Assembly: GCA_024742455.1 (NCBI GenBank) | Contig: JANSYL010000001.1 | Location: forward strand, 62,001 to 126,000 | Direction: 5' to 3' | DNA from: Paracoccaceae bacterium | GTDB lineage: Bacteria; Pseudomonadota; Alphaproteobacteria; Rhodobacterales; Rhodobacteraceae | DNA: 64,000 bases | Part shown: one piece after another, positions 1 through 64,000 of the stretch | How positions within the stretch are numbered: the stretch's first letter is position 1 | Layout: every line of letters begins with the position of its first letter | The notes under the pieces: model-generated | The model's database searches: none | The model's input: the letters and a program-made list of their open reading frames with translations, nothing else | Told to the model about the DNA's origin: nothing | Made by a program: the position numbers and the translations under genes

Positions 1-601
1 ACCACAGCCTATGATGGCAGAAGCGGAGGACGCAAGATGCCAGGGTCTTGGGAAACATCAATATCGGCACTCAGGCGCAGCTGTCATTGACCCCGCAGAG
101 ACCCGGCGATCAGAACGCCGGCAAAGCGGTCGACAGTGCAACTCATCCGGTGCGCAGGTCGGGCGCCGGCCCGCCGGGACGGCATCGTCCATGCGGCTTG
201 AACCGATGGCGCCTCATTGAACGGCCGCGCGCCCTGTGCGTTCAGCGTGCACCGGTCGGCGTGGCGCCCGGACCAGCCGGTTGCACCAAGCATGCTCAGC
301 CGACTGTCTGCCACCCTTCACCCTTCCTTAACCCCTCCCCGCTACACCCTTCCCCCGTGCGCACGATTTGAGGATGGGTCACGCGGGACCCGGGCCAAGA
401 CAGCCCCCTCATCGGGCCAAGTCCGGCACCCGCATCCGACCGCCGGCATCCCGGCCCTTCCTGGCCGGGCACGACCTGTCCGCCTTCGGGGCGGGCCCGC
501 TTCGTCCTTGTCGCAGGACGCATCGAACCACCGCCGGGCACCCGGCCTTCCGCAGGAGCCCCGCACCCTCCGCCCCGGAGCGCCGCCGGGCTGCGCGGGC
601 T
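1..601. other. Left edge, no supported gene
   Basis: I see no convincing gene here. Open frames exist on both strands, but they overlap one another, have low-complexity Arg/Pro/Gly-rich translations typical of GC-rich shadow frames, and match no family I know. A leftward frame could begin with an ATG whose complement lies at 56-58 and run off the window edge, and a rightward frame ends at 90, so 5' or 3' pieces of neighbouring genes may be present. Neither can be judged from so few codons. Confidence 0.5.
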
Positions 602-630
602 TTGACTTGCGCGCGCGCGCCTCATACGGT
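602..630 (+). promoter_or_regulatory. Possible sigma-70 promoter of the 662 gene
   Basis: TTGACT (602-607) and TACGGT (625-630) are separated by 17 bp of alternating GC sequence. They would place the transcription start about 25 nt before the ATG at 662. The -35 element is near-consensus, the -10 element is only partly so. Confidence 0.4.
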
Positions 631-661
631 CACGCGGCCCACAGGACGCAGCCACATCACG

Positions 662-1078
662 ATGACCGAGCTTCCCGAATACTATTTCCGCATCCGAGAA
701 AACGGCGCCGCCGTCTTCCGCGTGTCCACCGACAACCGCCAGCGCCGGATCGAGATGGACGAGATCGCGGTGGTCAACGTCAAGAACGGCAATGTCAAAC
801 CGCATGGCGCCCATGACCTGACCGCCGAGGAACAGGCGGTGATCGCCGATTGGATGGAAGACCGCCGCGCCGTGCTGGCCGAGCGTGACCTCGACGACAT
901 CCACCGGGCGGTCGATTACCTCAACCTCACCACCCACTGGGCGCAGTCCCGCGCCTCGGACGCCGACCTTGAGGAAGTGACCGATCGCCTGCTTCTGGCC
1001 ATGCACGACCTGCGCAGCGTGCTGGTGCGCAAGAAGGCCGACCGGCTGATGGCCGGGCGCGACGACGCCGCCGAGTAA
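662..1078 (+). CDS. Conserved hypothetical protein, 138 aa
   Basis: This small, acidic, mostly helical soluble protein has no signal peptide, membrane segment or recognisable catalytic motif. The chosen ATG opens the segment MTELPEYYFRIRENG, where codon usage becomes typical of real genes in this window. Residues 1-45 look like a beta-rich module (YYFRIRENGAAVFRV), followed by helices rich in Asp, Glu, Arg and Leu and a basic C-terminal stretch around VRKKADRLMAGR. I recall similar proteins in other Rhodobacteraceae near purB, but I know of no assigned function. The gene stands alone: its right-hand neighbour (DUF6314) converges on it. Confidence 0.75.
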   Translation: MTELPEYYFRIRENGAAVFRVSTDNRQRRIEMDEIAVVNVKNGNVKPHGAHDLTAEEQAVIADWMEDRRAVLAERDLDDIHRAVDYLNLTTHWAQSRASDADLEEVTDRLLLAMHDLRSVLVRKKADRLMAGRDDAAE

Positions 1079-1149
1079 GGTGGGGGGCGCTGCACCCGCC
1101 GCCCCGGGGCGGCTTCCCCGGAGGGATTTCCGGCAGGAAAAATGGCCGG

Positions 1150-1560
1150 TCAGGCGCGCGCGAACCGGCTGGTGATCACGGCATCCTTTCGCGGGCCGGT
1201 GACATGCCAGACCTGCGTGAAGACCGGCCATCCGCTCAGGTCATAGGTCACGTCATAGATATCCGGGTCGCAATGATGCCGCGCTTCGGGCGCACCCGGG
1301 GTCCAGCTATGAAACGGGCGGCCATCTTCGAAAAACACGGAAAACCCGCCCGCTTCGGCCCGCCAGAGATAGACCCGTTCGGCCCGCATCGGCGCAGCGG
1401 CGCCATAGCGCAGCACCCCGGTCTCTTCCTGGCGCAGGCCGTCGGCGTCACGCCGCCAGACCGCCTCGCCCGTCAACTGGCCCGTCAGCCCCGCGCGCCG
1501 GTCCTCGATCCGTCGCGTCAGCTGCCAGCGGCCTTCGAAATCGCCAAGCGTGACACCCAT
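1150..1560 (-). CDS. DUF6314 family protein
   Basis: The 136-residue protein starts MGVTLGDFEGRWQLTR and matches the DUF6314 family of small lipocalin-like beta-barrel proteins. Supporting features are the N-terminal FEGRWQL strand, the Trp- and Gly-rich beta pattern, and the closing HCDPDIYDVTYD and FTQVWHVTGPRKD segments. It has no signal peptide and is probably cytoplasmic. The biochemical role of the family is unknown to me; binding of a small hydrophobic or flavin-like ligand would fit the fold, but that is inference. It is divergent from purB, with 85 bp between the start codons that must carry both promoters. Confidence 0.75.
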   Translation of the reverse strand: MGVTLGDFEGRWQLTRRIEDRRAGLTGQLTGEAVWRRDADGLRQEETGVLRYGAAAPMRAERVYLWRAEAGGFSVFFEDGRPFHSWTPGAPEARHHCDPDIYDVTYDLSGWPVFTQVWHVTGPRKDAVITSRFARA

Positions 1561-1645
1561 GCCGCCTCCCTTGCCGCCCTGCCTTGCTGCTTTGGCCGGG
1601 CCTGCCTATGACAGCCGCCAACCGCTTCCAACGCAAGGCCCCGGC

Positions 1646-2953
1646 ATGATCCCCCGCTATTCCCGCCCCGAGATGACGGCCATCTGGTCGCCCGAGACGA
1701 AGTTCCGCATCTGGTACGAGATCGAGGCCCATGCCTGCGACGCGCAGGCCGACCTGGGCGTGATCCCGCGCGAGAACGCCGAAGCCGTGTGGAAAGCCCG
1801 GGACGCGACCTTCGACGTCGCCCGCATCGACGAGATCGAGGCGGTCACCAAGCATGACGTCATCGCCTTTCTCACCCATCTGGCCGAGATCATCGGCCAG
1901 GACGAGGCGCGCTTCGTCCACCAGGGCATGACATCCTCGGACGTGCTCGACACCACCTTCAACATCCAGCTGGTGCGCGCCGCCGACATCCTGCTGGCCG
2001 ATATCGATGCGCTGCTGGCCGCGCTGAAGGCCCGCGCGATGGAACACAAGATGACCGTGCGCATCGGCCGGTCCCACGGCATCCATGCCGAACCGGTGAC
2101 CATGGGTCTGACCTTCGCACGGTTCTACGCCGAGATGGACAGGGGCCGTGCCCGTCTGGTGGCCGCCCGCGACGAGGTGTCGACGGGTGCAATCTCCGGC
2201 GCGGTCGGTACATTCGCCAATATCGACCCCGCGGTCGAGGCCCATGTCTGCGCGAAACTGGGACTGAAACCCGAACCCGTCTCCACCCAGGTGATCCCCC
2301 GCGACCGCCACGCGATGTTCTTCGCCACGCTCGGCGTGATCGCCTCCAGCATCGAGAACATCGCGATCGAGATCCGCCACATGCAGCGGACCGAGGTGCT
2401 GGAAGCCGAGGAGTTCTTTTCCAAGGGTCAGAAGGGCTCCTCCGCGATGCCCCATAAACGCAACCCGGTCCTGACCGAGAACCTGACGGGGCTTGCCCGG
2501 CTGGTGCGGATGGCCGTGATCCCCGCGATGGAGAACGTGGCGCTCTGGCATGAACGCGACATCAGCCATTCCTCGGTCGAACGGATGATCGGGCCGGATG
2601 CGACCGTTACGCTCGACTTCGCGCTGGCGCGGCTGACCGGCGTGATCGAGAAACTGGTGATCTACCCTCAGGCGATGCTGGACAACCTCAACCGGCACCG
2701 GGGCCTCGTGCATTCGCAGCGCGTGCTGCTGGCCCTGACCCAGGCGGGCGTCAGCCGCGAGGATGCCTATGTGCTGGTCCAGCGCAACGCGATGAAGGTC
2801 TGGGAAGAAGGCCGCGACTTCAAGACCGAGCTTCTGGCCGACCCGGAGGTGACCGCCGCCCTGACCCCCGCCCAGATCGAGGAAAAATTCGATCTCGGCT
2901 ACCACACCAAGCATGTGGATACGATTTTCACCCGGGTCTTCGGGGCGAGCTGA
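1646..2953 (+). CDS. purB: Adenylosuccinate lyase
   Basis: PurB catalyses two beta-eliminations of fumarate in purine synthesis: SAICAR to AICAR, and adenylosuccinate to AMP. The 435-residue length is typical of the short bacterial and archaeal PurB type. The start at 1646 gives MIPRYSRPEM, the conserved N-terminus; an upstream in-frame codon at 1550 would add a poorly conserved leader that reaches into the divergent gene. Fumarase/aspartase-superfamily signatures are clear: TSSDVLDTTF, the catalytic-His segment GRSHGIHAEPVTMG, and the mobile signature loop GSSAMPHKRNPVLTEN. The gene is monocistronic and is followed by a weak GC hairpin. Confidence 0.97.
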   Translation: MIPRYSRPEMTAIWSPETKFRIWYEIEAHACDAQADLGVIPRENAEAVWKARDATFDVARIDEIEAVTKHDVIAFLTHLAEIIGQDEARFVHQGMTSSDVLDTTFNIQLVRAADILLADIDALLAALKARAMEHKMTVRIGRSHGIHAEPVTMGLTFARFYAEMDRGRARLVAARDEVSTGAISGAVGTFANIDPAVEAHVCAKLGLKPEPVSTQVIPRDRHAMFFATLGVIASSIENIAIEIRHMQRTEVLEAEEFFSKGQKGSSAMPHKRNPVLTENLTGLARLVRMAVIPAMENVALWHERDISHSSVERMIGPDATVTLDFALARLTGVIEKLVIYPQAMLDNLNRHRGLVHSQRVLLALTQAGVSREDAYVLVQRNAMKVWEEGRDFKTELLADPEVTAALTPAQIEEKFDLGYHTKHVDTIFTRVFGAS

Positions 2954-2969
2954 CCCGTGCGACTCACCA

Positions 2970-3006
2970 CCCCGGCGCGAGTGGCGGGCAATTCCGGGGT
3001 GTTTTC
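2970..3006 (+). terminator. Weak hairpin terminator after purB
   Basis: CCCCGG (2970-2975) pairs with CCGGGG (2994-2999) and is followed by TGTTTTC. The stem is only 6 bp with an 18-nt loop, so termination is plausible but not strong. Confidence 0.35.
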
Positions 3007-3035
3007 ATAAGATTACGCCGAGGGGGGATTTTTCA

Positions 3036-3063
3036 TTGTCTTATGGTCGGTGCGTGCTACCAT
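3036..3063 (+). promoter_or_regulatory. Possible promoter of the small secreted protein
   Basis: TTGTCT (3036-3041) and TACCAT (3058-3063) are spaced by 16 bp, about 50 nt upstream of the ATG at 3113. They sit in a locally AT-rich stretch that contrasts with the surroundings. Confidence 0.35.
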
Positions 3064-3112
3064 TTCGCATGAAAGTAACCCGACCGGACCCGACAGACGA
3101 AAGGAAAGGCCC

Positions 3113-3277
3113 ATGCGCCTTGCCGCTCTTCTCGCGACTGCCTTCGTTCTGATGACGCCCACGCTGGCCGCCGCCGAATGTTCCTGGGGGGCCAGCACCG
3201 ACATGACAATGTCCTGTGCCGATGGCACCAGCTGGGACAGCGCATCGCAAAGCTGCGTGCCCACCGCCACCAGCTGA
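3113..3277 (+). CDS. Small secreted Cys-containing protein, 54 aa
   Basis: The start at 3113 follows an AAGGAAAGG ribosome-binding site. It yields a classic signal peptide (MRLAALLATAFVLMTPTLAAA) with predicted cleavage after AAA, leaving a mature peptide of about 33 residues with three cysteines (ECSWG, MSCADG, SQSCVP). The pattern, including GTSWDSASQSCVP, resembles a short chitin-binding peritrophin-A-like module as seen in small periplasmic proteins of Rhodobacteraceae that follow purB. With three cysteines, one would remain free or form an intermolecular bond. The function is unknown. Confidence 0.75.
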   Translation: MRLAALLATAFVLMTPTLAAAECSWGASTDMTMSCADGTSWDSASQSCVPTATS

Positions 3278-3470
3278 CACCGAAAAACGCCGCCAGACCA
3301 AGACGTACCGCGCGCGCCTCCGACTCTGTCGGTGGCGCGCGTTTAGTTGCGCCCGTCCCCCTGATGCGGATTTTCGGCAAATCCGATGCAGATCCCCGGG
3401 CGCCCCTCAGCGCCCGTTAACCCCTGCCTGTCACGACCGGCGCGGGGTACGCGTCAGCGGGTGAGACGGG

Positions 3471-4553
3471 ATGACAACCGCCGGGAAAGATATCGACACG
3501 GACGGCATCGCGCGCGCGGGTGCGTCCCATGCCCTGTCCGCCTCCGCCTCCGCCGCCCCCGTCCCGCTCAGCCCGCCGCAAAAGGCCGCGCTGATCGTCA
3601 GGCTTCTGCTCAGCCAGGATGTCTCGCCCGGGCTCGACCGGCTGACGCCCGCGCAGCAGGCCACCCTGACCCGCGCCATGGCCAGCCTCGGCCCGATCAA
3701 CCGGGCCACCCTGCGCGCCGTTGTGCAGGAATTCACGGGCAAGCTCGACGACATGGCGATGACGGCGCCGCGCGACCTGACCGGCGCCCTAGGTCTTCTG
3801 GAACCCTATATCTCGCCCATCGCGCGCGACGGACTGCGCGCCGAGGCCGAGGCCGGCGACAGCGCCGACCCCTGGTCGCGGATCGCCGTTCTGCCGCCCG
3901 ACCGGCTGCGGCCCGTGCTTCTGCGCGAAAGCGCCGAGGTCTGCGCGATCCTTCTGTCCAAGCTCGGGGTGGCCAAGGCCGCCGCGATCCTGGCCGACCT
4001 GCCCGGGGACCGGGCGCATCTGATCGCCCATGCCGTGTCGCTGACAGCCGGGGTCACGCCCCAGACCGTGGCCGAGATCGGTGCCTATCTCTGGGGCCAG
4101 ATGCAGGCGATCCCGCAACCGGCTTTCCCGACCAGCGCAGTCGACCGGGTGGGCGCGATCCTGAACGCGGTCAGGACCAGCCTGCGCGACGGGTTGCTCG
4201 ACGGGCTGGCCGGCCGCGACGCACCCTTCGCGCAGGATGTGCGCCGCGCGATCTTCACCTTTCACCACATCCCCCGGCGGATCGTGCCCACGGATGTCCC
4301 GCGCATCCTCCGCCGGGTCGACCAGGACCAGGTGATCGTGGCACTGGCCGCGGGGCAGCAGGCCGCGCCCCTGACGGTCGAATTCCTGCTGGAAAACATG
4401 TCGAGGCGCCTGGCCGAACAGCTGCGCGACGAAGCTGAGGCCTATGGCCCCGTGCGCGAGGATGAGGGTGAGGCGGCGATGGCCGGGATCGTCGCCGCGA
4501 TCCGCGCGCTGGAGGAAGAGGGGGCGCTGCGCCTGATCCCGCAGGAGGGGTGA
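3471..4553 (+). CDS. fliG: FliG-like flagellar motor switch protein
   Basis: The protein is 360 aa, close to the usual 330-360 of FliG, the switch-complex protein between the MS ring and C ring that meets the stator. The C-terminal third is diagnostic: the stretch from DVRRAIFTFHHIPRRI through PRILRRVDQDQVIVAL to FLLENMSRRLAEQL and GPVREDEGEAAM has the FliG-C torque-helix architecture with alternating charges. The N-terminal and middle domains are recognisable (PPQKAALIVRLLL, VCAILLSKLGVAKAAAIL) but divergent. No other flagellar gene is in the window, so this is an orphan or second fliG. It is flanked by purB-region genes and a convergent DUF808 gene. Confidence 0.8.
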   Translation: MTTAGKDIDTDGIARAGASHALSASASAAPVPLSPPQKAALIVRLLLSQDVSPGLDRLTPAQQATLTRAMASLGPINRATLRAVVQEFTGKLDDMAMTAPRDLTGALGLLEPYISPIARDGLRAEAEAGDSADPWSRIAVLPPDRLRPVLLRESAEVCAILLSKLGVAKAAAILADLPGDRAHLIAHAVSLTAGVTPQTVAEIGAYLWGQMQAIPQPAFPTSAVDRVGAILNAVRTSLRDGLLDGLAGRDAPFAQDVRRAIFTFHHIPRRIVPTDVPRILRRVDQDQVIVALAAGQQAAPLTVEFLLENMSRRLAEQLRDEAEAYGPVREDEGEAAMAGIVAAIRALEEEGALRLIPQEG

Positions 4554-4556
4554 GGG

Positions 4557-5513
4557 TCAATGCCCCTTGCCGCCCAGGCCGAGGGCCGAAAGCCCCGGTC
4601 CGATCACCCGGGTCGCAACGGGCATCAGCACGAGACCGATGACAAACCCCACCACGCCGAACATCAGCGCACCGGCCAGCCATTCCACGAACCCGCCGAG
4701 GGGGGCTGCCAGATGTGCCCAGTCATGGATCAGGTCCTCGGGCCCGGGGACCCCCATCTGCGCCAGGGCATGCAGAACGATCTGCCCGCCCACCCACAGC
4801 ATCGCCGCTGTGCCGATCACCATCAGCGCGCGCAGGAACCTCGGCATCCCGCGCACGATGCCGCGCCCCAGTGAGCGCAGGCCCGCACGTTCGGACGCCG
4901 CCAGCCTCAGCCCCAGGTCATCGGCCTTCACGATCAGCGCCACCGCGCCATAAACCATCACCGTCACCCCCACGGCGACCACGAACAGCGCGGCGGCCTC
5001 GAACAGGATCGAGTCCGTCTCCAGCGCCGACAGCGCGATGGTCATGATCTCGGCGGACAGGATGAAATCGGTCTTGATCGCACCGCGCACCTTTTCCTCT
5101 TCCAGATGGGCGGCGTCATGCAGTTTCTCGTCCAGCGGCCGGCCGTGATCGGCAGGCGGATACAGCCAGTGCCAGATCTTTTCGGCGCCTTCGAAACACA
5201 GGTAGAACCCGCCGAGCATCAGCAGGGGCGGAATCACCCAGGGCGCGAAGGCCGACAGCAAAAGCGCCGCGGGCAGCAGGATCACCAGTTTGTTGAAGAT
5301 CGACCCGCGCGCGATTTTCCAGACGATGGGCAGCTCGCGTTCGGCGGCGAACCCGGTCACGTATTTCGGCGTCACCGCCGCATCGTCAATAAGCGCGCCG
5401 GCGGCCTTTGCCCCGGCCTTGGAGGCCTGCCCGATCACGTCATCGACCGAGGCGGCCGCCACCTTGGCGATCGCGGCCACATCATCCAGTAGCGCCAGAA
5501 GCCCGCTTGCCAT
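4557..5513 (-). CDS. DUF808 family inner-membrane protein (YedI-like)
   Basis: This 318-residue polytopic protein belongs to DUF808, the family of E. coli YedI. Family hallmarks are the N-terminus MASGLLALLDDVAAIAKVAAASVDDV, the following AGVVIDDAAVTP-like segment, and the loop KIARGSIFNKLVIL. About six hydrophobic segments are visible, including LVILLPAALLLSAF, a central pair around IALSALETDSILFEAAALFVVAVGV, and C-terminal helices ending in VGFVIGLVLMPVATRVIG. A soluble amphipathic N-terminal region precedes the first membrane segment. The transport or structural role of the family is not established. It converges on fliG with 3 bp between stop codons. Confidence 0.9.
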   Translation of the reverse strand: MASGLLALLDDVAAIAKVAAASVDDVIGQASKAGAKAAGALIDDAAVTPKYVTGFAAERELPIVWKIARGSIFNKLVILLPAALLLSAFAPWVIPPLLMLGGFYLCFEGAEKIWHWLYPPADHGRPLDEKLHDAAHLEEEKVRGAIKTDFILSAEIMTIALSALETDSILFEAAALFVVAVGVTVMVYGAVALIVKADDLGLRLAASERAGLRSLGRGIVRGMPRFLRALMVIGTAAMLWVGGQIVLHALAQMGVPGPEDLIHDWAHLAAPLGGFVEWLAGALMFGVVGFVIGLVLMPVATRVIGPGLSALGLGGKGH

Positions 5514-5597
5514 CGCTCACCTGCCCGTTTGCTGCGCCACCAGCTTACCCGTCCCGGCCCCGCGAACAACCCGCGCGCCGGGCCCGATACCCCGGAT

Positions 5598-5630
5598 CGT
5601 TAGCGTTAACCGCTGATGTTTCCGCTAACA
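5598..5630 (+). promoter_or_regulatory. Tandem LacI-type (CceR-like) operators upstream of gap1
   Basis: Two 14-bp half-symmetric elements lie 19 bp apart: CGTTAGCGTTAACC (5598-5611) and TGTTTCCGCTAACA (5617-5630). Both approximate the palindrome TGTTA-N4-TAACA, and the gap2 upstream region carries an exact match to it. Known: LacI-family CceR of Rhodobacter sphaeroides controls central carbon genes through a TGTTA-GCGC-TAACA-type motif. Inferred: a CceR orthologue acts here. The pair ends 88 bp before the gap1 ATG. Confidence 0.65.
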
Positions 5631-5718
5631 TCCCGGGAACACGTCCGATTTTTCTTTCCTGCCCCGGTGGGCTTCGGTATGCGCAGCCGCAATGGCGACA
5701 TCACGAAAAGAGGCAGGC

Positions 5719-6723
5719 ATGACCGTCACGCTTGGCATCAACGGGTTCGGACGCATCGGCCGCTGCACCCTGGCCCATATCGCCGAGGCCGGGCGCAATG
5801 ATGTCGAGGTGGTCAAGATCAACGCCACCGGCCCGATCGAAACCAACGCCCACTTGCTGCGCTATGACAGCGTGCATGGCCGGTTCCCCGGCGACGTGCG
5901 GGTGTCGGGCGACACCATCGACCTCGGGCGCGGCCCGATCCAGGTCATGTCCACCTACGATCCCAACCAGCTCGACTGGGAAGGCTGCGACGTGGTGCTG
6001 GAATGCACGGGCAAGTTCAATGACGGGCTGAAGGGTGGCATCCATCTCAACAACGGCGCCAAGAAGGTGCTGTTCTCGGCCCCTGCCGTCAATGTCGACA
6101 AGACCATCGTCTACGGCGTCAACCATGCCGATCTCGAGGACGGGCATACGCTGGTCTCGAACGGGTCCTGCACGACGAATTGCCTGGCGCCGCTTGCCAA
6201 GGTGCTGAACGATGCCATCGGTATCGAACGCGGGATCATGACGACGATCCATTCCTATACCGGCGACCAGCCCACGCTCGACCGGCGCCACAAGGATCTT
6301 TACCGCGCCCGCGCCGCCGCGATGGCGATGATCCCCACCTCGACCGGGGCTGCCAAGGCGCTGAAAGAGGTGCTGCCCGAACTCGAGGGGCGGCTGGATG
6401 GCTCGGCCCTGCGGGTGCCCACGCCGAATGTCTCGGCCGTCGATCTGACATTCGAGGCGGGCAAGTCGGTGACCGTGGACGAGGTCAACGCCATCATCGC
6501 CGAGGCCGCGGCGGGCCATATGGGCGCGGTGCTGGCCTATGATGCCGAGCCCAAGGTCTCGATCGATTTCAACCATACCACGCAGTCCTCGATCTTCGCC
6601 CCAGACCAGACCAAGGTCGTGGGCGGGCGCACGGTGCGGGTGCTGGCCTGGTATGACAATGAATGGGGCTTTTCCGCGCGCATGGCCGATGTGGCCAGCG
6701 TCATGGGGCGCCTGCTCCACTGA
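5719..6723 (+). CDS. gap: Glyceraldehyde-3-phosphate dehydrogenase, type I (paralogue 1)
   Basis: The 334-residue enzyme interconverts glyceraldehyde-3-phosphate and 1,3-bisphosphoglycerate. The Rossmann motif GINGFGRIG is at residues 6-14, the catalytic Cys is C151 in SNGSCTTNC, and the base is H178. The start at 5719 gives the conserved N-terminus MTVTLGINGF. The cofactor site is notable. The residue after the conserved Asn of the second strand is Ala (N35-A36), where NAD-specific enzymes have Asp, and the loop before HKD carries Arg189-Arg190. Loss of the Asp and gain of positive charge resemble NADP-accepting GapB-type enzymes, so an anabolic, gluconeogenic or Calvin-cycle role is inferred. 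Paralogue 2 lies 241 bp downstream. Confidence 0.96.
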   Translation: MTVTLGINGFGRIGRCTLAHIAEAGRNDVEVVKINATGPIETNAHLLRYDSVHGRFPGDVRVSGDTIDLGRGPIQVMSTYDPNQLDWEGCDVVLECTGKFNDGLKGGIHLNNGAKKVLFSAPAVNVDKTIVYGVNHADLEDGHTLVSNGSCTTNCLAPLAKVLNDAIGIERGIMTTIHSYTGDQPTLDRRHKDLYRARAAAMAMIPTSTGAAKALKEVLPELEGRLDGSALRVPTPNVSAVDLTFEAGKSVTVDEVNAIIAEAAAGHMGAVLAYDAEPKVSIDFNHTTQSSIFAPDQTKVVGGRTVRVLAWYDNEWGFSARMADVASVMGRLLH

Positions 6724-6739
6724 CATTGCCCGGCCTGCC

Positions 6740-6883
6740 ATGAACACCGCCTCCGCGATCTTCCTGTTCGGCGTGATCGTCGCCTTCCTCGTGCTCGACG
6801 CGGTGTTTTTCGGGTCGGACGGGCTGCTGTTCCTGGCCCGTCGCTTCGCCGACATGACCGAATGGCTGGCCTTCTGGCGCTAG
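6740..6883 (+). CDS. Small single-pass membrane peptide, 47 aa
   Basis: The peptide starts 16 bp after gap1. It consists of one hydrophobic segment (residues about 6-24, IFLFGVIVAFLVLDAVFF) followed by an amphipathic tail ending in EWLAFWR. The composition and the Trp-rich end are those of a real small membrane protein. I recall similar 45-50 residue peptides next to gap genes in other Rhodobacteraceae. No strong ribosome-binding site is visible, so it may depend on translational coupling or reinitiation after gap1. The function is unknown. Confidence 0.7.
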   Translation: MNTASAIFLFGVIVAFLVLDAVFFGSDGLLFLARRFADMTEWLAFWR

Positions 6884-6921
6884 GCGCGCGGCAGAGCGTC
6901 CCTTGTTCGCCATTCAGAATA

Positions 6922-6935
6922 TGTTACCGCTAACA
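6922..6935 (+). promoter_or_regulatory. LacI-type (CceR-like) operator upstream of gap2
   Basis: The sequence TGTTACCGCTAACA has perfect 5-bp arms (TGTTA/TAACA) around a CCGC centre. It ends 29 bp before the gap2 start codon, where a bound repressor would block transcription or early elongation. It matches the tandem sites upstream of gap1. Confidence 0.7.
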
Positions 6936-6964
6936 GGACGCGGGGTCCAAAGGCGGAGACAGGC

Positions 6965-7963
6965 ATGACCATCACAGTCGCAATCAACGGGTTCGGACGG
7001 ATCGGGCGCAATATCCTGCGCGCCATCATCGAACAGAACCGCGCGGAGCTTGAGGTGGTGGCGATCAACGATCTCGGCCCGGTCGAAACCAACGCTCATC
7101 TGCTGCGCTTCGACAGCGTGCATGGAAGGTTCCCCGGTACCGTGACCACGACGGACACCAGCATCGATGCGGGCCGCGGCCCGATCGCCGTCACCGCGAT
7201 GCGCGATCCCGCCGACCTGCCCTGGGGCGATGTCGATATCGTGCTGGAATGCACCGGCATCTTCAGGGGCGACAAGGCGCGGGTGCATCTGGAGGGCGGG
7301 GCGAAACGGGTGCTGGTCTCGGCCCCCTCGCCCGGCGCGGACAAGACCATCGTCTATGGTGTCAACCACGCCACGCTCGGGGCGGGGGACACCCATGTCT
7401 CCTGCGCGTCCTGCACGACAAACTGCCTGGCGCCGGTGGTCAAGGTGCTCCATGACACGATCGGCATCACCAGGGGCTTCATGACCACGGTCCATGCCTA
7501 TACCGGTGACCAGCCCACGCTCGACACCTATCACAAGGACCTCTACCGCGCCCGCGCGGCGGCAATGTCGATGATCCCCACCTCAACCGGCGCGGCCTCG
7601 GCCCTGGGACTGGTGCTGCCCGAGATGGAGGGCAGGCTTGATGGTGTCGCGATCCGGGTACCCACGCCCAATGTCTCGGTCGTCGACCTGACGGTCGAGA
7701 CGGCCCGCGCCACCAGCGTCGATAACATCAACGCCGCCATGCAGGCCGCCTCTGACGGGCCGCTCAGGGGCGTGCTCGGCGTGACCGATGACAAGCTGGT
7801 GTCGATGGATTTCAACCATGACCCCCATTCCTCGATCTTAGCCACCGACCAGACCCGCGTGATGGACGGCAACATGGCGCGCGTTCTGGCCTGGTATGAC
7901 AACGAATGGGGCTTTTCCTGCCGCATGGTCGATGTCGCGGTGGAGATGGGCAAGCACCTGTAA
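6965..7963 (+). CDS. gap: Glyceraldehyde-3-phosphate dehydrogenase, type I (paralogue 2)
   Basis: This 332-residue GAPDH has the Rossmann motif AINGFGRIG, catalytic C150 in SCASCTTNC and the usual C-terminal ending with WYDNEWGFSCRMVDV. Unlike paralogue 1 it keeps the NAD-type Asp after the second strand (N35-D36), and has Thr-Tyr rather than Arg-Arg before HKD. NAD-dependent catabolic activity is therefore inferred. A single TGTTA-N4-TAACA operator lies 29 bp upstream of the start. It is followed by pgk and aldolase in the same direction, separated by a long inverted repeat. The two paralogues are similar along their whole length, suggesting old duplication with cofactor divergence. Confidence 0.96.
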   Translation: MTITVAINGFGRIGRNILRAIIEQNRAELEVVAINDLGPVETNAHLLRFDSVHGRFPGTVTTTDTSIDAGRGPIAVTAMRDPADLPWGDVDIVLECTGIFRGDKARVHLEGGAKRVLVSAPSPGADKTIVYGVNHATLGAGDTHVSCASCTTNCLAPVVKVLHDTIGITRGFMTTVHAYTGDQPTLDTYHKDLYRARAAAMSMIPTSTGAASALGLVLPEMEGRLDGVAIRVPTPNVSVVDLTVETARATSVDNINAAMQAASDGPLRGVLGVTDDKLVSMDFNHDPHSSILATDQTRVMDGNMARVLAWYDNEWGFSCRMVDVAVEMGKHL

Positions 7964-7982
7964 TCCGGGCCGGCGTCGCATT

Positions 7983-8058
7983 GCCGTATTTGGAGAAAGA
8001 TGAAGCGACAATTTGAATCGAACTGTCTGCGTCCTCTTCATCTTTCCAAAAATACGGC
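7983..8058. repeat. Hyphenated inverted repeat between gap2 and pgk
   Basis: A 23-nt left arm (7983-8005) and a 23-nt right arm (8036-8058) pair at about 21 positions around a 30-nt spacer. Each arm holds a copy of a GTATTTG-rich intergenic motif also seen at 19418-19437 and 23130-23149. Transcribed, it would fold into a long stem between gap2 and pgk. It may terminate, attenuate or stabilise mRNA, or be a dispersed REP-like element. Confidence 0.75.
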
Positions 8059-8133
8059 CGCCTGGGGCCCTGAAGGCTCTGGCAATCCGCGACGGTCTGG
8101 GCGACATGGACGCCGTGACGACGGGAGAACGCC

Positions 8134-9315
8134 ATGACCTGGAACACGCTCGATGACCTCGACCTTCAGGGCCGGATCGTCCTGACCCGGGTCGATATCA
8201 ATGTGCCGATGGAGGGCGGGCGCGTCACCGACACCACCCGCATCGACCGGATCGTGCCCACGGTCACCGATATCCTCGCGCGGGGCGGCAAGCCGGTGCT
8301 TCTGGCCCATTACGGGCGGCCCAAGGGGCAGGTTGTGGCGGAGATGTCGCTGAGGCATCTGGTGCCCGCGCTGGAGGCAGCGCTGGCGCGTCCGGTCACC
8401 TTTCTCGACCCCGCCGACCGCGCCGCGATCGAGGCCACGCCCGAGGGCGCCGTGATCCTGCTCGAAAACACGCGTTTCTCGCCCGAGGAAACCGACAATG
8501 CGCCCGCGCTGGCGGCACGGCTTGCCGCGCTCGGCGATATCTATTGCAATGACGCGTTTTCGGCGGCGCATCGCGCCCATGCATCGACCGAGGGGGTGGC
8601 GCGGCTTTTGCCCAATTGCGCAGGAAGGCTGATGGCCGAGGAGCTCGGCGCGCTCAAGGCCGCGCTTGGCCAACCCAGGCGCCCGGTGATGGCCGTGGTC
8701 GGCGGCGCGAAGGTTTCGACCAAGCTTGAGCTGCTGGAAAACCTGACCCGCAAGGTCGACATCCTGGTGATCGGGGGCGGCATGGCCAACACCTTCCTGG
8801 CCGCGCAGGGCATCGATGTGGGGCGGTCGCTTTGCGAACATGATCTTGCCGACAAGGCGCTCAGGATCATGGAGGGTGCCAGGGCCGCCGGGTGCGAGAT
8901 CCTGCTGCCCCGCGATGTGGTGGTGGCCGAGGATTTCGCCGAAGGCGCCCGCCACCGGGTGGTCGCCGCGGGCGATGTGCCGCCCGACACGATGATCCTG
9001 GACGCGGGCCCCGAAAGCGTGGCGCGCATCCTTGCCGCACTCGACAGCGCCGCCACACTGATCTGGAACGGCCCGCTCGGCGCCTTCGAGATCGCGCCCT
9101 TCGACGCCGCGACCAATGCCGCGGCCGAGGCGGCGGCGGCGCTGACCGAGGCCGGCAGACTGATGTCGGTGGCCGGTGGCGGCGACACGGTGGCCGCGCT
9201 CAACAAGACCGGCTCGGCCGACCGGTTCAGCTACCTGTCGACGGCGGGCGGGGCGTTTCTGGAATGGATGGAGGGCAAGACCCTGCCCGGCGTGGCGGCC
9301 CTGATGCGCGATTGA
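8134..9315 (+). CDS. pgk: Phosphoglycerate kinase
   Basis: Pgk transfers phosphate between 1,3-bisphosphoglycerate and ADP. The 393-residue protein has the expected length and landmarks: the N-terminal substrate loop [16 protein letters not shown] (usual DxNVP pattern), [14 protein letters not shown], the hinge segment [24 protein letters not shown], and the C-terminal nucleotide loop [12 protein letters not shown]. It lies downstream of gap2 and upstream of the aldolase, giving a lower-glycolysis/Calvin block. The long inverted repeat in the 170-bp gap before it could uncouple its expression from gap2. Confidence 0.97.
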
Positions 9316-9398
9316 CCCGACGCACCCGGCCGGTGATGGACTTGGCCGCGCGCAGTTTCTAAAACCGCCCTGATCCCACCACCCCGAAGGAGCCTGCC

Positions 9399-10289
9399 AT
9401 GCCCACCCCCGACCAGATCGCCCAGATGACCGACGGCAAGGGTTTCATCGCCGCGCTGGATCAGTCGGGCGGGTCGACGCCGAAGGCGCTGGCGCTCTAT
9501 GGTATCGGCGAGGATGCCTATGGCTCCGAGGCCGAGATGTTCGACCTGATGCATGCCATGCGCAGCCGGATCGCCACTGCCCCGGCCTTCACCGGCGACA
9601 AGGTGATCGCGGCGATCCTGTTCGAGATGACGATGGACCGCGAGATCGGCGGCAAACCGGCGGCCGCCTACCTGTGGGAGGACCGGCGCGTCGTGCCTTT
9701 CCTGAAGATCGACAAGGGACTGACCGAGGCGCAGGACGGGGTCCGGATGATGAAGCCGATCCCGGGCCTGTCAGGCCTGCTCGACCGTGCGGTGGCGCAT
9801 GGCATTTTCGGAACCAAGGAACGCTCGGTCATCGATGCGGCCAACCGGGCCGGCATCGGCGCGATCGTCGAACAGCAATTCGACCTCGGGGCCGAGGTTC
9901 TGGCCAAGGGGCTGGTGCCGATCCTCGAACCCGAGGTCACGATCAGCATCGCCGACAAGGCAGATGCCGAGGCCATGCTGCTGGACGAGATCCTGAAATA
10001 TCTCGATATGCTGCCGGAAGGCGAGCGGGTCATGCTCAAGCTCAGCCTGCCGAGCAAGGCAGGGCTCTATGCGCCGCTGATCGCGCATCCCAAGGTGATG
10101 CGGGTCGTGGCCCTGTCAGGCGGATACACGCGTGACGAGGCCTGCGCGCTGCTGGCTCAGAACCCCGGCATGATCGCAAGCTTCAGCCGCGCGCTGACCG
10201 AGGGGCTCAGCGCCGATCAGCCGGATGCCGCGTTCAACAGCGCGATCGGCGACGCGATCGAGGCGATCTACCGGGCCTCGGTCACCTGA
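9399..10289 (+). CDS. fda: Fructose-bisphosphate aldolase, class I (short bacterial type)
   Basis: The 296-residue protein belongs to the Schiff-base class I aldolases of about 300 aa found in staphylococci and many alphaproteobacteria, and is not a zinc-dependent class II enzyme. Landmarks are GFIAALDQSGGSTPKAL near the N-terminus, AAILFEMTMD, FLKIDKGL, VPILEPEV and VMLKLSLP. The invariant lysines in KIDKGL and MLKLSLP lie in the positions of the active-site lysines of this family. It starts after GAAGGAG with good spacing. The reaction is reversible cleavage of fructose-1,6-bisphosphate, next to the gap and pgk functions encoded upstream. Confidence 0.93.
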   Translation: MPTPDQIAQMTDGKGFIAALDQSGGSTPKALALYGIGEDAYGSEAEMFDLMHAMRSRIATAPAFTGDKVIAAILFEMTMDREIGGKPAAAYLWEDRRVVPFLKIDKGLTEAQDGVRMMKPIPGLSGLLDRAVAHGIFGTKERSVIDAANRAGIGAIVEQQFDLGAEVLAKGLVPILEPEVTISIADKADAEAMLLDEILKYLDMLPEGERVMLKLSLPSKAGLYAPLIAHPKVMRVVALSGGYTRDEACALLAQNPGMIASFSRALTEGLSADQPDAAFNSAIGDAIEAIYRASVT

Positions 10290-10320
10290 CGTCCGGGCGC
10301 ACCGGCCCTATATCGACGGC

Positions 10321-11349
10321 ATGGTTCTGGAATTCCGAAACGCGGGCATCTATTGCCCGGCGGGCGATTTCTACATCGACCCCTGGCGTCCCGTGGACCG
10401 GGCGCTGATCACCCATGGCCATGCCGATCATGCAAGATGGGGCCATGCGCGGTACATCGCGACCGAGGCGGCAGCACCGGTAATGCGGCACCGGTTGGGG
10501 GATATCGCGATCCGGACCACGGGTTACGGGACCGAACACCGGATCGGGGACGCGACGGTCAGCTTTCACCCCGCGGGCCATGTGCCGGGCTCGGCGCAAA
10601 TCCGGGTCGAGGTGGGCGGCGAGATCTGGGTCGTCTCGGGCGATTACAAGACCGTCGATGACGGGCTGAGCGAGGCGTTCGAGCCGGTCCGCTGCCACGC
10701 CTTCATCACCGAATCGACCTTCGGCCTGCCGATCTACAGCTGGCCGGACGAGGCAACCCTCAGGGCCGAGCTGAACGGCTGGTGGGCGGCGACGGCGGCG
10801 GCGGGACAGGTCGCGGTGCTCGGCGTCTATGCGCTTGGCAAGGCGCAGCGCATCCTGCGCCTGCTCGACCCCGCTATCGGGCCGATCCTGACACATGGCG
10901 CGGTCGAAGGGACCAACGCGGTGATGCGCGCGCAGGGCATCGCCCTGCCCGACACGGTGCCGGTGACGGCCGAGACGGATCGAAAGGCGTTTCCGGGCGC
11001 GATGGTGCTGGCCCCGCCCTCGGCGCTCGGCACGCCGTGGATGCGGAAATTCGGGGCGGTCTCCACCGGGTTCGCCAGCGGCTGGATGCGCCTGAGGGGG
11101 GTGCGCCGACGGCGCGCCGCAGACCGGGGGTTCGTGGTGTCCGACCATGCCGATTGGGACGGGCTGAACGCGGCCATTGCCGCCACCGGGGCCGAACGCG
11201 TGTTCGTCACCCATGGCTACACCGCCCAGTTTTCCCAGTGGCTGCGCGCGCAGGGCTATGATGCAGGCGTGGTCGAGACGGAATATGGCGGCGAAAGCCT
11301 GGACGAGGCCGAGGGCGAACCGCAGACCGGGGCCGCGACCGATGGCTGA
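10321..11349 (+). CDS. Ligase-associated DNA exonuclease (MBL fold)
   Basis: The 342-residue metallo-beta-lactamase/beta-CASP-like nuclease has metal-binding motif H32-G-H34-A-D36-H37, then GHVPGSAQI, VSGDYK and the late VSDHADWDGL and VFVTHG motifs. This is the pattern of the ligase-associated exonuclease family, related to eukaryotic SNM1/Artemis and CPSF73 nucleases. The ATG at 10321 was chosen because MVLEFRNAGIYCPAGDFYIDPW is the usual family N-terminus; longer in-frame starts run into the aldolase gene. It overlaps the following hydrolase by 8 nt and is two genes from the ligase, so the three probably form one operon for DNA repair. Confidence 0.9.
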   Translation: MVLEFRNAGIYCPAGDFYIDPWRPVDRALITHGHADHARWGHARYIATEAAAPVMRHRLGDIAIRTTGYGTEHRIGDATVSFHPAGHVPGSAQIRVEVGGEIWVVSGDYKTVDDGLSEAFEPVRCHAFITESTFGLPIYSWPDEATLRAELNGWWAATAAAGQVAVLGVYALGKAQRILRLLDPAIGPILTHGAVEGTNAVMRAQGIALPDTVPVTAETDRKAFPGAMVLAPPSALGTPWMRKFGAVSTGFASGWMRLRGVRRRRAADRGFVVSDHADWDGLNAAIAATGAERVFVTHGYTAQFSQWLRAQGYDAGVVETEYGGESLDEAEGEPQTGAATDG

Positions 11350-12247
11350 GGTCGTGATGGTCCCCCGCCCCCGCCTGACCCTGCGCGACCGGGCGGCGAT
11401 CGCCATGGTGCGCGGCATCGGCAAACCGGCGATTGCCGTGCTCAATTCCGCACCCCTGATCCGCCGCCTGACCGATGGCCCGGCGAAATGGCTGAAATCC
11501 GCGCCCGAGGGCACGCGGATCACCGAACGTGCCGATGGCGGGCTGGAGCTGCGCCCGCCCAATGCCGGGGATCAATCGCCCTGGCTGATCTACATCCATG
11601 GCGGCGGGTTCCTGGCGGGCAGCCCCTGGACCCACCTGGGGCTGGCCAGTCACCTTGGCGATGCCGCGCGGATGCGGGTGTACCTGCCGCGTTACGGGCT
11701 TGCCCCCGAACGCCCCTTTCCCAAGGGACGCGATGACCTTGTGTCGGCCTACAAGGCGCATGTCGACCGGCACGGGCCGCCCGGCGCGCTGTGCGGCGAC
11801 AGCGCGGGCGGCAACCTTGCGCTGCTGGTGGCGCAGCATGCACGCGATGCAGGCTGGCCCCTGCCGCGCGCGATGGGGCTGTTATCGCCCGTGGCCGACT
11901 TGTCGGGCGATATCGCCGAACGGATGGCCGGGGCGCAGGACGAAATGCTGTTCCCCGCCGCGCGCCTGCCGTGGATCCGCGACACCTATCTGCAGGGCCA
12001 TGATGCGACCGATCCGGGGGCCTCACCGCTACTGGGCGAGCTCAGGGGCCTGCCGCGGACCCTGATCCAGGCCTCGGCGGTCGAGGCTGCCCGCCCCGAT
12101 GCGGTGGCGCTGGGCGCCGCGATGGAGGCCGCCACGGTCGAGCTCTGGGACCGCCTGCCCCATGTCTGGCACATCTTCGCAGGCCGCGCGCCGGTGGCCG
12201 ATGCGGCGCTGGCGCGGCTCGCGGCCTTTCTCAGGACCGCGGCATGA
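11342..12247 (+). CDS. Alpha/beta hydrolase (hormone-sensitive-lipase-like)
   Basis: The 301-residue esterase-like protein has the HSL-family oxyanion motif H86-G-G-G89 (IHGGGFLAG), nucleophile S154 in GDSAGG, and a C-terminal His region near DRLPHVWHIF. The start at 11342 overlaps the exonuclease by 8 nt; a second ATG at 11357 is also possible. It overlaps the DNA ligase by 4 nt (ATGA), so the three genes are translationally coupled. A carboxylesterase between a repair nuclease and a ligase is unexpected. The substrate is unknown, and no signal peptide is seen, so it is likely cytoplasmic. Confidence 0.88.
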   Translation: MAEVVMVPRPRLTLRDRAAIAMVRGIGKPAIAVLNSAPLIRRLTDGPAKWLKSAPEGTRITERADGGLELRPPNAGDQSPWLIYIHGGGFLAGSPWTHLGLASHLGDAARMRVYLPRYGLAPERPFPKGRDDLVSAYKAHVDRHGPPGALCGDSAGGNLALLVAQHARDAGWPLPRAMGLLSPVADLSGDIAERMAGAQDEMLFPAARLPWIRDTYLQGHDATDPGASPLLGELRGLPRTLIQASAVEAARPDAVALGAAMEAATVELWDRLPHVWHIFAGRAPVADAALARLAAFLRTAA

Positions 12248-13842
12248 AGGAGTTCGCGGCCCTTTTCACCCGTATCGACCAGACCACCAAGACCTCGGTC
12301 AAGACGGCAGCAATGGCGGAATACTTCGCCACCGCGCCCGATGACGACAGGCTGTGGACCATCGCGTTGCTGTCGGGGCGCCGTCCGCGCCGGACGATCA
12401 CCACCACGAAGCTGCGCGAATGGGCCGCCGAACGGGCGGGCATCCCCCTGTGGCTGTTCGAGGCCTGTTACCCGGTGGTGGGCGACCTGTCGGAAACCAT
12501 CGCGCTGGTCCTGCCGGACCCCGCGACACGCATCGACAAACCGCTCAGCCAGTGGATTGCCGAATTGCGCGCGCTCGACCAGGCCGACGAGGACGCGCGC
12601 AAGGCGTTCATCCTGTCGGCCTGGGACGGTCTGGAGCCGGTGGAACGCTTCGTCTTCAACAAGCTTCTGACGGGGGGCTGGCGGATGGGGGTCAGCCAGA
12701 AACTGATGACGCGCGCGCTGGCCCGGGCCACGGGGATTGCCGAGGCGGAACTGACCCACCGCCTGATGGGCGACTGGACCCCCGAGACCACGACGTTCCA
12801 TGCCCTTGTCGAAGCCCCCGATCCCGGGGCGGACCTGTCGAAGCCTTACCCCTTCTACCTTGCCTATCAGCTGGAGGAGGCGCCCGAGACGCTGGGCCCG
12901 GTCACCGACTGGCTGGCCGAACGGAAATGGGACGGCATCCGGGGCCAGCTTATCCTGCGCGGCGGGGCCCATCACCTTTGGTCACGCGGCGAGGACCTGA
13001 TCACCGACCGGTTTCCCGAACTGGCGCAGCTGAGCGATTTCCTGCCCGGGGGCACGGTGATCGACGGCGAGGTGCTGGCCTATGACGCGGGCGCGGAAAC
13101 GCCGCTGAGCTTTGCCAGGCTGCAGCCGAGGATCGGGCGCAAGGCGGTGCCGAAGAAACTGCTGACCGAGGCACCGGTCATCCTGATGGCCTATGATCTT
13201 CTGGAATGGGGCGGCGCGGACATGCGCGACCGGCCGCTTGCGGACCGGCGCGCGGTGCTGGAGCGCGCCATCGCCGCCCTGCCCCCGACCCTGCCCATCC
13301 GCCTGTCCGCCGCCGTGCCTGCGCAGACATGGGACGACCTGGCCGGGGCGCGCGCGGTCTCGCGCGACCTGGGCGCCGAGGGGCTGATGCTGAAACGGCT
13401 GGCCGCGCCCTATCTCGCCGGGCGCAGGAAAGGCGATTGGTGGAAATGGAAGATCGACCCCCTGACCATCGACGCGGTGATGATCTATGCGCAGGCCGGA
13501 TCGGGGCGGCGGGCCACGCTCTATACCGATTTCACCTTCGCCGTGCGCGATGGGGATGATCTGGTGCCCTTCACCAAGGCCTATTCCGGCCTGACCGATG
13601 CCGAGTTTCGCGAAATTACCGCCTGGGTCCGCAAGAACACCCTGCAACGATTCGGCCCCGTCCGGCAGGTCACCCCCGAACATGTCTTCGAGATCGCCTT
13701 CGAGGGCATCCAGGAAAGCCCGCGCCACAAATCCGGTGTCGCGCTCAGGTTTCCGCGCATGGCGCGCTGGCGCCGCGACAAGCCGGTGGCCGAGGCGAAC
13801 ACGCTGGAGGACCTGAAAGAGATGCTGAGGCTTTACGGCTGA
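12244..13842 (+). CDS. ATP-dependent DNA ligase
   Basis: The 532-residue protein has the catalytic KxDG motif at K228 (ERKWDGIRGQ). Other nucleotidyltransferase motifs follow: VIDGEVLAY, EGLMLKR, and GDWWKWKIDPLTIDAV, whose lysines correspond to motif V. An N-terminal helical domain of about 200 residues and a C-terminal OB fold flank the core. This architecture belongs to the bacterial ATP-dependent ligases that are genomically linked to the MBL exonuclease, additional to NAD-dependent LigA. It begins inside the stop of the hydrolase. The Lhr-type helicase and PdeM-type phosphoesterase that usually complete this cluster are absent here. Confidence 0.95.
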   Translation: MKEFAALFTRIDQTTKTSVKTAAMAEYFATAPDDDRLWTIALLSGRRPRRTITTTKLREWAAERAGIPLWLFEACYPVVGDLSETIALVLPDPATRIDKPLSQWIAELRALDQADEDARKAFILSAWDGLEPVERFVFNKLLTGGWRMGVSQKLMTRALARATGIAEAELTHRLMGDWTPETTTFHALVEAPDPGADLSKPYPFYLAYQLEEAPETLGPVTDWLAERKWDGIRGQLILRGGAHHLWSRGEDLITDRFPELAQLSDFLPGGTVIDGEVLAYDAGAETPLSFARLQPRIGRKAVPKKLLTEAPVILMAYDLLEWGGADMRDRPLADRRAVLERAIAALPPTLPIRLSAAVPAQTWDDLAGARAVSRDLGAEGLMLKRLAAPYLAGRRKGDWWKWKIDPLTIDAVMIYAQAGSGRRATLYTDFTFAVRDGDDLVPFTKAYSGLTDAEFREITAWVRKNTLQRFGPVRQVTPEHVFEIAFEGIQESPRHKSGVALRFPRMARWRRDKPVAEANTLEDLKEMLRLYG

Positions 13843-13867
13843 GCCGTGCCTCGCCTAGGCTGCTTTC

Positions 13868-14731
13868 ATGTTCATTCTGCGCGCCATCGCTGCCGTTATT
13901 CTGACCCTGTGCCTTGGCCTGTCCGCCGGGGCGCAGACCTATCCCGATTACACCAGCACCACGGTCAATGATTTCGCGGGCCTTCTGCCCCCGGGCGAGG
14001 AACGGGCGCTGTCGGACCGGCTGGCGCAACTGGAGCGGGAAACCGGCGTCGAGATGACGGTGGTCACGCTGCCCAGCCAGAACGCCTATGCCCCCGGCAT
14101 GACGCTCGAGGCCTTCGCGACCGGGCTGTTCAACCACTGGGGTGTCGGCAAGGCCGCCACCAATGACGGGGTCATGGTGCTGATCCTGCTCGACGACCGT
14201 GCGATGCGGCTGGAGCTTGGCCTTGCCTACGGGTGGGACTGGGACCGGGTGGCGCAATCGGTCCTCGACGATGCGTTTCTGCCGGCCTTTCGCGCGGGTG
14301 ATTACCCGCGCGGGATAAGACAGGGCACCGAGGCCACGATCGAACGGATCGTGATGCCCTTCCGCGAGGGGCGGCCCGCGCCCGACCTGCAGGACGCCCC
14401 CCAAGGCGATGACCTGGGCCCCGCCGCCATCCTTGCGGGCTTCGTGGCCACCATCCTCGCGCTGGTGGCCCGCCGCCGGATCGCCGATGCCTTCGTGCGG
14501 TTTCGCAGATGTCCGAATTGCGGGGAACGCGCCCTGACGGCCCGGCGCCGCACGGTGCGGGCGGCCACGCGGCTCAGGTCGGGTGAAGGCCAGAGGGTGC
14601 TGGAATGCGCCCAATGCGGTCACAAGAGCCGCAGCACCTACATCATTCCCCGCATCCGGCAGACGACATCCTCGGGCGGGTCCTTCGGCGGCGGGCGCTC
14701 TGGCGGCGGCGGGGCATCGGGGCGTTGGTAG
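13868..14731 (+). CDS. TPM-domain membrane protein
   Basis: This 287-residue protein has a signal peptide (residues 1-22), a TPM domain (about 30-165) with the characteristic VNDFAGLLPPGEERALSDRL start, a transmembrane helix at about 184-201, a four-cysteine zinc ribbon (C215, C218, C247, C250), and a Gly/Ser-rich tail that ends in GRW. That layout is typical of YgcG-like TPM proteins, which are implicated in membrane-protein and photosystem maintenance. The TPM domain should face the periplasm and the zinc ribbon the cytoplasm. It is 25 bp after the ligase and may be co-transcribed, but a functional link is not evident. Confidence 0.88.
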   Translation: MFILRAIAAVILTLCLGLSAGAQTYPDYTSTTVNDFAGLLPPGEERALSDRLAQLERETGVEMTVVTLPSQNAYAPGMTLEAFATGLFNHWGVGKAATNDGVMVLILLDDRAMRLELGLAYGWDWDRVAQSVLDDAFLPAFRAGDYPRGIRQGTEATIERIVMPFREGRPAPDLQDAPQGDDLGPAAILAGFVATILALVARRRIADAFVRFRRCPNCGERALTARRRTVRAATRLRSGEGQRVLECAQCGHKSRSTYIIPRIRQTTSSGGSFGGGRSGGGGASGRW

Positions 14732-14780
14732 ACCGGCCTTTCGGCGCAGAATGGCCCAAAGTCGCGGCGCCCCGGTCGGC

Positions 14781-14812
14781 TTGAAAATCTCTCTCTCCCC
14801 CCCCCTTGAAAA
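14781..14812. repeat. TC/C9 simple-sequence tract flanked by TTGAAAA repeats
   Basis: A short TC repeat runs into nine consecutive C residues (14797-14805), bordered by two copies of TTGAAAA (14781-14787 and 14806-14812). It lies about 80 nt upstream of the EF-hand gene. Homopolymeric C tracts are slippage-prone, and TTGAAA resembles a -35 element. Confidence 0.6.
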
Positions 14813-14842
14813 CGGACGCATGCCTTCCGATTTCCCCATCGC

Positions 14843-14862
14843 TCACGGGGCAGCCCCCGTGA
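14843..14862 (+). promoter_or_regulatory. Hairpin in the leader of the EF-hand gene
   Basis: TCACGGGG and CCCCGTGA form a perfect 8-bp stem with a CAGC loop, 27 nt before the start codon and just upstream of an AAAAGGAGG ribosome-binding site. There is no T run, so a leader stabiliser is more likely than a terminator. Confidence 0.5.
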
Positions 14863-14889
14863 AACCGTGATGAAAAGGAGGATGAAGTC

Positions 14890-15144
14890 ATGCGTCTGAA
14901 CCATCTTCTGGCCGCTGTTCTTGGTATCGCCACCGCGTTGGCATCGGGTCCGGCCCTGGCCGGGGTGACCGAGGCCGATGGCGATGGTGACCAGCGCGCC
15001 TCATTCGCCGAACTGACGGCGCTTTACCCCGACCTGAACAAGGCCGATTTCGTGAAGATCGACGCCGACAGCGACGGGTTCGTCACCGATGCCGAATGGG
15101 ACACGGCCGTCGCGTCGGGCCTGATCGACACCCCCGCCGGGTAG
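14890..15144 (+). CDS. Secreted EF-hand protein, 84 aa
   Basis: A signal peptide (residues 1-24, ending PALA) is followed by two canonical 12-residue EF-hand loops: D30-G-D-G-D-Q-R-A-S-F-A-E41 and D58-A-D-S-D-G-F-V-T-D-A-E69. Both have Asp or Ser at positions 1, 3 and 5 and Glu at 12, so Ca2+ binding is well supported by sequence. The mature protein is about 60 acidic residues and probably periplasmic. A strong AAAAGGAGG ribosome-binding site precedes the start. The upstream leader carries a hairpin and a C9 tract. The partner protein is unknown. Confidence 0.87.
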   Translation: MRLNHLLAAVLGIATALASGPALAGVTEADGDGDQRASFAELTALYPDLNKADFVKIDADSDGFVTDAEWDTAVASGLIDTPAG

Positions 15145-15244
15145 GCGACGCACCGCTTTCCCCGGGCCGGACATGGCCCGGGGTTTGGGCCGCCCGCCCG
15201 GTTGTGCTAGTCTTGTTCCCCCAAGCCCAAGGGAGGGAGAGACG

Positions 15245-15427
15245 ATGCAGACCGCAGACGTGATCCGCCATGCCCGCGCGCTTTATGACGCCCATGGCGA
15301 CAAGGCTGAGGCCGAAGCCGCACAGAAAGCCGTCGCCGCCCGCGATGCGGGCGACGCCCGGCAGGCCGAGACCTGGGACAAGATCCGCCGCCACATCAAG
15401 GAATTGCGCGGCGCGAAACAGACCTGA
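15245..15427 (+). CDS. Small conserved helical protein, 60 aa
   Basis: This short, highly charged all-helical protein starts MQTADVIRHARALYDAHGDKAEAEAAQKA and ends in KIRRHIKELRGAKQT. It starts after a strong GGGAGGGAGAG ribosome-binding site. No signal peptide or membrane helix is present. I recognise the pattern ARALYxxHGDKAEAEAAQKA as recurrent in Rhodobacterales hypothetical proteins, but no role is known to me. It converges on the DsbD-like gene with 19 bp between the stops. Confidence 0.75.
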   Translation: MQTADVIRHARALYDAHGDKAEAEAAQKAVAARDAGDARQAETWDKIRRHIKELRGAKQT

Positions 15428-15446
15428 CAGGCGTTGCGGCCCGCCC

Positions 15447-16739
15447 TCACGCCCAGGCCAACAGGTCGGGCCGCAGAAGCATTATCGCCCCTAGCGCGAT
15501 CAGAACGATCCCGCCCACCAGATGCGACAGCCGCGATATACGTGCGCTGCCTGAAACCGCCCTGAGCGTGACCATTGCAGTCACGAAGATCGCCGTGTCA
15601 TCGAGCAGGAACACCCCGATATACAGCACCAGATACCCCGTCACGGCCATGGGCTGCAGATCCTGCATGGCCAGCATCTGGGTGTAGACGGCCGGGATGC
15701 CCGCCGAACAGGCCAGTTCGATCAGGTTGACCGCGATCGCAAGCCCGGCAATTCCCAACCCGGCGATGGCAAGGTTCGGCTGTTCCACCACCCGCTGGAA
15801 CGCCGCCCGGATCGACCGCCGCCGGTCCGACGGCGTCACCCTGCAAACGCCCTCGGGATTGGTCCAGTATTCGCGCAGGTAGTAAAACCCTGCCGCCAGC
15901 GCCAACGCCCCGATCACCAGCCGCAGCCAGCCCACCGCGCCGATCCATGTCACCACGTTCAGCCAGGCCGTCATCACGGCAAAATACATCGCTGCCGTGG
16001 TGAGCAGGAAGATCGCGCCCAGCGTCCACATCCGCCGCGCGTCGTCCACCCCGAGCAGAAAGGCGATCAGCAGCGCCAGCACCCACATCGCGCATGGGTT
16101 GAACCCGTCCACCGCTGCCAGCACGACGGTCAAAGCGGGCAGCGACAGGTCGCCGGGCCTGACCTCACCCAGGACCGGCAGGTCGAGCGCAGGGATCACC
16201 GCGTTCGGTGCTCCGCCGTCGCCCCCGCAGGACAGGTCGGCAACGGGGATCGCCGGCCCCGCCTCGGGTTCTGTTTGGGGTGCCGAGACAGGCGCCATTT
16301 CCGCGCGCAGGTCGGCGACAATGTCGGGGCACGGTCCGGCGCGACAGGTCGCGATCATCTGCGCATAGCTGGCGAGGGACCGGCCATCGCGCGCGAAGCC
16401 GATCAGGTAGCGATCCCCGATCACCACCAGCGGCACTCCGGCCTGCTCGATGCCGAAAAGCTCGATCAGCCGACCGAACAGGGCCACGGCCTCCAGCGAA
16501 CCGCCCAGCTCGATTTCCTCGACCGCCAGCAAAGGGTCGGTCGCTGCGATCTCGGCCAGCGCCGTTCGTGCCGCTTCGCAATAGGGGCAGCCCTCCTGCC
16601 AGAACACATAGGCGCGCACCGTGTCTGCCCGCAGCGGCGCCGCGACCAGCATCGCACCCAGGACCAGAAGGATCAGCCCCCTCGGAAACCAGGGGCCGCG
16701 CCGCAGGCGCGAGGGATACGTGCATCGCCGCGAAACCAT
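15447..16739 (-). CDS. Thioredoxin-fold / DsbD-like membrane fusion protein
   Basis: The 430-residue protein combines a signal peptide or anchor (residues about 18-38), a periplasmic thioredoxin/glutaredoxin-like domain with C51-P-Y-C54 (residues 40-150), a Pro-rich linker, and a membrane domain of six to eight helices from about 198. The membrane part has one Cys in FNPCAMWV (C216) and another in ELACSAGIPA (C344), the paired-cysteine arrangement of DsbD/CcdA electron transporters. It would pass reducing equivalents from the cytoplasm to the periplasm. Unlike DsbD, the thioredoxin domain is N-terminal. It is transcribed alone, convergent with the 60-aa gene. Confidence 0.82.
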   Translation of the reverse strand: MVSRRCTYPSRLRRGPWFPRGLILLVLGAMLVAAPLRADTVRAYVFWQEGCPYCEAARTALAEIAATDPLLAVEEIELGGSLEAVALFGRLIELFGIEQAGVPLVVIGDRYLIGFARDGRSLASYAQMIATCRAGPCPDIVADLRAEMAPVSAPQTEPEAGPAIPVADLSCGGDGGAPNAVIPALDLPVLGEVRPGDLSLPALTVVLAAVDGFNPCAMWVLALLIAFLLGVDDARRMWTLGAIFLLTTAAMYFAVMTAWLNVVTWIGAVGWLRLVIGALALAAGFYYLREYWTNPEGVCRVTPSDRRRSIRAAFQRVVEQPNLAIAGLGIAGLAIAVNLIELACSAGIPAVYTQMLAMQDLQPMAVTGYLVLYIGVFLLDDTAIFVTAMVTLRAVSGSARISRLSHLVGGIVLIALGAIMLLRPDLLAWA

Positions 16740-16827
16740 GTCAGGCCGCCGTTCCGGTTGCGTGATGTCATGGATTGGAACAGCAGGCGGCAGCGCTGTC
16801 CTTGATCCGGCTCAAACCGGCATGCCC

Positions 16828-17607
16828 TCAGGCCACGCAGTCGACCGAGACCGGGCGCTGCCCTTCGGACCATGCCCTGGCCGCGGCACCGAAGGCTTCG
16901 AACAGAGGCCGGCTGACCGGGTCCTGTGCGGCGCGGTATTCGGGGTGCCATTGCACCGACAGGGTAAAGCCAGGCGCATCGGCGATATAGATCGCCTCGG
17001 GCGTGCCATCGGGGGCGTGCCCGTCGATGACCACCCGGCTGCCCGGCCGCTTGATCCCCTGACCATGGAGCGTGTTGGTCATCACCTCGCGCGCGCCGAA
17101 CAGCCGGTGGAACGGCCCGCCCTCGGTGAAACTGACGACATGGCGCAGGGCGAATTTTTCCTCGATCGTGCCGTCGGGGGGCATCCGGTGGTTCATCCGC
17201 CCGGGCAGGTCTCGGATTTCGGGGTGGAGCGATCCGCCCATTGCCACGTTGACCTCCTGGAAACCGCGGCAGACACCCAGAAAGGGCTGGCCCCGTTCTA
17301 CGCAGGCCCGGATCAGCGGAAGCGCCACGGCGTCGCGCGCCCGGTCGAAGGCGCCATGCGCCTCGGTCTCGGCCTCGCCGTATTCCTCGGGATGGACATT
17401 GGGCCGCCCGCCGGTGAACAGGAACCCGTCGCAGACCTCCAAAAGGTCGCGCACCGCCACCAGACGCGGATCGGCGGGGATCACCATGGGCAGGCCGCCG
17501 GCCACCTCGGCCACGGCCTGCGAATTCATCGTGCCGCCCGCATGGGTCGGATACTGATCATTGATCAGGTGATGATTGCCGATGATGCCGATGATGGGGC
17601 GGGTCAT
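16828..17607 (-). CDS. Gamma-glutamyl-gamma-aminobutyrate hydrolase family (PuuD-like, C26)
   Basis: The 259-residue class I glutamine amidotransferase-fold hydrolase starts MTRPIIGIIGNHH. The catalytic triad is visible: nucleophile C113 in GVCRGFQEVNV, and H221 and E223 in VQWHPEY. The FTGGRPNVHPEEY loop is the family's substrate region. PuuD-type enzymes release glutamate from gamma-glutamylated amines, for example in putrescine catabolism. No other puu gene is adjacent, so the exact substrate is open. It is divergent from the P450 gene, with 151 bp between start codons. Confidence 0.88.
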   Translation of the reverse strand: MTRPIIGIIGNHHLINDQYPTHAGGTMNSQAVAEVAGGLPMVIPADPRLVAVRDLLEVCDGFLFTGGRPNVHPEEYGEAETEAHGAFDRARDAVALPLIRACVERGQPFLGVCRGFQEVNVAMGGSLHPEIRDLPGRMNHRMPPDGTIEEKFALRHVVSFTEGGPFHRLFGAREVMTNTLHGQGIKRPGSRVVIDGHAPDGTPEAIYIADAPGFTLSVQWHPEYRAAQDPVSRPLFEAFGAAARAWSEGQRPVSVDCVA

Positions 17608-17758
17608 GGGTTACCGAATCGTCTGCGCGCGCCTTAGAGGTGTATCCGCAAAGCTATCGCGCGAAAAGATCGGCGCCGCGCGGACGGGTCTGCGCCCGCG
17701 CAGGGAAAGACGACCGGACGGGCCCGGGGGCCCGGCCAATGACGGCAGGGACAACGCC

Positions 17759-18961
17759 ATGACGGCCTTCCGGATGATGACACCCGCCTTTCTCGACGCC
17801 CCCGGGCCCGCCCTCGCCCGGATGCGCGCCGAGGCGCCCGTGGTCAGGGTGCGCCTGCCGGTGGTGGGCGATACCTGGATGACGACCACGGACGCCGCCG
17901 CGCGCGCCATGCTGAAGGACGAAACCCGCTTCGTGCGGGACCCCTACCCGGTCACCGGACGCCCGCTGTCCAGCCGGTTCTGGTGGATGCCGCGCGCGGT
18001 CAAACCGCTGTTCGGGGGGCTGTTATCGTCAGATGGCGAGAAACACCGCCGCCTGCGCCGCGTCGTCGATGCTGCCTTCGCACGCACCACGGTCGAGGGG
18101 CTCAGGCCCGATCTGGCGCGCATGGCAGATGCCCTGATGGACCGGTTCCCCCGAACCCGTGCGGTCGATGTCAGCGCGGGTCTCTGCCACCCCCTGCCGT
18201 TCAAGGCGATCTGCCTGCTGCTCGGCCTGCCCGAGGAGGACGAGGCCTGGCTGCATGCCCGTGTCTCGCCGCTCAGCGCGATGGAGAACCTGCCGAAGGC
18301 GGCCTATGCGATGTACCGCCTCGGCGGGGTGATGGCCTATTTCCAGACCCGGATCGAGATGGCCCGGCGCGGCGGACACCCGGGGCTGATCGGGGCGCTC
18401 GCGGCCGAGGATACCGCCCGCGACCTTTCCGATCTCGACCTGCAGACGCTGTTCATGACGCTGTTTCTGGCCGGGCATGAAACCACGGTGCACCTTCTGA
18501 ACCACGCCATCATCGCGATCGCCGGGGATGACGCGCTGCGCGTGCGCCTCCTCGACCCCGGGGCCGATGTCAAACCGCTCGTCGATGAGATGCTGCGCTG
18601 GCACAGCCTGATCATGGTGTCGGCCCTGCATGTGGTGGCCGAGGATACCGAGTTCGAGGGCGTGGCGCTGAAACGGGGCGACCAGATCATGGCCGGGCTG
18701 CTGGCGGCCAACCGCGACCCCGCCCGCCACGACGCCCCCGATACGCTCCTGCCCGACAGGCGGCCGAACGCGCATCTGGGCTTTGGCTTCGGGCCGCATG
18801 TCTGCCTCGGCATGCAACTGGGCCGGGCCGAGGCCGAGATCGTTCTGACCCGGCTGTTCCGCCGCCATCCCCGCCTGGTGCTGGATGGCCCGCCGCCCGG
18901 CTGGCGCAGGCGCGTGGGCCTCAGGGTGCGGCGGAACGTGGTCGTGCGGCTGGAGGGCTGA
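17759..18961 (+). CDS. Cytochrome P450
   Basis: The 400-residue soluble bacterial P450 has all main signatures: I-helix oxygen-activation motif A238-G-H-E-T242, K-helix E277-M-L-R280, and heme-ligand loop F342-G-F-G-P-H-V-C349-L-G. The start at 17759 begins MTAFRMMTPAF; longer in-frame versions add a non-P450 leader overlapping the divergent gene's promoter. There is no membrane anchor. No ferredoxin or ferredoxin reductase gene is next to it, so its redox partner is encoded elsewhere. The substrate cannot be predicted. The gene is monocistronic and converges on glcG. Confidence 0.93.
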   Translation: MTAFRMMTPAFLDAPGPALARMRAEAPVVRVRLPVVGDTWMTTTDAAARAMLKDETRFVRDPYPVTGRPLSSRFWWMPRAVKPLFGGLLSSDGEKHRRLRRVVDAAFARTTVEGLRPDLARMADALMDRFPRTRAVDVSAGLCHPLPFKAICLLLGLPEEDEAWLHARVSPLSAMENLPKAAYAMYRLGGVMAYFQTRIEMARRGGHPGLIGALAAEDTARDLSDLDLQTLFMTLFLAGHETTVHLLNHAIIAIAGDDALRVRLLDPGADVKPLVDEMLRWHSLIMVSALHVVAEDTEFEGVALKRGDQIMAGLLAANRDPARHDAPDTLLPDRRPNAHLGFGFGPHVCLGMQLGRAEAEIVLTRLFRRHPRLVLDGPPPGWRRRVGLRVRRNVVVRLEG

Positions 18962-18973
18962 GGCGGACGCCGC

Positions 18974-19402
18974 TCAGGCCAGGGCGGCCAGACCCGCCGC
19001 CTCGATCCCTGCCACCGCCGCCTCGGCGTCGTTCTCGGAGGTGTCGCCGGTCACACCCACGGCCCCGATCACGGCGCCTGCAGCATCCCTGACCAGCACA
19101 CCGCCCGGCACCGGCACGACCTTGCCGCCGAAGGCCCCGTTCACCGCGGCCATGAAATAGGCCTGCCCCTCGGCGCGCGCCATCTGCGCCGAACCGGGCA
19201 TGCCGAGCATCACCGCGCCATAGGCCTTGCCGCGCGCGATCTCGAACCGCCCGGGGCTTGCGCCATCCTCGCGCTCGAAAGCCAGAAGATGCCCGCCCGC
19301 ATCCAGCACCGCCACCGACAGGGGCTTCAGCCCCATCTCGCGCCCCTTCGCGCGCGCGCCCGCCACGATCGCCCGGGCCTGGTCCAGTATAATCCCGCTC
19401 AT
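18974..19402 (-). CDS. glcG: GlcG/HbpS family protein
   Basis: The 142-residue protein is a DUF336-type (GlcG/HbpS) domain along its whole length, with the family patterns LSVAVLDAGGHLLAFEREDGA, ARGKAYGAVMLG, PGGVLVRDAAGAVIGAVGVTGDTSENDA. ATG 19402 was preferred to an upstream alternative because AGGGAG lies 8 nt before it. In E. coli glcG sits beside glcB in the glycolate operon; here it follows glcB on the same strand by 134 bp, which supports a link to glycolate/glyoxylate use. HbpS-type relatives bind heme or cobalamin, but the biochemical role of GlcG is not settled. A GTATTTG-type intergenic repeat begins 15 nt upstream of its start. Confidence 0.85.
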   Translation of the reverse strand: MSGIILDQARAIVAGARAKGREMGLKPLSVAVLDAGGHLLAFEREDGASPGRFEIARGKAYGAVMLGMPGSAQMARAEGQAYFMAAVNGAFGGKVVPVPGGVLVRDAAGAVIGAVGVTGDTSENDAEAAVAGIEAAGLAALA

Positions 19403-19417
19403 CTCAGCCACTCCCTG

Positions 19418-19449
19418 CTTCACTTTGCTTCAAATACCTCCGGGGGAGG
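19418..19449 (-). repeat. GTATTTG-type intergenic repeat with GGAGG hairpin (copy B)
   Basis: On the minus strand, a small CCTCC/GGAGG hairpin (19437-19449) is followed by GTATTTGAAGCAAAGTGAAG (19418-19437). The same composite is present at 23117-23149 on the plus strand, and related arms make up the repeat at 7983-8058. It sits in the glcB-glcG gap. The remainder of that gap (19450-19536) is GC-rich with further short complementary blocks such as GCCCCCGACCGGGGGC. Confidence 0.65.
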
Positions 19450-19536
19450 CCCGCACGGGCCGAGGGCAGCGCCCCCGAAATCGCCCGGCAAGGGCTGCCC
19501 CCGACCGGGGGCGGCGCGCGCCGGGGGCTCGCGCCT

Positions 19537-21681
19537 TCAGGCCGCCTTCGCCTCCAGCCTCCGGGCATGCAACACCGGCTCGGTATAGCCCGAGGGCTGC
19601 ACCCGGCCCTCGAACACGAGGTCACAGGCCGCAGCGAAGGCAATGCCATTGAAGCCCGGCGCCATCGGCGTGTAGGCCGCATCGCCTTCATTCTGCCGGT
19701 CCACCACGGCCGCCATCCGGCGCATGATCTCGCGCACCTCGGCCTCCTCGACCACGCCGTGATGCAGCCAGTTGGCGATATGCTGCGCCGAGATCCGGCA
19801 GGTCGCCCGGTCCTCCATCAGCGCCACGTCGCTGATATCGGGCACCTTGGAACAGCCCACGCCCTGATCGACCCACCGCACCACGTAGCCGAGGATGCCC
19901 TGGGCGTTGTTTTCCACCTCGCGGATGATCTGGTCGCGGCTCCAGCGCTGGTAACTGGCCAGCGGGATATCGAGGAGCGCCGTGCGCGAGGCACGCCGAC
20001 CGCCCGCCTCCAGCCGCGCCTGCACCCCGGCCACATCGACCTGATGGTAATGCAACGCGTGCAGCGTCGCGGCGGTGGGCGACGGCACCCAGGCGCAGTT
20101 CGCGCCCGACCGGGGGTGTTCGATCTTGGCCTCCAGCATCGCCGCCATCGCATCGGGCATCGCCCACATGCCCTTGCCGATCTGGGCGCGGCCGCGCAGG
20201 CCGCATTCCAGCCCGATATCGACATTCAGCGTCTCGTAGGCCGCGATCCAAGATTTCTTCTTGATGAAATCCTTGCGGGAAAACGGGCCCGCTTCCATCG
20301 AGGTGTGGATCTCGTCACCGGTGCGGTCGAGGAAGCCGGTGTTGATGAAGGCCACCCGGTGCCTGGCGGCGCGGATGCATTCCTTGAGGTTCACGGATGT
20401 GCGGCGTTCCTCGTCCATGATGCCGAGTTTGACCGTGTAACGGTCGAGGCCCAGAACCGCCTCCACCCGGGTGAAGGTCTCATCGGCGAAGGCGACCTCG
20501 TCCGGCCCGTGCATCTTGGGCTTCACGACGTAGACCGACCCGGCGACCGAGTTCCGCGCGCCCTCGGATTTGCCAAGGTCGTGCTTGGCGATCAGCGCCG
20601 TGATCATCGCGTCCATCAGCCCTTCATAGGCCTCGGACCCGTCGCGCAGCAGGATCGCCGGGTTGGTCATCAGGTGGCCGACATTGCGCACCAGCATCAG
20701 CGACCGCCCCTTGACCACCATCGGCGCACCATCGGGCGTCAGGAAATCGCGGTCGGGCTGCAGGGCGCGGGTCATCTGCTTGCCGCCCTTCTCGAACGTC
20801 TCGGACAGGTCCCCCTTCATCAGGCCGAGCCAATTGGCATAGGCGGTCACCTTGTCGGCGGCATCGACGCAGGCGACGGAATCCTCGCAATCCATGATCG
20901 TGGAGACGGCGGATTCCATCCGGATATCGGCCAGGCCCGCCTGATCGTGTTTGCCGATCGGGTGGGTGCGGTCGAAGACCAGTTCCACATGGAGACCGTT
21001 GTTGACGAGCAGGATCGAGGACGGCGCCGTCGCATCGCCCGCGTAGCCTGCGAATTTCCCGGGATGATCGAGCGGCGCGCCGTCGATCAGAAGCGCCCCG
21101 TCCGCGACCGTGTAGCCGGTGACATCGGCATGGGATTTGCCGGTGATCGGAAACGCCTGATCGAGGAACACCCGCGCCCGCGCCACGACCCGCGCGCCGT
21201 GGCCCTTGTCGTACCCGCCGCCGGGCGGCGTGCGGCCCATCGCATCGGTGCCGTAGAAGGCATCATAAAGGCTGCCCCACCGCGCATTGGCGGCGTTGAG
21301 CGCGAAGCGCGCATTGGTGATCGGCACCACCAACTGCGGACCCGCGACCGAGGCGATCTCGGGGTCGATCTTGGAGGTCTCGATAGAAAACGCGTCGCCT
21401 TCGGGGCGGGTATAGCCGATGTCTTCGAGAAAGGCGCGGTAGGCGGTGCCGTCATGGGGCTGGCCACGGCGGGCGATGTGCCAGGCGTCGATTTGTTCCT
21501 GCAGGCTGTCGCGGGTCGCAAGAAGGGCCGCGTTTTTCGGGGCCAGATCGTGCAGAAGATCCGAGAAACCCGACCAGAAGGCGTCGGCCCCGACACCGGT
21601 TCCCGGCAGGGCGCGCGCCTCCAGAAATTCCGCCAGCTCGGCCGCGACCTGCAACCCGTTGCGCTCCACCCGGTCTGTCAT
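19537..21681 (-). CDS. glcB: Malate synthase G
   Basis: MSG condenses glyoxylate with acetyl-CoA to malate. The 714-residue length is that of the large monomeric isoform G, not the shorter isoform A. Landmarks are the TIM-barrel acidic segment [91 protein letters not shown] and the C-terminal [17 protein letters not shown] 21681 follows GAGGG with good spacing; an upstream GTG at 21687 is less likely. A perfect TGGTCAA-N5-TTGACCA dyad 69 bp upstream suggests control by a GntR/FCD-type regulator. glcG lies directly downstream. Confidence 0.96.
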
Positions 21682-21749
21682 TTTCACACCCTCGCATGGC
21701 CCGGCATTTCGGCCGGTTTAGAAAGGATGTTTCCGATAGGCAACAGGAG

Positions 21750-21768
21750 TGGTCAAGTTTTTTGACCA
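21750..21768 (-). promoter_or_regulatory. GntR-like dyad operator upstream of glcB
   Basis: Perfect 7-bp arms, TGGTCAA (21750-21756) and TTGACCA (21762-21768), surround a 5-nt spacer. The TGGTC/GACCA half-sites match the style of FadR/GlcC/PdhR-family operators, although those usually have a shorter spacer. The dyad lies 69-87 bp upstream of the glcB start, and its TTGACC could also serve as a -35 box. Confidence 0.5.
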
Positions 21769-21780
21769 AAATAGCAGACC

Positions 21781-22758
21781 CTAGGCGGCCAGCACCACCG
21801 CCGCTTCATGGGCCCGCAGGCAGGGCAGCGCGGTGCCGATGCGTCCGATCCGGCCAAGGTCGGGAAACAGCGCGCGGATCTCGGCCGCCGCCTCCCCGCC
21901 CATAAGGTCGAGATGGCGCGCCGGCAAAAGCGTTTCCGACAATGCGCCATTGGCCCGGATCACCCGGTGCCCGTCGCACATGAGATGGTGATAGGTGACC
22001 GTCCCGCCGGGCCGCAGCCGGGCAAGGCCCGCACGCACCAGCGCGATGGCCGGCACAAAGGCGGCGTCGCAGCCCGCGACCAGTTCCACGCGTTCGCCCG
22101 CCACCAGCATGCGGTGCTGCTGTGAGACAACCAGATCGCGGGTGAGGCCGAAAAGCCCCCGGGGAAGCAGCACGGGCGCCATCGCTCCCTGGGCGGCCAC
22201 GGTTTTCGACCCGCACCACATCAGCCTGTCGGGACCGTCGCCGGTCCAGATCACGTCGCCGGGGCGCAGATCCTCGATCAGGCGGGGACCATCGGGCGTA
22301 TCGATCCGGGCCCCTGCCGCGTAACAGGCGAAATATTCGCCATAAAGGTTGTTCTGCTGATGCGAGGTGCGTTCGCGGTTGAAGCTGTAGGAGGTGCCGG
22401 GGACAAGTTCGATGGTCGAGACCAGCCCGTCGACCGCGCCCTGCTGGAACCCGTCGCCCCCGAAATGAAGCGAGGTAACCTTGTGACCGGTGGCGGTGTT
22501 GATCAGGTCGTAGGCGGTGTTGATCGTGGTGCCGGCCGTGTAGGTGTCGCCATCAATGGTGACGGTCTGGGCCAGCGACTGCGTGCCATCGACCTCGTCG
22601 AAGATGTTGTCATTGTCATTGACGGCGACCAGCGTGGGCGTCGCCCCGGCCTTCAGCGTCAGCGTGAAGATCGGGCTGCCCGCCGCCTGAGCGCCTTGCT
22701 CACCGGGGAGGCCCCCGATGAAATCATCGGGGCTGTAGATGAAAAGATACTGCACCAC
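21781..22758 (-). CDS. Hint-domain protein
   Basis: The 325-residue protein has a non-conserved N-terminal half (residues 1-140, Asn/Asp/Thr/Gly-rich, resembling extracellular adhesin-like sequence) and a Hint (hedgehog/intein) domain beginning at C145 in CYAAGARIDTPDGPRLIEDLRPGDVI. Later Hint blocks are DRLMWCGSKTV, LVVSQQHRMLV and YHHLMCDGHRVIRANGALSETLLP. Such stand-alone Hint proteins are abundant in Rhodobacteraceae. The start is a GTG preceded by AAGGGA 9 nt upstream. No classical signal peptide is seen. Hint domains usually self-cleave, and the target here is presumably the N-terminal part. The gene is monocistronic. Confidence 0.85.
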   Translation of the reverse strand: MVQYLFIYSPDDFIGGLPGEQGAQAAGSPIFTLTLKAGATPTLVAVNDNDNIFDEVDGTQSLAQTVTIDGDTYTAGTTINTAYDLINTATGHKVTSLHFGGDGFQQGAVDGLVSTIELVPGTSYSFNRERTSHQQNNLYGEYFACYAAGARIDTPDGPRLIEDLRPGDVIWTGDGPDRLMWCGSKTVAAQGAMAPVLLPRGLFGLTRDLVVSQQHRMLVAGERVELVAGCDAAFVPAIALVRAGLARLRPGGTVTYHHLMCDGHRVIRANGALSETLLPARHLDLMGGEAAAEIRALFPDLGRIGRIGTALPCLRAHEAAVVLAA

Positions 22759-22828
22759 TGCCTGCGATCCCTTGGTGGGATTATTCTTTGCGCAACGCTA
22801 ACCCCGAAACCGTGGCAATAGAATGGCA

Positions 22829-22978
22829 TCACGCCGATTTCGCGTCGCGCCGGCAGCGGTCGGAACAATAGCGGACCCGGTCCCAGTCGCGCGCCCATTT
22901 CCGGCGCCAGGCAAAGGGTTTTCCGCAACAGGCGCAGGTTTTCTGCGGCAGGTCGGATTTCTTGCGCATCTTGGCCAT
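22829..22978 (-). CDS. DUF2256 family zinc-ribbon-like protein, 49 aa
   Basis: The translation starts [20 protein letters not shown] and continues with [19 protein letters not shown]. Four metal-type cysteines (CACC followed by YCSDRC) and the [16 protein letters not shown] core are diagnostic of DUF2256. Members of this family are commonly adjacent or fused to cryptochrome/photolyase genes, and here the photolyase lies 183 bp upstream on the same strand. The gene is short but its composition and motif leave little doubt. A role in photolyase function or nucleic-acid binding is inference. Confidence 0.9.
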
Positions 22979-23116
22979 GGGCGGGAGATAGGCGGCGCGG
23001 CGGGCGGAACCAGAGGCGGGGCTCCCGCCCGGCCGGTCGGGCGCGGCACCCGCGTTGCGGCGGGTGCGGGTGCGCCCGGGTTTGCGGGCAGTGGCGCAAC
23101 TGGTCCGGGCCGGATG

Positions 23117-23149
23117 CCTCCGGCGGGAGGTATTTGAAGCACGAAGAAG
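23117..23149 (+). repeat. GTATTTG-type intergenic repeat with GGAGG hairpin (copy C)
   Basis: The hairpin CCTCCGGCGGGAGG (23117-23130) runs directly into GTATTTGAAGCACGAAGAAG (23130-23149). This repeats the composite at 19418-19449 in the opposite orientation. It lies 12 bp downstream of the photolyase stop codon and upstream of DUF2256. Confidence 0.65.
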
Positions 23150-23161
23150 CGGGATCCGGCC

Positions 23162-24700
23162 TCAGAGATCGAGGCTGAGTTGGCTGGTCCGGGGTTTCTT
23201 GCGGCGGGGTTTCGGTTTGGCGCGGTCGTTGACGAAATGCCGCCCCGCCCCGCCATCCTTGCGGCTTGCGTGCTTTTTCACGATGGCCCTGGCTTCATCG
23301 CGGAACGCCTCTCCCTTGCGGACGGCCCAGACGCGTTCGCGGGCCGCGCGGGCGGCGGCGGCGATGTCGATGACCGGTTCGGGATAGGTCCTGCCCAGAA
23401 GGCTACCCGCCCCGTCCCAGGTCCAGGGGGTGTGCAGATGGCCATCGGGAACATCGGCCAGTTCCGGGCACCAGGCCCGGGTGAAGGCGCCGGCCGGGTC
23501 CTGGTCATGGCCCTGCTTGACGGGGTTGTAGATGCGGATGGTGTTCATGCCGGTTGTGCCCGATTGCATCTGGACCTGCGGCCAGTGGATGCCCGGTTCG
23601 TAATCGGTGAAGACGCGGGCGAGATGGGGGCCCGTGGCGCGCCAGTCGAGCCAGAGATGGTAGGAGGCAAAGGACACCAGCATCGCGCGCATGCGGAAAT
23701 TGAGCCAGCCCGTGGCGATCAGCGACCGCATGCACGCATCGACGAAGGGAATGCCGGTTTCGCCCCCTTCCCAGGCCGCGAGGCGGGTGGCATCGGGGGT
23801 TTTCGGGCGCAGCCCTTCATAGGCGCTGTGCAGGCATCGGGTTTCGATGGCAGGCATGTCTTCGAGTTTCTGCATGAAATGGCCGCGCCAGGCGAGGCGG
23901 GCCTCGAAGCTTTTCAAGGACCCGGTCCAGCCCTCGCGCGTGCCCGCAACCTCGGCCTTGCGGGCGGTGGCGGCCTGCTGCGCCTCGCGCATCGACAGGG
24001 TGCCCCAGGCCAGGTGGGGGGACAGGCGCGAACAGGCCATGGCCCCTTCGAGGGGGGTGGACATGGCGCGGCGGTAGTCGCGGCCGCGCTCCGTCAGGAA
24101 GCCGCCGAGAAGGGACAGAGCCATGGCGCGCCCGCCTGCCTGGCGGTCGGGGCATGGATCGGGGGCAAGGCCGAGGTCCCGCGCGCCGGGGATCGGACCG
24201 GGGTCTTCGGGCACGGGGTCGAGGCCAGAGGGTGCGGGCAGGATCGGCCTGCGCAGGACCTGTTCACGGCGCCTCGCCCATCCGTCGCGGGTGTCGAGGC
24301 GGCGGATCACGTCCATCTGGGGGATCTGTGTCCAGGTGATGCCGGTGGCGCCGGCCCAGGCTGCGACACGCCGGTCACGGGCATAGGTCCAGGCATTGCC
24401 GGTTTCCTCATGGCTGACCAGCGTGCGGATGGAATGGCGGCCGGTGAGATCGGCGAGGATATCGACGGCATCCCCCCTGCGGACGACCAGCGGCGCGCCG
24501 AGCGTGGCGAGGGCGTCGCGCAGGTCCTCCAGGCATTCGGCGATGAAGGCCCAGTGGCGGGCGGCGGCGTCGGGCTGGGCCCAGAGCGCAGGCTCGGCGA
24601 TGTAGAGGGGCAGGATGCGCCCGCCAAGCGCCGCCGCATGGGCCAGCGCGGGATGGTCGGCGATGCGCAGATCGCGTTTGAACCAGAGGATCGTGTCCAT
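23162..24700 (-). CDS. phrB: Cryptochrome/photolyase family FAD-binding protein
   Basis: The 512-residue protein has the N-terminal alpha/beta domain (MDTILWFKRDLRIADHPAL, antenna-cofactor region) and the C-terminal FAD domain with FEARLAWRGHFMQKLED, GGETGIPFVDACMRSL, TGWLNFRMRAMLVSFASYHL, DYEPGIHWPQVQMQSGTTGMNTIRIYNP. The Trp-rich electron-transfer region is present. It either repairs UV photoproducts or acts as a light sensor. Close sequence features and the adjacent DUF2256 gene point to the bacterial cryptochrome/photolyase group found in this order, so CPD photolyase activity is likely but not proven. The basic C-terminal tail (KPKPRRKKPR) could contact DNA. Confidence 0.9.
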   Translation of the reverse strand: MDTILWFKRDLRIADHPALAHAAALGGRILPLYIAEPALWAQPDAAARHWAFIAECLEDLRDALATLGAPLVVRRGDAVDILADLTGRHSIRTLVSHEETGNAWTYARDRRVAAWAGATGITWTQIPQMDVIRRLDTRDGWARRREQVLRRPILPAPSGLDPVPEDPGPIPGARDLGLAPDPCPDRQAGGRAMALSLLGGFLTERGRDYRRAMSTPLEGAMACSRLSPHLAWGTLSMREAQQAATARKAEVAGTREGWTGSLKSFEARLAWRGHFMQKLEDMPAIETRCLHSAYEGLRPKTPDATRLAAWEGGETGIPFVDACMRSLIATGWLNFRMRAMLVSFASYHLWLDWRATGPHLARVFTDYEPGIHWPQVQMQSGTTGMNTIRIYNPVKQGHDQDPAGAFTRAWCPELADVPDGHLHTPWTWDGAGSLLGRTYPEPVIDIAAAARAARERVWAVRKGEAFRDEARAIVKKHASRKDGGAGRHFVNDRAKPKPRRKKPRTSQLSLDL

Positions 24701-24800
24701 GCCGCGGAGGTAGTGGGATCAGGCCCTTGGGCAAAGCGTCGAAATGGCGCGACGCCGGTGTTGCAGAAAGGCGCCGTGTCTTCACGGACGTGACCCACGC

Positions 24801-25550
24801 CTAGCCGCGCCGCTTCTCCGCCCAGCGCACGAACTGCCGGAAGATGCCGTGGAACGTCTGCACATCGGCGCGGGTCAGCGGCAGGCGCGACCAGATCTGG
24901 CGCAGATTGCGTTTCATGCCGGGGGCCTTGTCCTCGGGGAAGAAGAACCCTGCCTCCTCCAGACGGTCCTCGATATGGTCGCCGAGCGCCGCAATCTCGG
25001 CGCCGGTGGCGAAGTCGGTGCGGGCCATCTCCATCACCTCGGGCTCGACCTCGACCGTGGCGCGGCGCCATTCATAGGCACACAGCAGCACGCATTGGGC
25101 AAGGTTGAGGGACGGGAAATCGGGGTTCACCGGGACCGAGATGATCGCGTTGGCGCGGGCAATGTCGTCGTTTTCCAGCCCCGCGCGTTCAGGTCCGAAC
25201 AGGACGCCGACCTTGCCGCCCCGTTCGGCGATCGCGCGCGCCTGCTGCATTGCGCGTTCGGGCGTCACGATGGGCGTGGTCATACCGCGCGGGCGGGCGG
25301 TGGTGGCGAAGACATAGGTGCAATCGGCAATGGCCGCAGGCACGTCGTCATGCAGGCCCGCCGCGTCCAGAAGCCGCCCGGCCCCTGAGGCCAGCGCCAC
25401 GGCGCGTTCATTGGGCCAGCCATCGCGCGGCGCCACGACGCGCATGTGATCGAGACCGAAATTCCACATCGCGCGCGCAGAGGCGCCGATATTCTCGCCC
25501 ATCTGCGGGCGCACGAGGATGAAGGCGGGGGCTTTGGTCTCGCTGGCCAT
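24801..25550 (-). CDS. trmJ: RNA methyltransferase, TrmJ-like (SPOUT)
   Basis: The 249-residue protein is a SpoU/TrmH-type SPOUT methyltransferase of the TrmJ subgroup, which makes 2'-O-methyl at position 32 of tRNAs. Evidence is the N-terminus PAFILVRPQMGENIGASARAM, the mid segment GVLFGPERAGLENDDI, and the trefoil-knot AdoMet loop PSLNLAQCVLLCAYEW, followed by a C-terminal helical extension with LTRADVQTFHGIFRQFVRW. The start at 25550 (MASETKAP) was chosen over a 33-residue longer frame that extends into the divergent gene's promoter. It is divergent from the ThiE-like gene, with 97 bp between starts. Confidence 0.85.
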   Translation of the reverse strand: MASETKAPAFILVRPQMGENIGASARAMWNFGLDHMRVVAPRDGWPNERAVALASGAGRLLDAAGLHDDVPAAIADCTYVFATTARPRGMTTPIVTPERAMQQARAIAERGGKVGVLFGPERAGLENDDIARANAIISVPVNPDFPSLNLAQCVLLCAYEWRRATVEVEPEVMEMARTDFATGAEIAALGDHIEDRLEEAGFFFPEDKAPGMKRNLRQIWSRLPLTRADVQTFHGIFRQFVRWAEKRRG

Positions 25551-25647
25551 GGCGCGGGCGATAGAGCGCGCGCGCGGCGCTGGCAAGCCTGCTTGCCCGG
25601 GGCCGGTGCGCGCAGTATCAGGCGGGCCAGACCAAGGGAGCCAGCAC

Positions 25648-26271
25648 ATGGCCGACGCCGATACCCCGCAAATCTACCTCGTCACCCCGCAGGCCTTCGA
25701 TCCGGAGGATTTCGGCGACACGCTGGCGCGGGTGCTCGATGCCGTGCCGGTCGCCTGCCTGCGGCTTGCCATGACGCAGGAGGACGAAATGGTGCTCGCT
25801 CGGGCGGCGGATGGCCTGCGGGAGATTGCCCATGCCCGGGACGTGCCGCTGGTGATCACGCAGCATGCGGGGCTGGTCGAACGGCATGGTCTGGATGGCG
25901 TCCACCTAACGGACGGGTCGCGTTCGGTGCGCAAGGTGCGCAAGGCGCTGGGCGCGGATGCCATCCTAGGTGCCTATTGCGCGGCATCACGCCATGACGG
26001 GATGAGCGCGGGCGAGGCGGGCGCCGATTACATCGCCTTCGGGCCGGTGGGGGAGACCAGCCTCGGCACCGAGGATCGCGCCGGGGCCGAGCTGTTCGGC
26101 TGGTGGTCCGAGATGATCGAATTGCCGGTGGTGGCCGAGGGGGCGCTGACCGCCGATCTGGTCACGGCGCTGGCACCGGTGACGGATTTCTTCGCCATCG
26201 GGGCCGAGATCTGGAAGGCCGACGACCCCGCCGCCGCATTGATGGCGCTGACCGCCGCCTTGCGCGCCTGA
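25648..26271 (+). CDS. ThiE/TenI-like thiamine phosphate synthase family protein
   Basis: The 207-residue TIM-barrel protein has the family elements IYLVTP, CLRLAM, PLVITQHAGLVERHGLDGVHLTDG, LGAYCAASRHDGMSAGEAGADYIAFGPV and VVAEGALTADLV. These correspond to the ThiE fold. However, the pyrophosphate-binding Arg/Lys residues and the usual GPIFxTxTK loop are altered (GPVGETSLGTED), so canonical condensation of HMP-PP and HET-P is uncertain. A TenI-like or moonlighting role is possible. The start at 25648 follows AGGGAG. No other thiamine gene is nearby. It converges on olsA. Confidence 0.8.
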   Translation: MADADTPQIYLVTPQAFDPEDFGDTLARVLDAVPVACLRLAMTQEDEMVLARAADGLREIAHARDVPLVITQHAGLVERHGLDGVHLTDGSRSVRKVRKALGADAILGAYCAASRHDGMSAGEAGADYIAFGPVGETSLGTEDRAGAELFGWWSEMIELPVVAEGALTADLVTALAPVTDFFAIGAEIWKADDPAAALMALTAALRA

Positions 26272-26292
26272 CCCGCCGCAAGGCGGTGCAGC

Positions 26293-27114
26293 TCAGCGCG
26301 CTTTCTCAAAGCCTGTCCGCACGGCCTCCTCGGCCCTTTGGGCGAGGGTTTTTCGGTCGGCCATCTCCGCCACCCGCAGGGGCGCGTGAAAGATCACCCG
26401 CGCGGTCCCGTGACGCGGCGCGGCCAGCATGCGCAACAGATTGGCGCCGAAATCCATGTCGCCCCACCAGCCATAGAACGCCCCGGGCGCGCCCGGCGGC
26501 GGCGTGTAGACGAGGCTGACCGGTTGGATCGACACGTCCGGCAGACCCCCGGCAAAGAAGGCGGCAAACAGCGTCGTGCGGAACGGCAGAACGCGGCACC
26601 CATCGGTCGACGTGCCCTCGGGAAAGAACAAGAGCCGATGCCCCGCCGCCAGGCGATCCCTCAGCGCCGCCGCCTGTTCCGCCGCGCGCGCGCGGTCACG
26701 GGCGATGAACAGCGTGCCGACCCCGCGTGCCAGCCAGCCGATACCGGGCCAGCCCCGCACCTCGGATTTCGCCACGAAATAGAGACGGGTGCAGGCATTC
26801 AGAACGAAAATGTCGAGCCAGCTGACATGGTTGGACACGAAGGCCCCGGGGCTGCGGTCGATCCGGCCCTCGCGCATCAGGCGCAGCCCCAGAACCGCGC
26901 AGGTCAGGCGACAGACGATCTGGGTGATCCAGGGCGTGACCGGGCGGTGATGGCCGGAAAGCACCCGCTCGGGCAGCCGCAGCAGCAACAGCAGCGGAAA
27001 CCCGACCAGAAGCAGCGACAGGATCACCCCCCCGCGCAACCCGATGCGCACCCGGTCGGCCGCCCCGAGCGGGCGGGGCGGCAAGGGCTCCGCCCCCCGC
27101 CAGGTGACGCTCAT
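26293..27114 (-). CDS. olsA: Lyso-ornithine lipid / 1-acyl-glycerol-3-phosphate O-acyltransferase
   Basis: The 273-residue PlsC-family acyltransferase carries the HX4D motif in NHVSWLDIF, FFPEGTSTDG (the EGT motif) and a preceding membrane segment (VILSLLLVGFPLLLLLRL). It would add the second acyl chain to lyso-ornithine lipid, or act as an ordinary PlsC. The ols assignment comes from its position directly downstream of olsB, the N-acyltransferase of ornithine-lipid synthesis. Its ATG is the last in a ladder of 14-bp repeats (27109-27172) that begin at the olsB stop codon, suggesting unusual translational coupling. Confidence 0.85.
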   Translation of the reverse strand: MSVTWRGAEPLPPRPLGAADRVRIGLRGGVILSLLLVGFPLLLLLRLPERVLSGHHRPVTPWITQIVCRLTCAVLGLRLMREGRIDRSPGAFVSNHVSWLDIFVLNACTRLYFVAKSEVRGWPGIGWLARGVGTLFIARDRARAAEQAAALRDRLAAGHRLLFFPEGTSTDGCRVLPFRTTLFAAFFAGGLPDVSIQPVSLVYTPPPGAPGAFYGWWGDMDFGANLLRMLAAPRHGTARVIFHAPLRVAEMADRKTLAQRAEEAVRTGFEKAR

Positions 27115-27172
27115 GACCCGAAGCTCATGATCCGACGCTCATGATCCGACGCTCATGACCGGGCGCTCATGC
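27109..27172 (-). repeat. 14-bp tandem repeat forming overlapping mini-ORFs between olsB and olsA
   Basis: About 4.5 units of a 14-mer (GCTCATGATCCGAC on the plus strand) fill the olsB-olsA junction. On the minus strand each unit contains TCATGA, so the stop of one reading frame overlaps the start of the next by ATGA. Reading from the olsB stop (27167-27169), four five-codon frames (MSARS, MSVGS, MSVGS, MSFGS) follow one another, each shifted -1. The fifth ATG is the olsA start at 27114. Confidence 0.85.
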
Positions 27173-27940
27173 CGGTGTGCCCCGCGTATAGATCGCCCGG
27201 TGCTTCGGCGACATCCGCGCCACGTCGATCACCAGACAGACATCGATACAGTTGAAGGGCCGGTCGATGAACGCCCCCTGCCCCACGAACCCCCCGAGCC
27301 TCAGATAGGCCTTGATCAGCGCCGGGATCGCCCGGATCGCCGCGGGCCGGTCCAGCCTGTCCTCGGCGATCAGGTCCATCGCCTGCGCGCCCGGCGGACG
27401 GGCCACGGGGCGGATATCGGCAGGCGCGAGGTGACGATGATGCAACAGCGACAAGGGCCCGGCCAGCGCCTGCGGGTCGGTGCCGTGGAAACTGGCCACG
27501 CCGAACAGGATGTCGATATCATGGTCGGCCACGTAGCGCGCCAGGCCGTTCCACAAATGCATCATTGCCGTGCCGCCGCGGTAATCGCGATGCAGGCAGG
27601 ACCGCCCAAGCTCCAGAAGCCGCCGGCCGGTCGCGCGCAGCGGGGCAAGGTCGTATTCGTCCTCGGAATAGAACTGCCCGGCCGTCTCGGCCTGGTCGGC
27701 GCGCATCACGCGGTAGACGCCGACCACGCGGTCGCCCGCGTCGCGCCGGGCATCGCTGAGGATGAGATGTTCGAAATACGGGTCGAACCGGTCGCGTTCC
27801 AGCCGGTTTTCGTGATCGACGAGGTCCCCGCCTGCGCCCAGTTCCTCGACGAAGACCGCGTAGCGCAGGCGCTGGGCCGCGATCCGTTCGGCCTCGGTCG
27901 TTGCGAGCGACACGGTGAAATGCGGCTCGGCGAGATCCAT
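27167..27940 (-). CDS. olsB: L-ornithine N-alpha-acyltransferase
   Basis: The 257-residue GNAT-like protein matches OlsB, which transfers a 3-hydroxyacyl group to ornithine in the first step of ornithine-lipid synthesis. Features are the N-terminal FTVSLATTEAERIAAQRLRYAVFVEELGAGGDLVDHE, the central VVGVYRVMR, the LELGRSCLHRDYRGG loop and the C-terminal GAFIDRPFNCIDVCLVIDV. The start at 27940 begins MDLAEPHFTVSL; a longer frame adds an Arg/Pro-rich leader. A CtrA-type TTAA-N7-TTAAC box lies about 100 bp upstream. Ornithine lipids are phosphorus-free and often made under phosphate limitation. Confidence 0.9.
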   Translation of the reverse strand: MDLAEPHFTVSLATTEAERIAAQRLRYAVFVEELGAGGDLVDHENRLERDRFDPYFEHLILSDARRDAGDRVVGVYRVMRADQAETAGQFYSEDEYDLAPLRATGRRLLELGRSCLHRDYRGGTAMMHLWNGLARYVADHDIDILFGVASFHGTDPQALAGPLSLLHHRHLAPADIRPVARPPGAQAMDLIAEDRLDRPAAIRAIPALIKAYLRLGGFVGQGAFIDRPFNCIDVCLVIDVARMSPKHRAIYTRGTPA

Positions 27941-28037
27941 GGGGGCGGGCGTCCTTGATGCTGGGCCGGGTCTGGGGCGCGGTCTAGCAGGGCGGCGCGC
28001 GGTTGCAAAGCAAGCTGGCCACATGCGGGGTGCCGGC

Positions 28038-28055
28038 GTTAAGCTGCCCTTAACC
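28038..28055. promoter_or_regulatory. CtrA-type binding site upstream of olsBA
   Basis: GTTAAGCTGCCCTTAACC contains two TTAA half-sites (28039-28042 and 28050-28053) separated by exactly 7 bp, the consensus of the cell-cycle and motility regulator CtrA. It lies in the 151-bp gap upstream of olsB, 98 bp from the olsB ATG. chpT, whose product phosphorylates CtrA in other alphaproteobacteria, is encoded 250 bp away. Confidence 0.6.
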
Positions 28056-28091
28056 GGTGGCGCGCTAGACGGGCGCCATCAAAACCAGAGA

Positions 28092-28277
28092 TCACCGGGA
28101 AAAGTCTATGGTCAAAGCGACACGGCGGCCGTCCAACACCACCTTCCCGGCATTCTCGAAATTGACCGTGATCCGCCCGTCGATGTTCGATTGCACCTGG
28201 CCAAGGCCCCAGTCCGGCGCCTCGGGGTGGCGTACGAGCATCCCCGGTTCCAGGATCGCGTTCAGATCTTCGGACAT
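28092..28277 (-). CDS. DUF3553 family protein, 61 aa
   Basis: This small beta-rich protein starts MSEDLNAILEPGMLVRHPEAPDWGLGQVQSNIDG in two blocks, and continues TVNFENAGKVVLDGRRV. The VRHPxxPDWGxGQVQS core is the DUF3553 signature, a CarD/SH3-like fold widespread in Rhodobacterales. An AAAAAGG ribosome-binding site precedes the start. It is divergent from chpT, with only 33 bp (or 15 bp, depending on the chpT start) between start codons, so the two genes' promoters must overlap or lie within coding sequence. The function is unknown. Confidence 0.85.
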   Translation of the reverse strand: MSEDLNAILEPGMLVRHPEAPDWGLGQVQSNIDGRITVNFENAGKVVLDGRRVALTIDFSR

Positions 28278-28310
28278 GCGGGGGGCCTTTTTATGAAGGA
28301 CGCGTTGCGT

Positions 28311-28916
28311 ATGTCCTATGTTTCTCTGGCGGACCTGATCGGATCGCGCCTGTGCCACGACCTTATCAACCCTCTGGGGGCGATCGGCAATGGGGTCGAA
28401 CTGATCGACATGACCGGCAGCGCGAAGGGCCCCGAAATGGACCTGATCCGCGACGCGGTGCGCGACGCGCAGGCACGGATCCGGTTTTTCCGTATCGCCT
28501 TCGGTGCCAGCCTCAAGGGGCAGATGCTGGGCGCGCCCGAGGCGGCAATGGCGCTGAGCGATTATTTCAAGTCCAGCCGGATGATGCCCGACTGGACGCC
28601 CAAAACCGATCTGCCCCGCATCGAGGTGAAATTCGCCCTGCTGATGGTGCTGTGTGCCGAAAGCGCCCTGCCCATGGGGGGCGCGCTGACGGTGGCGCAG
28701 GACGGCCCGGGCCAGTGGCGGGTGACCGCCGATGCCGCCCGGATCCAGGTCGATGACCGGGTCTGGCAGGTGCTGCGCTTCGGGCCCGCCGCGCTGGAGC
28801 GTGACCTGCGCCCGGCCGAGGTGCAGTTCGCCGCGCTGCATGTGCTGGCCGAACAGATGGACCGGACGGTGAATTACGTCGAAACGGGCGACGGTCTGAC
28901 GATGACGACCGGCTAG
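28311..28916 (+). CDS. chpT: Histidine phosphotransferase ChpT
   Basis: The 201-residue protein resembles a histidine-kinase dimerisation domain plus a degenerate ATPase domain, as in ChpT, which relays phosphate from CckA to CtrA and CpdR. The phospho-acceptor is H16 in GSRLCHDLINPLGAIGNGVEL. The second half (IEVKFALLMVLCAESALPMGGALTV) lacks the N, G1 and G2 boxes of active kinases. I chose ATG 28311 because AAGGA precedes it; an in-frame ATG at 28293 would add six residues. In Rhodobacteraceae the CckA-ChpT-CtrA path controls motility and gene transfer agents, which fits the nearby CtrA box. Confidence 0.88.
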   Translation: MSYVSLADLIGSRLCHDLINPLGAIGNGVELIDMTGSAKGPEMDLIRDAVRDAQARIRFFRIAFGASLKGQMLGAPEAAMALSDYFKSSRMMPDWTPKTDLPRIEVKFALLMVLCAESALPMGGALTVAQDGPGQWRVTADAARIQVDDRVWQVLRFGPAALERDLRPAEVQFAALHVLAEQMDRTVNYVETGDGLTMTTG

Positions 28917-28929
28917 CCCGCGCAGCCGG

Positions 28930-29451
28930 TCAGCCCACCGGCACCAGGCCCGCGCGGAAGCGGCGCATGTTGTCCTGGTAATGGGTGGCCGAGGCGATCA
29001 GCCCGGCGCGCGCGGTTTCATCAAGGTCCCGCACCACCTTGCCGGGCATCCCCATGACCAGGCTGCCCGCCGGAATGTCCTTGCCCTCCCCGATCAGCGC
29101 GCCCGCCCCGATCAGGCAGCCCGGCCCGATCACCGCACCGTTCAGAATCGTGGCGCCCATGCCGATCAAGCTGCCATCGCCGATGGTGCAGCCATGCAGC
29201 ATCGCCTTGTGGCCGATGGTGCAATTTTCCCCGATCACCAGCGGATAGCCGATATCGGTGTGAAAGACGCAGTTTTCCTGCACGTTCGAGCCGCGCCCCA
29301 CCCGGACCTCTTCATTGTCGCCGCGCAGCGTGGCGCCGAACCAGACGCTGGCCCCCTCCTCGATCACCACGCGCCCGATCAGGTTGGCATCGGGGGCGAT
29401 CCAGCTGTCTTCGGCGATGTCGGGGGCGATCCCGTCAAGGGCGTAGATCAT
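28930..29451 (-). CDS. Gamma carbonic anhydrase family protein
   Basis: The 173-residue left-handed beta-helix protein is built of hexapeptide repeats (for example [18 protein letters not shown]). The zinc-ligand histidines are visible in VFHTDIG and GHKAMLHGC. The protein resembles YrdA/PaaY/gamma-CA proteins, which bind zinc and may hydrate CO2, although many members have no detected activity. The C-terminal [11 protein letters not shown] segment is typical. It overlaps the gmk stop codon by 4 nt (ATGA), forming the end of a yicC-gmk-gamma-CA operon. Confidence 0.92.
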
Positions 29452-30107
29452 GGTGTCGTCTCCTCGAATTCGGCCTGAAGCTTGCGGACATGGGCCTGCA
29501 GGCCCGGCTGCTGTTCGCGCCGCTGCCGTTCGGCGGCGACAATCGTTTTCAGCTGTGCCTCGGTGGTGTCGATATCGTCATTGACGAGGACGTAATCATA
29601 GGCGTCCCAGCGGCTGATCTCATCCCAGGATTTGCGCATCCGCTTGCCGATCACCTCGGCGCTGTCCTGACCGCGCGATTGCAGGCGGCGTTTCAGCTCG
29701 GCGATCGAGGGCGGCAGGATGAAGATCGACAAGGTGTGCTTGCCGAGGTCGGAGTTGCGGATCTGCTGCGCGCCCTGCCAGTCGATGTCGAACAGCACGT
29801 CGCGCCCCGCCTCGATCGCCTCGGCCACCGGTGCCATGGGCGAGCCGTAGAAATGCCCGAAGACATGGGCGTGTTCCAGCATCGCGCCCTTGGCCACCAT
29901 GGCTTTGAAGGCCGCCTCGTCGAGAAAATGGTAATGCTCCCCGTCCACCTCGCCCGGGCGGGGGTGGCGCGTGGTGGCCGAGACGGAAAAGCGCAGCGTG
30001 TCATCCCAGTCCATCAGGCGCCGCGCCAGTGTCGACTTGCCCGCCCCCGAAGGCGAGGACAGGATGATCAAAAGCCCCCGGCGGGGCGCGGCTGCGGTCT
30101 GTGCCAT
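29448..30107 (-). CDS. gmk: Guanylate kinase
   Basis: Gmk phosphorylates GMP to GDP. The 219-residue protein has the P-loop [11 protein letters not shown], the GMP-binding segment [22 protein letters not shown], and the lid [19 protein letters not shown] 30107 was chosen because GGAG lies 5 nt upstream; an in-frame GTG at 30113 overlapping the yicC stop as GTGA is the alternative. A coiled C-terminal tail ([20 protein letters not shown]) is slightly longer than in E. coli. It is in an operon with yicC upstream and the gamma-CA gene downstream. Confidence 0.96.
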
Positions 30108-30109
30108 CG

Positions 30110-30982
30110 TCACTCCAGGTTCTGCACTTGCTCGCGCATCTGATCGATGACCAGTTTCAGATCAAGCCCGATCGCCGTCAGCGCCGCATCGCCCGATTTC
30201 GAGCAGAGCGTATTGGCCTCGCGGTTGAATTCCTGCATCAGAAAATCGAGCTTGCGGCCCACGGTGCCGCCGGTCGCCAGAAGGTCACGCGCGGCGGCGA
30301 CATGGGCGCGCAGCCGGTCCAGTTCTTCTATAACATCCGATTTCACGGCGATCAGCGCCAGTTCCTGGGCGATGCGCGCCTCATCCACACCATCGGCGAT
30401 CTCGCCGATGGCGGTCAGCGCCGCCTTCAGCCGTGCCGCCTGCGGCTCGGACCGGGCGGCGGCGGCGGTGGCTGCACCCTCGGTCAGCTGGGCGATGCGG
30501 TCGATCTGGCCTGCGATCACGGTGCCGATCGCCGCACCCTCGGCCCGGCGCATCTCGACCAGGGCGGCGATCAGGGGGGCGGTATCGGCGCGGATGGCGT
30601 CGAGCGGCAGGGTATCGTCGCCCGGCGCGGCATCGGAGAGAAGGCGCAGGTTCACGATATCGGCGGCGCTGCTCGGGGCCAGGGGCAGCCCCTGCGCGGC
30701 GGCGGCGGCTTCGACCTGCGCGACCCGGGTCAGCGCGCCTGCCACCCGGTCCGGATCGAGCGTGGCGGAACCGGCCGCCGTATCGCGCGTGATCCGCAGG
30801 CCAAGCGTGACCGCCCCGCGCGCAAGGCCCGCCGCCAGATCCCTGCGCAGGCCGGGTTCCAGATCACCGCAGCCCTCGGGCAGGCGCAGCCGCAGGTCGA
30901 GCCCGCGGGCATTGACCGAGCGGGCCTCCCATGTCCAGGCGACACCGACGGCGGCACCTGTCCGGGTGGCATAGCCGGTCAT
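30110..30982 (-). CDS. yicC: YicC family endoribonuclease-like protein
   Basis: The 290-residue protein has the YicC N-terminus ([37 protein letters not shown]) and the DUF1732 C-terminus ([20 protein letters not shown] and [22 protein letters not shown]). YicC-family proteins are reported as endoribonucleases and are often next to gmk, as here. The ATG at 30982 opens the conserved SMTGYA motif; a GTG at 31012 would add ten residues. It is the first gene of a three-gene leftward operon. The AT-rich stretch at 31033-31060 upstream is the likely promoter area for it or for the divergent PAS gene. Confidence 0.9.
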
Positions 30983-31139
30983 CGAGGCGAGCCTGCCTAC
31001 GGCATTAACCACGTCCCCGATCTCCCCCTGCCGTTAAAATTCGAATTGAATTATTCATGGATGGGTAAGCAATTCGCCGGTCGGGTCAACCGCGGGTCCG
31101 CCCCGCCCGGCCCGGCACGACCGCGACAGGAGGCCGCCC

Positions 31140-31802
31140 ATGCGCGTCGATTTCCCTGGGACTGCGCCCGCAAACGCGCCTGCGCGGGCCCCTGTCCATG
31201 CACCCGACCAAATCGATGCCATCACGGCTGCCTGGCCTGCCACCCGGCATCTTGCGGCCTATTGGCAGGCGCTCAGCCGCGCACACCCGCATGGCCCGCC
31301 GGTGCCGCCGCGCCATGCCATCGACCCGGTGGCCCTGTCACCCATTCTGGGGCAATCGGGCCTGTTGGACCGGGATCGCGACGGGACGGTGCGGTTCCGG
31401 CTGGTGGGGGCCGCCCTGCGGCGGCGGATGCACCTGCCCCTGCCCGGCCTGCCGCTCAGGACGATCTTTCACCCCGTCGCGCGCGCCGGGCTGGACGCGC
31501 TGTTTGCCGAGGTGTTCGACGCGCCCGCGCAGCTGCGGATAACGGTCGCCGACGGGGGTGCAGCCGGGCAGGTCGCGATCCTTCCGCTCGGCGATCGCAA
31601 TGGCGCCATCAGCCGCGCGGTGTTCGTGATATCGCTGGGCGACGCGCCGGATAACGGCCCGGCCCGGTTGCGCCCGATCCGTGTGCATCTGACCCGCGTC
31701 GCCGCGCCCCCCGCCCCGGTGCCGCGCAGGCGGTTCCGGGTGATCGATGGCGGGCGGGCCCGACGCGGCCCGCCGGACCGCGCCCTGCCCGAGGCGCCCT
31801 AA
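31140..31802 (+). CDS. PAS-domain protein (PAS_5-like)
   Basis: The 220-residue protein shows the PAS_5/DUF1854-like pattern common in Rhodobacterales and Rhodospirillales. It has [13 protein letters not shown] then [28 protein letters not shown], then [27 protein letters not shown] and [11 protein letters not shown]. There is no kinase or output domain. Residues 1-25 and the last 30 are Ala/Pro/Arg-rich and disordered. It starts after AGGAGG. The stop codon overlaps the converging aroF stop by 2 nt. Possibly a sensor or pole/cell-cycle protein; the ligand is unknown. Confidence 0.78.
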
Positions 31803-33178
31803 CCCGCCGCGCGCAGCGCGTCGCGGCTGGCCGACAATTCCTCGGCCACCAGAAAGGCCAGTTCCAGCGACTGGCTGGCATTCAGGCGCGGATCGCAGGC
31901 GGTGTGATAGCGCGATGACAGGTCTTCCTCGCTGACCGCGCGGACGCCGCCGGTGCATTCGGTCACGTCCTGGCCTGTCATCTCGAAATGCACGCCGCCC
32001 GGAATGGTGCCTTGGGCCCGGTGGATGGCGAAGAATTCCTGCACCTCCTGCAGGACCGACTGGAACGGCCGTGTCTTGTAGCCGGTGGCCGACTTGATCG
32101 TGTTGCCATGCATCGGGTCGCAGACCCAGAGCACGTTCGCACCTTCGGATTTCACCGTCTCGATCAGGCGCGGCAGGTGATCGGCCACCTTGCCCGCCCC
32201 GAAACGCGCGATCAGGGTCAGCCGCCCCGCCTCGTTGCCGGGGTTCAGCGTGGACATCAGGCGCTTGAGGTCGTCGGTTTCCATCGACGGGCCGCATTTC
32301 AGGCCGATCGGGTTCTGCACGCCGCGCGCAAATTCGACATGGGCGCCATCGGGCTGGCGCGTGCGGTCGCCGATCCAGATCATGTGCCCCGAGCCCGCCA
32401 GCCATTTGCCCGAGGTGGAATCGAGCCGGCAGAGCGCCTCTTCGTATTCCAGCAGCAGCGCCTCGTGGCTGGTGTAGAAATCGACGGTGGACAGCTCGTG
32501 ATTGGTCTCGGAGGTCAGGCCCGCGGCAGTCATGAAATCCAGGCTGTCCTGGATCCGGTTTGCGATATCGCGGTATTTCGCGGCATCATCGCCATCGGTG
32601 AAGCCAAGTGTCCAGGAATGGACGCGGTGGATGTCGGCGAAGCCTCCGGTCGAAAACGCACGCAGCAGGTTCAGCGTGGCAGCAGCCTGGGTATAGGCCT
32701 CGAGCATCTTGGCGGGGTTGGGAATGCGCGCCTCGGGCGTGAAATCGAGATCGTTGATGATGTCGCCCCGGTAGGAGGGCAGTTCGACCCCGTCCACCAC
32801 CTCGGTCGGTGCCGAGCGCGGCTTGGCGAACTGGCCCGCCATGCGCCCGATCTTCACCACCGGCACCTTGGCGCCATAGGTCAGCACCATCGCCATCTGC
32901 AGCATCACCTTGAAGGTGTCGCGGATGTTGTCGGCGGAAAACTGGGCAAAGCTTTCGGCGCAATCGCCGCCCTGCAGCAGGAACGCCTCGCCGCGTGCGG
33001 CGGCGGCCAGTTCGGCCTTGAGGCGCCGCGCCTCGCCCGCGAAGACGAGGGGCGGATAGGCGGCCAGCCGCGTCTCGACCGAGGCCAGAGCCTGCGGATC
33101 GGTATAGTCGGGCATCTGCACACGCGGCTTGGCGCGCCAATCGGATTTCGTCCAGCTCTGGGTCGCGGTGCCATCCAT
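31799..33178 (-). CDS. aroF: 3-deoxy-7-phosphoheptulonate synthase, class II
   Basis: This DAHP synthase condenses phosphoenolpyruvate and erythrose-4-phosphate at the entry to the shikimate pathway. The 459-residue length and motifs ([101 protein letters not shown]) identify the class II (plant/mycobacterial) type. It is alone in its direction. The 176-bp gap to the divergent GlxA-type regulator contains a CGCAATTGCG palindrome at 33243-33252. Confidence 0.96.
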
Positions 33179-33242
33179 GGCGATCCCTCCTCGTCGCTTG
33201 GGTCGGGCCCGTCATAGGGGCATTGGCGCCGCGATCCAATCC

Positions 33243-33252
33243 CGCAATTGCG
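33243..33252. promoter_or_regulatory. Palindrome CGCAATTGCG in the aroF/regulator divergent promoter region
   Basis: A perfect 10-bp palindrome lies 65 bp upstream of aroF and 103 bp upstream of the GlxA-type gene. An AGTGC/GCACT pair (33283-33287 and 33303-33307) is closer to the regulator. Either could be an operator. This is inference only. Confidence 0.3.
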
Positions 33253-33354
33253 ACCTTCGCGGGATTGCGCAGCGGGGAAATTAGTGCTTTCGGTGGAAAA
33301 ACGCACTTTGCCGGGGCGTCCCCGGCGCCGTGCCGCGTGAACAAGGGACGCGCC

Positions 33355-34329
33355 ATGCCAGAGCCAGCAAGCCCGCGGCGATTCATCTTCGTTCTGCTCG
33401 ACCAGTTCACCATGCTGTGCTTTTCCAGCGCGGTCGAGGCGCTGAGGATCGCCAACCGGATGTCGGGCCAGGCACTTTACGAATGGGTGCTGGTGGGTGA
33501 AGGCGGCGGGATCGCGCGGTGTTCGGCGGGCATCGGGTATCAGCTGGACGGTGACCTGGACGAGGTCACGCGCGACGACGTGGTGCTGCTGTGCGGTGGC
33601 ATCGACGTGCAGGCGGCGACCACCAAGCGGATGATCGGCTGGCTCAGGCGCGAGGCGCGCAAGGGCGCGGTGATGGGCGGCTTGTGCACGGCGGGCTACA
33701 CGCTGGCGCGCGCCGGGCTGCTGGATGGCAAGCGCGCCACCATCCACTGGGAAAACCAGGACAGTTTCGCCGAGGAATTCGAGGATGTGACCCTGACGAA
33801 ATCGGTCTTCGTGATCGACGGCAACCGGATCACCACGGCGGGCGGCACGGCCTCGATCGACCTGATGCTGAAGATCATCGCCGATGACCATGGCGAGGAC
33901 CTGGCCAATCTCGTGGCGGACCAGTTGATCTATACCTCGATCCGCACCGACCAGGACACGCAGCGCCTGTCGATCCCGACGCGCATCGGCGTGCGGCATC
34001 CGAAACTGGGCCAGGTGATCCGGATGATGGAACAGAATATCGAGGAACCGATCAGCCCCGCGACGCTGGCCAAGGAGGTCGGCATGTCGACCCGGCAGCT
34101 GGAGCGGCTGTTCCGGCGCTACCTGAACCGGTCGCCCAAGCGCTACTACATGGAACTGAGACTGTCGAAGGCGCGCAACCTGCTGATGCAGACCGACATG
34201 AGCGTGATCAACGTGGCGCTGGCCTGCGGGTTCGCCAGCCCCTCGCATTTCTCGAAATGCTACCGGGCCCATTACAACACCACGCCCTACCGTGAACGCG
34301 GCAGCCAGGGGGCGCGGAAACGGGCCTAG
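33355..34329 (+). CDS. GlxA family transcriptional regulator (DJ-1/PfpI + AraC HTH)
   Basis: The 324-residue protein joins an N-terminal DJ-1/PfpI class I glutamine-amidotransferase-like domain (RRFIFVLLDQFTMLCFSSAVEALRIAN, GGLCTAGYTLARAGLLDGKRATIHWE) to a C-terminal AraC domain with two helix-turn-helix motifs (SPATLAKEVGMSTRQLERLFRRY and NVALACGFASPSHFSKCYRAHY). Relatives include GbdR/CdhR-type regulators of glycine betaine or carnitine catabolism. The start at 33355 follows AAGGGA. The sensed ligand is unknown. It is divergent from aroF, but a regulatory link to aroF is not established. Confidence 0.9.
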   Translation: MPEPASPRRFIFVLLDQFTMLCFSSAVEALRIANRMSGQALYEWVLVGEGGGIARCSAGIGYQLDGDLDEVTRDDVVLLCGGIDVQAATTKRMIGWLRREARKGAVMGGLCTAGYTLARAGLLDGKRATIHWENQDSFAEEFEDVTLTKSVFVIDGNRITTAGGTASIDLMLKIIADDHGEDLANLVADQLIYTSIRTDQDTQRLSIPTRIGVRHPKLGQVIRMMEQNIEEPISPATLAKEVGMSTRQLERLFRRYLNRSPKRYYMELRLSKARNLLMQTDMSVINVALACGFASPSHFSKCYRAHYNTTPYRERGSQGARKRA

Positions 34330-34350
34330 GTCAGGGCCGGCCACGCCGGG

Positions 34351-34629
34351 CTAAGGCGTCCTGCGTCGTCCCTGCCATCCGCCCCGGCGGCGAGGCGCGG
34401 GGCGCGCGCCCTGCCCCTCGCGCAGCACCGCCAGCATCGGGTGACCGGGCGCGTCCGCTTCGTGGCGCGCGATCAGGGCGGTGATCGCGGCCGTCACCTG
34501 CTCCGGGTCCATCGCCAGCGCCCAATCCACGAAAATAGACCGGCATTCCGCGCCGGTGATCCCGTCGATGCGGAAGGCCTCGGTGATCAGGCCCTTGGGA
34601 TCGTGGGGGTCATCGGGGCGCGGCGGCAT
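34351..34629 (-). CDS. Conserved hypothetical protein downstream of glnE, 92 aa
   Basis: The protein starts MPPRPDDPHDPKGLITEAFRIDG and has a helical core (CRSIFVDWALAMDPEQVTAAITALIARH) and a basic disordered tail (RRRGGWQGRRRTP). It overlaps the end of glnE by 20 nt. ATG 34629 has AAGGA 8 nt upstream; an ATG 6 nt further upstream is also possible. I recall the DPHDPKGLIxEAxRIxGIT pattern in other Rhodobacteraceae at this locus, but no function. Coupling to glnE hints at co-expression. Confidence 0.72.
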   Translation of the reverse strand: MPPRPDDPHDPKGLITEAFRIDGITGAECRSIFVDWALAMDPEQVTAAITALIARHEADAPGHPMLAVLREGQGARPAPRRRGGWQGRRRTP

Positions 34630-37429
34630 GGTCATTGTCCTTCGGGGGGCGCGCAAGCGCGGCGGTGATGATCTCGGCGGCCTCGGCGCGCATCGTATCG
34701 AGCCGGGCGGTCAGGTCCACAAGGTCCTTCGCCCCGGCCTGCCGGACGACGAAGGCCTGCCCGCCGGCGCCGACCGCATCCACATCAAGCGGGCCGTCGG
34801 TCAGAAGATTGGCCGCCTGGTGGACGGCACTGAACAGGCTATGCGCCTCGGCCAGCCGCGAGGCCTCGGGCGCGGCCAGCCAGCCGATCGCGACCCCCGC
34901 CTGCAGCTGATCAGCGATCCTGCGGGCCGGGGCCCCGGCCATCAGCGCGGCGGCCTGACCGATCAGGTCGATCTCCTGCATGCCGCCGGGCCCGTCCTTG
35001 ACCCGCCAGGTGCCGCCGGACCGCCCGGCAGCAGCCAGCCGGTCGCGCATGTCGGCGGCATCCCGGCAGACCTTCGCCGGGTCGGCCTTTTCGGCGATGA
35101 CGGCGCGGCGGACATCCTCGATATCCTCCAGCAGGTCCGGCGCGCCCGCCACCGCGCGCGCCCGGGTCAGCGCCATGTGTTCCCAGGTCCAGGCCTCGGT
35201 CTGCTGATAGGTCCGGAACGCCTCGAGCGAGGTGGCGACCGGCCCCTGCTTGCCCGAGGGGCGCAGCCGCAGGTCCACCTCGTAAAGCTTGCCCGCCGCG
35301 GTCGGCGCGCTCAGCGCGGTGACCATCGTCTTGGTGGCCCTGGCAAACCAGCCGCGTGCATCGAGCGGCTTGGCCCCCTCGCTCATCTCCTGGCCTGCGG
35401 CGTCGTAGATCACGATCAGGTCAAGGTCCGATCCCGCCGTCATGCGCCTGGACCCCACGCTGCCCATCGCGATCACCGCGCCCCCCCGGCCCGGGGCGTG
35501 CCCGTGGCGGCGGGCCAGTTCGGCCGTCACGGCGGGCCAGAGGGCGGCGATGACGGCCTGGGCGAGGTCACTGTATTGAAGCGCCGCGTCATCGGCATCG
35601 ATCAGGCCGCGCAGCTGGTGCACGCCGATGCGGAAATGCCATTCCTTCTGCCAGCGCCGCGCGGTGTCGAGCGTGGCCTCGTAATCCAGCCCCGCGAAGG
35701 CGGCATCGAGATCACGGGCCAGCCCGCCGACCCCCGGCCAGGGCGCGAAGAACCGGCCATCGAGCACCGCGTCGAGCACGCCCGAGTGGCGTGACAGATA
35801 CCGCGACAAGGCCGGTGCGCTGGCCGAGATGTCGACGATCAGGTCGACGAGCGGCGGATTGGCCTCGAACAGGGAAAACAGCTGCACGCCTGCAGGCAGG
35901 CCGCGCAGGAAATTGTCGAAATTGGCCAGCGCCTCATCGGGGCGGGCTGCATCCTGGAACCGGCGCAGAAGCTCGGGCTGCAGCCGTTCGAAAATGCGTT
36001 GGCCGCGTTCCGACCGCAGGCAGGGATAGGACGGCCAGCGCGCCACGATATCGGCCTGGGCGGGCGAGATCTCGACCGTTTCGGCCTCGCCCCGCATGGG
36101 CGCGAAAAAGGCCCCGGTCAGGGCCTCGACCCGGTCAAAACGGGTTTGCAGACCGGCGATGAAACCGGCGGTGTCACCCGTGCCGCAGAGCCGGGCCAGC
36201 CGGTCGAACCCCTCGGGCGATTTGGGCAGCAGGTGGGTTTGCGCATCGTCGATCATCTGCACCCGGTGCTCGATCTCGCGGTGCTGCGCATAGAGCGTGG
36301 CCAGCTCATCGGCGACGCCCTGTTCGATCCAGCCCGCCCGGGCCAGCGCCGCGAGCGCCCTGACCGTGCGGGGTTGCCGCAGCGACGGATCCCGCCCGCC
36401 CGCCACCAATTGCCGGGTCTGGGCGAAAAATTCGATCTCGCGGATACCGCCCGCGCCGAGCTTGATGTTATGGCCCGGCAGGGTGATCGCATCGCCCTTG
36501 TGCAGGCCCTTGTGGTCGCGGATGCGGCGGCGCATGTCCATCGTGTCCTCGACCATCGCGAAATCGAGGTGACGCCGCCAGACGAAGGGGGACAGCGCCT
36601 CCAGAAACCGGGCGCCCGCCGCGATATCGCCCGCCGCAGGCCGCGCCTTGATATAGGCCGAGCGTTCCCAGGACCGCCCTTCGGCCTCGTAATACCGTTC
36701 GGCGGCAGTCATCGAGATGCAGACCGGCGTGACCGAGGCATCGGGGCGCAGCCGCAGATCGGTGCGGAACACGTAGCCTTCGGCGGTGGCATCGCCCAGG
36801 CTGGCGGCGATTTTCCGGGTCGCGCGGATGAAACCTGCGCGCGCCTCCATCTCGTCGGTGCGGTCGAACCGGTCGTCGTCGAAAAGACAGATCAGGTCGA
36901 TATCCGAGGAATAATTCAGCTCGCCCGCGCCCATCTTGCCCATCGCCAGCGCCACCATTCCCGCGCCGTCGCGATGGGCGTCCTCCTCGGTCATGCCGGG
37001 GATCTTGCCGCGCCGGGCCTCGTGGCCGACATGGGTGCGCAGCGCGGCGGCAAGGCAGGCATCGGCGAAATCGGTCCAGACCTGCGTGACGGTGGCAAGG
37101 CTCCAGACCCCGCCCAGATCGGCCAGCGCCACGATCAGCGCGGCGCGGCGCTTTAGCCGGCGCAGCCCGGTGTCGAGTTCACCGGGCGACAGGTCGGATG
37201 CGGCCGCGATCACCTCGGCCATCACCTCCTCGGGCGGGCGGATCAGCGCGTCGGCCAGCCAGTCGGCTTCGCGCGCGATCAGCCGGGCGAGATAGGGCGA
37301 TGACCCGCCCGTGCCTTCGATCAGCGGACGCAGCCCGGCCGGCGCGCCGGTCAGCACCGACCAGGCCTCTGCCCCCCGGTCGGGGGCATAGGGGATCGGG
37401 TGGCGGGTCAGGCGCGCGGCGAATTCCAT
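34610..37429 (-). CDS. glnE: Bifunctional glutamine synthetase adenylyltransferase/deadenylase
   Basis: GlnE adds AMP to or removes it from glutamine synthetase in response to PII signals. The 939-residue length is standard. Two nucleotidyltransferase domains are visible: an N-terminal one with MGKMGAGELNYSSDIDLICLFDDD and a C-terminal one with MGSVGSRRMTAGSDLDLIVIYDA (G-S/D-x-D-hD motifs), each followed by DLRLRP segments and GlnD-like helical regions (GGIREIEFFAQTRQL; GPGGMQEIDLIGQA). The start at 37429 (MEFAARLTRHPIPY) avoids a 12-residue non-conserved extension. It is divergent from the YbaK gene with 65 bp between starts. Confidence 0.96.
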   Translation of the reverse strand: MEFAARLTRHPIPYAPDRGAEAWSVLTGAPAGLRPLIEGTGGSSPYLARLIAREADWLADALIRPPEEVMAEVIAAASDLSPGELDTGLRRLKRRAALIVALADLGGVWSLATVTQVWTDFADACLAAALRTHVGHEARRGKIPGMTEEDAHRDGAGMVALAMGKMGAGELNYSSDIDLICLFDDDRFDRTDEMEARAGFIRATRKIAASLGDATAEGYVFRTDLRLRPDASVTPVCISMTAAERYYEAEGRSWERSAYIKARPAAGDIAAGARFLEALSPFVWRRHLDFAMVEDTMDMRRRIRDHKGLHKGDAITLPGHNIKLGAGGIREIEFFAQTRQLVAGGRDPSLRQPRTVRALAALARAGWIEQGVADELATLYAQHREIEHRVQMIDDAQTHLLPKSPEGFDRLARLCGTGDTAGFIAGLQTRFDRVEALTGAFFAPMRGEAETVEISPAQADIVARWPSYPCLRSERGQRIFERLQPELLRRFQDAARPDEALANFDNFLRGLPAGVQLFSLFEANPPLVDLIVDISASAPALSRYLSRHSGVLDAVLDGRFFAPWPGVGGLARDLDAAFAGLDYEATLDTARRWQKEWHFRIGVHQLRGLIDADDAALQYSDLAQAVIAALWPAVTAELARRHGHAPGRGGAVIAMGSVGSRRMTAGSDLDLIVIYDAAGQEMSEGAKPLDARGWFARATKTMVTALSAPTAAGKLYEVDLRLRPSGKQGPVATSLEAFRTYQQTEAWTWEHMALTRARAVAGAPDLLEDIEDVRRAVIAEKADPAKVCRDAADMRDRLAAAGRSGGTWRVKDGPGGMQEIDLIGQAAALMAGAPARRIADQLQAGVAIGWLAAPEASRLAEAHSLFSAVHQAANLLTDGPLDVDAVGAGGQAFVVRQAGAKDLVDLTARLDTMRAEAAEIITAALARPPKDNDHAAAPR

Positions 37430-37494
37430 GCCGCCTGTCTTGCCGCGCGGCGCGGGGGCTGGCAAGGCGGGGGCGCAGGGCGGGAGGGGAGCGG

Positions 37495-37965
37495 ATGAGC
37501 AAAAGCCTCAGACGGGTGGAACGGGCATTGGCCGGGGCCGGTATCGATGCGCCGGTGATGGAGATGCCGGGCAGCACGCGCACGGCGGCCGAGGCGGCCG
37601 CCGCCGCCGGGTGCCATATCGACCAGATCGCCAAATCGATCATCTTCGCCGCCGAGGTGACGGGCGACGCGGTGCTGTTCATCACGGCGGGCGGCAACCG
37701 GGTGTCGACGGAGCTGGCGCGCGAGCTTGCCGGCGAGCCATTGGGCAAGGCCGATGCGGGGCTGATCCGGGCGCAGACGGGCTTTGCCATCGGCGGGGTC
37801 GCCCCGGTGGGGCATCTGAACCCGATTCGGGCCTGGTTCGACCCGCGATTGCTGGAGTTCGACCTGGTCTATGCCGCAGCGGGCACGCCCCGCCACATCT
37901 TTCCCATCGCCCCCGGCACCCTGTTGCAGCTGTCCGGCGCGGTGCGCGCGCGGTTCACCGCCTGA
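37495..37965 (+). CDS. YbaK/EbsC family aminoacyl-tRNA deacylase
   Basis: The 156-residue YbaK/ProX-type editing domain has the family pattern from SLRRVERALAGAG through GCHIDQIAKSIIFAA (the conserved Lys of the deacylase site), VLFITAGGNRVS, GFAIGGVAPVGHL and FDLVYAAAGTPRHIFPI. These stand-alone domains hydrolyse mischarged tRNAs such as Cys-tRNA(Pro) or Ala-tRNA(Pro). It begins after GGGAGGGGAG and converges on lpxB with 4 bp between stops. Confidence 0.9.
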   Translation: MSKSLRRVERALAGAGIDAPVMEMPGSTRTAAEAAAAAGCHIDQIAKSIIFAAEVTGDAVLFITAGGNRVSTELARELAGEPLGKADAGLIRAQTGFAIGGVAPVGHLNPIRAWFDPRLLEFDLVYAAAGTPRHIFPIAPGTLLQLSGAVRARFTA

Positions 37966-37969
37966 GCCG

Positions 37970-39145
37970 TCAGATCGCGGCCAGAACCGAGCGCGCGGCG
38001 CGCAGGCCCGGTGCCTCGCCCCCGCGGCCGAGCCGCATCATCGTGACCGCCATCGCGTCGAGTTGGGCCAGCCGCGCATCGCCATCACCGATCAGGGACA
38101 AAAGCGCGCGGCCGATCCGGTCGGGGCGGCAGTTGTCGCCGATGAATTCCGGCACGGCACGGGTGTCGGACACGAGGTTCACCAATGTCACCGTGTCGAC
38201 CTTCAGCATCGAGGCGATCACCGCCCGCGACAGCCAGTTGGTGTCATAGGCAATGACCATCGGCGTCTCGGCCGCGGCCAGTTCCTGGCTGACCGTGCCC
38301 GAGGCCGCCAGCGCCACATCCGCCGCCCCGAAGGCCGCGCGCTTTTCAGCAAGGGCTTCGTTGTGGTTCTTGCCGCGCGGATCGAGCAGATGCACCTGCC
38401 CCGGCCAGCCCGCCAGCTTGTCGGCCACCAGCGCGGCGACGGCGGGGGCGGCGGGCAGAACGATTGCCGCGTCGGGGCGGGCGGCGATGACCGGGCGCAG
38501 CGCCTCACCGAAAATCGGCATCAGCTTTTCCACCTCGCCCCGGCGGGACCCGGGCAAGGCGAGGATGAGGGGGTGGTCGGGCGTCAGGCCCAGGCCTGCG
38601 CGAAACGCGGCGCGGTCTGCCTCGCCGGCCTGCGGTTCGGTCGCGATCGGGTGGCCCACGAAATCGCAACCCATGCCTTCGGCCTGCATGTAGGGCGGCT
38701 CGAACGGGAACAGGGCCAGCACGTGATCGATGGATTTCGCCATCTTGCGCGCGCGCCGGGCCCGCCAGGCCCAGACCGTGGGGGCAACGTAATGCACCGT
38801 GGGAAGATGCGGCATTGCGGCCTTCACCTTACCCGCCACGCGCAGGGAATATTCCGGGATGTCGATGGTGATCAGGGCATCGGGTGAGATATCCTGCACC
38901 GCGCGCGCGGCATCCTCGACCCGGCCCAGAAGCCGCCGGTAATTGGCCAGGATCGCCGCCAGCCCCATCACCGACAACTCCTCCATCGGGAAAAGCGGGG
39001 TCAGCCCCTCAGCCTGCATCAGGGGGCCGCCGATGCCGTGAAAGACGATGTCTTCGCCGCTGACCGCCTTCAGGCCCGCCATCAGCGCCGCGCCCAGCTT
39101 GTCGCCCGAAGGTTCGCCCGCGATCAGGAACAGGGTCAGTGTCAT
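37970..39145 (-). CDS. lpxB: Lipid-A-disaccharide synthase
   Basis: LpxB joins UDP-2,3-diacylglucosamine and lipid X to form the lipid A disaccharide. The 391-residue GT19 enzyme has LFLIAGEPSGDKLGAALMAGL, VDIPEYSLRVAGKV-like DIPEYSLR, HYVAPTVWAWRARRARKM, FVGHPIATE and LALPGSRRGEVEKLMP. The start overlaps the lpxI stop by 4 nt. It is the last gene of the fabZ-lpxA-lpxI-lpxB block. It acts at the inner membrane's cytoplasmic face. Confidence 0.96.
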   Translation of the reverse strand: MTLTLFLIAGEPSGDKLGAALMAGLKAVSGEDIVFHGIGGPLMQAEGLTPLFPMEELSVMGLAAILANYRRLLGRVEDAARAVQDISPDALITIDIPEYSLRVAGKVKAAMPHLPTVHYVAPTVWAWRARRARKMAKSIDHVLALFPFEPPYMQAEGMGCDFVGHPIATEPQAGEADRAAFRAGLGLTPDHPLILALPGSRRGEVEKLMPIFGEALRPVIAARPDAAIVLPAAPAVAALVADKLAGWPGQVHLLDPRGKNHNEALAEKRAAFGAADVALAASGTVSQELAAAETPMVIAYDTNWLSRAVIASMLKVDTVTLVNLVSDTRAVPEFIGDNCRPDRIGRALLSLIGDGDARLAQLDAMAVTMMRLGRGGEAPGLRAARSVLAAI

Positions 39146-39918
39146 GGCACGGCCCAAAGGTTCAGGCCGGTGTCCCGGCAGGCGGCGATCACGGCCTCGC
39201 GGTCGAGCAGAAGGGTTCGGCCCGCCGCCAGCTCGACCCCCGTGAGGCCCGCCGCGGCGGCGGCATGGATGGTGGCGGGACCTATGGCGGGCATGTCGAC
39301 GCGCAGGTCCTGGCCGGGTTTCGGGCGCTTGACCAGAACGCCGCCCGACCCGGGCGCCGTGTCGGCCACGAAGGCCAGCATCGCATCGGTGCCCTGCAGG
39401 GTTTCGATGCCGATCACCTGCCCCCGGGCCGCGACCGCCGCCTGCCCCACATCGAGCGGCCCGAGCGCCGCCAGAACCGCGCGGGCGCGGGCGGCATCGC
39501 CACCGGGCGCGGCGCTGCCATGCAACGCGCCATCTCCGGCCAGAAGATCGGGCCGCAGCTCATGCGCCGCGCGCACGGTGAACCCCCGGCCCTCGAAAAT
39601 CGCCACGACCTCGCGCAGAAGCGCATCATCGCCCTTGTGCTGCGCCGCCTCGATCCGGGGCAGGAGCGCCCGGGTTTCGGCGTCGAGCGCGGCCCCGTCA
39701 AAACGCTGGCGCGAGGCGGAACCGGCGAAACAGATTTCCCTGACGCCCGCCGCGTCCAGCGCCGCGAAGACCGCCCCCAGTTGTTCGTATCGGGCATGGA
39801 TCAGCGGCGACTGGCCATCGGGGGCGGAGGCGCCCGGCAGGGCCACCCATTCCGCCGGTCCCGCCGCCATCACCAGCTGCGGAAGAACACCGGCCCCGGC
39901 GATGATCGCGCGCGCCAT
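39142..39918 (-). CDS. lpxI: UDP-2,3-diacylglucosamine pyrophosphatase LpxI
   Basis: LpxI is the alphaproteobacterial replacement for LpxH and hydrolyses UDP-2,3-diacylglucosamine to lipid X and UMP. The 258-residue protein has the N-terminal MARAIIAGAGVLPQLV and the C-terminal DUF1009 region with GQVIGIETLQGTDAML, LVKRPKPGQDLRVDMPAIGPATIHAAAAAGL and the terminal NLWAVP. It lies between lpxA and lpxB, as in Caulobacter and its relatives, and overlaps lpxB by 4 nt. Confidence 0.95.
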   Translation of the reverse strand: MARAIIAGAGVLPQLVMAAGPAEWVALPGASAPDGQSPLIHARYEQLGAVFAALDAAGVREICFAGSASRQRFDGAALDAETRALLPRIEAAQHKGDDALLREVVAIFEGRGFTVRAAHELRPDLLAGDGALHGSAAPGGDAARARAVLAALGPLDVGQAAVAARGQVIGIETLQGTDAMLAFVADTAPGSGGVLVKRPKPGQDLRVDMPAIGPATIHAAAAAGLTGVELAAGRTLLLDREAVIAACRDTGLNLWAVP

Positions 39919-39922
39919 CGCC

Positions 39923-40723
39923 TCAGCCCGGGGTCAGGAAGGACCGGTCGCTGCCCGCTGTGACGAAGGCGATGACCTCCTGCACGTAATCCGATTGCCC
40001 CTCGTCACTGTCGCCCAGACGCCGGGCACGGTCCTGAAACGCACCGTCTCCCTGGGCCAGCGCCTGAAAGGCGGCGCGCAGCGCGGTAATGTCCTCGCGG
40101 CCCACGCCCTTGCGCTTGAGCCCCACCAGGTTCAACCCGTCGAGCCCGCCGCGCGGACCCTGCACGAGGCCATAGGGAATGACGTCATGGGGCACCATCG
40201 TGACGGCACCGATGATCGCGCCGCGCCCGATCCGGACGAACTGGTGGATGCCTGACAGACCGCCCACGATCACCTCGTCACCGATGATGCAATGCCCGCC
40301 GATGGCGGCATGATTGACCAGCACGACATTGTTGCCGATCTGCGCGTCATGGGCGACATGGGAGCCGGTCAGGAACAGCCCGTCATCGCCGACGCGGGTG
40401 ATGCCGCCGCCGCCTTCTGTGCCGGTGTTCATGGTGACACCTTCGCGGATGCGGTTGCGGTGGCCCACGATCAGGCGGGTGCGTTCACCGCCGAATTTCT
40501 TGTCCTGCGGGACCTCGCCGATCGAGGCGAAGGGGAAGATCTCGCAATCCTCGCCGATCTCGGTCCAGCCGGTCACGACGACATGCGATTTCAGATGCGT
40601 GCGCGCGCCGATCACCGCCTCGGCGCCGACCAGACAGAACGGGCCGATGCGCGCGCCGGGCCCGATCGTCGCGCCCTCTTGCACGACGGCAGAGGGGTGG
40701 ATCTCGGCGGTGGGGTCGATCAT
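39923..40723 (-). CDS. lpxA: UDP-N-acetylglucosamine acyltransferase
   Basis: LpxA transfers a 3-hydroxyacyl group to UDP-GlcNAc, the first step of lipid A synthesis. The 266-residue hexapeptide-repeat protein starts [21 protein letters not shown] and has the catalytic-His region [27 protein letters not shown]. It overlaps the fabZ stop by 4 nt. lpxD, which in E. coli lies between skp and fabZ, is not in this cluster and must be encoded elsewhere. Confidence 0.97.
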
Positions 40724-41202
40724 GCGCCGTCCTCGGCCTTCAGGTCCATCATGGCGCTGAATTCGCACTCGGCGGCAAGTTCGCCGTCAACCGCCGCGCG
40801 GCCTTCGAATTTCCAGACCTTGCCGCCGGGCTTGCCGCGCAGCGTGGTGACATGAAGTTCGAGCACGTCGCCCGGCCCCACCTTGCGGCGGAACTTGCAT
40901 TTGTCGATGCCCATGAAATAGACCAGCAGGTCGCGGTCGGCCATGTCGGCCGAGGCCCCCACCATCACCGCCGCGGTCTGTGCCAGGGCCTCGATGATGG
41001 TCACGCCGGGCATGATCGGTGTGGCAGGGAAATGGCCCTGAAAATGCGGCTCGTTATAGGTGACGTTCTTGATGCCCGTGGCCGACCGGAACGGGACGAT
41101 ATCGCGGACCTTGTCGACCAGAAGAAACGGGTAGCGGTGCGGGATCAACCGCTTGATCAGGTCGATATCGGCCGAAAGCGGGGCGGAAGCGGCGTCGGTC
41201 AT
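40720..41202 (-). CDS. fabZ: 3-hydroxyacyl-ACP dehydratase FabZ
   Basis: FabZ dehydrates 3-hydroxyacyl-ACP in fatty-acid elongation and competes with LpxA for the same precursor, which explains their linkage. The 160-residue hotdog-fold protein has [19 protein letters not shown], the catalytic-His segment [26 protein letters not shown] (His and Glu present) and the [14 protein letters not shown] strand. The start at 41202 gives [13 protein letters not shown]; a longer frame adds an Arg-rich leader. Confidence 0.96.
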
Positions 41203-41325
41203 GGCGGAAAATCCTCTGGGGCGGCGCGCGGGTCGGGTCCGCCGGGTCTGATCGCGGGTGGTGGTAACAACTCCGCCCACGCGCGGCAAGCGCCCAGAAC
41301 AGGGCCGCGGGAGCGCGGTCCGCGG

Positions 41326-41985
41326 TTAGTCGCCGGTGGCAGTGTCAGGATCGGGGGCGGGATCGAAGGACACCAGCGGATCGGGTCCGCCCGCACCGAT
41401 TTCGGCATCGATCGCGGCCAGCGCCGCATCGGTCACATCAATGCCCTGCGCCGAGAGCAGGACGGTGCGGTTGTCGAGCAGAACACTGGCCCCCCGGGCG
41501 CGCACGAGGTCGAGCAGGATCGGGGTGACAAGCTCGAAAAAGCGGGCCTGCGCCGCTTCGGCCTGGGCCTGAAGATCGCGGCTCTTGGCGTCCTGGGCGG
41601 CGCGGATCCCTTCGACACGGGCGTCGAATTCCTCGGCAAGAACGGCGAAGTCGGCGGGCGGCATGGTGGGGCGCAATTCGGTCAGCCCAAGCTCTTCCTC
41701 GGTCAGCCGGGCCTCGATCTCGCGGTTCTCACGGGTCAGCGCATCGGCAGCGGCGGCAAGTTCGGCCTGGATGCGGCGGCCGAACTCGGACTGGGCGAGC
41801 AGCCGGTCCTGGTTGAGCACGAGAATGGGACCGAAGGCCTGCGGACTGTCGGGGCGGGCGCCGTCATCGACCTGCGCCTGCACCTGGTCAAGAACCGAGG
41901 CCGGATCGGACGGTCCGGTCCCCTCCTGCGCGCTGGCGGCGGTTGCGACCAGCAGGATGAACAGCAGCGCCGGGGCGCGGCCCAT
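41326..41985 (-). CDS. skp: OmpH/Skp family periplasmic chaperone
   Basis: The 219-residue protein has a signal peptide (MGRAPALLFILLVATAASA, cleavage before QEG) and a central coiled-coil of about 90 residues rich in Glu, Ala, Arg and Leu (QAELAAAADALTRENREIEARLTEEELGL onward), flanked by a small beta body (PILVLNQDRLLAQSEFG; SVLLDNRTVLLSAQGIDVT). This is the Skp jellyfish layout, which carries unfolded outer-membrane proteins across the periplasm. It starts 3 bp after the bamA stop. The acidic Asp/Pro-rich ends are longer than in E. coli Skp. Confidence 0.9.
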   Translation of the reverse strand: MGRAPALLFILLVATAASAQEGTGPSDPASVLDQVQAQVDDGARPDSPQAFGPILVLNQDRLLAQSEFGRRIQAELAAAADALTRENREIEARLTEEELGLTELRPTMPPADFAVLAEEFDARVEGIRAAQDAKSRDLQAQAEAAQARFFELVTPILLDLVRARGASVLLDNRTVLLSAQGIDVTDAALAAIDAEIGAGGPDPLVSFDPAPDPDTATGD

Positions 41986-41988
41986 GGA

Positions 41989-44319
41989 TCAGAACCGGGT
42001 TTCGACGCTGAAATCGAAATTGCGCGTTTCGTCGAAGCTTTCGTTCATCACCGGACTGCTGAAGTTGAACCGCAGTGGGCCGATGGGCGTTTCCCAGAAC
42101 ACCGAGAACCCGATGGTCGAGCGCAGCGCGAAACTGTCATCGACGGGGCCTGCAAACCCGGCAGTGTTGTCCAGCCCCCACACAGACCCGACATCGGCGA
42201 ACACGCCGCCGGTGATGTTGTATTCATCCGGCAGGCCGAGGGGGAAGCCCGCCTCGAACCGGGCCACGGTGAAGTAGTTGCCGCCGAGCGCGTCCCGGTT
42301 GGGGGCACCGGTGTCACGCGGGCCGAGGCCGAAAGGCTGGAAACCGCGCATCTGCCGCGAACTGAGGAAGAACCGGTCGTTGAAATGGCTGTTGCCGTTC
42401 AGCGTTTGCAGCGCCCCGGCCTCGAACGAGGCGCGCAGGGTGACGTCCTCGCGCGCGACCTGGCGCTGCGCGACGGCCAGCGCGGTCGTGCGGACATATT
42501 GCGCATCACCGCCAAGACCCGCGAGTTGCACGTCAAGCTCGAGGTTGACGCCCGTGGTCGGGTCGAGCCCGGTGCCGATCGTGTCATAGGAATACTGCGC
42601 ACCGATATAGGACACGACGCGCGAGCCCTGATCGGCCCCGATGATGGGCGAGCTGGTCGCCGCGTTGAAGCCCGAAATCGTGTTGTTTTCCAACCCGTAG
42701 CTCAGGCGCGAGCGACCGTATTCGCTGACCGGGAAGCCGAGCCCGACATTGAACCCGTAATCCTCGGTATCGAATTCACGGTTCTGATCGCTGGTCTGGT
42801 TGTAAAAGATGTTCGTGCCAAGCGACAGATCGCGGCGCAGGAAGGCCGGTTCTGTGAACGAGAAATTGAACGCCTGGCTGCCGCTCGTAGTGTTGAAGGA
42901 CAAAGCCACGGCCTGACCGCGCCCGAGGAAATTGCGTTCCGAGAAGGACACACCGAGGCCGAAGCCCACATCGGTCGAGAACGTGCCGGCAAAGCCGAGC
43001 GAGCCGGTGGGCGCCTCTTCCACGTCGACATCGACGATCACCTGGTCGGCGGCGCTGCCGGGCCGGCCTTCGACCTCGACATCCGCGAAGAAGCCGGTTG
43101 CACGAATACGCTCGGCCGCGGCGCGCACCGCGCGGGGATCGAACGGATCGCCCTCGACCGTGTCGAACTGGCGCCGGATGACCCGGTCAAGCGTCGTGGA
43201 GTTTCCTTCGATATCGATACGTTCGACGAACACACGTTCCCCGCGCACGATGGCGAATTCGACATCGATGGTCAGATCGGCGGCGTTGCGGGTGAAGCGC
43301 GGCTCGACCCGCACGAAACGCAGACCCTGGTTTGTGGCGAGGTTTTCAAGACGGCTGATCGTGCTGTCGATCAGGCGCGGGCTGTAGGTCACGCCGGGGC
43401 GAATGCGGATCGCATCCTGGAACTCGGCGGCATCGGCCTCGGGGATCTCGCTGACCGTGGTTATCTGGCCCAGGTCGAAGCTCTGGCCTTCGCGGATGTT
43501 GAAGGTCACGAAATAGGCATCGCGGTTGCGCGACAGTTCAGGCGTCACGCTGAGGATCTGGAAATCCACATAGCCGCGATCCTGGTAGAAATCGGTCAGA
43601 AGCTGCCGGTCGAACGCGATCCGGTCGGCGATGAACGTGTCACGGTTCACGAGCTGGCGGAACACGCCCGCCTGCGTGCTTTCCAGAACCCGGCGCAGCC
43701 GCCGGTCGGAATAGGCGCGGTTGCCCACGAAAGCGATGCGCTGGGTCTCGATCACGCCCCCCTCGGCCACTTCGAAGACGAGGTCGACGCGGTTGTCGGG
43801 ACGGCGGATCAGGGTGGGCGTGACGGTCGCCGTCAGGCGGCCCGAGGCGCGATAGGCCTCGGCGATGGCCTCGGCATCGGCCTCGGCGCGGCTTGGCGAA
43901 TAGACCTGGCGTTCCTGCGAGGTGACAAGTTCGCGCAGGTTCTCATCGCTCAGCCGGTCATTGCCCTCGATCGCGATCTGGTTGATCGTCGGAAATTCCT
44001 CGACCGTGATGACGGCGGTGTTGCCGCGCGGCACGATCTCGACCGACAGGAACAGCCCGCTCGACTGAAGCCGCTGCAGCGCGTCGTTGACCTGCGCGGC
44101 TGACAGCGTCTGACCGGGCGTGATGCCCGCCGTGGCGAGGACGGAAGCGTCGGAGATTCGGGTGTTGCCATCGACCTGAACGTTGGAGAACCGGAAGCCC
44201 TGCGCGGTCGCGGGCATCGCCAACGCGATGAGAAGGGAGGCGAGAGCGATCAGAGCGGCAAGGCTCCGAAGGGCCGGAAAGACTGCTTGAAGCGACAGCG
44301 CGCGATCACGCGAAAGCAT
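41989..44319 (-). CDS. bamA: Outer-membrane protein assembly factor BamA
   Basis: BamA is the Omp85 core of the BAM complex. The 776-residue precursor has a signal peptide (cleavage near ATAQ-GFRF), five POTRA domains (about residues 45-430; for example ISDASVLATAGITPGQTLS and IRIRPGVTYSPRLIDSTI) and a C-terminal 16-strand beta-barrel that ends in the outer-membrane signature FDFSVETRF. The conserved barrel motif RGF appears in SSRQMRGFQPFG. ATG 44319 lies 9 nt after AAGGGG; a TTG 9 nt upstream is less likely. It is preceded by its own promoter-like sequence and followed by skp. Confidence 0.97.
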   Translation of the reverse strand: MLSRDRALSLQAVFPALRSLAALIALASLLIALAMPATAQGFRFSNVQVDGNTRISDASVLATAGITPGQTLSAAQVNDALQRLQSSGLFLSVEIVPRGNTAVITVEEFPTINQIAIEGNDRLSDENLRELVTSQERQVYSPSRAEADAEAIAEAYRASGRLTATVTPTLIRRPDNRVDLVFEVAEGGVIETQRIAFVGNRAYSDRRLRRVLESTQAGVFRQLVNRDTFIADRIAFDRQLLTDFYQDRGYVDFQILSVTPELSRNRDAYFVTFNIREGQSFDLGQITTVSEIPEADAAEFQDAIRIRPGVTYSPRLIDSTISRLENLATNQGLRFVRVEPRFTRNAADLTIDVEFAIVRGERVFVERIDIEGNSTTLDRVIRRQFDTVEGDPFDPRAVRAAAERIRATGFFADVEVEGRPGSAADQVIVDVDVEEAPTGSLGFAGTFSTDVGFGLGVSFSERNFLGRGQAVALSFNTTSGSQAFNFSFTEPAFLRRDLSLGTNIFYNQTSDQNREFDTEDYGFNVGLGFPVSEYGRSRLSYGLENNTISGFNAATSSPIIGADQGSRVVSYIGAQYSYDTIGTGLDPTTGVNLELDVQLAGLGGDAQYVRTTALAVAQRQVAREDVTLRASFEAGALQTLNGNSHFNDRFFLSSRQMRGFQPFGLGPRDTGAPNRDALGGNYFTVARFEAGFPLGLPDEYNITGGVFADVGSVWGLDNTAGFAGPVDDSFALRSTIGFSVFWETPIGPLRFNFSSPVMNESFDETRNFDFSVETRF

Positions 44320-44355
44320 TGAATCCAACCCCTTGTGTTTCGTGCAGACAAGACC

Positions 44356-44384
44356 TGCCTAATTGGTAGGCCGGGAGTTGTCAA
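44356..44384 (-). promoter_or_regulatory. Probable bamA promoter
   Basis: On the minus strand TTGACA (44379-44384, perfect -35) is followed after exactly 17 bp by TAGGCA (44356-44361). This would put the transcription start about 30 nt before the bamA ATG. The -10 match is poor, but the position between a terminator-like hairpin and bamA supports it. Confidence 0.5.
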
Positions 44385-44464
44385 AACGATCACGCGGCTG
44401 AGTGGAGGGGGTTGTTGAGAACTGGCGCATTTTGGTCACAATTGCGCCGGAAATCCAAAACTTA

Positions 44465-44483
44465 CGGGCGGCAAAGCCGCCCG
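44465..44483 (-). terminator. Hairpin terminator downstream of the 45-aa membrane peptide gene
   Basis: CGGGCGGC and GCCGCCCG form a perfect 8-bp stem with an AAA (TTT) loop. On the minus strand it is followed by GTAAGTTTTGG. It lies about 50 nt after the small gene's stop and separates the pyrH-to-rseP unit from bamA. Confidence 0.55.
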
Positions 44484-44531
44484 CAAATCATCCCGGAGGA
44501 ATCGCGCCGTCGCAGCGACAACGCGGTATGA

Positions 44532-44669
44532 TCAGTGTACCGTGACGTAGGAAAACAGGCTGCCCGCCAGAAGCAGCGCCGCCACGATCAGAAGCGGCAC
44601 CAGGAACCGGTCCATGTTGCTGAACACGATCAGCGATGCACCGCGGTAGCTTTCTGCCAAAAGTCGCAT
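44532..44669 (-). CDS. Small single-pass membrane peptide between rseP and bamA, 45 aa
   Basis: The translation begins MRLLAESYRGASLIVFSNMD, has a hydrophobic helix at about residues 22-40 (FLVPLLIVAALLLAGSLFS) and ends YVTVH. A textbook AAGGAGG ribosome-binding site lies 5 nt before the ATG, and a hairpin terminator follows. I do not recognise a named family. The position between the sigma-E-type protease gene rseP and bamA hints at an envelope role, but this is inference. Confidence 0.72.
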   Translation of the reverse strand: MRLLAESYRGASLIVFSNMDRFLVPLLIVAALLLAGSLFSYVTVH

Positions 44670-44821
44670 ATCGGCCTCCTTGATTCCCCATATCTTGGGC
44701 TGCGTCCAAGGCTGACCGGCAAATGCGGCACGAATGCGGCCCGCCTGAGGCGGTTTTCAGGACCCCTCGCGGCAATTCGATGGGCCCGTGCGCCCGGTCG
44801 GCGCCGGGGACGGCTTCGGGA

Positions 44822-46150
44822 TCAGGGGCAGAAGATGTCGTTGGTCAGCGCAAACAGCATCAGCGACAGCAGCAGCGTCAGCCCCACGGTCATGAAGATA
44901 TTCAACGCCCGGTCCGACGGCGGCTTGCCCGCCACCGCCTCATAGGCGTGGAACATCAGGTGGCCGCCATCCAGAACCGGGATCGGGAACAGGTTCAAAA
45001 GCCCCACAGCGGTGGACAGAACGGCGATGAACCAGATGAAGTTGTCGATACCCTGGCTGGCGGCGGCACCGGATGTTTCGGCGATGCCGATAGGCCCCTG
45101 CAGATTGCATGACGAGATCGCACCGGTGATCATGTGCCACAGCCCCGACAGCGACGATGTGATCACGAATCCGGTCTGTTCGACACCGTACCACAGCGCC
45201 GCGAAGGGGCCGACAGATTCGCGGATCAGGTCAAAGCTCAAGCCGCCCGAAATCCCGATCAGCCAGCGCGTTTCGAACCCGCCTTCGGGCAGCGGCAGAT
45301 CCGTGCGCTTGGGCGTCAGCGTGATGTCGAGCGTTTCACCCGCGCGCCAGATCGTCAGCGTCAGAGGCGTGCCCTCGGCCGCGTCGACGGCATTGCGCAA
45401 TTCGGCGAAGGCATGGATCGGGACGCCATTGACGGCGGTGATCACGTCGCCTTCGCGCAGGCCCGCCTCGATCGCGGCCGATTGCGGGGTGACGGACTGC
45501 ACGAGCGGGACACGGGGAAACGCCGCCTCGACCTCCAGTGCGGCGCCGTCGCGATCGATGGAATAGGTGGCGGTGGGCGCCGGGTCGAGGTCATCGGACA
45601 CCCGCAGCACGTCCGACATGGTTTCGACCGGCTGGCCCGCGATGGCGGTGATCCGGTCGCCTTCCTGCAGGCGTTCGAATTGCGCGGGCAAGGCGGCGGG
45701 GGTGCCCACCACCGGTTCATCGACCGCGCGGCCCGTGAAGAACAGAACCAGCGCGAAGATGAGGATCGACAGGATGAAGTTGAACACCGGCCCGGCGGCG
45801 ACGGTGGCCGAGCGTGCCCAGAGCGGCGCGCCATGCATCGACCGGCGGCGTTCGGACACGTCCATCGCGTCGATCGCCGCCCCGTCCTTGCCGGATGCCG
45901 CGTCGGCATCGCCGAGGAACTTGACGTAGCCGCCGAACGGAAGGGCCGCGACCTGCCACTTGGTGCCATGGCGGTCGGTGCGGGAAAACAGGACCGGTCC
46001 GAAGCCGAGCGAGAACACCTCGGCATGGATGCCCGACCAGCGTCCGACGATGTAATGGCCGTATTCGTGGATCGCCACGATGATCGACAACGCTGCAATG
46101 AAGGCGATGATCGTGAAGGCGATGCCGCCGAACTGGGGGATGAATTCCAT
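44822..46150 (-). CDS. rseP: RIP metalloprotease RseP
   Basis: RseP is the site-2 intramembrane protease that cleaves anti-sigma factors and signal-peptide remnants. The 442-residue protein has zinc motif H28-E-Y-G-H32 in the first membrane helix, GFGPVLFSRTDRHGTKWQVAALPFGGYVKFLGD after it, PDZ domains (VGTPAALPAQFERLQEGDRITAI; QSAAIEAGLREGDVITAVNG) and the second metal motif PIPVLDGGH near the C-terminus. The ATG shares one nucleotide with the dxr stop (TAATG). Confidence 0.96.
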   Translation of the reverse strand: MEFIPQFGGIAFTIIAFIAALSIIVAIHEYGHYIVGRWSGIHAEVFSLGFGPVLFSRTDRHGTKWQVAALPFGGYVKFLGDADAASGKDGAAIDAMDVSERRRSMHGAPLWARSATVAAGPVFNFILSILIFALVLFFTGRAVDEPVVGTPAALPAQFERLQEGDRITAIAGQPVETMSDVLRVSDDLDPAPTATYSIDRDGAALEVEAAFPRVPLVQSVTPQSAAIEAGLREGDVITAVNGVPIHAFAELRNAVDAAEGTPLTLTIWRAGETLDITLTPKRTDLPLPEGGFETRWLIGISGGLSFDLIRESVGPFAALWYGVEQTGFVITSSLSGLWHMITGAISSCNLQGPIGIAETSGAAASQGIDNFIWFIAVLSTAVGLLNLFPIPVLDGGHLMFHAYEAVAGKPPSDRALNIFMTVGLTLLLSLMLFALTNDIFCP

Positions 46151-47328
46151 TAACCTGCCTGTCGTCGTTTTTCGATATGGGCCCATGCCGTCTGTCGGGC
46201 GATGTGGTCCATCTCCAGCACCTCCTCAAGGCTTGACATGGGGATTGTGAGGCGAAATTGGGCCGAAAGCGCGTCGAGCACCGCATCGACCACCCCCGCC
46301 ATCTCCATGAAGCCGATGCGACCGGCCAGGAATCCGTCCAGTGCCACCTCCTTGGCGGCGTTGAAGATCGTGCCCGCCTTGCCGCCGGTTTCCATGACGG
46401 CACGGGCGATCCGAAGCGCGGGATAACGGGCGGGATCGGGGGCGTGGAAATCGAGGCTGCCGATCTTGGCAAGGTCCAGCCGGTCCACCGGCAGGGCGCG
46501 GCGGTCGGGCCAGTTCAGCGCATAGCCGATGGCATGGCGCATGTCATGGGCGCCCAGATGCGCCATCAGCGCCCCGTCGCAATAGCCCACCAGCGCATGA
46601 ACCAGCGATTGCGGATGGATCACCGCCTCGATCTTCTCGGGGGGCAGGCCGAAGAATTCGCGCGTCTCGATCAGCTCCATGCCCTTGTTGAACATGGACG
46701 CGCTGTCGATGGTGATGCGCTGGCCCATGTCCCAGTTGGGATGCGCGCCTGCATCAGCGGGGGTGGCCGAGGCCAGCCGTTCGAGCGGCCAGTCCCGCAG
46801 CCCCCCGCCCGATGCGGTGACGATGACCTTTTCGACGCAAGCGATGTCTTCGCCCACCAGCGCCTGGAAGATCGCGGAATGTTCGCTGTCGACGGGCAGG
46901 ATCGTCGCGCCATGCGCGCGCGCCTCGGCCATCAGAAGCGGCCCGGCGGTGACCAGGCTTTCCTTGTTGGCCAGCGCCAGCGTGGTGCCGTGGCGCAGCG
47001 CGCGGAACCCCGGCGCCAGCCCCGCCGCGCCGACAATGGCCGACATGATCCAGTCGGCGGGCCGGTCGGCGGCCTCGGCCAATGCGCCCTGCCCCGCCGC
47101 GGCCTCGACCCCGGTGCCGGCGAGGGCCGTGCGCAGATCATCCAGGCGGTCCTCATAGGCGGTGACGGCGACGTCGGCCTTCAGCCGGATCGCGTCGGCG
47201 GCAAGCCGGTCAATATTGCCGCCGCCTGTCAGTGCGACCACGTCATGGGCAGGCAGGTCACGGGCAATCAGGTCGATGGTGTTCTGCCCGATCGACCCCG
47301 TGGCCCCGAAGATGCTGACCCGCCGCAT
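46150..47328 (-). CDS. dxr: 1-deoxy-D-xylulose-5-phosphate reductoisomerase
   Basis: Dxr makes 2-C-methyl-D-erythritol 4-phosphate in the non-mevalonate isoprenoid pathway. The 392-residue enzyme has the NADPH motif FGATGSIGQNTIDLI, substrate/metal segments LANKESLVTAG, PVDSEHSAIFQAL, TASGGGLRDWPLERL, GQRITIDSASMFNKGMELIE and MAHLGAHDMRHAIGYALNWPDR. Its product line feeds UppS, which is encoded two genes upstream. Confidence 0.97.
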   Translation of the reverse strand: MRRVSIFGATGSIGQNTIDLIARDLPAHDVVALTGGGNIDRLAADAIRLKADVAVTAYEDRLDDLRTALAGTGVEAAAGQGALAEAADRPADWIMSAIVGAAGLAPGFRALRHGTTLALANKESLVTAGPLLMAEARAHGATILPVDSEHSAIFQALVGEDIACVEKVIVTASGGGLRDWPLERLASATPADAGAHPNWDMGQRITIDSASMFNKGMELIETREFFGLPPEKIEAVIHPQSLVHALVGYCDGALMAHLGAHDMRHAIGYALNWPDRRALPVDRLDLAKIGSLDFHAPDPARYPALRIARAVMETGGKAGTIFNAAKEVALDGFLAGRIGFMEMAGVVDAVLDALSAQFRLTIPMSSLEEVLEMDHIARQTAWAHIEKRRQAG

Positions 47329-47340
47329 GCCCCGCCCCGC

Positions 47341-48132
47341 TCAGGCCACCGGCGGCGGAAAGCCCGCCAGCCACTTTACCAGAACCAGCACCAGTGCCGC
47401 ACCAAGCAATCCGTCGAACCGGTCGAACAGCCCGCCATGCCCGGGCAAAAGGTTCGAGCTGTCTTTCACCCCCATGCGCCGCTTGATCGCGGATTCGGCG
47501 ATATCGCCCATCTGGCTGGCCAGGCTGAGCAGGACCGACACCACGATCAGTTCGACCCCGGTTTCGGTCGCCGCCATGAAGGCCCATCCGACGAGGGCCG
47601 CCCCGATCCATCCCGCCACGGTGCCCGACCAGGTTTTCTTGGGGCTGACGGCGGGCCAGAATTTCGGGCCGCCGATCAGGCGTCCGGCGAAATAGCCGCA
47701 GGTATCGGTGACCGCGACCAGCACCACCAGCCACAACATCCAGGTCAGCCCGAAATCGTCGCGGTGCAGGATCAGCCCGAAGGCTGACACCAGCACGAAC
47801 CCCGCCATCACGGCATAGATGCGCCGGTGGGCGGGCAAGGCCAGCATGCCGAGCGCGATCACCAGCGCACCGAGCGCCGGGGCCACGGTCAGCGGTGTGA
47901 GCTTGGCCGCCACCATCGCCGCCCCGCCTGCCGCGCCGAGCGCCATCGCCCGGGCCGGGCTGCCGCCCAGCATGCGCACCAGTTCCCAGACCAGCACCGC
48001 CACGATCCCGGCAACGAGCGCGGTGAACCACGCGCCGCCGGCCCAGACTGCGGCCAGCCCGATGCCCGCGATCAGGCCGCCCGTGGCCATCCGCGTGGCC
48101 AGGTCGGGGAAACTGTCACGCCCGAAGGTCAA
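47341..48132 (-). CDS. cdsA: Phosphatidate cytidylyltransferase
   Basis: CdsA forms CDP-diacylglycerol from phosphatidate and CTP. The 263-residue polytopic protein has about seven hydrophobic segments and the C-terminal CdsA signature ESAIKRRMGVKDSSNLLPGHGGLFDRFDGLLGAA (family pattern S-x-KR-x4-KD-x5-PGHGG-x2-DR-x-D). The frame opens with TTG at 48132, 6 bp after the uppS stop. The next in-frame ATG (48090) would cut into the first conserved segment, so a TTG start is likely. Confidence 0.94.
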   Translation of the reverse strand: MTFGRDSFPDLATRMATGGLIAGIGLAAVWAGGAWFTALVAGIVAVLVWELVRMLGGSPARAMALGAAGGAAMVAAKLTPLTVAPALGALVIALGMLALPAHRRIYAVMAGFVLVSAFGLILHRDDFGLTWMLWLVVLVAVTDTCGYFAGRLIGGPKFWPAVSPKKTWSGTVAGWIGAALVGWAFMAATETGVELIVVSVLLSLASQMGDIAESAIKRRMGVKDSSNLLPGHGGLFDRFDGLLGAALVLVLVKWLAGFPPPVA

Positions 48133-48138
48133 GAGGGG

Positions 48139-48855
48139 TCAGGCCGGCACGGCGCCGAAGCGGCGGTCGCGCAGGCTGTAGCGGTCGAGCACCTGGGCGA
48201 AGATCTCGGCGGTGAAATCGGGCCAGAGCGTGTCGATGAATTGATACTCGGCATAGGCCGATTGCCACAGCAGGAAATTGGAAATCCGCGCCTCGCCGGA
48301 GGTGCGGATCACCAGGTCGGGATCGGGCAGGACATGGGTGTCGAGATAGCGCGGAAAGGTCTGGTCGGTGATCTTGCGGGGGGCGAGCTTGCCCATCTCG
48401 ACATCATGGGCGAGCCTGCGCGCCGCGCGCGCCACCTCATCCCGGCCGCCGTAGTTCAGCGCGATGGTCAGATTGGTGCCGGTATTTTCCGCCGTCAGCA
48501 ATTCCAGCCCGTCCATCAGGTCGACCAGCGCGGGTTCCAGACGGACCCGGTCGCCGATGAACCGGACGCGGGCGTTTTCCGCGAAAAGCGACTGCGCCTC
48601 GCGGCGGATATAGCGTTTGAACAGCCGCATCAGCCCCGCGACCTCGGTCTGGGTGCGTTTCCAGTTTTCCGTCGAGAAGGCGAAGATGGTCAGGTATTTC
48701 ACCCCGAGATCGGGACAGGCACGCACGATTTCCTTGACGCGCCGCGCACCGGCATGATGGCCCACCAGCCGCGGGCGGCCACGGTTCTGCGCCCAGCGGC
48801 CATTGCCATCCATGATGATGGCGACGTGGTTCACGCCTGCGGTCGTCTGGGTCAT
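48139..48855 (-). CDS. uppS: Undecaprenyl diphosphate synthase (isoprenyl transferase)
   Basis: UppS makes the C55 lipid carrier of peptidoglycan and polysaccharide synthesis. The 238-residue cis-prenyltransferase has the catalytic Asp in IIMDGNGRWAQNRGRPRLVGHHAGA, LTIFAFSTENWKR, LTIALNYGGRDEV and the C-terminal DLVIRTSGEARISNFLLWQSAYAEYQF. It starts 69 bp downstream of frr. Confidence 0.97.
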   Translation of the reverse strand: MTQTTAGVNHVAIIMDGNGRWAQNRGRPRLVGHHAGARRVKEIVRACPDLGVKYLTIFAFSTENWKRTQTEVAGLMRLFKRYIRREAQSLFAENARVRFIGDRVRLEPALVDLMDGLELLTAENTGTNLTIALNYGGRDEVARAARRLAHDVEMGKLAPRKITDQTFPRYLDTHVLPDPDLVIRTSGEARISNFLLWQSAYAEYQFIDTLWPDFTAEIFAQVLDRYSLRDRRFGAVPA

Positions 48856-48923
48856 GGGCTTAGGGTCCTCGGGGTGAACTGGTGCAATGGAACGCGTCTG
48901 AACGGTGCTGTCCGGCCGGGCGG

Positions 48924-49490
48924 TCAGACCTGCATGATCTCGGCCTGTTTCGCCTCGAGCGCGGCATCGACCTTGGCGATGTGGTCATCGGTGAGCGTCT
49001 GCACCTCGTCTTCCCACAGTTTCTGATCGTCCTCGGACATGCCGGCCGCCTTGGCCTTCTTGATCTGGTCCATCCCGTCGCGGCGCACGTTGCGCACGGC
49101 CACGCGGGCATGTTCGGCATATTGCGCGGCCACCTTGGTCAGTTCGCGGCGGCGTTCCTCGTTCAGCTCGGGGATCGGCAGCATGATGATGGTGCCGTTG
49201 AGCTGCGGGTTGATGCCCAGCCCGCTTTCGCGGATCGCCTTTTCTACCTTGCCTACCAGCGACTTGTCCCAGACATTGACGGTGACCATGCGGGGTTCGG
49301 GCACGTTGACGGTGCCCACCTGGTTGATCGGGGTCATCGCGCCATAGGCATCGACCATCACCGGGTCGAGCATCGAGGCCGAGGCGCGCCCGGTCCTGAG
49401 CGAGGCAAACTCCGTCCTGAGCGCGGCCAGCGCGCCATCCATCCGGCGGGCCAGGTCATCGGTGTCGATTTCAAACTCTTCGTCGCTCAC
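48924..49490 (-). CDS. frr: Ribosome recycling factor
   Basis: Frr splits post-termination ribosomes with EF-G. The 188-residue protein has [86 protein letters not shown] and a C-terminal coiled-coil. The start is taken as GTG 49490 (then SDEEFEID), which has GGAG 9 nt upstream and matches homologous N-termini. A GTG at 49505 would add five residues. Confidence 0.96.
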
Positions 49491-49604
49491 GGTGCTGTTC
49501 TCCACACTCTTCTGCGCAAGGCGATGGGATCAGGAAGATGGGATATAGGAGGGATGCGGGGTTGTGAACCGCAATATGGCGCGGGCCCGGTCCGGGCGCG
49601 CCGG

Positions 49605-50339
49605 TCAGCCATAGCCGAGCATATCGTAAAAGAACCATTCGCGCCGGCGGATCAGGTCGTGCAGCGCCGGGTCGATCCGGATATCCGCGCCTGCCCCGGC
49701 ATGGCTTGAGACATTGAGGCGGCGGCCCCGGGCCAGGTCGGCGCAGGCGGCATCGACATCGCGCATATGCCGGGCCAGCGGGCCACGGATCAGCGCGGCC
49801 AGATCATCGTTCAGAGATTCCGTGCGCAGCACATGGGCGTGCAGCCTTTCCGCCTCGTAGGCCGCGATCAGGTCGGCCCGCGTGGTCAGCGACCTCAACC
49901 GCATCACCGGCCTGCGAAAACTGAGCAGCAGGAAGCGCGCGGTCTGGAACCCGTAAAGCGCGGGGCACGTCTGGTCATATTGTTCGGGCATCGCCAGGGC
50001 GAAACCGGGATCCAGCAGACGGGCGAGCCAGGCGTTCAGCCCCGCCTCGGTCCTGTCATAAAGGGCGGCGGTGTCGGGCTGGGTGCGGCGCAGGAAGTGG
50101 AACAGCGCCCCCTGACCGTCGCAGCCATAGAAATAGAGGCTGCGCCATTGGGCGACGGGGTCGCGGCAGGTGATGAAATAGAGGCGCGGATCGCCGCCCT
50201 CGGGTTCAGGCCAGCGCACCCGTCCGTGCCGGACCGACCGGTTGAGGGGGCGCGCGCCGTGACGGGTCAGAACATCCAGAACGAAGCTCGACCCGGTCTT
50301 CTGCACATCAAGGTAGCAGAAGGCGCCGAAATCGAACAT
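49605..50339 (-). CDS. Sulfotransferase-like protein
   Basis: The 244-residue protein shows a PAPS-binding-like 5' loop, K14-T-G-S-S18 in CYLDVQKTGSSFVLDVL, then LYFITCRDPVAQWRSLYFYG (resembling the 3'-phosphate motif RDPxxxxxS) and a helical C-terminal half with RTESLNDDLAALI. This is the pattern of bacterial sulfotransferase-family proteins that modify sugars or other acceptors. It lies 15 bp after pyrH and 114 bp before frr, inside a normally uninterrupted pyrH-frr pair. The acceptor is unknown. It has no signal peptide. Confidence 0.78.
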   Translation of the reverse strand: MFDFGAFCYLDVQKTGSSFVLDVLTRHGARPLNRSVRHGRVRWPEPEGGDPRLYFITCRDPVAQWRSLYFYGCDGQGALFHFLRRTQPDTAALYDRTEAGLNAWLARLLDPGFALAMPEQYDQTCPALYGFQTARFLLLSFRRPVMRLRSLTTRADLIAAYEAERLHAHVLRTESLNDDLAALIRGPLARHMRDVDAACADLARGRRLNVSSHAGAGADIRIDPALHDLIRRREWFFYDMLGYG

Positions 50340-50354
50340 CGCCGGAGGCCCGGA

Positions 50355-51095
50355 TCAGGACACGCGGGTATAGGTGCCGCGGCCCGACAGGATGCCCTTG
50401 AACCCGCCGGGTTCATCGAGGCTGAAGACGATGATGGGCAGGCTGTTTTCCCGCGCCAGCGCAATCGCCGAGGCATCCATCACGCCCAGATGCTGGGCCA
50501 GCACCTCGTCATAGGTAACCTTGTCATAGCGTTTGGCGTCGGCGTGCTTGACGGGGTCCTTGTCATAGACGCCGTCGACCTTGGTGCCCTTGAAGATCGC
50601 CTCGCAATCCATCTCGGACGCGCGCAGGGTGGCCGCCGTATCGGTGGTGAAATACGGGTTGCCGGTTCCGGCGGCGAAGATGCAGACGCGTTTCTTCTCG
50701 AGGTGGCGGATCGCACGGCGCCGGATATAGGGCTCGGCCACCTCGTTCATGGTGATGGCGCTGATCACGCGGGTGAAGATGCCCAGCTGTTCCAGCGCCG
50801 ACTGCATCGCCAGCGCGTTCATCACCGTCGCCAGCATCCCCATGTAATCGGCGGTGGTGCGTTCCATGCCCTGCGCGCTGCCCTGCAATCCGCGAAAGAT
50901 GTTGCCGCCACCGATCACCAGGCAGATCTCGACCCCCAGATCATGGACCGACTTGATCTCGCGCGCGATGCGTTCGACCGTCGGCGGGTGCAGGCCGTAG
51001 CCCTGGTCGCCCATCAGCGCCTCGCCCGAGATTTTCAGCATCACGCGGGAATAGAGCGGCGCGATCGCGTCCTCCGTTGCGGTGGCATCGGGCAT
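50355..51095 (-). CDS. pyrH: UMP kinase
   Basis: PyrH phosphorylates UMP. The 246-residue amino-acid-kinase-fold protein has [32 protein letters not shown]-like [52 protein letters not shown] and [16 protein letters not shown]. The start at 51095 has AAAGGA 8 nt upstream. It is the first gene of the leftward cell-envelope cluster. The 115 bp to the divergent miaA must hold its promoter. Confidence 0.97.
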
Positions 51096-51210
51096 CGGGG
51101 GGTCCTTTTGGGGGTGGGTTTGCGTCGGCGGCACCATAGGGCTAAATCGCGGGGCTGTTCAACGGCGGAAACCCCGCGCCACCCCGCCCCGACGCCGCAC
51201 CTGAGGCCCC

Positions 51211-52092
51211 TTGATCGACCTTGACGCCCTGTCGCCCGACCGTCCCGTGCTGATCGCCGGTCCTACCGCATCGGGCAAGTCCGCGCTGGCGCTGCGGATC
51301 GCCCGCGCGCAGGGCGGCGTGATCGTCAATGCCGATGCGATGCAGGTCTATGACGGGTGGCGGGTTCTGACGGCGCGGCCGGGTCCCGGTGATGAGGCCG
51401 CCCTGCCCCATGCGCTTTACGGGCATATGCCTTTCGAGGCGGAGTATTCGGTCGGCGCCTGGCTGCGTGACTTGCGGCCCTGGCTCGGCGGGCCCGGGCG
51501 CCCGATCATCGTGGGGGGAACGGGCCTTTATTTCCGCGCCCTGACCGAGGGGCTGGCCGAGATCCCCGAGATCGCGCCCGAGGTGCGCGCCGAGGCCGAG
51601 ACGCGCGATCTCGACAGTCTGCTCGGCGATCTGATGCGCGAAGACCCGGTCCTGGCCGCGAAGATCGACAAGCACAACCTGGCGCGCGTGCGCCGGGGGT
51701 GGGAGGTGCTGCGCAGCACCGGGCGGCCCCTGTCGGACTGGCAGGCGGGCACCGCGCCCCCCGATCTGCCGCTTGCCGATACCCATGCCTTCGTGCTGGA
51801 CGCCGACCGCGACTGGCTGAACGCCCGCATCGCCACCCGGTTCGACGCGATGCTCGCCGAAGGCGCGCTGGAGGAGGCGCGCGCCAACCTGGCGCGCTGG
51901 CCACAGGCGGGCGGGGCCGCGAGGGCCATCGGCGCGGCGGAGCTGATCGCGCATCTGCAGGGGCGGATGACACTGCCCGAGGCGCGCGAGGCCGCCATCA
52001 TCGCCACGCGGCAATTCGCCAAGCGCCAGCGCACCTGGTTCCGCGCACGGATGGGTGGCTGGACAGCCCTGCCGATACCGGGCGACAGGTAA
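51211..52092 (+). CDS. miaA: tRNA dimethylallyltransferase
   Basis: MiaA adds the dimethylallyl group to A37 of tRNAs that read UNN codons. The 293-residue protein has the P-loop [53 protein letters not shown] and the C-terminal [16 protein letters not shown]. The start is TTG at 51211 ([11 protein letters not shown] follows), since no ATG or GTG precedes the P-loop in frame. It is divergent from pyrH and upstream of the AraC gene by 37 bp. Confidence 0.95.
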
Positions 52093-52129
52093 CGCTTGTG
52101 ATTTCGCAACATTGGCGTAGTCTCCCGCG

Positions 52130-52963
52130 ATGTTCGTGCACGGCCTGTCGTCCCGCCTCGGTCAACCGCAGGGTTACGCCGTCACCTCGCTGGGCAAGCA
52201 CCGGATGCGCGAGGCCTGGCGGGTCGAAAACCTGCATTCCGACCGCCAGCACCGGCTGTTCTGGATCACCCGCGGACAGGGACGGGTGTTTCTGCGCGGC
52301 GTGACGCGCGGCTACGGACCCAACAATGCGATCTATGCACCATCCGGGGTGCAGCTGGCGCTGGAACTGCCGCCGCAGACCCAGGGGCTGGTCCTGCGCC
52401 TTCCCGAAGCCGCCGAGCTGGGCCTGCCGCGCGAGCCGTTTCACCTGCGGATCACCGCGATCGAGGCGCAGGGCATCCTGACCAGCCATCTCGAAAAGGT
52501 CGATCGCGAGATCTCGGCCGCGGCCCCGGCGATGGACCGGGCGCTGAACGGGTATGGTCTGCTGATCTCGGCCTGGATGACGCGGGAATTGTCGCGCCGC
52601 GAAGATCATGACGCCCATCACGGCGGCGATGCGGGGCATCATGCCAGCCACCACCTGGCCGCGCGGTTCAGCGACCTGATGGAGACGCAGTTCCGGTCGG
52701 GCCAGGGCATCGCGCAATATGCCGCGGCCCTGCAGGTCACCCCCACCCATCTCAGCCGCGTCTGCAAGGAGGCCACGGGCCGCCCGGCGCACGCGCTGCT
52801 GACCGAGCGGGTGATGTATGAGGCGATGCGCCTGCTGACCGATACCGACATGCCCGCGCGCGAAATCGCCGAAACACTGGGATTCTCGTCACCCGCCTAT
52901 TTCACGCGGGCCTTCACGCAGGCCACCGGCCACCCGCCATCGGCCTTCCGCAAGCTGGCCTGA
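52130..52963 (+). CDS. AraC family transcriptional regulator
   Basis: The 277-residue protein has an N-terminal cupin-like sensing domain (LFWITRGQGRVFLRGVTRGYGPNNAIYAPSGVQLAL) and a C-terminal AraC domain with two helix-turn-helix motifs (GIAQYAAALQVTPTHLSRVCKEATG and AREIAETLGFSSPAYFTRAFTQATG). A His/Asp-rich linker (REDHDAHHGGDAGHHASHH, about residues 162-180) is unusual and could bind metal. The peptide-type ABC operon starts 251 bp downstream in the same direction, so it may be the regulated target, but the effector is unknown. Confidence 0.88.
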   Translation: MFVHGLSSRLGQPQGYAVTSLGKHRMREAWRVENLHSDRQHRLFWITRGQGRVFLRGVTRGYGPNNAIYAPSGVQLALELPPQTQGLVLRLPEAAELGLPREPFHLRITAIEAQGILTSHLEKVDREISAAAPAMDRALNGYGLLISAWMTRELSRREDHDAHHGGDAGHHASHHLAARFSDLMETQFRSGQGIAQYAAALQVTPTHLSRVCKEATGRPAHALLTERVMYEAMRLLTDTDMPAREIAETLGFSSPAYFTRAFTQATGHPPSAFRKLA

Positions 52964-53214
52964 CCCTGCGGCCCCGTCACGGAGATTTTCGCCCGATCGG
53001 GTTGCGTTTCCGCGCCATGTCGTTTTTTGTGAATGTTGATGTCGCAAACCGACCAAGACCGCGCGATCTTTTCATTGACCGCAGGCCGCCTTCCGGGCGC
53101 TAATGCGGGGGATGGTGGCCCCGGGCGCGGGCAACGTGCCGCCGCCGTCCGGTCCGCCGATATGCAAACCGCAGCGACGATCACGACCGATAATCAACGA
53201 CAGGGAGATACATG

Positions 53215-54858
53215 ATGACCATCCACCCCCGCACGCATCTTGCGACCCATCCGGTCGCCGAGATGTATGCCGACGAATACAAGGCAGGCAAGCTGAGCCG
53301 TCGCGAATTCATGACCCGGTCGACCGCGCTGGGCGTGTCGGCAGCGGCGGCCTATTCGCTGATCGGGCTGGCCCCGTCGACGGCACAGGCCCAGATGGCG
53401 ACCCCGCCGATGGGCGGCAGCCTGCGCATCCAGATGGAAGTGCGCGCGCTGAAGGACCCGCGCACCTTTGACTGGTCGCAGATGGCCAACGTGTCGCGCG
53501 GCATCCTGGAATACCTGGTGGAAAGCCGCGCCGACGGCTCCTTTAACGGTGTCCTGCTGGAGTCCTGGGAGGCCAACGAAGACGCCTCGCAGTACATTCT
53601 CCGCGTGCGCCCGGGCATCACCTTCAACAATGGCGACCCGTTCACCGCCGAGGACGTCGCCGCCAATTTCATCGGCTGGTGCGACTCGACGGTCGAGGGC
53701 AACTCGATGGCCGCCCGCATGGGCGCGCTGGTCGACCCCGATACCGGTGTGGCACGCGAAGGCGCGATCGAAGTGATCGACGACATGACCGTGCAGATCA
53801 CCTATCCGGCCTCCGACATCACGCTGGTCGCGGGCATCGCCGATTACCCGGCCGCCGTGCAGCACCGTGACCTGATCGGCACCAACCCGCTGGATCACGG
53901 GATCGGCACCGGTGCCTACCGCGTCACCGATTACGAGGTGGGCGTGTCGGCACGGCTGGAGAAAAACACCGATCACACCTATTGGGGCGAAGCCTATCTG
54001 GACGAGATCGTCTTCATCGACCTCGGCCAGGACCCGGCGGCATGGTTCGCGGGCGCCGAGGCGGGCGAATTCGACATGACCTACGAGACCGTGGGTGAAT
54101 TCGTCGACCTGTTCTCGGCCATCGGCTGGACCCAGTCCGAGGTCGTGACGGCGGCCACCGTGGTCATCCGCCCCAACCAGAACAACGCGCCCTATGACGA
54201 TGTGCGCGTGCGCCGCGCCATCGCGCTGGCGGTCGATCCGCAGGTCTGCCTCGACCTGGGCATCAACGGTCAGGGTGTGACGGCGGAAAACCACCATGTC
54301 GCCCCGATCCACCCGGAATACGCCGAATTGCCACCGATCACCGTGGACAAGGAAGCGGCTGCGGCCCTTCTGGCTGAGGCCGGGCAGTCGGATTTCGTGT
54401 TCGAGATCACCTCGATCGACGATGATTACCGTCGCAACACCACCGATGCGGTAGCCGCGCAGCTGCGCGATGCGGGCTTCAACGTCGAACGCACCGTGAT
54501 CCCCGGGTCGACCTTCTGGAACGACTGGACGACCTATTCGTTCAGCTCGACCAACTGGAACCACCGCGAACTGGGCGTGATCATCCTGAACCTCGCCTAT
54601 CGCTCGGGCGTGGCGTGGAACGAGTCGGGCTTTGCCAATGCCGAGTTCGACGCGCTGCTCGACCAGGCCAACGGGATCGCCGATGCCGATGCGCGGCGTG
54701 AAATCATGGCGCGCCTGCAGTCGATCATGCAGGAAGAAGGCGTCACGCTGCAGCCCTACTGGCGGTCGCTCTTCCGTCACTACCGCGACGGCGTGATCAA
54801 CGCGGACATGCATCCGAAGTTCGAGATCAACGTCCATTACCTGGGCGTCGCAGCCTGA
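53215..54858 (+). CDS. ABC transporter substrate-binding protein, family 5
   Basis: The 547-residue solute-binding protein is of the oligopeptide/dipeptide (SBP_bac_5) type. A Tat signal is visible: S28-R29-R30-E-F-M followed by a hydrophobic stretch (TALGVSAAAAYSLIGL) and APSTAQA. Family landmarks include ILEYLVESRADGSFNGVLLESWE, YILRVRPGITFNNGDPFTAEDV and DVRVRRAIALAVDP. The second of two adjacent ATGs fits GGAG spacing best; the first is at 53212. Tat export implies folding before translocation. It is followed by two permeases but no ATPase gene. The ligand is likely a peptide or opine-like compound. Confidence 0.93.
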   Translation: MTIHPRTHLATHPVAEMYADEYKAGKLSRREFMTRSTALGVSAAAAYSLIGLAPSTAQAQMATPPMGGSLRIQMEVRALKDPRTFDWSQMANVSRGILEYLVESRADGSFNGVLLESWEANEDASQYILRVRPGITFNNGDPFTAEDVAANFIGWCDSTVEGNSMAARMGALVDPDTGVAREGAIEVIDDMTVQITYPASDITLVAGIADYPAAVQHRDLIGTNPLDHGIGTGAYRVTDYEVGVSARLEKNTDHTYWGEAYLDEIVFIDLGQDPAAWFAGAEAGEFDMTYETVGEFVDLFSAIGWTQSEVVTAATVVIRPNQNNAPYDDVRVRRAIALAVDPQVCLDLGINGQGVTAENHHVAPIHPEYAELPPITVDKEAAAALLAEAGQSDFVFEITSIDDDYRRNTTDAVAAQLRDAGFNVERTVIPGSTFWNDWTTYSFSSTNWNHRELGVIILNLAYRSGVAWNESGFANAEFDALLDQANGIADADARREIMARLQSIMQEEGVTLQPYWRSLFRHYRDGVINADMHPKFEINVHYLGVAA

Positions 54859-54867
54859 CGGCACATG

Positions 54868-54922
54868 ACCCGGGCCCGTTATCGGGCCCGGGTTCCTGAC
54901 CGGGCCCGCGCGCAGGCGCGGG
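54868..54922 (+). promoter_or_regulatory. Intercistronic stem-loops between SBP and permease genes
   Basis: A perfect 11-bp stem (54868-54878 with 54883-54893, TTAT loop) is followed by a second, CCCGCGC/GCGCGGG (54905-54922). There is no T tract. Such structures commonly protect the SBP mRNA 3' end or reduce read-through into permease genes. Confidence 0.65.
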
Positions 54923-55010
54923 TCCGGGTTGCTCTGCATACCAAAGCCGCGCCCCTATTGCCGGGCCGCGCGGACCCTGCGCCGGAAAGGCGCAACCGAC
55001 AGGGGACATG

Positions 55011-56102
55011 ATGGGACAATTCATTCTGCGCCGCGCCGGTGTGATGCTGCTGACCGCGCTCTGCCTGACCTTCGTGGTCTTCTTTCTGACGAACCTTTTT
55101 CCAAATCTCGAGAAACTGGCCAAGACCCAGGGCAACGCGCGCATGACCGATGCCGAGGTCGTGTCCTGGCTCGACCGCAACGGCTATGGCGGTCCGATGA
55201 TCGTGCGCTACGGCGAATGGCTGGGCGTGGCCCCGGGCTGGACGCGCGAAGACCCCGAAACCGGCCGGATCACCGGGCGCTGCATCGACCAGGGGATGGA
55301 CCCGGCCGAGGCGCCCCGGTTCTGCGGGCTGCTGCAGGGCGATCTGGGCTATTCCACCGTGTCCGATGCCGAAGTGTCCGAGATCATCGGCGGGCGGTTG
55401 CAGCTGACGCTGATCCTGATGGCCTGGGCCTTCGGCGTGATGGTGCCCGCCGCCCTGATCATCGGGGTTCTGGCGGGGATGCGTGAGGGATCGCGCACCG
55501 ACCGGTCGCTTTCGACGCTCGCCATCGCCTCGACCGCGACGCCTGAATATGTATCGGGCGTGATTTTCATCGTGCTTCTGGCCTCGTCGACCGCCGGGCT
55601 GTCGCCGATCCTTGCGGAATGGGGCTGGATCGACAGCCGCACGCTGTTTCTCGGCTCGGCCCGGTCGGCGATGGAGGAAGGTGTGACCTTCTGGAATTTC
55701 ACCCTGCCGGTGATGACCATCGCGCTTTACGGCATGGGCTACATCGCGCGGATGACGCGGGCCTCGATGGCCGAGGTGATGACCGCGCAATACATCCGCA
55801 CGGCGCGGCTGAAGGGGCAATCCTTCCGCAATATCGTGCTGAAACACGCGCTCCGGAACGCGCTGATCGCGCCCTTCACCGTGATCATGCTGCAGTTTCC
55901 CTGGCTGCTGACCGGCGTGGTGATCGTGGAGACGCTGTTCAACTACAACGGTTTCGGCTGGACGCTGGTGCAAGCCGCCTCGAACAACGATATCGAGCTG
56001 CTTCTGGCCTGTTCCATCGTGGCGGTTTTCGTCGTCCTGGTGACGCAGCTGATTTCCGATATCGGCTACGTTTTCCTCAACCCCCGCATCCGGCTCGCAT
56101 AG
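55011..56102 (+). CDS. ABC transporter permease, DppB type
   Basis: The 363-residue inner-membrane protein starts MGQFILRRAGVMLLTALCLTFVVFFLTNLFPN, the typical first helix of DppB/OppB permeases. It has a periplasmic insertion of about 90 residues (including RCIDQGMDPAEAPRFCGLLQGDLGY with two cysteines), then five more helices and the EAA-like loop MAEVMTAQYIRTARLKGQSFRNIVLKHALRNALI that contacts the ATPase. ATG 55011 gives better ribosome-binding-site spacing than the adjacent ATG 55008. It lies 152 bp downstream of the SBP. Confidence 0.93.
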   Translation: MGQFILRRAGVMLLTALCLTFVVFFLTNLFPNLEKLAKTQGNARMTDAEVVSWLDRNGYGGPMIVRYGEWLGVAPGWTREDPETGRITGRCIDQGMDPAEAPRFCGLLQGDLGYSTVSDAEVSEIIGGRLQLTLILMAWAFGVMVPAALIIGVLAGMREGSRTDRSLSTLAIASTATPEYVSGVIFIVLLASSTAGLSPILAEWGWIDSRTLFLGSARSAMEEGVTFWNFTLPVMTIALYGMGYIARMTRASMAEVMTAQYIRTARLKGQSFRNIVLKHALRNALIAPFTVIMLQFPWLLTGVVIVETLFNYNGFGWTLVQAASNNDIELLLACSIVAVFVVLVTQLISDIGYVFLNPRIRLA

Positions 56103-56115
56103 AAAGGCCCGCGAC

Positions 56116-57579
56116 ATGGAACCTTTGACATGGTCCGGCGCGCTCGGCGCCTTCCTGAACCCGCTGATGCTGGCCGCCGTTGCCGTCTTCATCCTGGGGT
56201 TTTTCGCAAATCTCGCCCTGACGCTGGCCGGCCAGCGCGCCGGTGAGATCGTCGTCAACCCCGACAACACGCTGACCGAGATCAAGACGCCCGTCGATTA
56301 CGCCCTGAACGCGATGCGCTACGCGGTGCTTTTGTTCGTGGTCTGCTGTCTGGGCTATATCATTGGCGGCATCGCCCTGCCCACGCTCGAGGCCAAGGGG
56401 ATCATCGGCGCGATGGCGGCGCGGCTGACGCCGGTCTGGATCGCGCTGGTCGTCACCTTCGCCCTGTCGATCACCTTCAAACGCCGGCTGGGCCTTTACG
56501 GAAAGCTTTTCGACAGCCCGATCGGGATGATCGGCTTCGGCCTGGTGATGTTCTGGATCTTCTCCTCGGTTTTCGCGGGCATGGTCGCCACCCATGGCCC
56601 CATCGACGTGATTTCCCAGATGCGCAACGAGGTGCCGGGGTCGCCGCTGCCGACCGGGGAAGACGGGCTTTACCCCTATTATCTTCTGGGCGGGGACAAC
56701 CTGGGCCGGGATGTGTTCAGCCGGATGATCTTCGGCGGGCAGGAGGTGCTGAAGATCACGCCCGTGGCCACGCTCTTTGCCTTCATGGTCGGCATCACGC
56801 TCGGCCTGCCTGCGGGCTATTTCGGCGGCAAGCTCGACACGTTGCTGACCTTCATCGCCAACCTGGCGCTGGCCTTCCCGGTGATCCTGCTGTTCTTCCT
56901 GCTGGTCACCCCGGAAATCGTCGCCGCGGGCGTGCCGCAATATATGTCGATGGTGCTGTTCATCTTCCCCATCCTGTTCTTCGCGGTGCTGTTCAATTCG
57001 CGGTTCTCGATCCAGCCGATGAAGCGCAACATCCTTCTGGCGCTGGTCCTGTCGATCGGCGGCATCGGCTACATGTCGCTGATTTCCGATGCCTCGGACC
57101 CGGATCTGCCGCTGATTTTCCGGCTCTGGCCGGAATGGCTGGACCTGTTCGATATCCAGGGCAACATCCTGATCGTCTTCGTGTCGGTGGTCTTCGTGAA
57201 CTCACCCACCGTGTTCCGGATCGTCCGGGGGCTGGTGCTCGACATCAAGACGCGGGATTACGTGGCGGCCTCCACCACGCGGGGCGAAGGCCCGTGGTAT
57301 ATCATGCTGTGGGAAATCCTGCCCAATGCGCGCGGCCCGCTGATCGTCGATTTCTGCCTGCGCATCGGCTACACCACCATCCTGCTCGGCACGCTTGGCT
57401 TTTTCGGCCTGGGCGTCAGCCCGGAAAGCCCCGATTGGGGATCGACCATCAACGAGGGGCGGCGCCTGCTGACGATCTATCCGCACCCTGCCCTGCCCCC
57501 GGCGCTGGCCCTGATGAGCCTGGTTCTGGGTCTGAACCTTCTGGCCGACGGGCTGAGGGAGGAAAGCCTGAAGGATTGA
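56116..57579 (+). CDS. ABC transporter permease, DppC type (long)
   Basis: The 487-residue permease is much longer than ordinary DppC (about 300). Extra N-terminal material (residues 1-150) adds about four hydrophobic segments before the canonical region MIGFGLVMFWIFSSVFAGMVA. The DppC core begins near GGDNLGRDVFSRMIFGGQEVL (usual GTDxLGRDxxSR motif) and carries an EAA-type loop TRDYVAASTTRGEGPWYIMLWEILPNARGPLIVDF. A further insert with hydrophobic segments lies between. It starts 13 bp after the first permease. ATPase genes do not follow. Confidence 0.92.
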   Translation: MEPLTWSGALGAFLNPLMLAAVAVFILGFFANLALTLAGQRAGEIVVNPDNTLTEIKTPVDYALNAMRYAVLLFVVCCLGYIIGGIALPTLEAKGIIGAMAARLTPVWIALVVTFALSITFKRRLGLYGKLFDSPIGMIGFGLVMFWIFSSVFAGMVATHGPIDVISQMRNEVPGSPLPTGEDGLYPYYLLGGDNLGRDVFSRMIFGGQEVLKITPVATLFAFMVGITLGLPAGYFGGKLDTLLTFIANLALAFPVILLFFLLVTPEIVAAGVPQYMSMVLFIFPILFFAVLFNSRFSIQPMKRNILLALVLSIGGIGYMSLISDASDPDLPLIFRLWPEWLDLFDIQGNILIVFVSVVFVNSPTVFRIVRGLVLDIKTRDYVAASTTRGEGPWYIMLWEILPNARGPLIVDFCLRIGYTTILLGTLGFFGLGVSPESPDWGSTINEGRRLLTIYPHPALPPALALMSLVLGLNLLADGLREESLKD

Positions 57580-58046
57580 TGGGCGGTTACCGGATGAAAA
57601 TGCATCGGGCCGGAAACCTTCGCGCGAAGGTTTCCGTCCTTGCCTGTCTGGCGACCCTCGCAACCCCGGTTCAGGCCGACCTGTGGCAGCCCGCACTTCA
57701 TTGCGCCGCCCTCGACCTGACCCGGGCCGCGCTTCTGGCCGGGATCGACGCGCCGCGTCCGACCGCGGGCACGGCGGCCTAGGCCCGGCAATCGGGCGAG
57801 GCCTATCTGCGCATCGCGACCGAGGCGATGGGATGCCCGCCCGCCGACGAGGTGAACACGCTTCTCCGCCTCGCCCGCACCGATACCGAGATCCGGGTGG
57901 AGATGGCGCAGGACTTCGGCCATGGCCCCGATATGCTGGCCCTGGCGCTGGCCTCGGAGGCGGAACTGACCTGCGCGCTGCATTTCGACCCTGACCTGTT
58001 GTCGCGCGCGCGCAGCGCCACCGCACCGGTCTGCAGCGGCGACTGA
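57579..58046 (+). pseudogene. Secreted protein gene interrupted by an amber codon
   Basis: The frame starts at an ATG overlapping the permease stop (TGATG). It encodes a signal peptide (MKMHRAGNLRAKVSVLAC continuing to TPVQA) and about 30 further residues (DLWQPALHCAALDLTRAALL), then hits TAG at 57780-57782. The same frame continues without another stop for 87 codons to TGA at 58044-58046, with normal codon use and two more cysteines (ending APVCSGD). A single TGG- or CAG-to-TAG change would explain it. I do not recognise the family. It may be a recent pseudogene, a suppressed stop or a sequencing error. Confidence 0.6.
57611..57636 (+). repeat. Perfect 26-bp palindrome 32 bp after the permease stop
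   Basis: The sequence from 57611 to 57636 equals its own reverse complement (12-bp arms around CG; the core is CCTTCGCGCGAAGG). It lies within the signal-peptide codons of the interrupted gene. As RNA it forms a strong hairpin followed by TCCTTGCC, so it could terminate or stabilise the permease transcript. Confidence 0.7.
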
Positions 58047-58050
58047 AGGC

Positions 58051-59142
58051 TCAGCCGGGGACCGGCGCGATATCGCCCGAGGCCACGGACACCGATTTTA
58101 CGAACACATGGACCGCATCGCCCGGGGCAAGCGCCAGTGCCCGCGCCGAACGCTGCGTGATGCGCGCAAGGATCGTCGCATCGCCCGCCTGCACCTGCAC
58201 CAGCGCGCCCGGGCCCGCCCCCTCGGTCACAGACAGGACACGGGCAGGCAGGATGTTCAGCGCCGATATATCAGTCGGCGCGCGCCGCGCGATCATCACA
58301 TCCTGCGCCGCAATCCGCACCCTGAGCGCCGCGCCGATGGGCGCGACCACCCGGGGCAGGAACAGCGCCCCGCCCGCCGCGGCCAGTTCCGTCAACCCGT
58401 CGTCGTGCTGCGCCGTGACACGGCCGGTGACCATCGCACCGGCGCCGCGCACACCGGTCGCGGCGACGATGGCCGGATCGGACAGAACATCGGCCACGGG
58501 CCCCGCGCGGATCACGCGACCGGCATCCAGCACAACGATATCGGTGGCGATGCGCGCGATTTCCGACACGTCATGGGAGACATAAAGGATGGGGATGGCA
58601 GCCGCTGCGCGAAGCCGGTCGAGATAGGGCAGGATCTCGGATTTGCGCGCCGCATCGAGCGCGGCCAGCGGTTCGTCCAGAAGCAACAGCCGCGGCGCGG
58701 CCAGCAGCGCGCGCCCGATGGCGACGCGCTGCGCCTCGCCGCCCGAAAGCCCGCCGATGCGGCGGTCGAGCAAAGGGCCGATCCCGAGCATCTCGACCAC
58801 TTCGGCAAGGGGCCGCGCCGCGCCCGGGGCGGCGAAGCGCGCACCGTAAAGCAGGTTGTCCTTGACCGTCAGATGGGGAAACAGCCGCGCCTCCTGAAAC
58901 ACGTAGCCCACGCGCCGCCGGTGGGGCGGGAGGAGGCGCCCGGTATCGGTATCCGTCAGCACCGTGTCGCCCACGCGGATATGCGCCCGGTCGGGCCGGA
59001 TCAGCCCCGCCACGGCATCGACCACGGTGGTCTTGCCCGCGCCCGACCGCCCGAACAGCGCGGTCACCCCGCCCTGCCCCTCGAAGGCCGCATCAAGGGC
59101 GAAATCGCCCCGCCTGTGGGTCAGGGAGACAGACAGGCTCAT
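58051..59142 (-). CDS. modC: Molybdenum ABC transporter ATP-binding protein
   Basis: The 363-residue ATPase has Walker A GRSGAGKTT at residues 31-39, the signature LSGGE at 132-136, Walker B LLLLDEP at 152-158, and a C-terminal TOBE/MOP molybdate-binding domain (about 290-360, TDISALNILPARVLSV and VQVQAGDATILARIT). The start overlaps the modB stop by 4 nt. The domain layout and the modA-modB-modC order identify molybdate uptake. Confidence 0.95.
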   Translation of the reverse strand: MSLSVSLTHRRGDFALDAAFEGQGGVTALFGRSGAGKTTVVDAVAGLIRPDRAHIRVGDTVLTDTDTGRLLPPHRRRVGYVFQEARLFPHLTVKDNLLYGARFAAPGAARPLAEVVEMLGIGPLLDRRIGGLSGGEAQRVAIGRALLAAPRLLLLDEPLAALDAARKSEILPYLDRLRAAAAIPILYVSHDVSEIARIATDIVVLDAGRVIRAGPVADVLSDPAIVAATGVRGAGAMVTGRVTAQHDDGLTELAAAGGALFLPRVVAPIGAALRVRIAAQDVMIARRAPTDISALNILPARVLSVTEGAGPGALVQVQAGDATILARITQRSARALALAPGDAVHVFVKSVSVASGDIAPVPG

Positions 59143-59828
59143 CGTCCGGCCACCCGCCGCGCGGCGCGGGCCGCCAGCCATTCCGACATAACAAGCGCCC
59201 CCATCGACACCACGACCGCGATCACCACCAGCCTGAGCGCCGCGCCCTCGCCGCCGGGGATCTGCAGGAAACTGTAGATCGCCAGAGGCAGGGTCTGGGT
59301 TTCGCCGGGAATGTTCGAGACGAAGGTGATCGTCGCGCCGAATTCGCCCAGGGCCTTGGCGAAGGCCAGCACCGCACCCGCCAGAACGCCCGGCAGGATC
59401 AACGGCAGCGTCACCGTCAGGAACACCCAGACACGGCTGGCGCCGAGTGTCGCGGCGGCCTGTTCCAGTTTCGGGTCCACCGCCTCGATCGACAGACGGA
59501 TCGCGCGCACCATCAGCGGGAAGGCCATGACCCCTGCGGCCAGCGCCGCCCCGGTCCAGCGAAAGGCGATGCCCGCGCCGAACAGCGCCTCGAGCCCCTG
59601 GCCAAGCGGGCCGCGCGGACCGAAGGCCAGAAGCAGCAGGTAGCCCGTGACGACCGGCGGCAGGACCAGCGGCAGATGCACGACCCCGTTGACGATGGCC
59701 TTGCCGGCAAAACGGTGGCGCGCCAGCAGATAGGCCACCGCGATGCCGAGCGGCAGGCTGAGCAGGGTCGCCACCAGCGCCACCCGCAGCGAAAGCGCCA
59801 GCACCGTCCATTCCTCGGGCCCGAGCAT
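59139..59828 (-). CDS. modB: Molybdate ABC transporter permease
   Basis: The 229-residue permease has five to six membrane segments and the EAA loop AVDPKLEQAAATLGASRVWVFLTVTLPLILPGVLAGAVLAFAKALGEFGAT, which ends in the characteristic ALGEFGATI of ModB. It starts one base into the modA stop (TGATG) and overlaps modC by 4 nt. It forms the ModB2C2 channel with modC. Confidence 0.96.
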   Translation of the reverse strand: MLGPEEWTVLALSLRVALVATLLSLPLGIAVAYLLARHRFAGKAIVNGVVHLPLVLPPVVTGYLLLLAFGPRGPLGQGLEALFGAGIAFRWTGAALAAGVMAFPLMVRAIRLSIEAVDPKLEQAAATLGASRVWVFLTVTLPLILPGVLAGAVLAFAKALGEFGATITFVSNIPGETQTLPLAIYSFLQIPGGEGAALRLVVIAVVVSMGALVMSEWLAARAARRVAGR

Positions 59829-60574
59829 CAAGGCTGCACCAGCCCGAACCCATGCCCGGAAAGAATGGCCCCGGCGACGGGACGGCCCAGAAAGCCCAGC
59901 AGATCAAGGGCCGCCGGATCGACGCCGCGCAGGGCGGCGGCGGGATAAAGGATGGCCGGGTGCGTGTCGGCCGGAAATTCCGCCAGGACCGTCACGCGCG
60001 GTTCGGCGACGGCATCGGTGGCATAGACCACGCCGTAAGGGGCGGCGCCCGTGGCGACCAGCGCAAGGGCCCCGCGCACATTGTCCGATTGCACGACCTG
60101 CCCCTGAAGCGCGTCCCACAGCCCGAGGGTTTCAAGCCCCGCGCGGGCATAGATCCCGGCAGGCACGGCATCGACCAGCGCCAGCGCCAGCCGCGCCTCG
60201 CCGATCCGGTCCAGCACCGCCGCGCCGTCGCCGAGATCGACGGGCGGCTCCGGCCGCGCGCCGATCAGCACCAGCCGGTTGGTCAGAAGGTCGGTGCGCG
60301 TCGCGGGGTCGATCTCGCCGCCGTCTTCCAGAACGTCCATCCATGCCGTGTTGGCCAGGATCACAAGGTCGGCAGGCGCGCCGGCCTGCACCTGCCGGGC
60401 GATGGCGGAACTGCCCGCGAATGACAGGGTCAGGGTGCCGCCGGTTTCCACCGTCCAGGCCGCCGCGATGTCGTCCAGCGCGCCGCGCAGGCTGGCGGCG
60501 GCAAAGACCGTCAGGTCGGCGGCCGGGGCCGGGGCGGCGAGGATCAGCCAGGCAAGACAGGTGCGAAGCAGCAT
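59828..60574 (-). CDS. modA: Molybdate ABC transporter substrate-binding protein
   Basis: The 248-residue periplasmic protein has a signal peptide (MLLRTCLAWLILAAPAPAA) and ModA motifs: DLTVFAAASLRGALDDIAAAW, LSFAGSSAIARQVQAGAPADLVILANTAWMD and the C-terminal YPAAALRGVDPAALDLLGFL. Ser residues in AAASL and GSSA are the oxyanion ligands in this family. No clear ribosome-binding site precedes the ATG. A strong terminator-like hairpin lies 42-101 nt upstream, so expression may be attenuated. Confidence 0.95.
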   Translation of the reverse strand: MLLRTCLAWLILAAPAPAADLTVFAAASLRGALDDIAAAWTVETGGTLTLSFAGSSAIARQVQAGAPADLVILANTAWMDVLEDGGEIDPATRTDLLTNRLVLIGARPEPPVDLGDGAAVLDRIGEARLALALVDAVPAGIYARAGLETLGLWDALQGQVVQSDNVRGALALVATGAAPYGVVYATDAVAEPRVTVLAEFPADTHPAILYPAAALRGVDPAALDLLGFLGRPVAGAILSGHGFGLVQP

Positions 60575-60615
60575 GGGGACAAGAGTGGCGCGGGCACGGG
60601 GCGGCGGCAAGGCAG

Positions 60616-60675
60616 GAAAAGAAAAACGGGAGAGCCTGAGGGACCCTCCCGCAAGTTTCGCTGATCAGGCTCTCC
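60616..60675 (-). terminator. Intrinsic terminator or attenuator upstream of modA
   Basis: On the minus strand GGAGAGCCTGA (60665-60675) pairs perfectly with TCAGGCTCTCC (60629-60639), and is followed by CGTTTTTCTTTTC. It could end transcripts from the 60783 gene and nrdJ, or act as an attenuator in the modABC leader. Inside the loop, GGGAGGGTCCC can form a competing small stem. Confidence 0.75.
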
Positions 60676-60782
60676 TGTTGACTGCCCGAGTATTTCTGCC
60701 TGCGGCCTGATCCGCGTCAGGGGCGAGCGCACCCACCCCGGATGACAGGCGCGCGACACGAGGGGCCGCGCGCCCGATTGGT

Positions 60783-61079
60783 TTAGGTTAGCGTCGATGC
60801 GCGCTCCGTTAATTCGCCGATCTCCATCTTCAGTTCGAAAACGAGACCAAGAACGTCATTTACGCCGCTCGCTGTGACCACCTGGGTTGCACCAGAGGCG
60901 AACTGGTATCGATCGCTCCAGTTCGAAGTCGGCTGTTCAGAACGGAAATCGCCATACGCGTAGAAGGCTTGACACGTCCCATTCGCGGTGCCCTTGAAAT
61001 CAAGGATGCACTCCTGCTCCGGATACACTCGATCCCGATCACTGACTTTCCCTGAGATCCTCACAGTTTCAGCAACCAT
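60783..61079 (-). CDS. Hypothetical protein of atypical composition, 98 aa
   Basis: The frame starts MVAETVRISGKVSDRDRVYP nine bp after the nrdJ stop and reads through a plausible soluble beta-rich protein (CILDFKGTANGTCQAFYAYGDF) to a helical end (LGLVFELKMEIGELTERAS). I recognise no family. Its G+C is visibly lower (about half in the part I counted) than its neighbours, and its codon use differs, so it may be recently acquired. The ATG sits directly behind AAGGG, too close for an ideal ribosome-binding site. It may be read by coupling to nrdJ, and a terminator follows about 100 bp downstream. Confidence 0.5.
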   Translation of the reverse strand: MVAETVRISGKVSDRDRVYPEQECILDFKGTANGTCQAFYAYGDFRSEQPTSNWSDRYQFASGATQVVTASGVNDVLGLVFELKMEIGELTERASTLT

Positions 61080-61088
61080 CCCTTAGCC

Positions 61089-64000
61089 TCAGCTACACCC
61101 GCTCGTCGCACCGCAGGTGTTGCACTTCATGCAGGTGCCGTTGCGCACCAGCGTGTAGTTGCCGCATTCGCCGCAGGCCTCGCCTTCGTAGCCCTGCATC
61201 CTGGCTTTGGCGCGGGCATCCATGGACGCGGTGCCGGTGGTGATCGCCGTGGTGCTGGCGACGGCGGCGACGGTGGTGTTTCCCTTCGTCTCCGGCAAAA
61301 CCCCGTTGTTCCGCGCCTCCGGCACGAGTGTCTCCAGCGCCGCCACCGGGTCCACCCCGCCCTGCAGCACGATCAGCTCCTGCGGGGCGCGCTTGCGCAG
61401 GTAACCGGTGGAGGCGACCTGTCGCAGCACGTCGAGCGGGCTGGAAGCGCGGCTTTCCGGCACCTCCTCGAAATTGCGCACGCCCTCCTCGGCGCCGCGC
61501 CCGATGCTGTCGAAGCTTTCGCCCGTCGGCGCCACATGGGCCAGATCCGTCCGGTCGAGATAGCTGACCGCCAGTTCCCGGAAGATGTAATCGAGGATCG
61601 AGGTGGCGTTCTTGATCGAGTCATTGCCCTGCACCATCCCCGAGGGTTCGAACTTGGTGAAGGTGAAGGCATCGACGAATTCCTCGAGCGGCACCCCGTA
61701 TTGCAGGCCGACCGAAACCGCGATGGCGAAATTGTTCATCATCGCCCGGAAGCCCGCGCCTTCCTTGTGCATGTCGATGAAGATTTCGCCGAGCGAGCCA
61801 TCCTTGTATTCGCCGGTCCGGAGATACACCTTGTGCCCGCCCACGATCGCCTTCTGGGTATATCCCTTGCGGCGTTCGGGCAGCTTTTCGCGATGGGCCT
61901 TGATGATCTCCTTGACCACGACCTTTTCGACGATCTTCTCGGCGATGACCTGCGCCTTTTCCATCGTGGTGCCGCTTTCCAGCACCTCGGCGGCCTCCTC
62001 GTCATCCTCGACGAGGGCGGCGGCAAGCGGCTGGCTCAGCTTCGATCCGTCACGGTAGAGCGCATTGGCCTTCACCCCGAGTGACCAGCTCAGCTCATAG
62101 GCTTTCTGGCAATCCTCGATCGTGGCGTGATTGGCCATGTTGATCGTCTTGGAGATCGCGCCCGAGATGAAGGATTGGGCGGCCGCCATCATGTGGATAT
62201 GGCTCTCCACGCTCAGGTAGCGTTTGCCCTTCTTCCCGCAGGGATTGGCACAATCGAAGACCGGGTAGTGCTCTTCCTTCAGGAAGGGCGCGCCCTCCAA
62301 GGTCATGGTCCCGCAGACATGGTCGTTGGCGGCGTCGATCTCGGCCTTGGAAAAGCCCAGGTGCCGCAGCATGTCGAAGGTGGGATCGTTCAGTTTTTCC
62401 GCCGGGATGCCCAGGGTCTGGGTGCAGAATTCCTCGCCCAGGGTCCACTGGTTGAAGACGAAGCGGATGTCGAAGGCCGACGGCAGCGCGGCTTCGATCT
62501 TTTCCAGTTCCGCGCGTCCGAACCCGTGGCCGATCAGGCTGGTGTGATTGATGCCCGGGGCCTGGCCCAGGGTGCCGTGCCCGACGGCATAGGCGATGAT
62601 CTCCTCGGCCTGGCTCGAGGTATAGCCAAGCACCTCCAGCGCGGCGGGAACCGACTGGTTGATGATCTTGAAATACCCGCCACCGGCCAGTTTCTTGAAC
62701 TTCACCAGTGCAAAATCGGGCTCGATCCCGGTGGTGTCGCAATCCATCACCAGCCCAATCGTGCCGGTGGGCGCGATCACGGTCGCCTGCGCGTTGCGAT
62801 AGCCATGCGCCTCGCCCAGGGTCAGCGCCTCGTCCCAGGCCTGTTTGGCCAGGTCCACCAGGCGTGCATCGGGGCAATTGGCATGGTCCAGCGCCACGGG
62901 GTTCACGTTGACCTGTTCGTAGCCATCGGTCTTGCCATAAGCCGCCGCGCGGTGGTTGCGCATCACCCGCAGCATGTGCTCGCGGTTCTTCTCGAACCCG
63001 GCAAAGGGGCCAAGTTCGGACGCGATCTCGGCCGAGGTGGCATAGGCCACGCCCGTCATGATCGCGGTCAGCGCCCCGCACAGCGCCCGGCCCTCGGGGC
63101 TGTCATAGCCGTAGCCCATGTTCATCAGCAGGCCGCCGATATTGGCATAGCCCAGGCCAAGCGTGCGGAATTCATAGGACAGCTGCGCGATTTCCTTCGA
63201 CGGGAACTGCGCCATCATCACGCTGATCTCCAGCGTCAGCGTCCACAGCCGCGTGGCGTGGATATAGCTTTCTGCGTCGAACTTGCCGCCCGTGTAGAAG
63301 GTCAGCAGGTTCATCGAGGCCAGGTTGCAGGCCGTGTCGTCGAGGAACATGTATTCCGAGCACGGGTTCGACCCGCGGATCGCGCCGTGTTCCGGGCAGG
63401 TGTGCCAGGCATTCACGGTGTCGTGGAACTGGATACCCGGATCGGCACAGGCCCAGGCCGCGTGGCCAACCTTTTCCCAAAGCTCACGCGCCTTGACGGT
63501 TTTCGCGGGCTGGCCGTTGACGCGGCTGATCAGGTCCCAATCCTCGTCATTGGCAACCGCTTGGAGGAATTTATCGGTTACGCGAATGGAATTGTTGGAG
63601 TTCTGCCCAGACACGGAGGAATAGGCCTCGCTGTCCCAATCCGTGTCATAGGTGGGGAATTCGATGCTGGTATGGCCCTGGCGGGCGTAATCGAGAACCC
63701 GTTTCACATAGGTTTCCGGAATGGCCACCTTCTTGGCCTCGCGGATCGCCGATTTCAGCGCGGCATTCCTTGCCGGATCGACCGCATCCTCGATGCTGCC
63801 GTCCCATTCCCGGATGGCTGCGAAAATACCGTTCAGCATCTTCTCGTGCATCTTCGACCCGGCGACTATCGAGGCCACTTTCTGTTCCTCGATCACCTTC
63901 CACTGGATGAAATCCTCGATATCGGGATGATCGGCATCGACGATGACCATCTTGGCCGCGCGCCGCGTGGTGCCGCCCGACTTGATCGCGCCCGCCGCGC
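61089..64000 (-). CDS. nrdJ: Vitamin B12-dependent ribonucleotide reductase (3' part)
   Basis: This is class II RNR, which reduces ribonucleotides with adenosylcobalamin and needs no oxygen. The reading frame continues past the right edge ([27 protein letters not shown]), so the 5' end is outside the window. Visible landmarks are [22 protein letters not shown] (substrate-site Cys), [21 protein letters not shown] (phosphate-binding loop), [22 protein letters not shown], and a C-terminal cysteine-rich tail [18 protein letters not shown] ending TSGCS, which carries the re-reducing cysteines. At least 969 codons are present, as in long alphaproteobacterial NrdJ. Any cobalamin riboswitch would lie outside. 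Confidence 0.97.

Follow-up and report, generated by a model that had tools for sequence, protein, structure and literature searches.

The junction of olsB and olsA in a genome of the Paracoccaceae (2.88 Mb, 21 contigs) raises the question of how a ladder of overlapping stop and start codons came to lie between two genes, and whether ribosomes use it to pass from one gene to the other. The window, that is, the whole stretch of 64,000 nucleotides that was analysed, carries on its minus strand olsB, then four units of 14 bp and then olsA (Table 1). From the end of olsB through the units to the beginning of olsA, the minus strand reads ...ACACCGGC ATGAGCGCCCGGTC ATGAGCGTCGGATC ATGAGCGTCGGATC ATGAGCTTCGGGTC ATGAGCGTCACCTGG... 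The ATGs begin at 27170, 27156, 27142, 27128 and 27114, each within an ATGA, and the first of these (27170-27167) overlaps the end of olsB, whose TGA lies at 27169-27167. Since the period of 14 is 2 modulo 3, each copy puts an in-frame stop on the next start, and every consecutive pair of frames, from olsB through the mini-frames to olsA, has a common ATGA in which the stop overlies the next start. Each mini-frame consists of 15 nt and a stop, and the gap between olsB and olsA is 52 nt.

A preliminary description of this DNA had claimed a ladder of four overlapping five-codon frames that ends at the olsA ATG, and direct reading bears this out; the -1 shift that it assigned to each mini-frame is confirmed by the 14-nt step between successive ATGAs. 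It had also placed TCATGA in each repeat, which is true for four of the five ATGA sites, whereas the first site reads GCATGA. The palindromic nature of TCATGA explains why a series of ATGAs is found on the plus strand as well. An antisense frame that starts in the array (27155-27958) failed the codon-position test. The gene names hold by family matches: OlsB reached 417 bits (cut-off 350) on window 27167-27937, and OlsA 370.5 bits (cut-off 300). The mechanical ORF of olsB is longer and starts at 28024.

Table 1. Features of the olsB-olsA junction, with positions in the window, and other arrays that lie between two genes
Feature	Position	Strand	Description and basis
olsB (ornithine N-alpha-acyltransferase)	27167..27940	-	ATG at 27940, 257 codons + TGA; NCBIfam NF052554
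14-bp unit array x4 (56 bp)	27115..27170	-	ATGA at all unit boundaries; sequence, Tandem Repeats Finder
Mini-frame 1, MSARS stop	27153..27170	-	ATG overlaps olsB TGA; sequence
Mini-frame 2, MSVGS stop	27139..27156	-	sequence
Mini-frame 3, MSVGS stop	27125..27142	-	sequence
Mini-frame 4, MSFGS stop	27111..27128	-	TGA overlaps olsA ATG; sequence
olsA (lyso-ornithine lipid O-acyltransferase)	26293..27114	-	273 codons; NCBIfam NF052552
L137			His_Phos_1 (histidine-phosphatase family) gene, 5 units of 14 bp, then 369-aa gene
L271			ABC ATPase, 6 units of 11 bp, permease
L309			PotA-like, 3 units of 13 bp, PotB-like

A chance spacing of ATGAs was ruled out by counts in the window and by two kinds of randomized sequence. 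Three ATGAs at a spacing of 14 occur five times in the window, all within the array (two strands), against 0.01 expected, and none of 100 shuffles held five or more such triplets. Likewise, in 100 Markov-1 simulations of 64 kb (one strand), ATGAs never recurred four or more times at equal spacing (periods of 5-30). Once a repeat contains an ATGA, the frame property itself is a matter of one-in-three arithmetic, true for any period of 2 modulo 3. The array is the best of 17 Tandem Repeats Finder rows in the window (period 14, 4.7 copies, score 97). The units differ from each other at unit positions 7, 8, 10 and 12, which indicates that the array is not brand new and makes an assembly error unlikely. 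Elsewhere in the window, an 18-bp unit is present three times at 29083-29137, inside a frame (28930-29451) whose product presumably resembles a hexapeptide-repeat protein; this repeat is probably ordinary.

A dispersed repeat was also ruled out for this genome, since a 20-base pattern (the unit and the start of the next) had no match outside the array at up to three mismatches. The genome matched a looser pattern (three ATGAs spaced by 14) six times, five times in the array and once elsewhere. These results bear on the proposal that the repeated TCATGA palindromes act as a binding array for a protein or as a structural element in the RNA, which we regard as extremely unlikely. The palindromes at four of the five sites and a predicted pairing between units are what such an element could offer, but the unit is absent from the rest of the genome, and the 14-bp spacing would be unlike one helical turn. 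Moreover, folding of the array was no better than that of shuffled sequences (z = 0.25, with 121 of 200 shuffles as stable), which rules out an unusual RNA structure.

To trace the origin of the ladder, we compared it with 105 other distinct olsB-olsA junctions, taken as the best matches from whole-genome and contig searches after removal of four of 110 loci as duplicates. A start offset of -1, i.e. a plain 4-nt overlap, was found in 74 of them (53 ATGA, 20 GTGA and 1 TTGA). The other 31 have different short spacings or mechanically uncertain starts, some starts among them being mechanically assigned and a few placed at implausibly far positions. A scan around the olsB stop of all 106 junctions, for at least three DTGAs at equal spacing, showed an array at the junction in the window alone; three DTGAs at a spacing of 6 in L082 lie well inside olsA and were not counted as a junction array. 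A midpoint-rooted tree was built from 100 OlsB and OlsA rows, six of the 106 being omitted because a start was missing or a frame was short. In it, the window shares a clade (SH-aLRT 99) with rows from Nioella, Rhodophyticola, Roseobacter HKCCD6576-2 and Roseicyclus; its branch has a length of 0.53, compared with a median end branch of 0.36. All four tree neighbours of the window have the plain overlap, so the ladder was most simply gained on the window's own branch.

Thus, the ladder is most likely a tandem expansion on the window's own lineage, as judged from these sequence comparisons. The idea that an original ATGA junction had expanded, already put forward in the preliminary description, gains support from the 74 plain overlaps and the four tree neighbours. 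In the comparison of repeat number across related genomes that it called for, no comparable array was present in the 105 other junctions, the window genome being the only one of its genus among the genomes available. The unit seems to have been generated locally. Nine bases at the olsA start, ATGAGCGTC, are also the beginning of units 2 and 3, and CCGGC, the five bases before the first ATGA, is similar to the later spacers (CGGTC, GGATC and GGGTC). The 14-bp period would follow if the 14 bases CCGGC-ATGAGCGTC had been duplicated first.

At least four changes distinguish the units and none falls in the 4 ATGA positions of the 14; by simple proportion this has a probability of about 0.26, and thus gives no sign of selection on the ATGA chain. 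The array is more likely to be tolerated than selected, and neither a tuning of OlsA, as had been suggested, nor selection for the frame step is supported. On the other hand, the claim that the chain of stops and starts is robust to changes in unit number holds by arithmetic, as each unit has both a stop and a start.

How would ribosomes cross such a junction? On balance, we lean towards the view that the ladder is a lineage-specific expansion of an ancestral NTGA overlap through which ribosomes that have translated olsB reach olsA by serial reinitiation. The process would have started, probably, with a 14-bp duplication across the olsB-olsA junction that expanded the ancestral 4-nt overlap. 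Five short termination-reinitiation steps would then lead from olsB to olsA in place of one, with the mini-frames being translated on the way. In this way the two genes would stay coupled despite a 52-nt gap, which by itself would be expected to weaken the coupling. Some ribosomes would probably be lost per step and, if they are lost at every step, OlsA would be low relative to OlsB.

Predicted pairing with the anti-Shine-Dalgarno sequence, calculated with what we take to be the rRNA tail, is weak at olsA (-3.7 kcal/mol). Of 74 relatives, whose median is -6.1, 64 have stronger pairing, and this speaks against olsA being strongly initiated on its own. Among the mini-frames, the first start reaches -5.0, and starts 2-4 have values of -2.9 to -3.3, weaker than olsA, so that initiation there would not be favoured either. 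Accessibility of the olsA start is also predicted to be poor (mean unpaired 0.20), which would be an obstacle to relay and direct initiation alike. Of the two, serial reinitiation with a leak at each step appears the likeliest, and we favour it over strong direct initiation.

Published work on coupled genes points in both directions. With E. coli reporters, a stop-to-start distance of 38 nt is reported to cut reinitiation by 80-90% or fully, and in native E. coli pairs coupling went down by 40-80% at 14 nt and was almost abolished at 38 nt; taken together, native E. coli and Haloferax pairs are described as losing most coupling at 14-38 nt (PMC10666635). According to the same report, coupling and reinitiation need no more of the upstream gene than its final 15 nt when these are joined to a longer translated reporter (PMC10666635); being a longer-reporter fusion, this is not proof that a freshly started five-codon frame passes ribosomes on. 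Other work, as cited in the coupling papers, describes coupling across gaps of 50-73 nt, or coupling that stays undiminished between -4 and +25 nt, and the ladder may therefore not be needed. This longer-gap coupling fits a second explanation, possible although distinctly less probable than serial reinitiation, in which the array is neutral slippage debris, the mini-frames are unused, and OlsA is made by direct initiation at its own ATG or by 70S scanning over the 52-nt gap. It would also agree with the presence of the array in one lineage only among the olsB-olsA junctions compared, with the ATGAs being without sign of constraint, and with the family arrays described below that have no upstream gene ending there (L125, L127, L139, L293, L299 and L307). 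However, the weak pairing at olsA and the loss of most coupling in the native E. coli and Haloferax pairs count against it.

To see whether such arrays occur elsewhere, we searched genomes of the family for four RTGAs separated by a constant distance, with periods of 11, 13 and 14, and judged the loci by the codon-position test and family searches after removal of identical arrays. Period 14 was found in 26 of 394 genomes (30 loci kept and examined; a few listed matches had no locus) and period 13 in 12 of 388 (23 loci kept and examined). Period 11 was found in 41 of 388 genomes, with one locus kept from each of 30 genomes and 11 genomes omitted; 28 of these loci went through the codon-position test, and L272 and L279 fell to the centre filter and serve for display only. 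A backward-pattern control at period 14 also matched in some genomes (among them G336 with 61 matches, G302 with 10, and G002 and G311 with four each), and raw genome counts are therefore no evidence by themselves. Many matches of the scan were heptamer arrays, dispersed motifs or repeats without genes on both sides.

In this partial survey, four arrays lie exactly between two genes, namely that of the window, L137, L271 and L309. L137 has a TTGA and five RTGAs 14 bp apart; the 369-aa protein downstream had no Pfam or NCBIfam match, its gene has coding-type codon positions, and homologues exist. The permease of L271 may really start at a second in-frame ATG, which lies six codons further in and is preceded by AAGGA. 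The period of L309 is 1 modulo 3: mini-frames 1 and 2 each run to a stop two units further along, and the stop of the third falls within the downstream gene. Hence, the period is 2 modulo 3 in three of the four arrays, and L309 is not in one-step register; four cases and three surveyed periods say nothing firm on selection for register. The array was absent from all fetched relatives that have both genes, 12 of 12 for L137 and 9 of 9 for L271, and these mostly show an overlap or short spacing, with a wider gap in L324 and L329; two further relatives of L137 had no upstream match. Another genome of the genus of L137 has the plain ATGA overlap.

Three further candidates were rejected as two-gene arrays: L144, whose downstream frame looks artefactual (an ABC domain only at residues 338-477), L127, whose upstream frame runs antisense to a frame for a sulfate permease, and L142, where both frames are antisense to dehydrogenase genes. 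Six arrays lie at or near the start of single genes (L125, L127, L139, L293, L299 and L307). L299 has eight perfect 13-bp units before a PEP-mutase-like gene, and for both L299 and L307 the true start of the gene may be further in.

The scans also brought up repeats of other kinds. Four-copy direct repeats of TATGA with 11-bp spacing occur in L267, L273, L294 and L296 (genomes G236, G185, G380 and G018) and also in G110 and G223. They are numerous within a genome (26 matches in G380, 24 in G185 and 15 in G236), and their form points to a dispersed element for binding or structure. Five family genomes (L119, L130, L131, L132 and L141) have tandem arrays of heptamers that are perfect or nearly so, with the units GTGACTT, RTGAGCC, GTGAGCG, GTGACCA and ATGAGCG. 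In viral contigs, four ATGAs at period 14 were found in at least 119 stretches, and 159 arrays lie in these 119 loci; among the matches listed, frames of at least 60 aa on both sides were present in two of the 159 (L174 and L220), both 7-bp repeats.

In the family as surveyed, arrays of starts and stops between two genes are a rare, recurrent and sporadic kind, of which the ladder is one case. It is unlikely that such ladders, arising by NTGA duplication, constitute a recurrent and independently evolving junction in which the unit number sets the protein ratio multiplicatively with the frame unbroken. We consider it very unlikely that the array is a selected, evolvable dial, each unit stepping OlsA against OlsB by a fixed factor while coupling is never broken. 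The geometry allows any unit number, several junction arrays are independent, and in the roseobacter Ruegeria pomeroyi the role of OlsA extends to more than one lipid, olsA being reported as necessary there for both ornithine and glutamine lipids and for growth when phosphate is low (PMC6298996). However, the period and substitution data support neither a register preference nor constraint.

The ladder has partial counterparts in known systems. NTGA (-4 nt) coupled gene pairs, the usual state of olsB-olsA in relatives, have the same stop/start overlap and gene order; they have one overlap, whereas the ladder strings five together, and its two genes are separated by four five-codon frames. MIRUs (mycobacterial interspersed repetitive units) are longer than the 14-bp unit and are found in tandem copies between senX3 and regX3. 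Like the window unit, a MIRU joins a short ORF to a neighbouring gene by a 4-nt overlap, the internal ORF of the repeat being reported to couple to the gene in this way (PMC12548453). However, MIRUs are described as mobile short repeats in many mycobacteria (PMC12548453), and the 14-bp unit is confined to one place, with no second site in the whole genome at up to three mismatches. SSR/VNTR phase-variation loci also have short tandem units at a translation start, but these act by frame switching. The window array is not of that type: with a period of 2 modulo 3 and both a stop and a start in each unit, no change of unit number can put olsA out of frame. The TAACTGA heptamers of the Beggiatoaceae are, like the window units, direct repeats; they are intergenic and have a proposed post-transcriptional role, but they are abundant, dispersed and from another lineage, and their abstract-level description mentions no NTGA chain (PMC4679880).

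The earlier statement that no such relay had been described was thus too strong, given the 4-nt coupling of MIRUs (PMC12548453) and the short-period arrays at other junctions of the family. Our literature search, which covered few subscription journals, did not find serial short-period start/stop overlaps in the best-matching titles and abstract openings.

The ladder is best seen as a natural construct for measuring reinitiation and not as a demonstrated regulator. Its near-identical series of stops and starts could allow the yield of termination-reinitiation to be measured per step in a native operon, and could decide between local reinitiation and scanning. For the family, the analogues with periods of 11, 13 and 14 raise the comparative question of whether arrays at junctions favour periods at which stops and starts stay in register.
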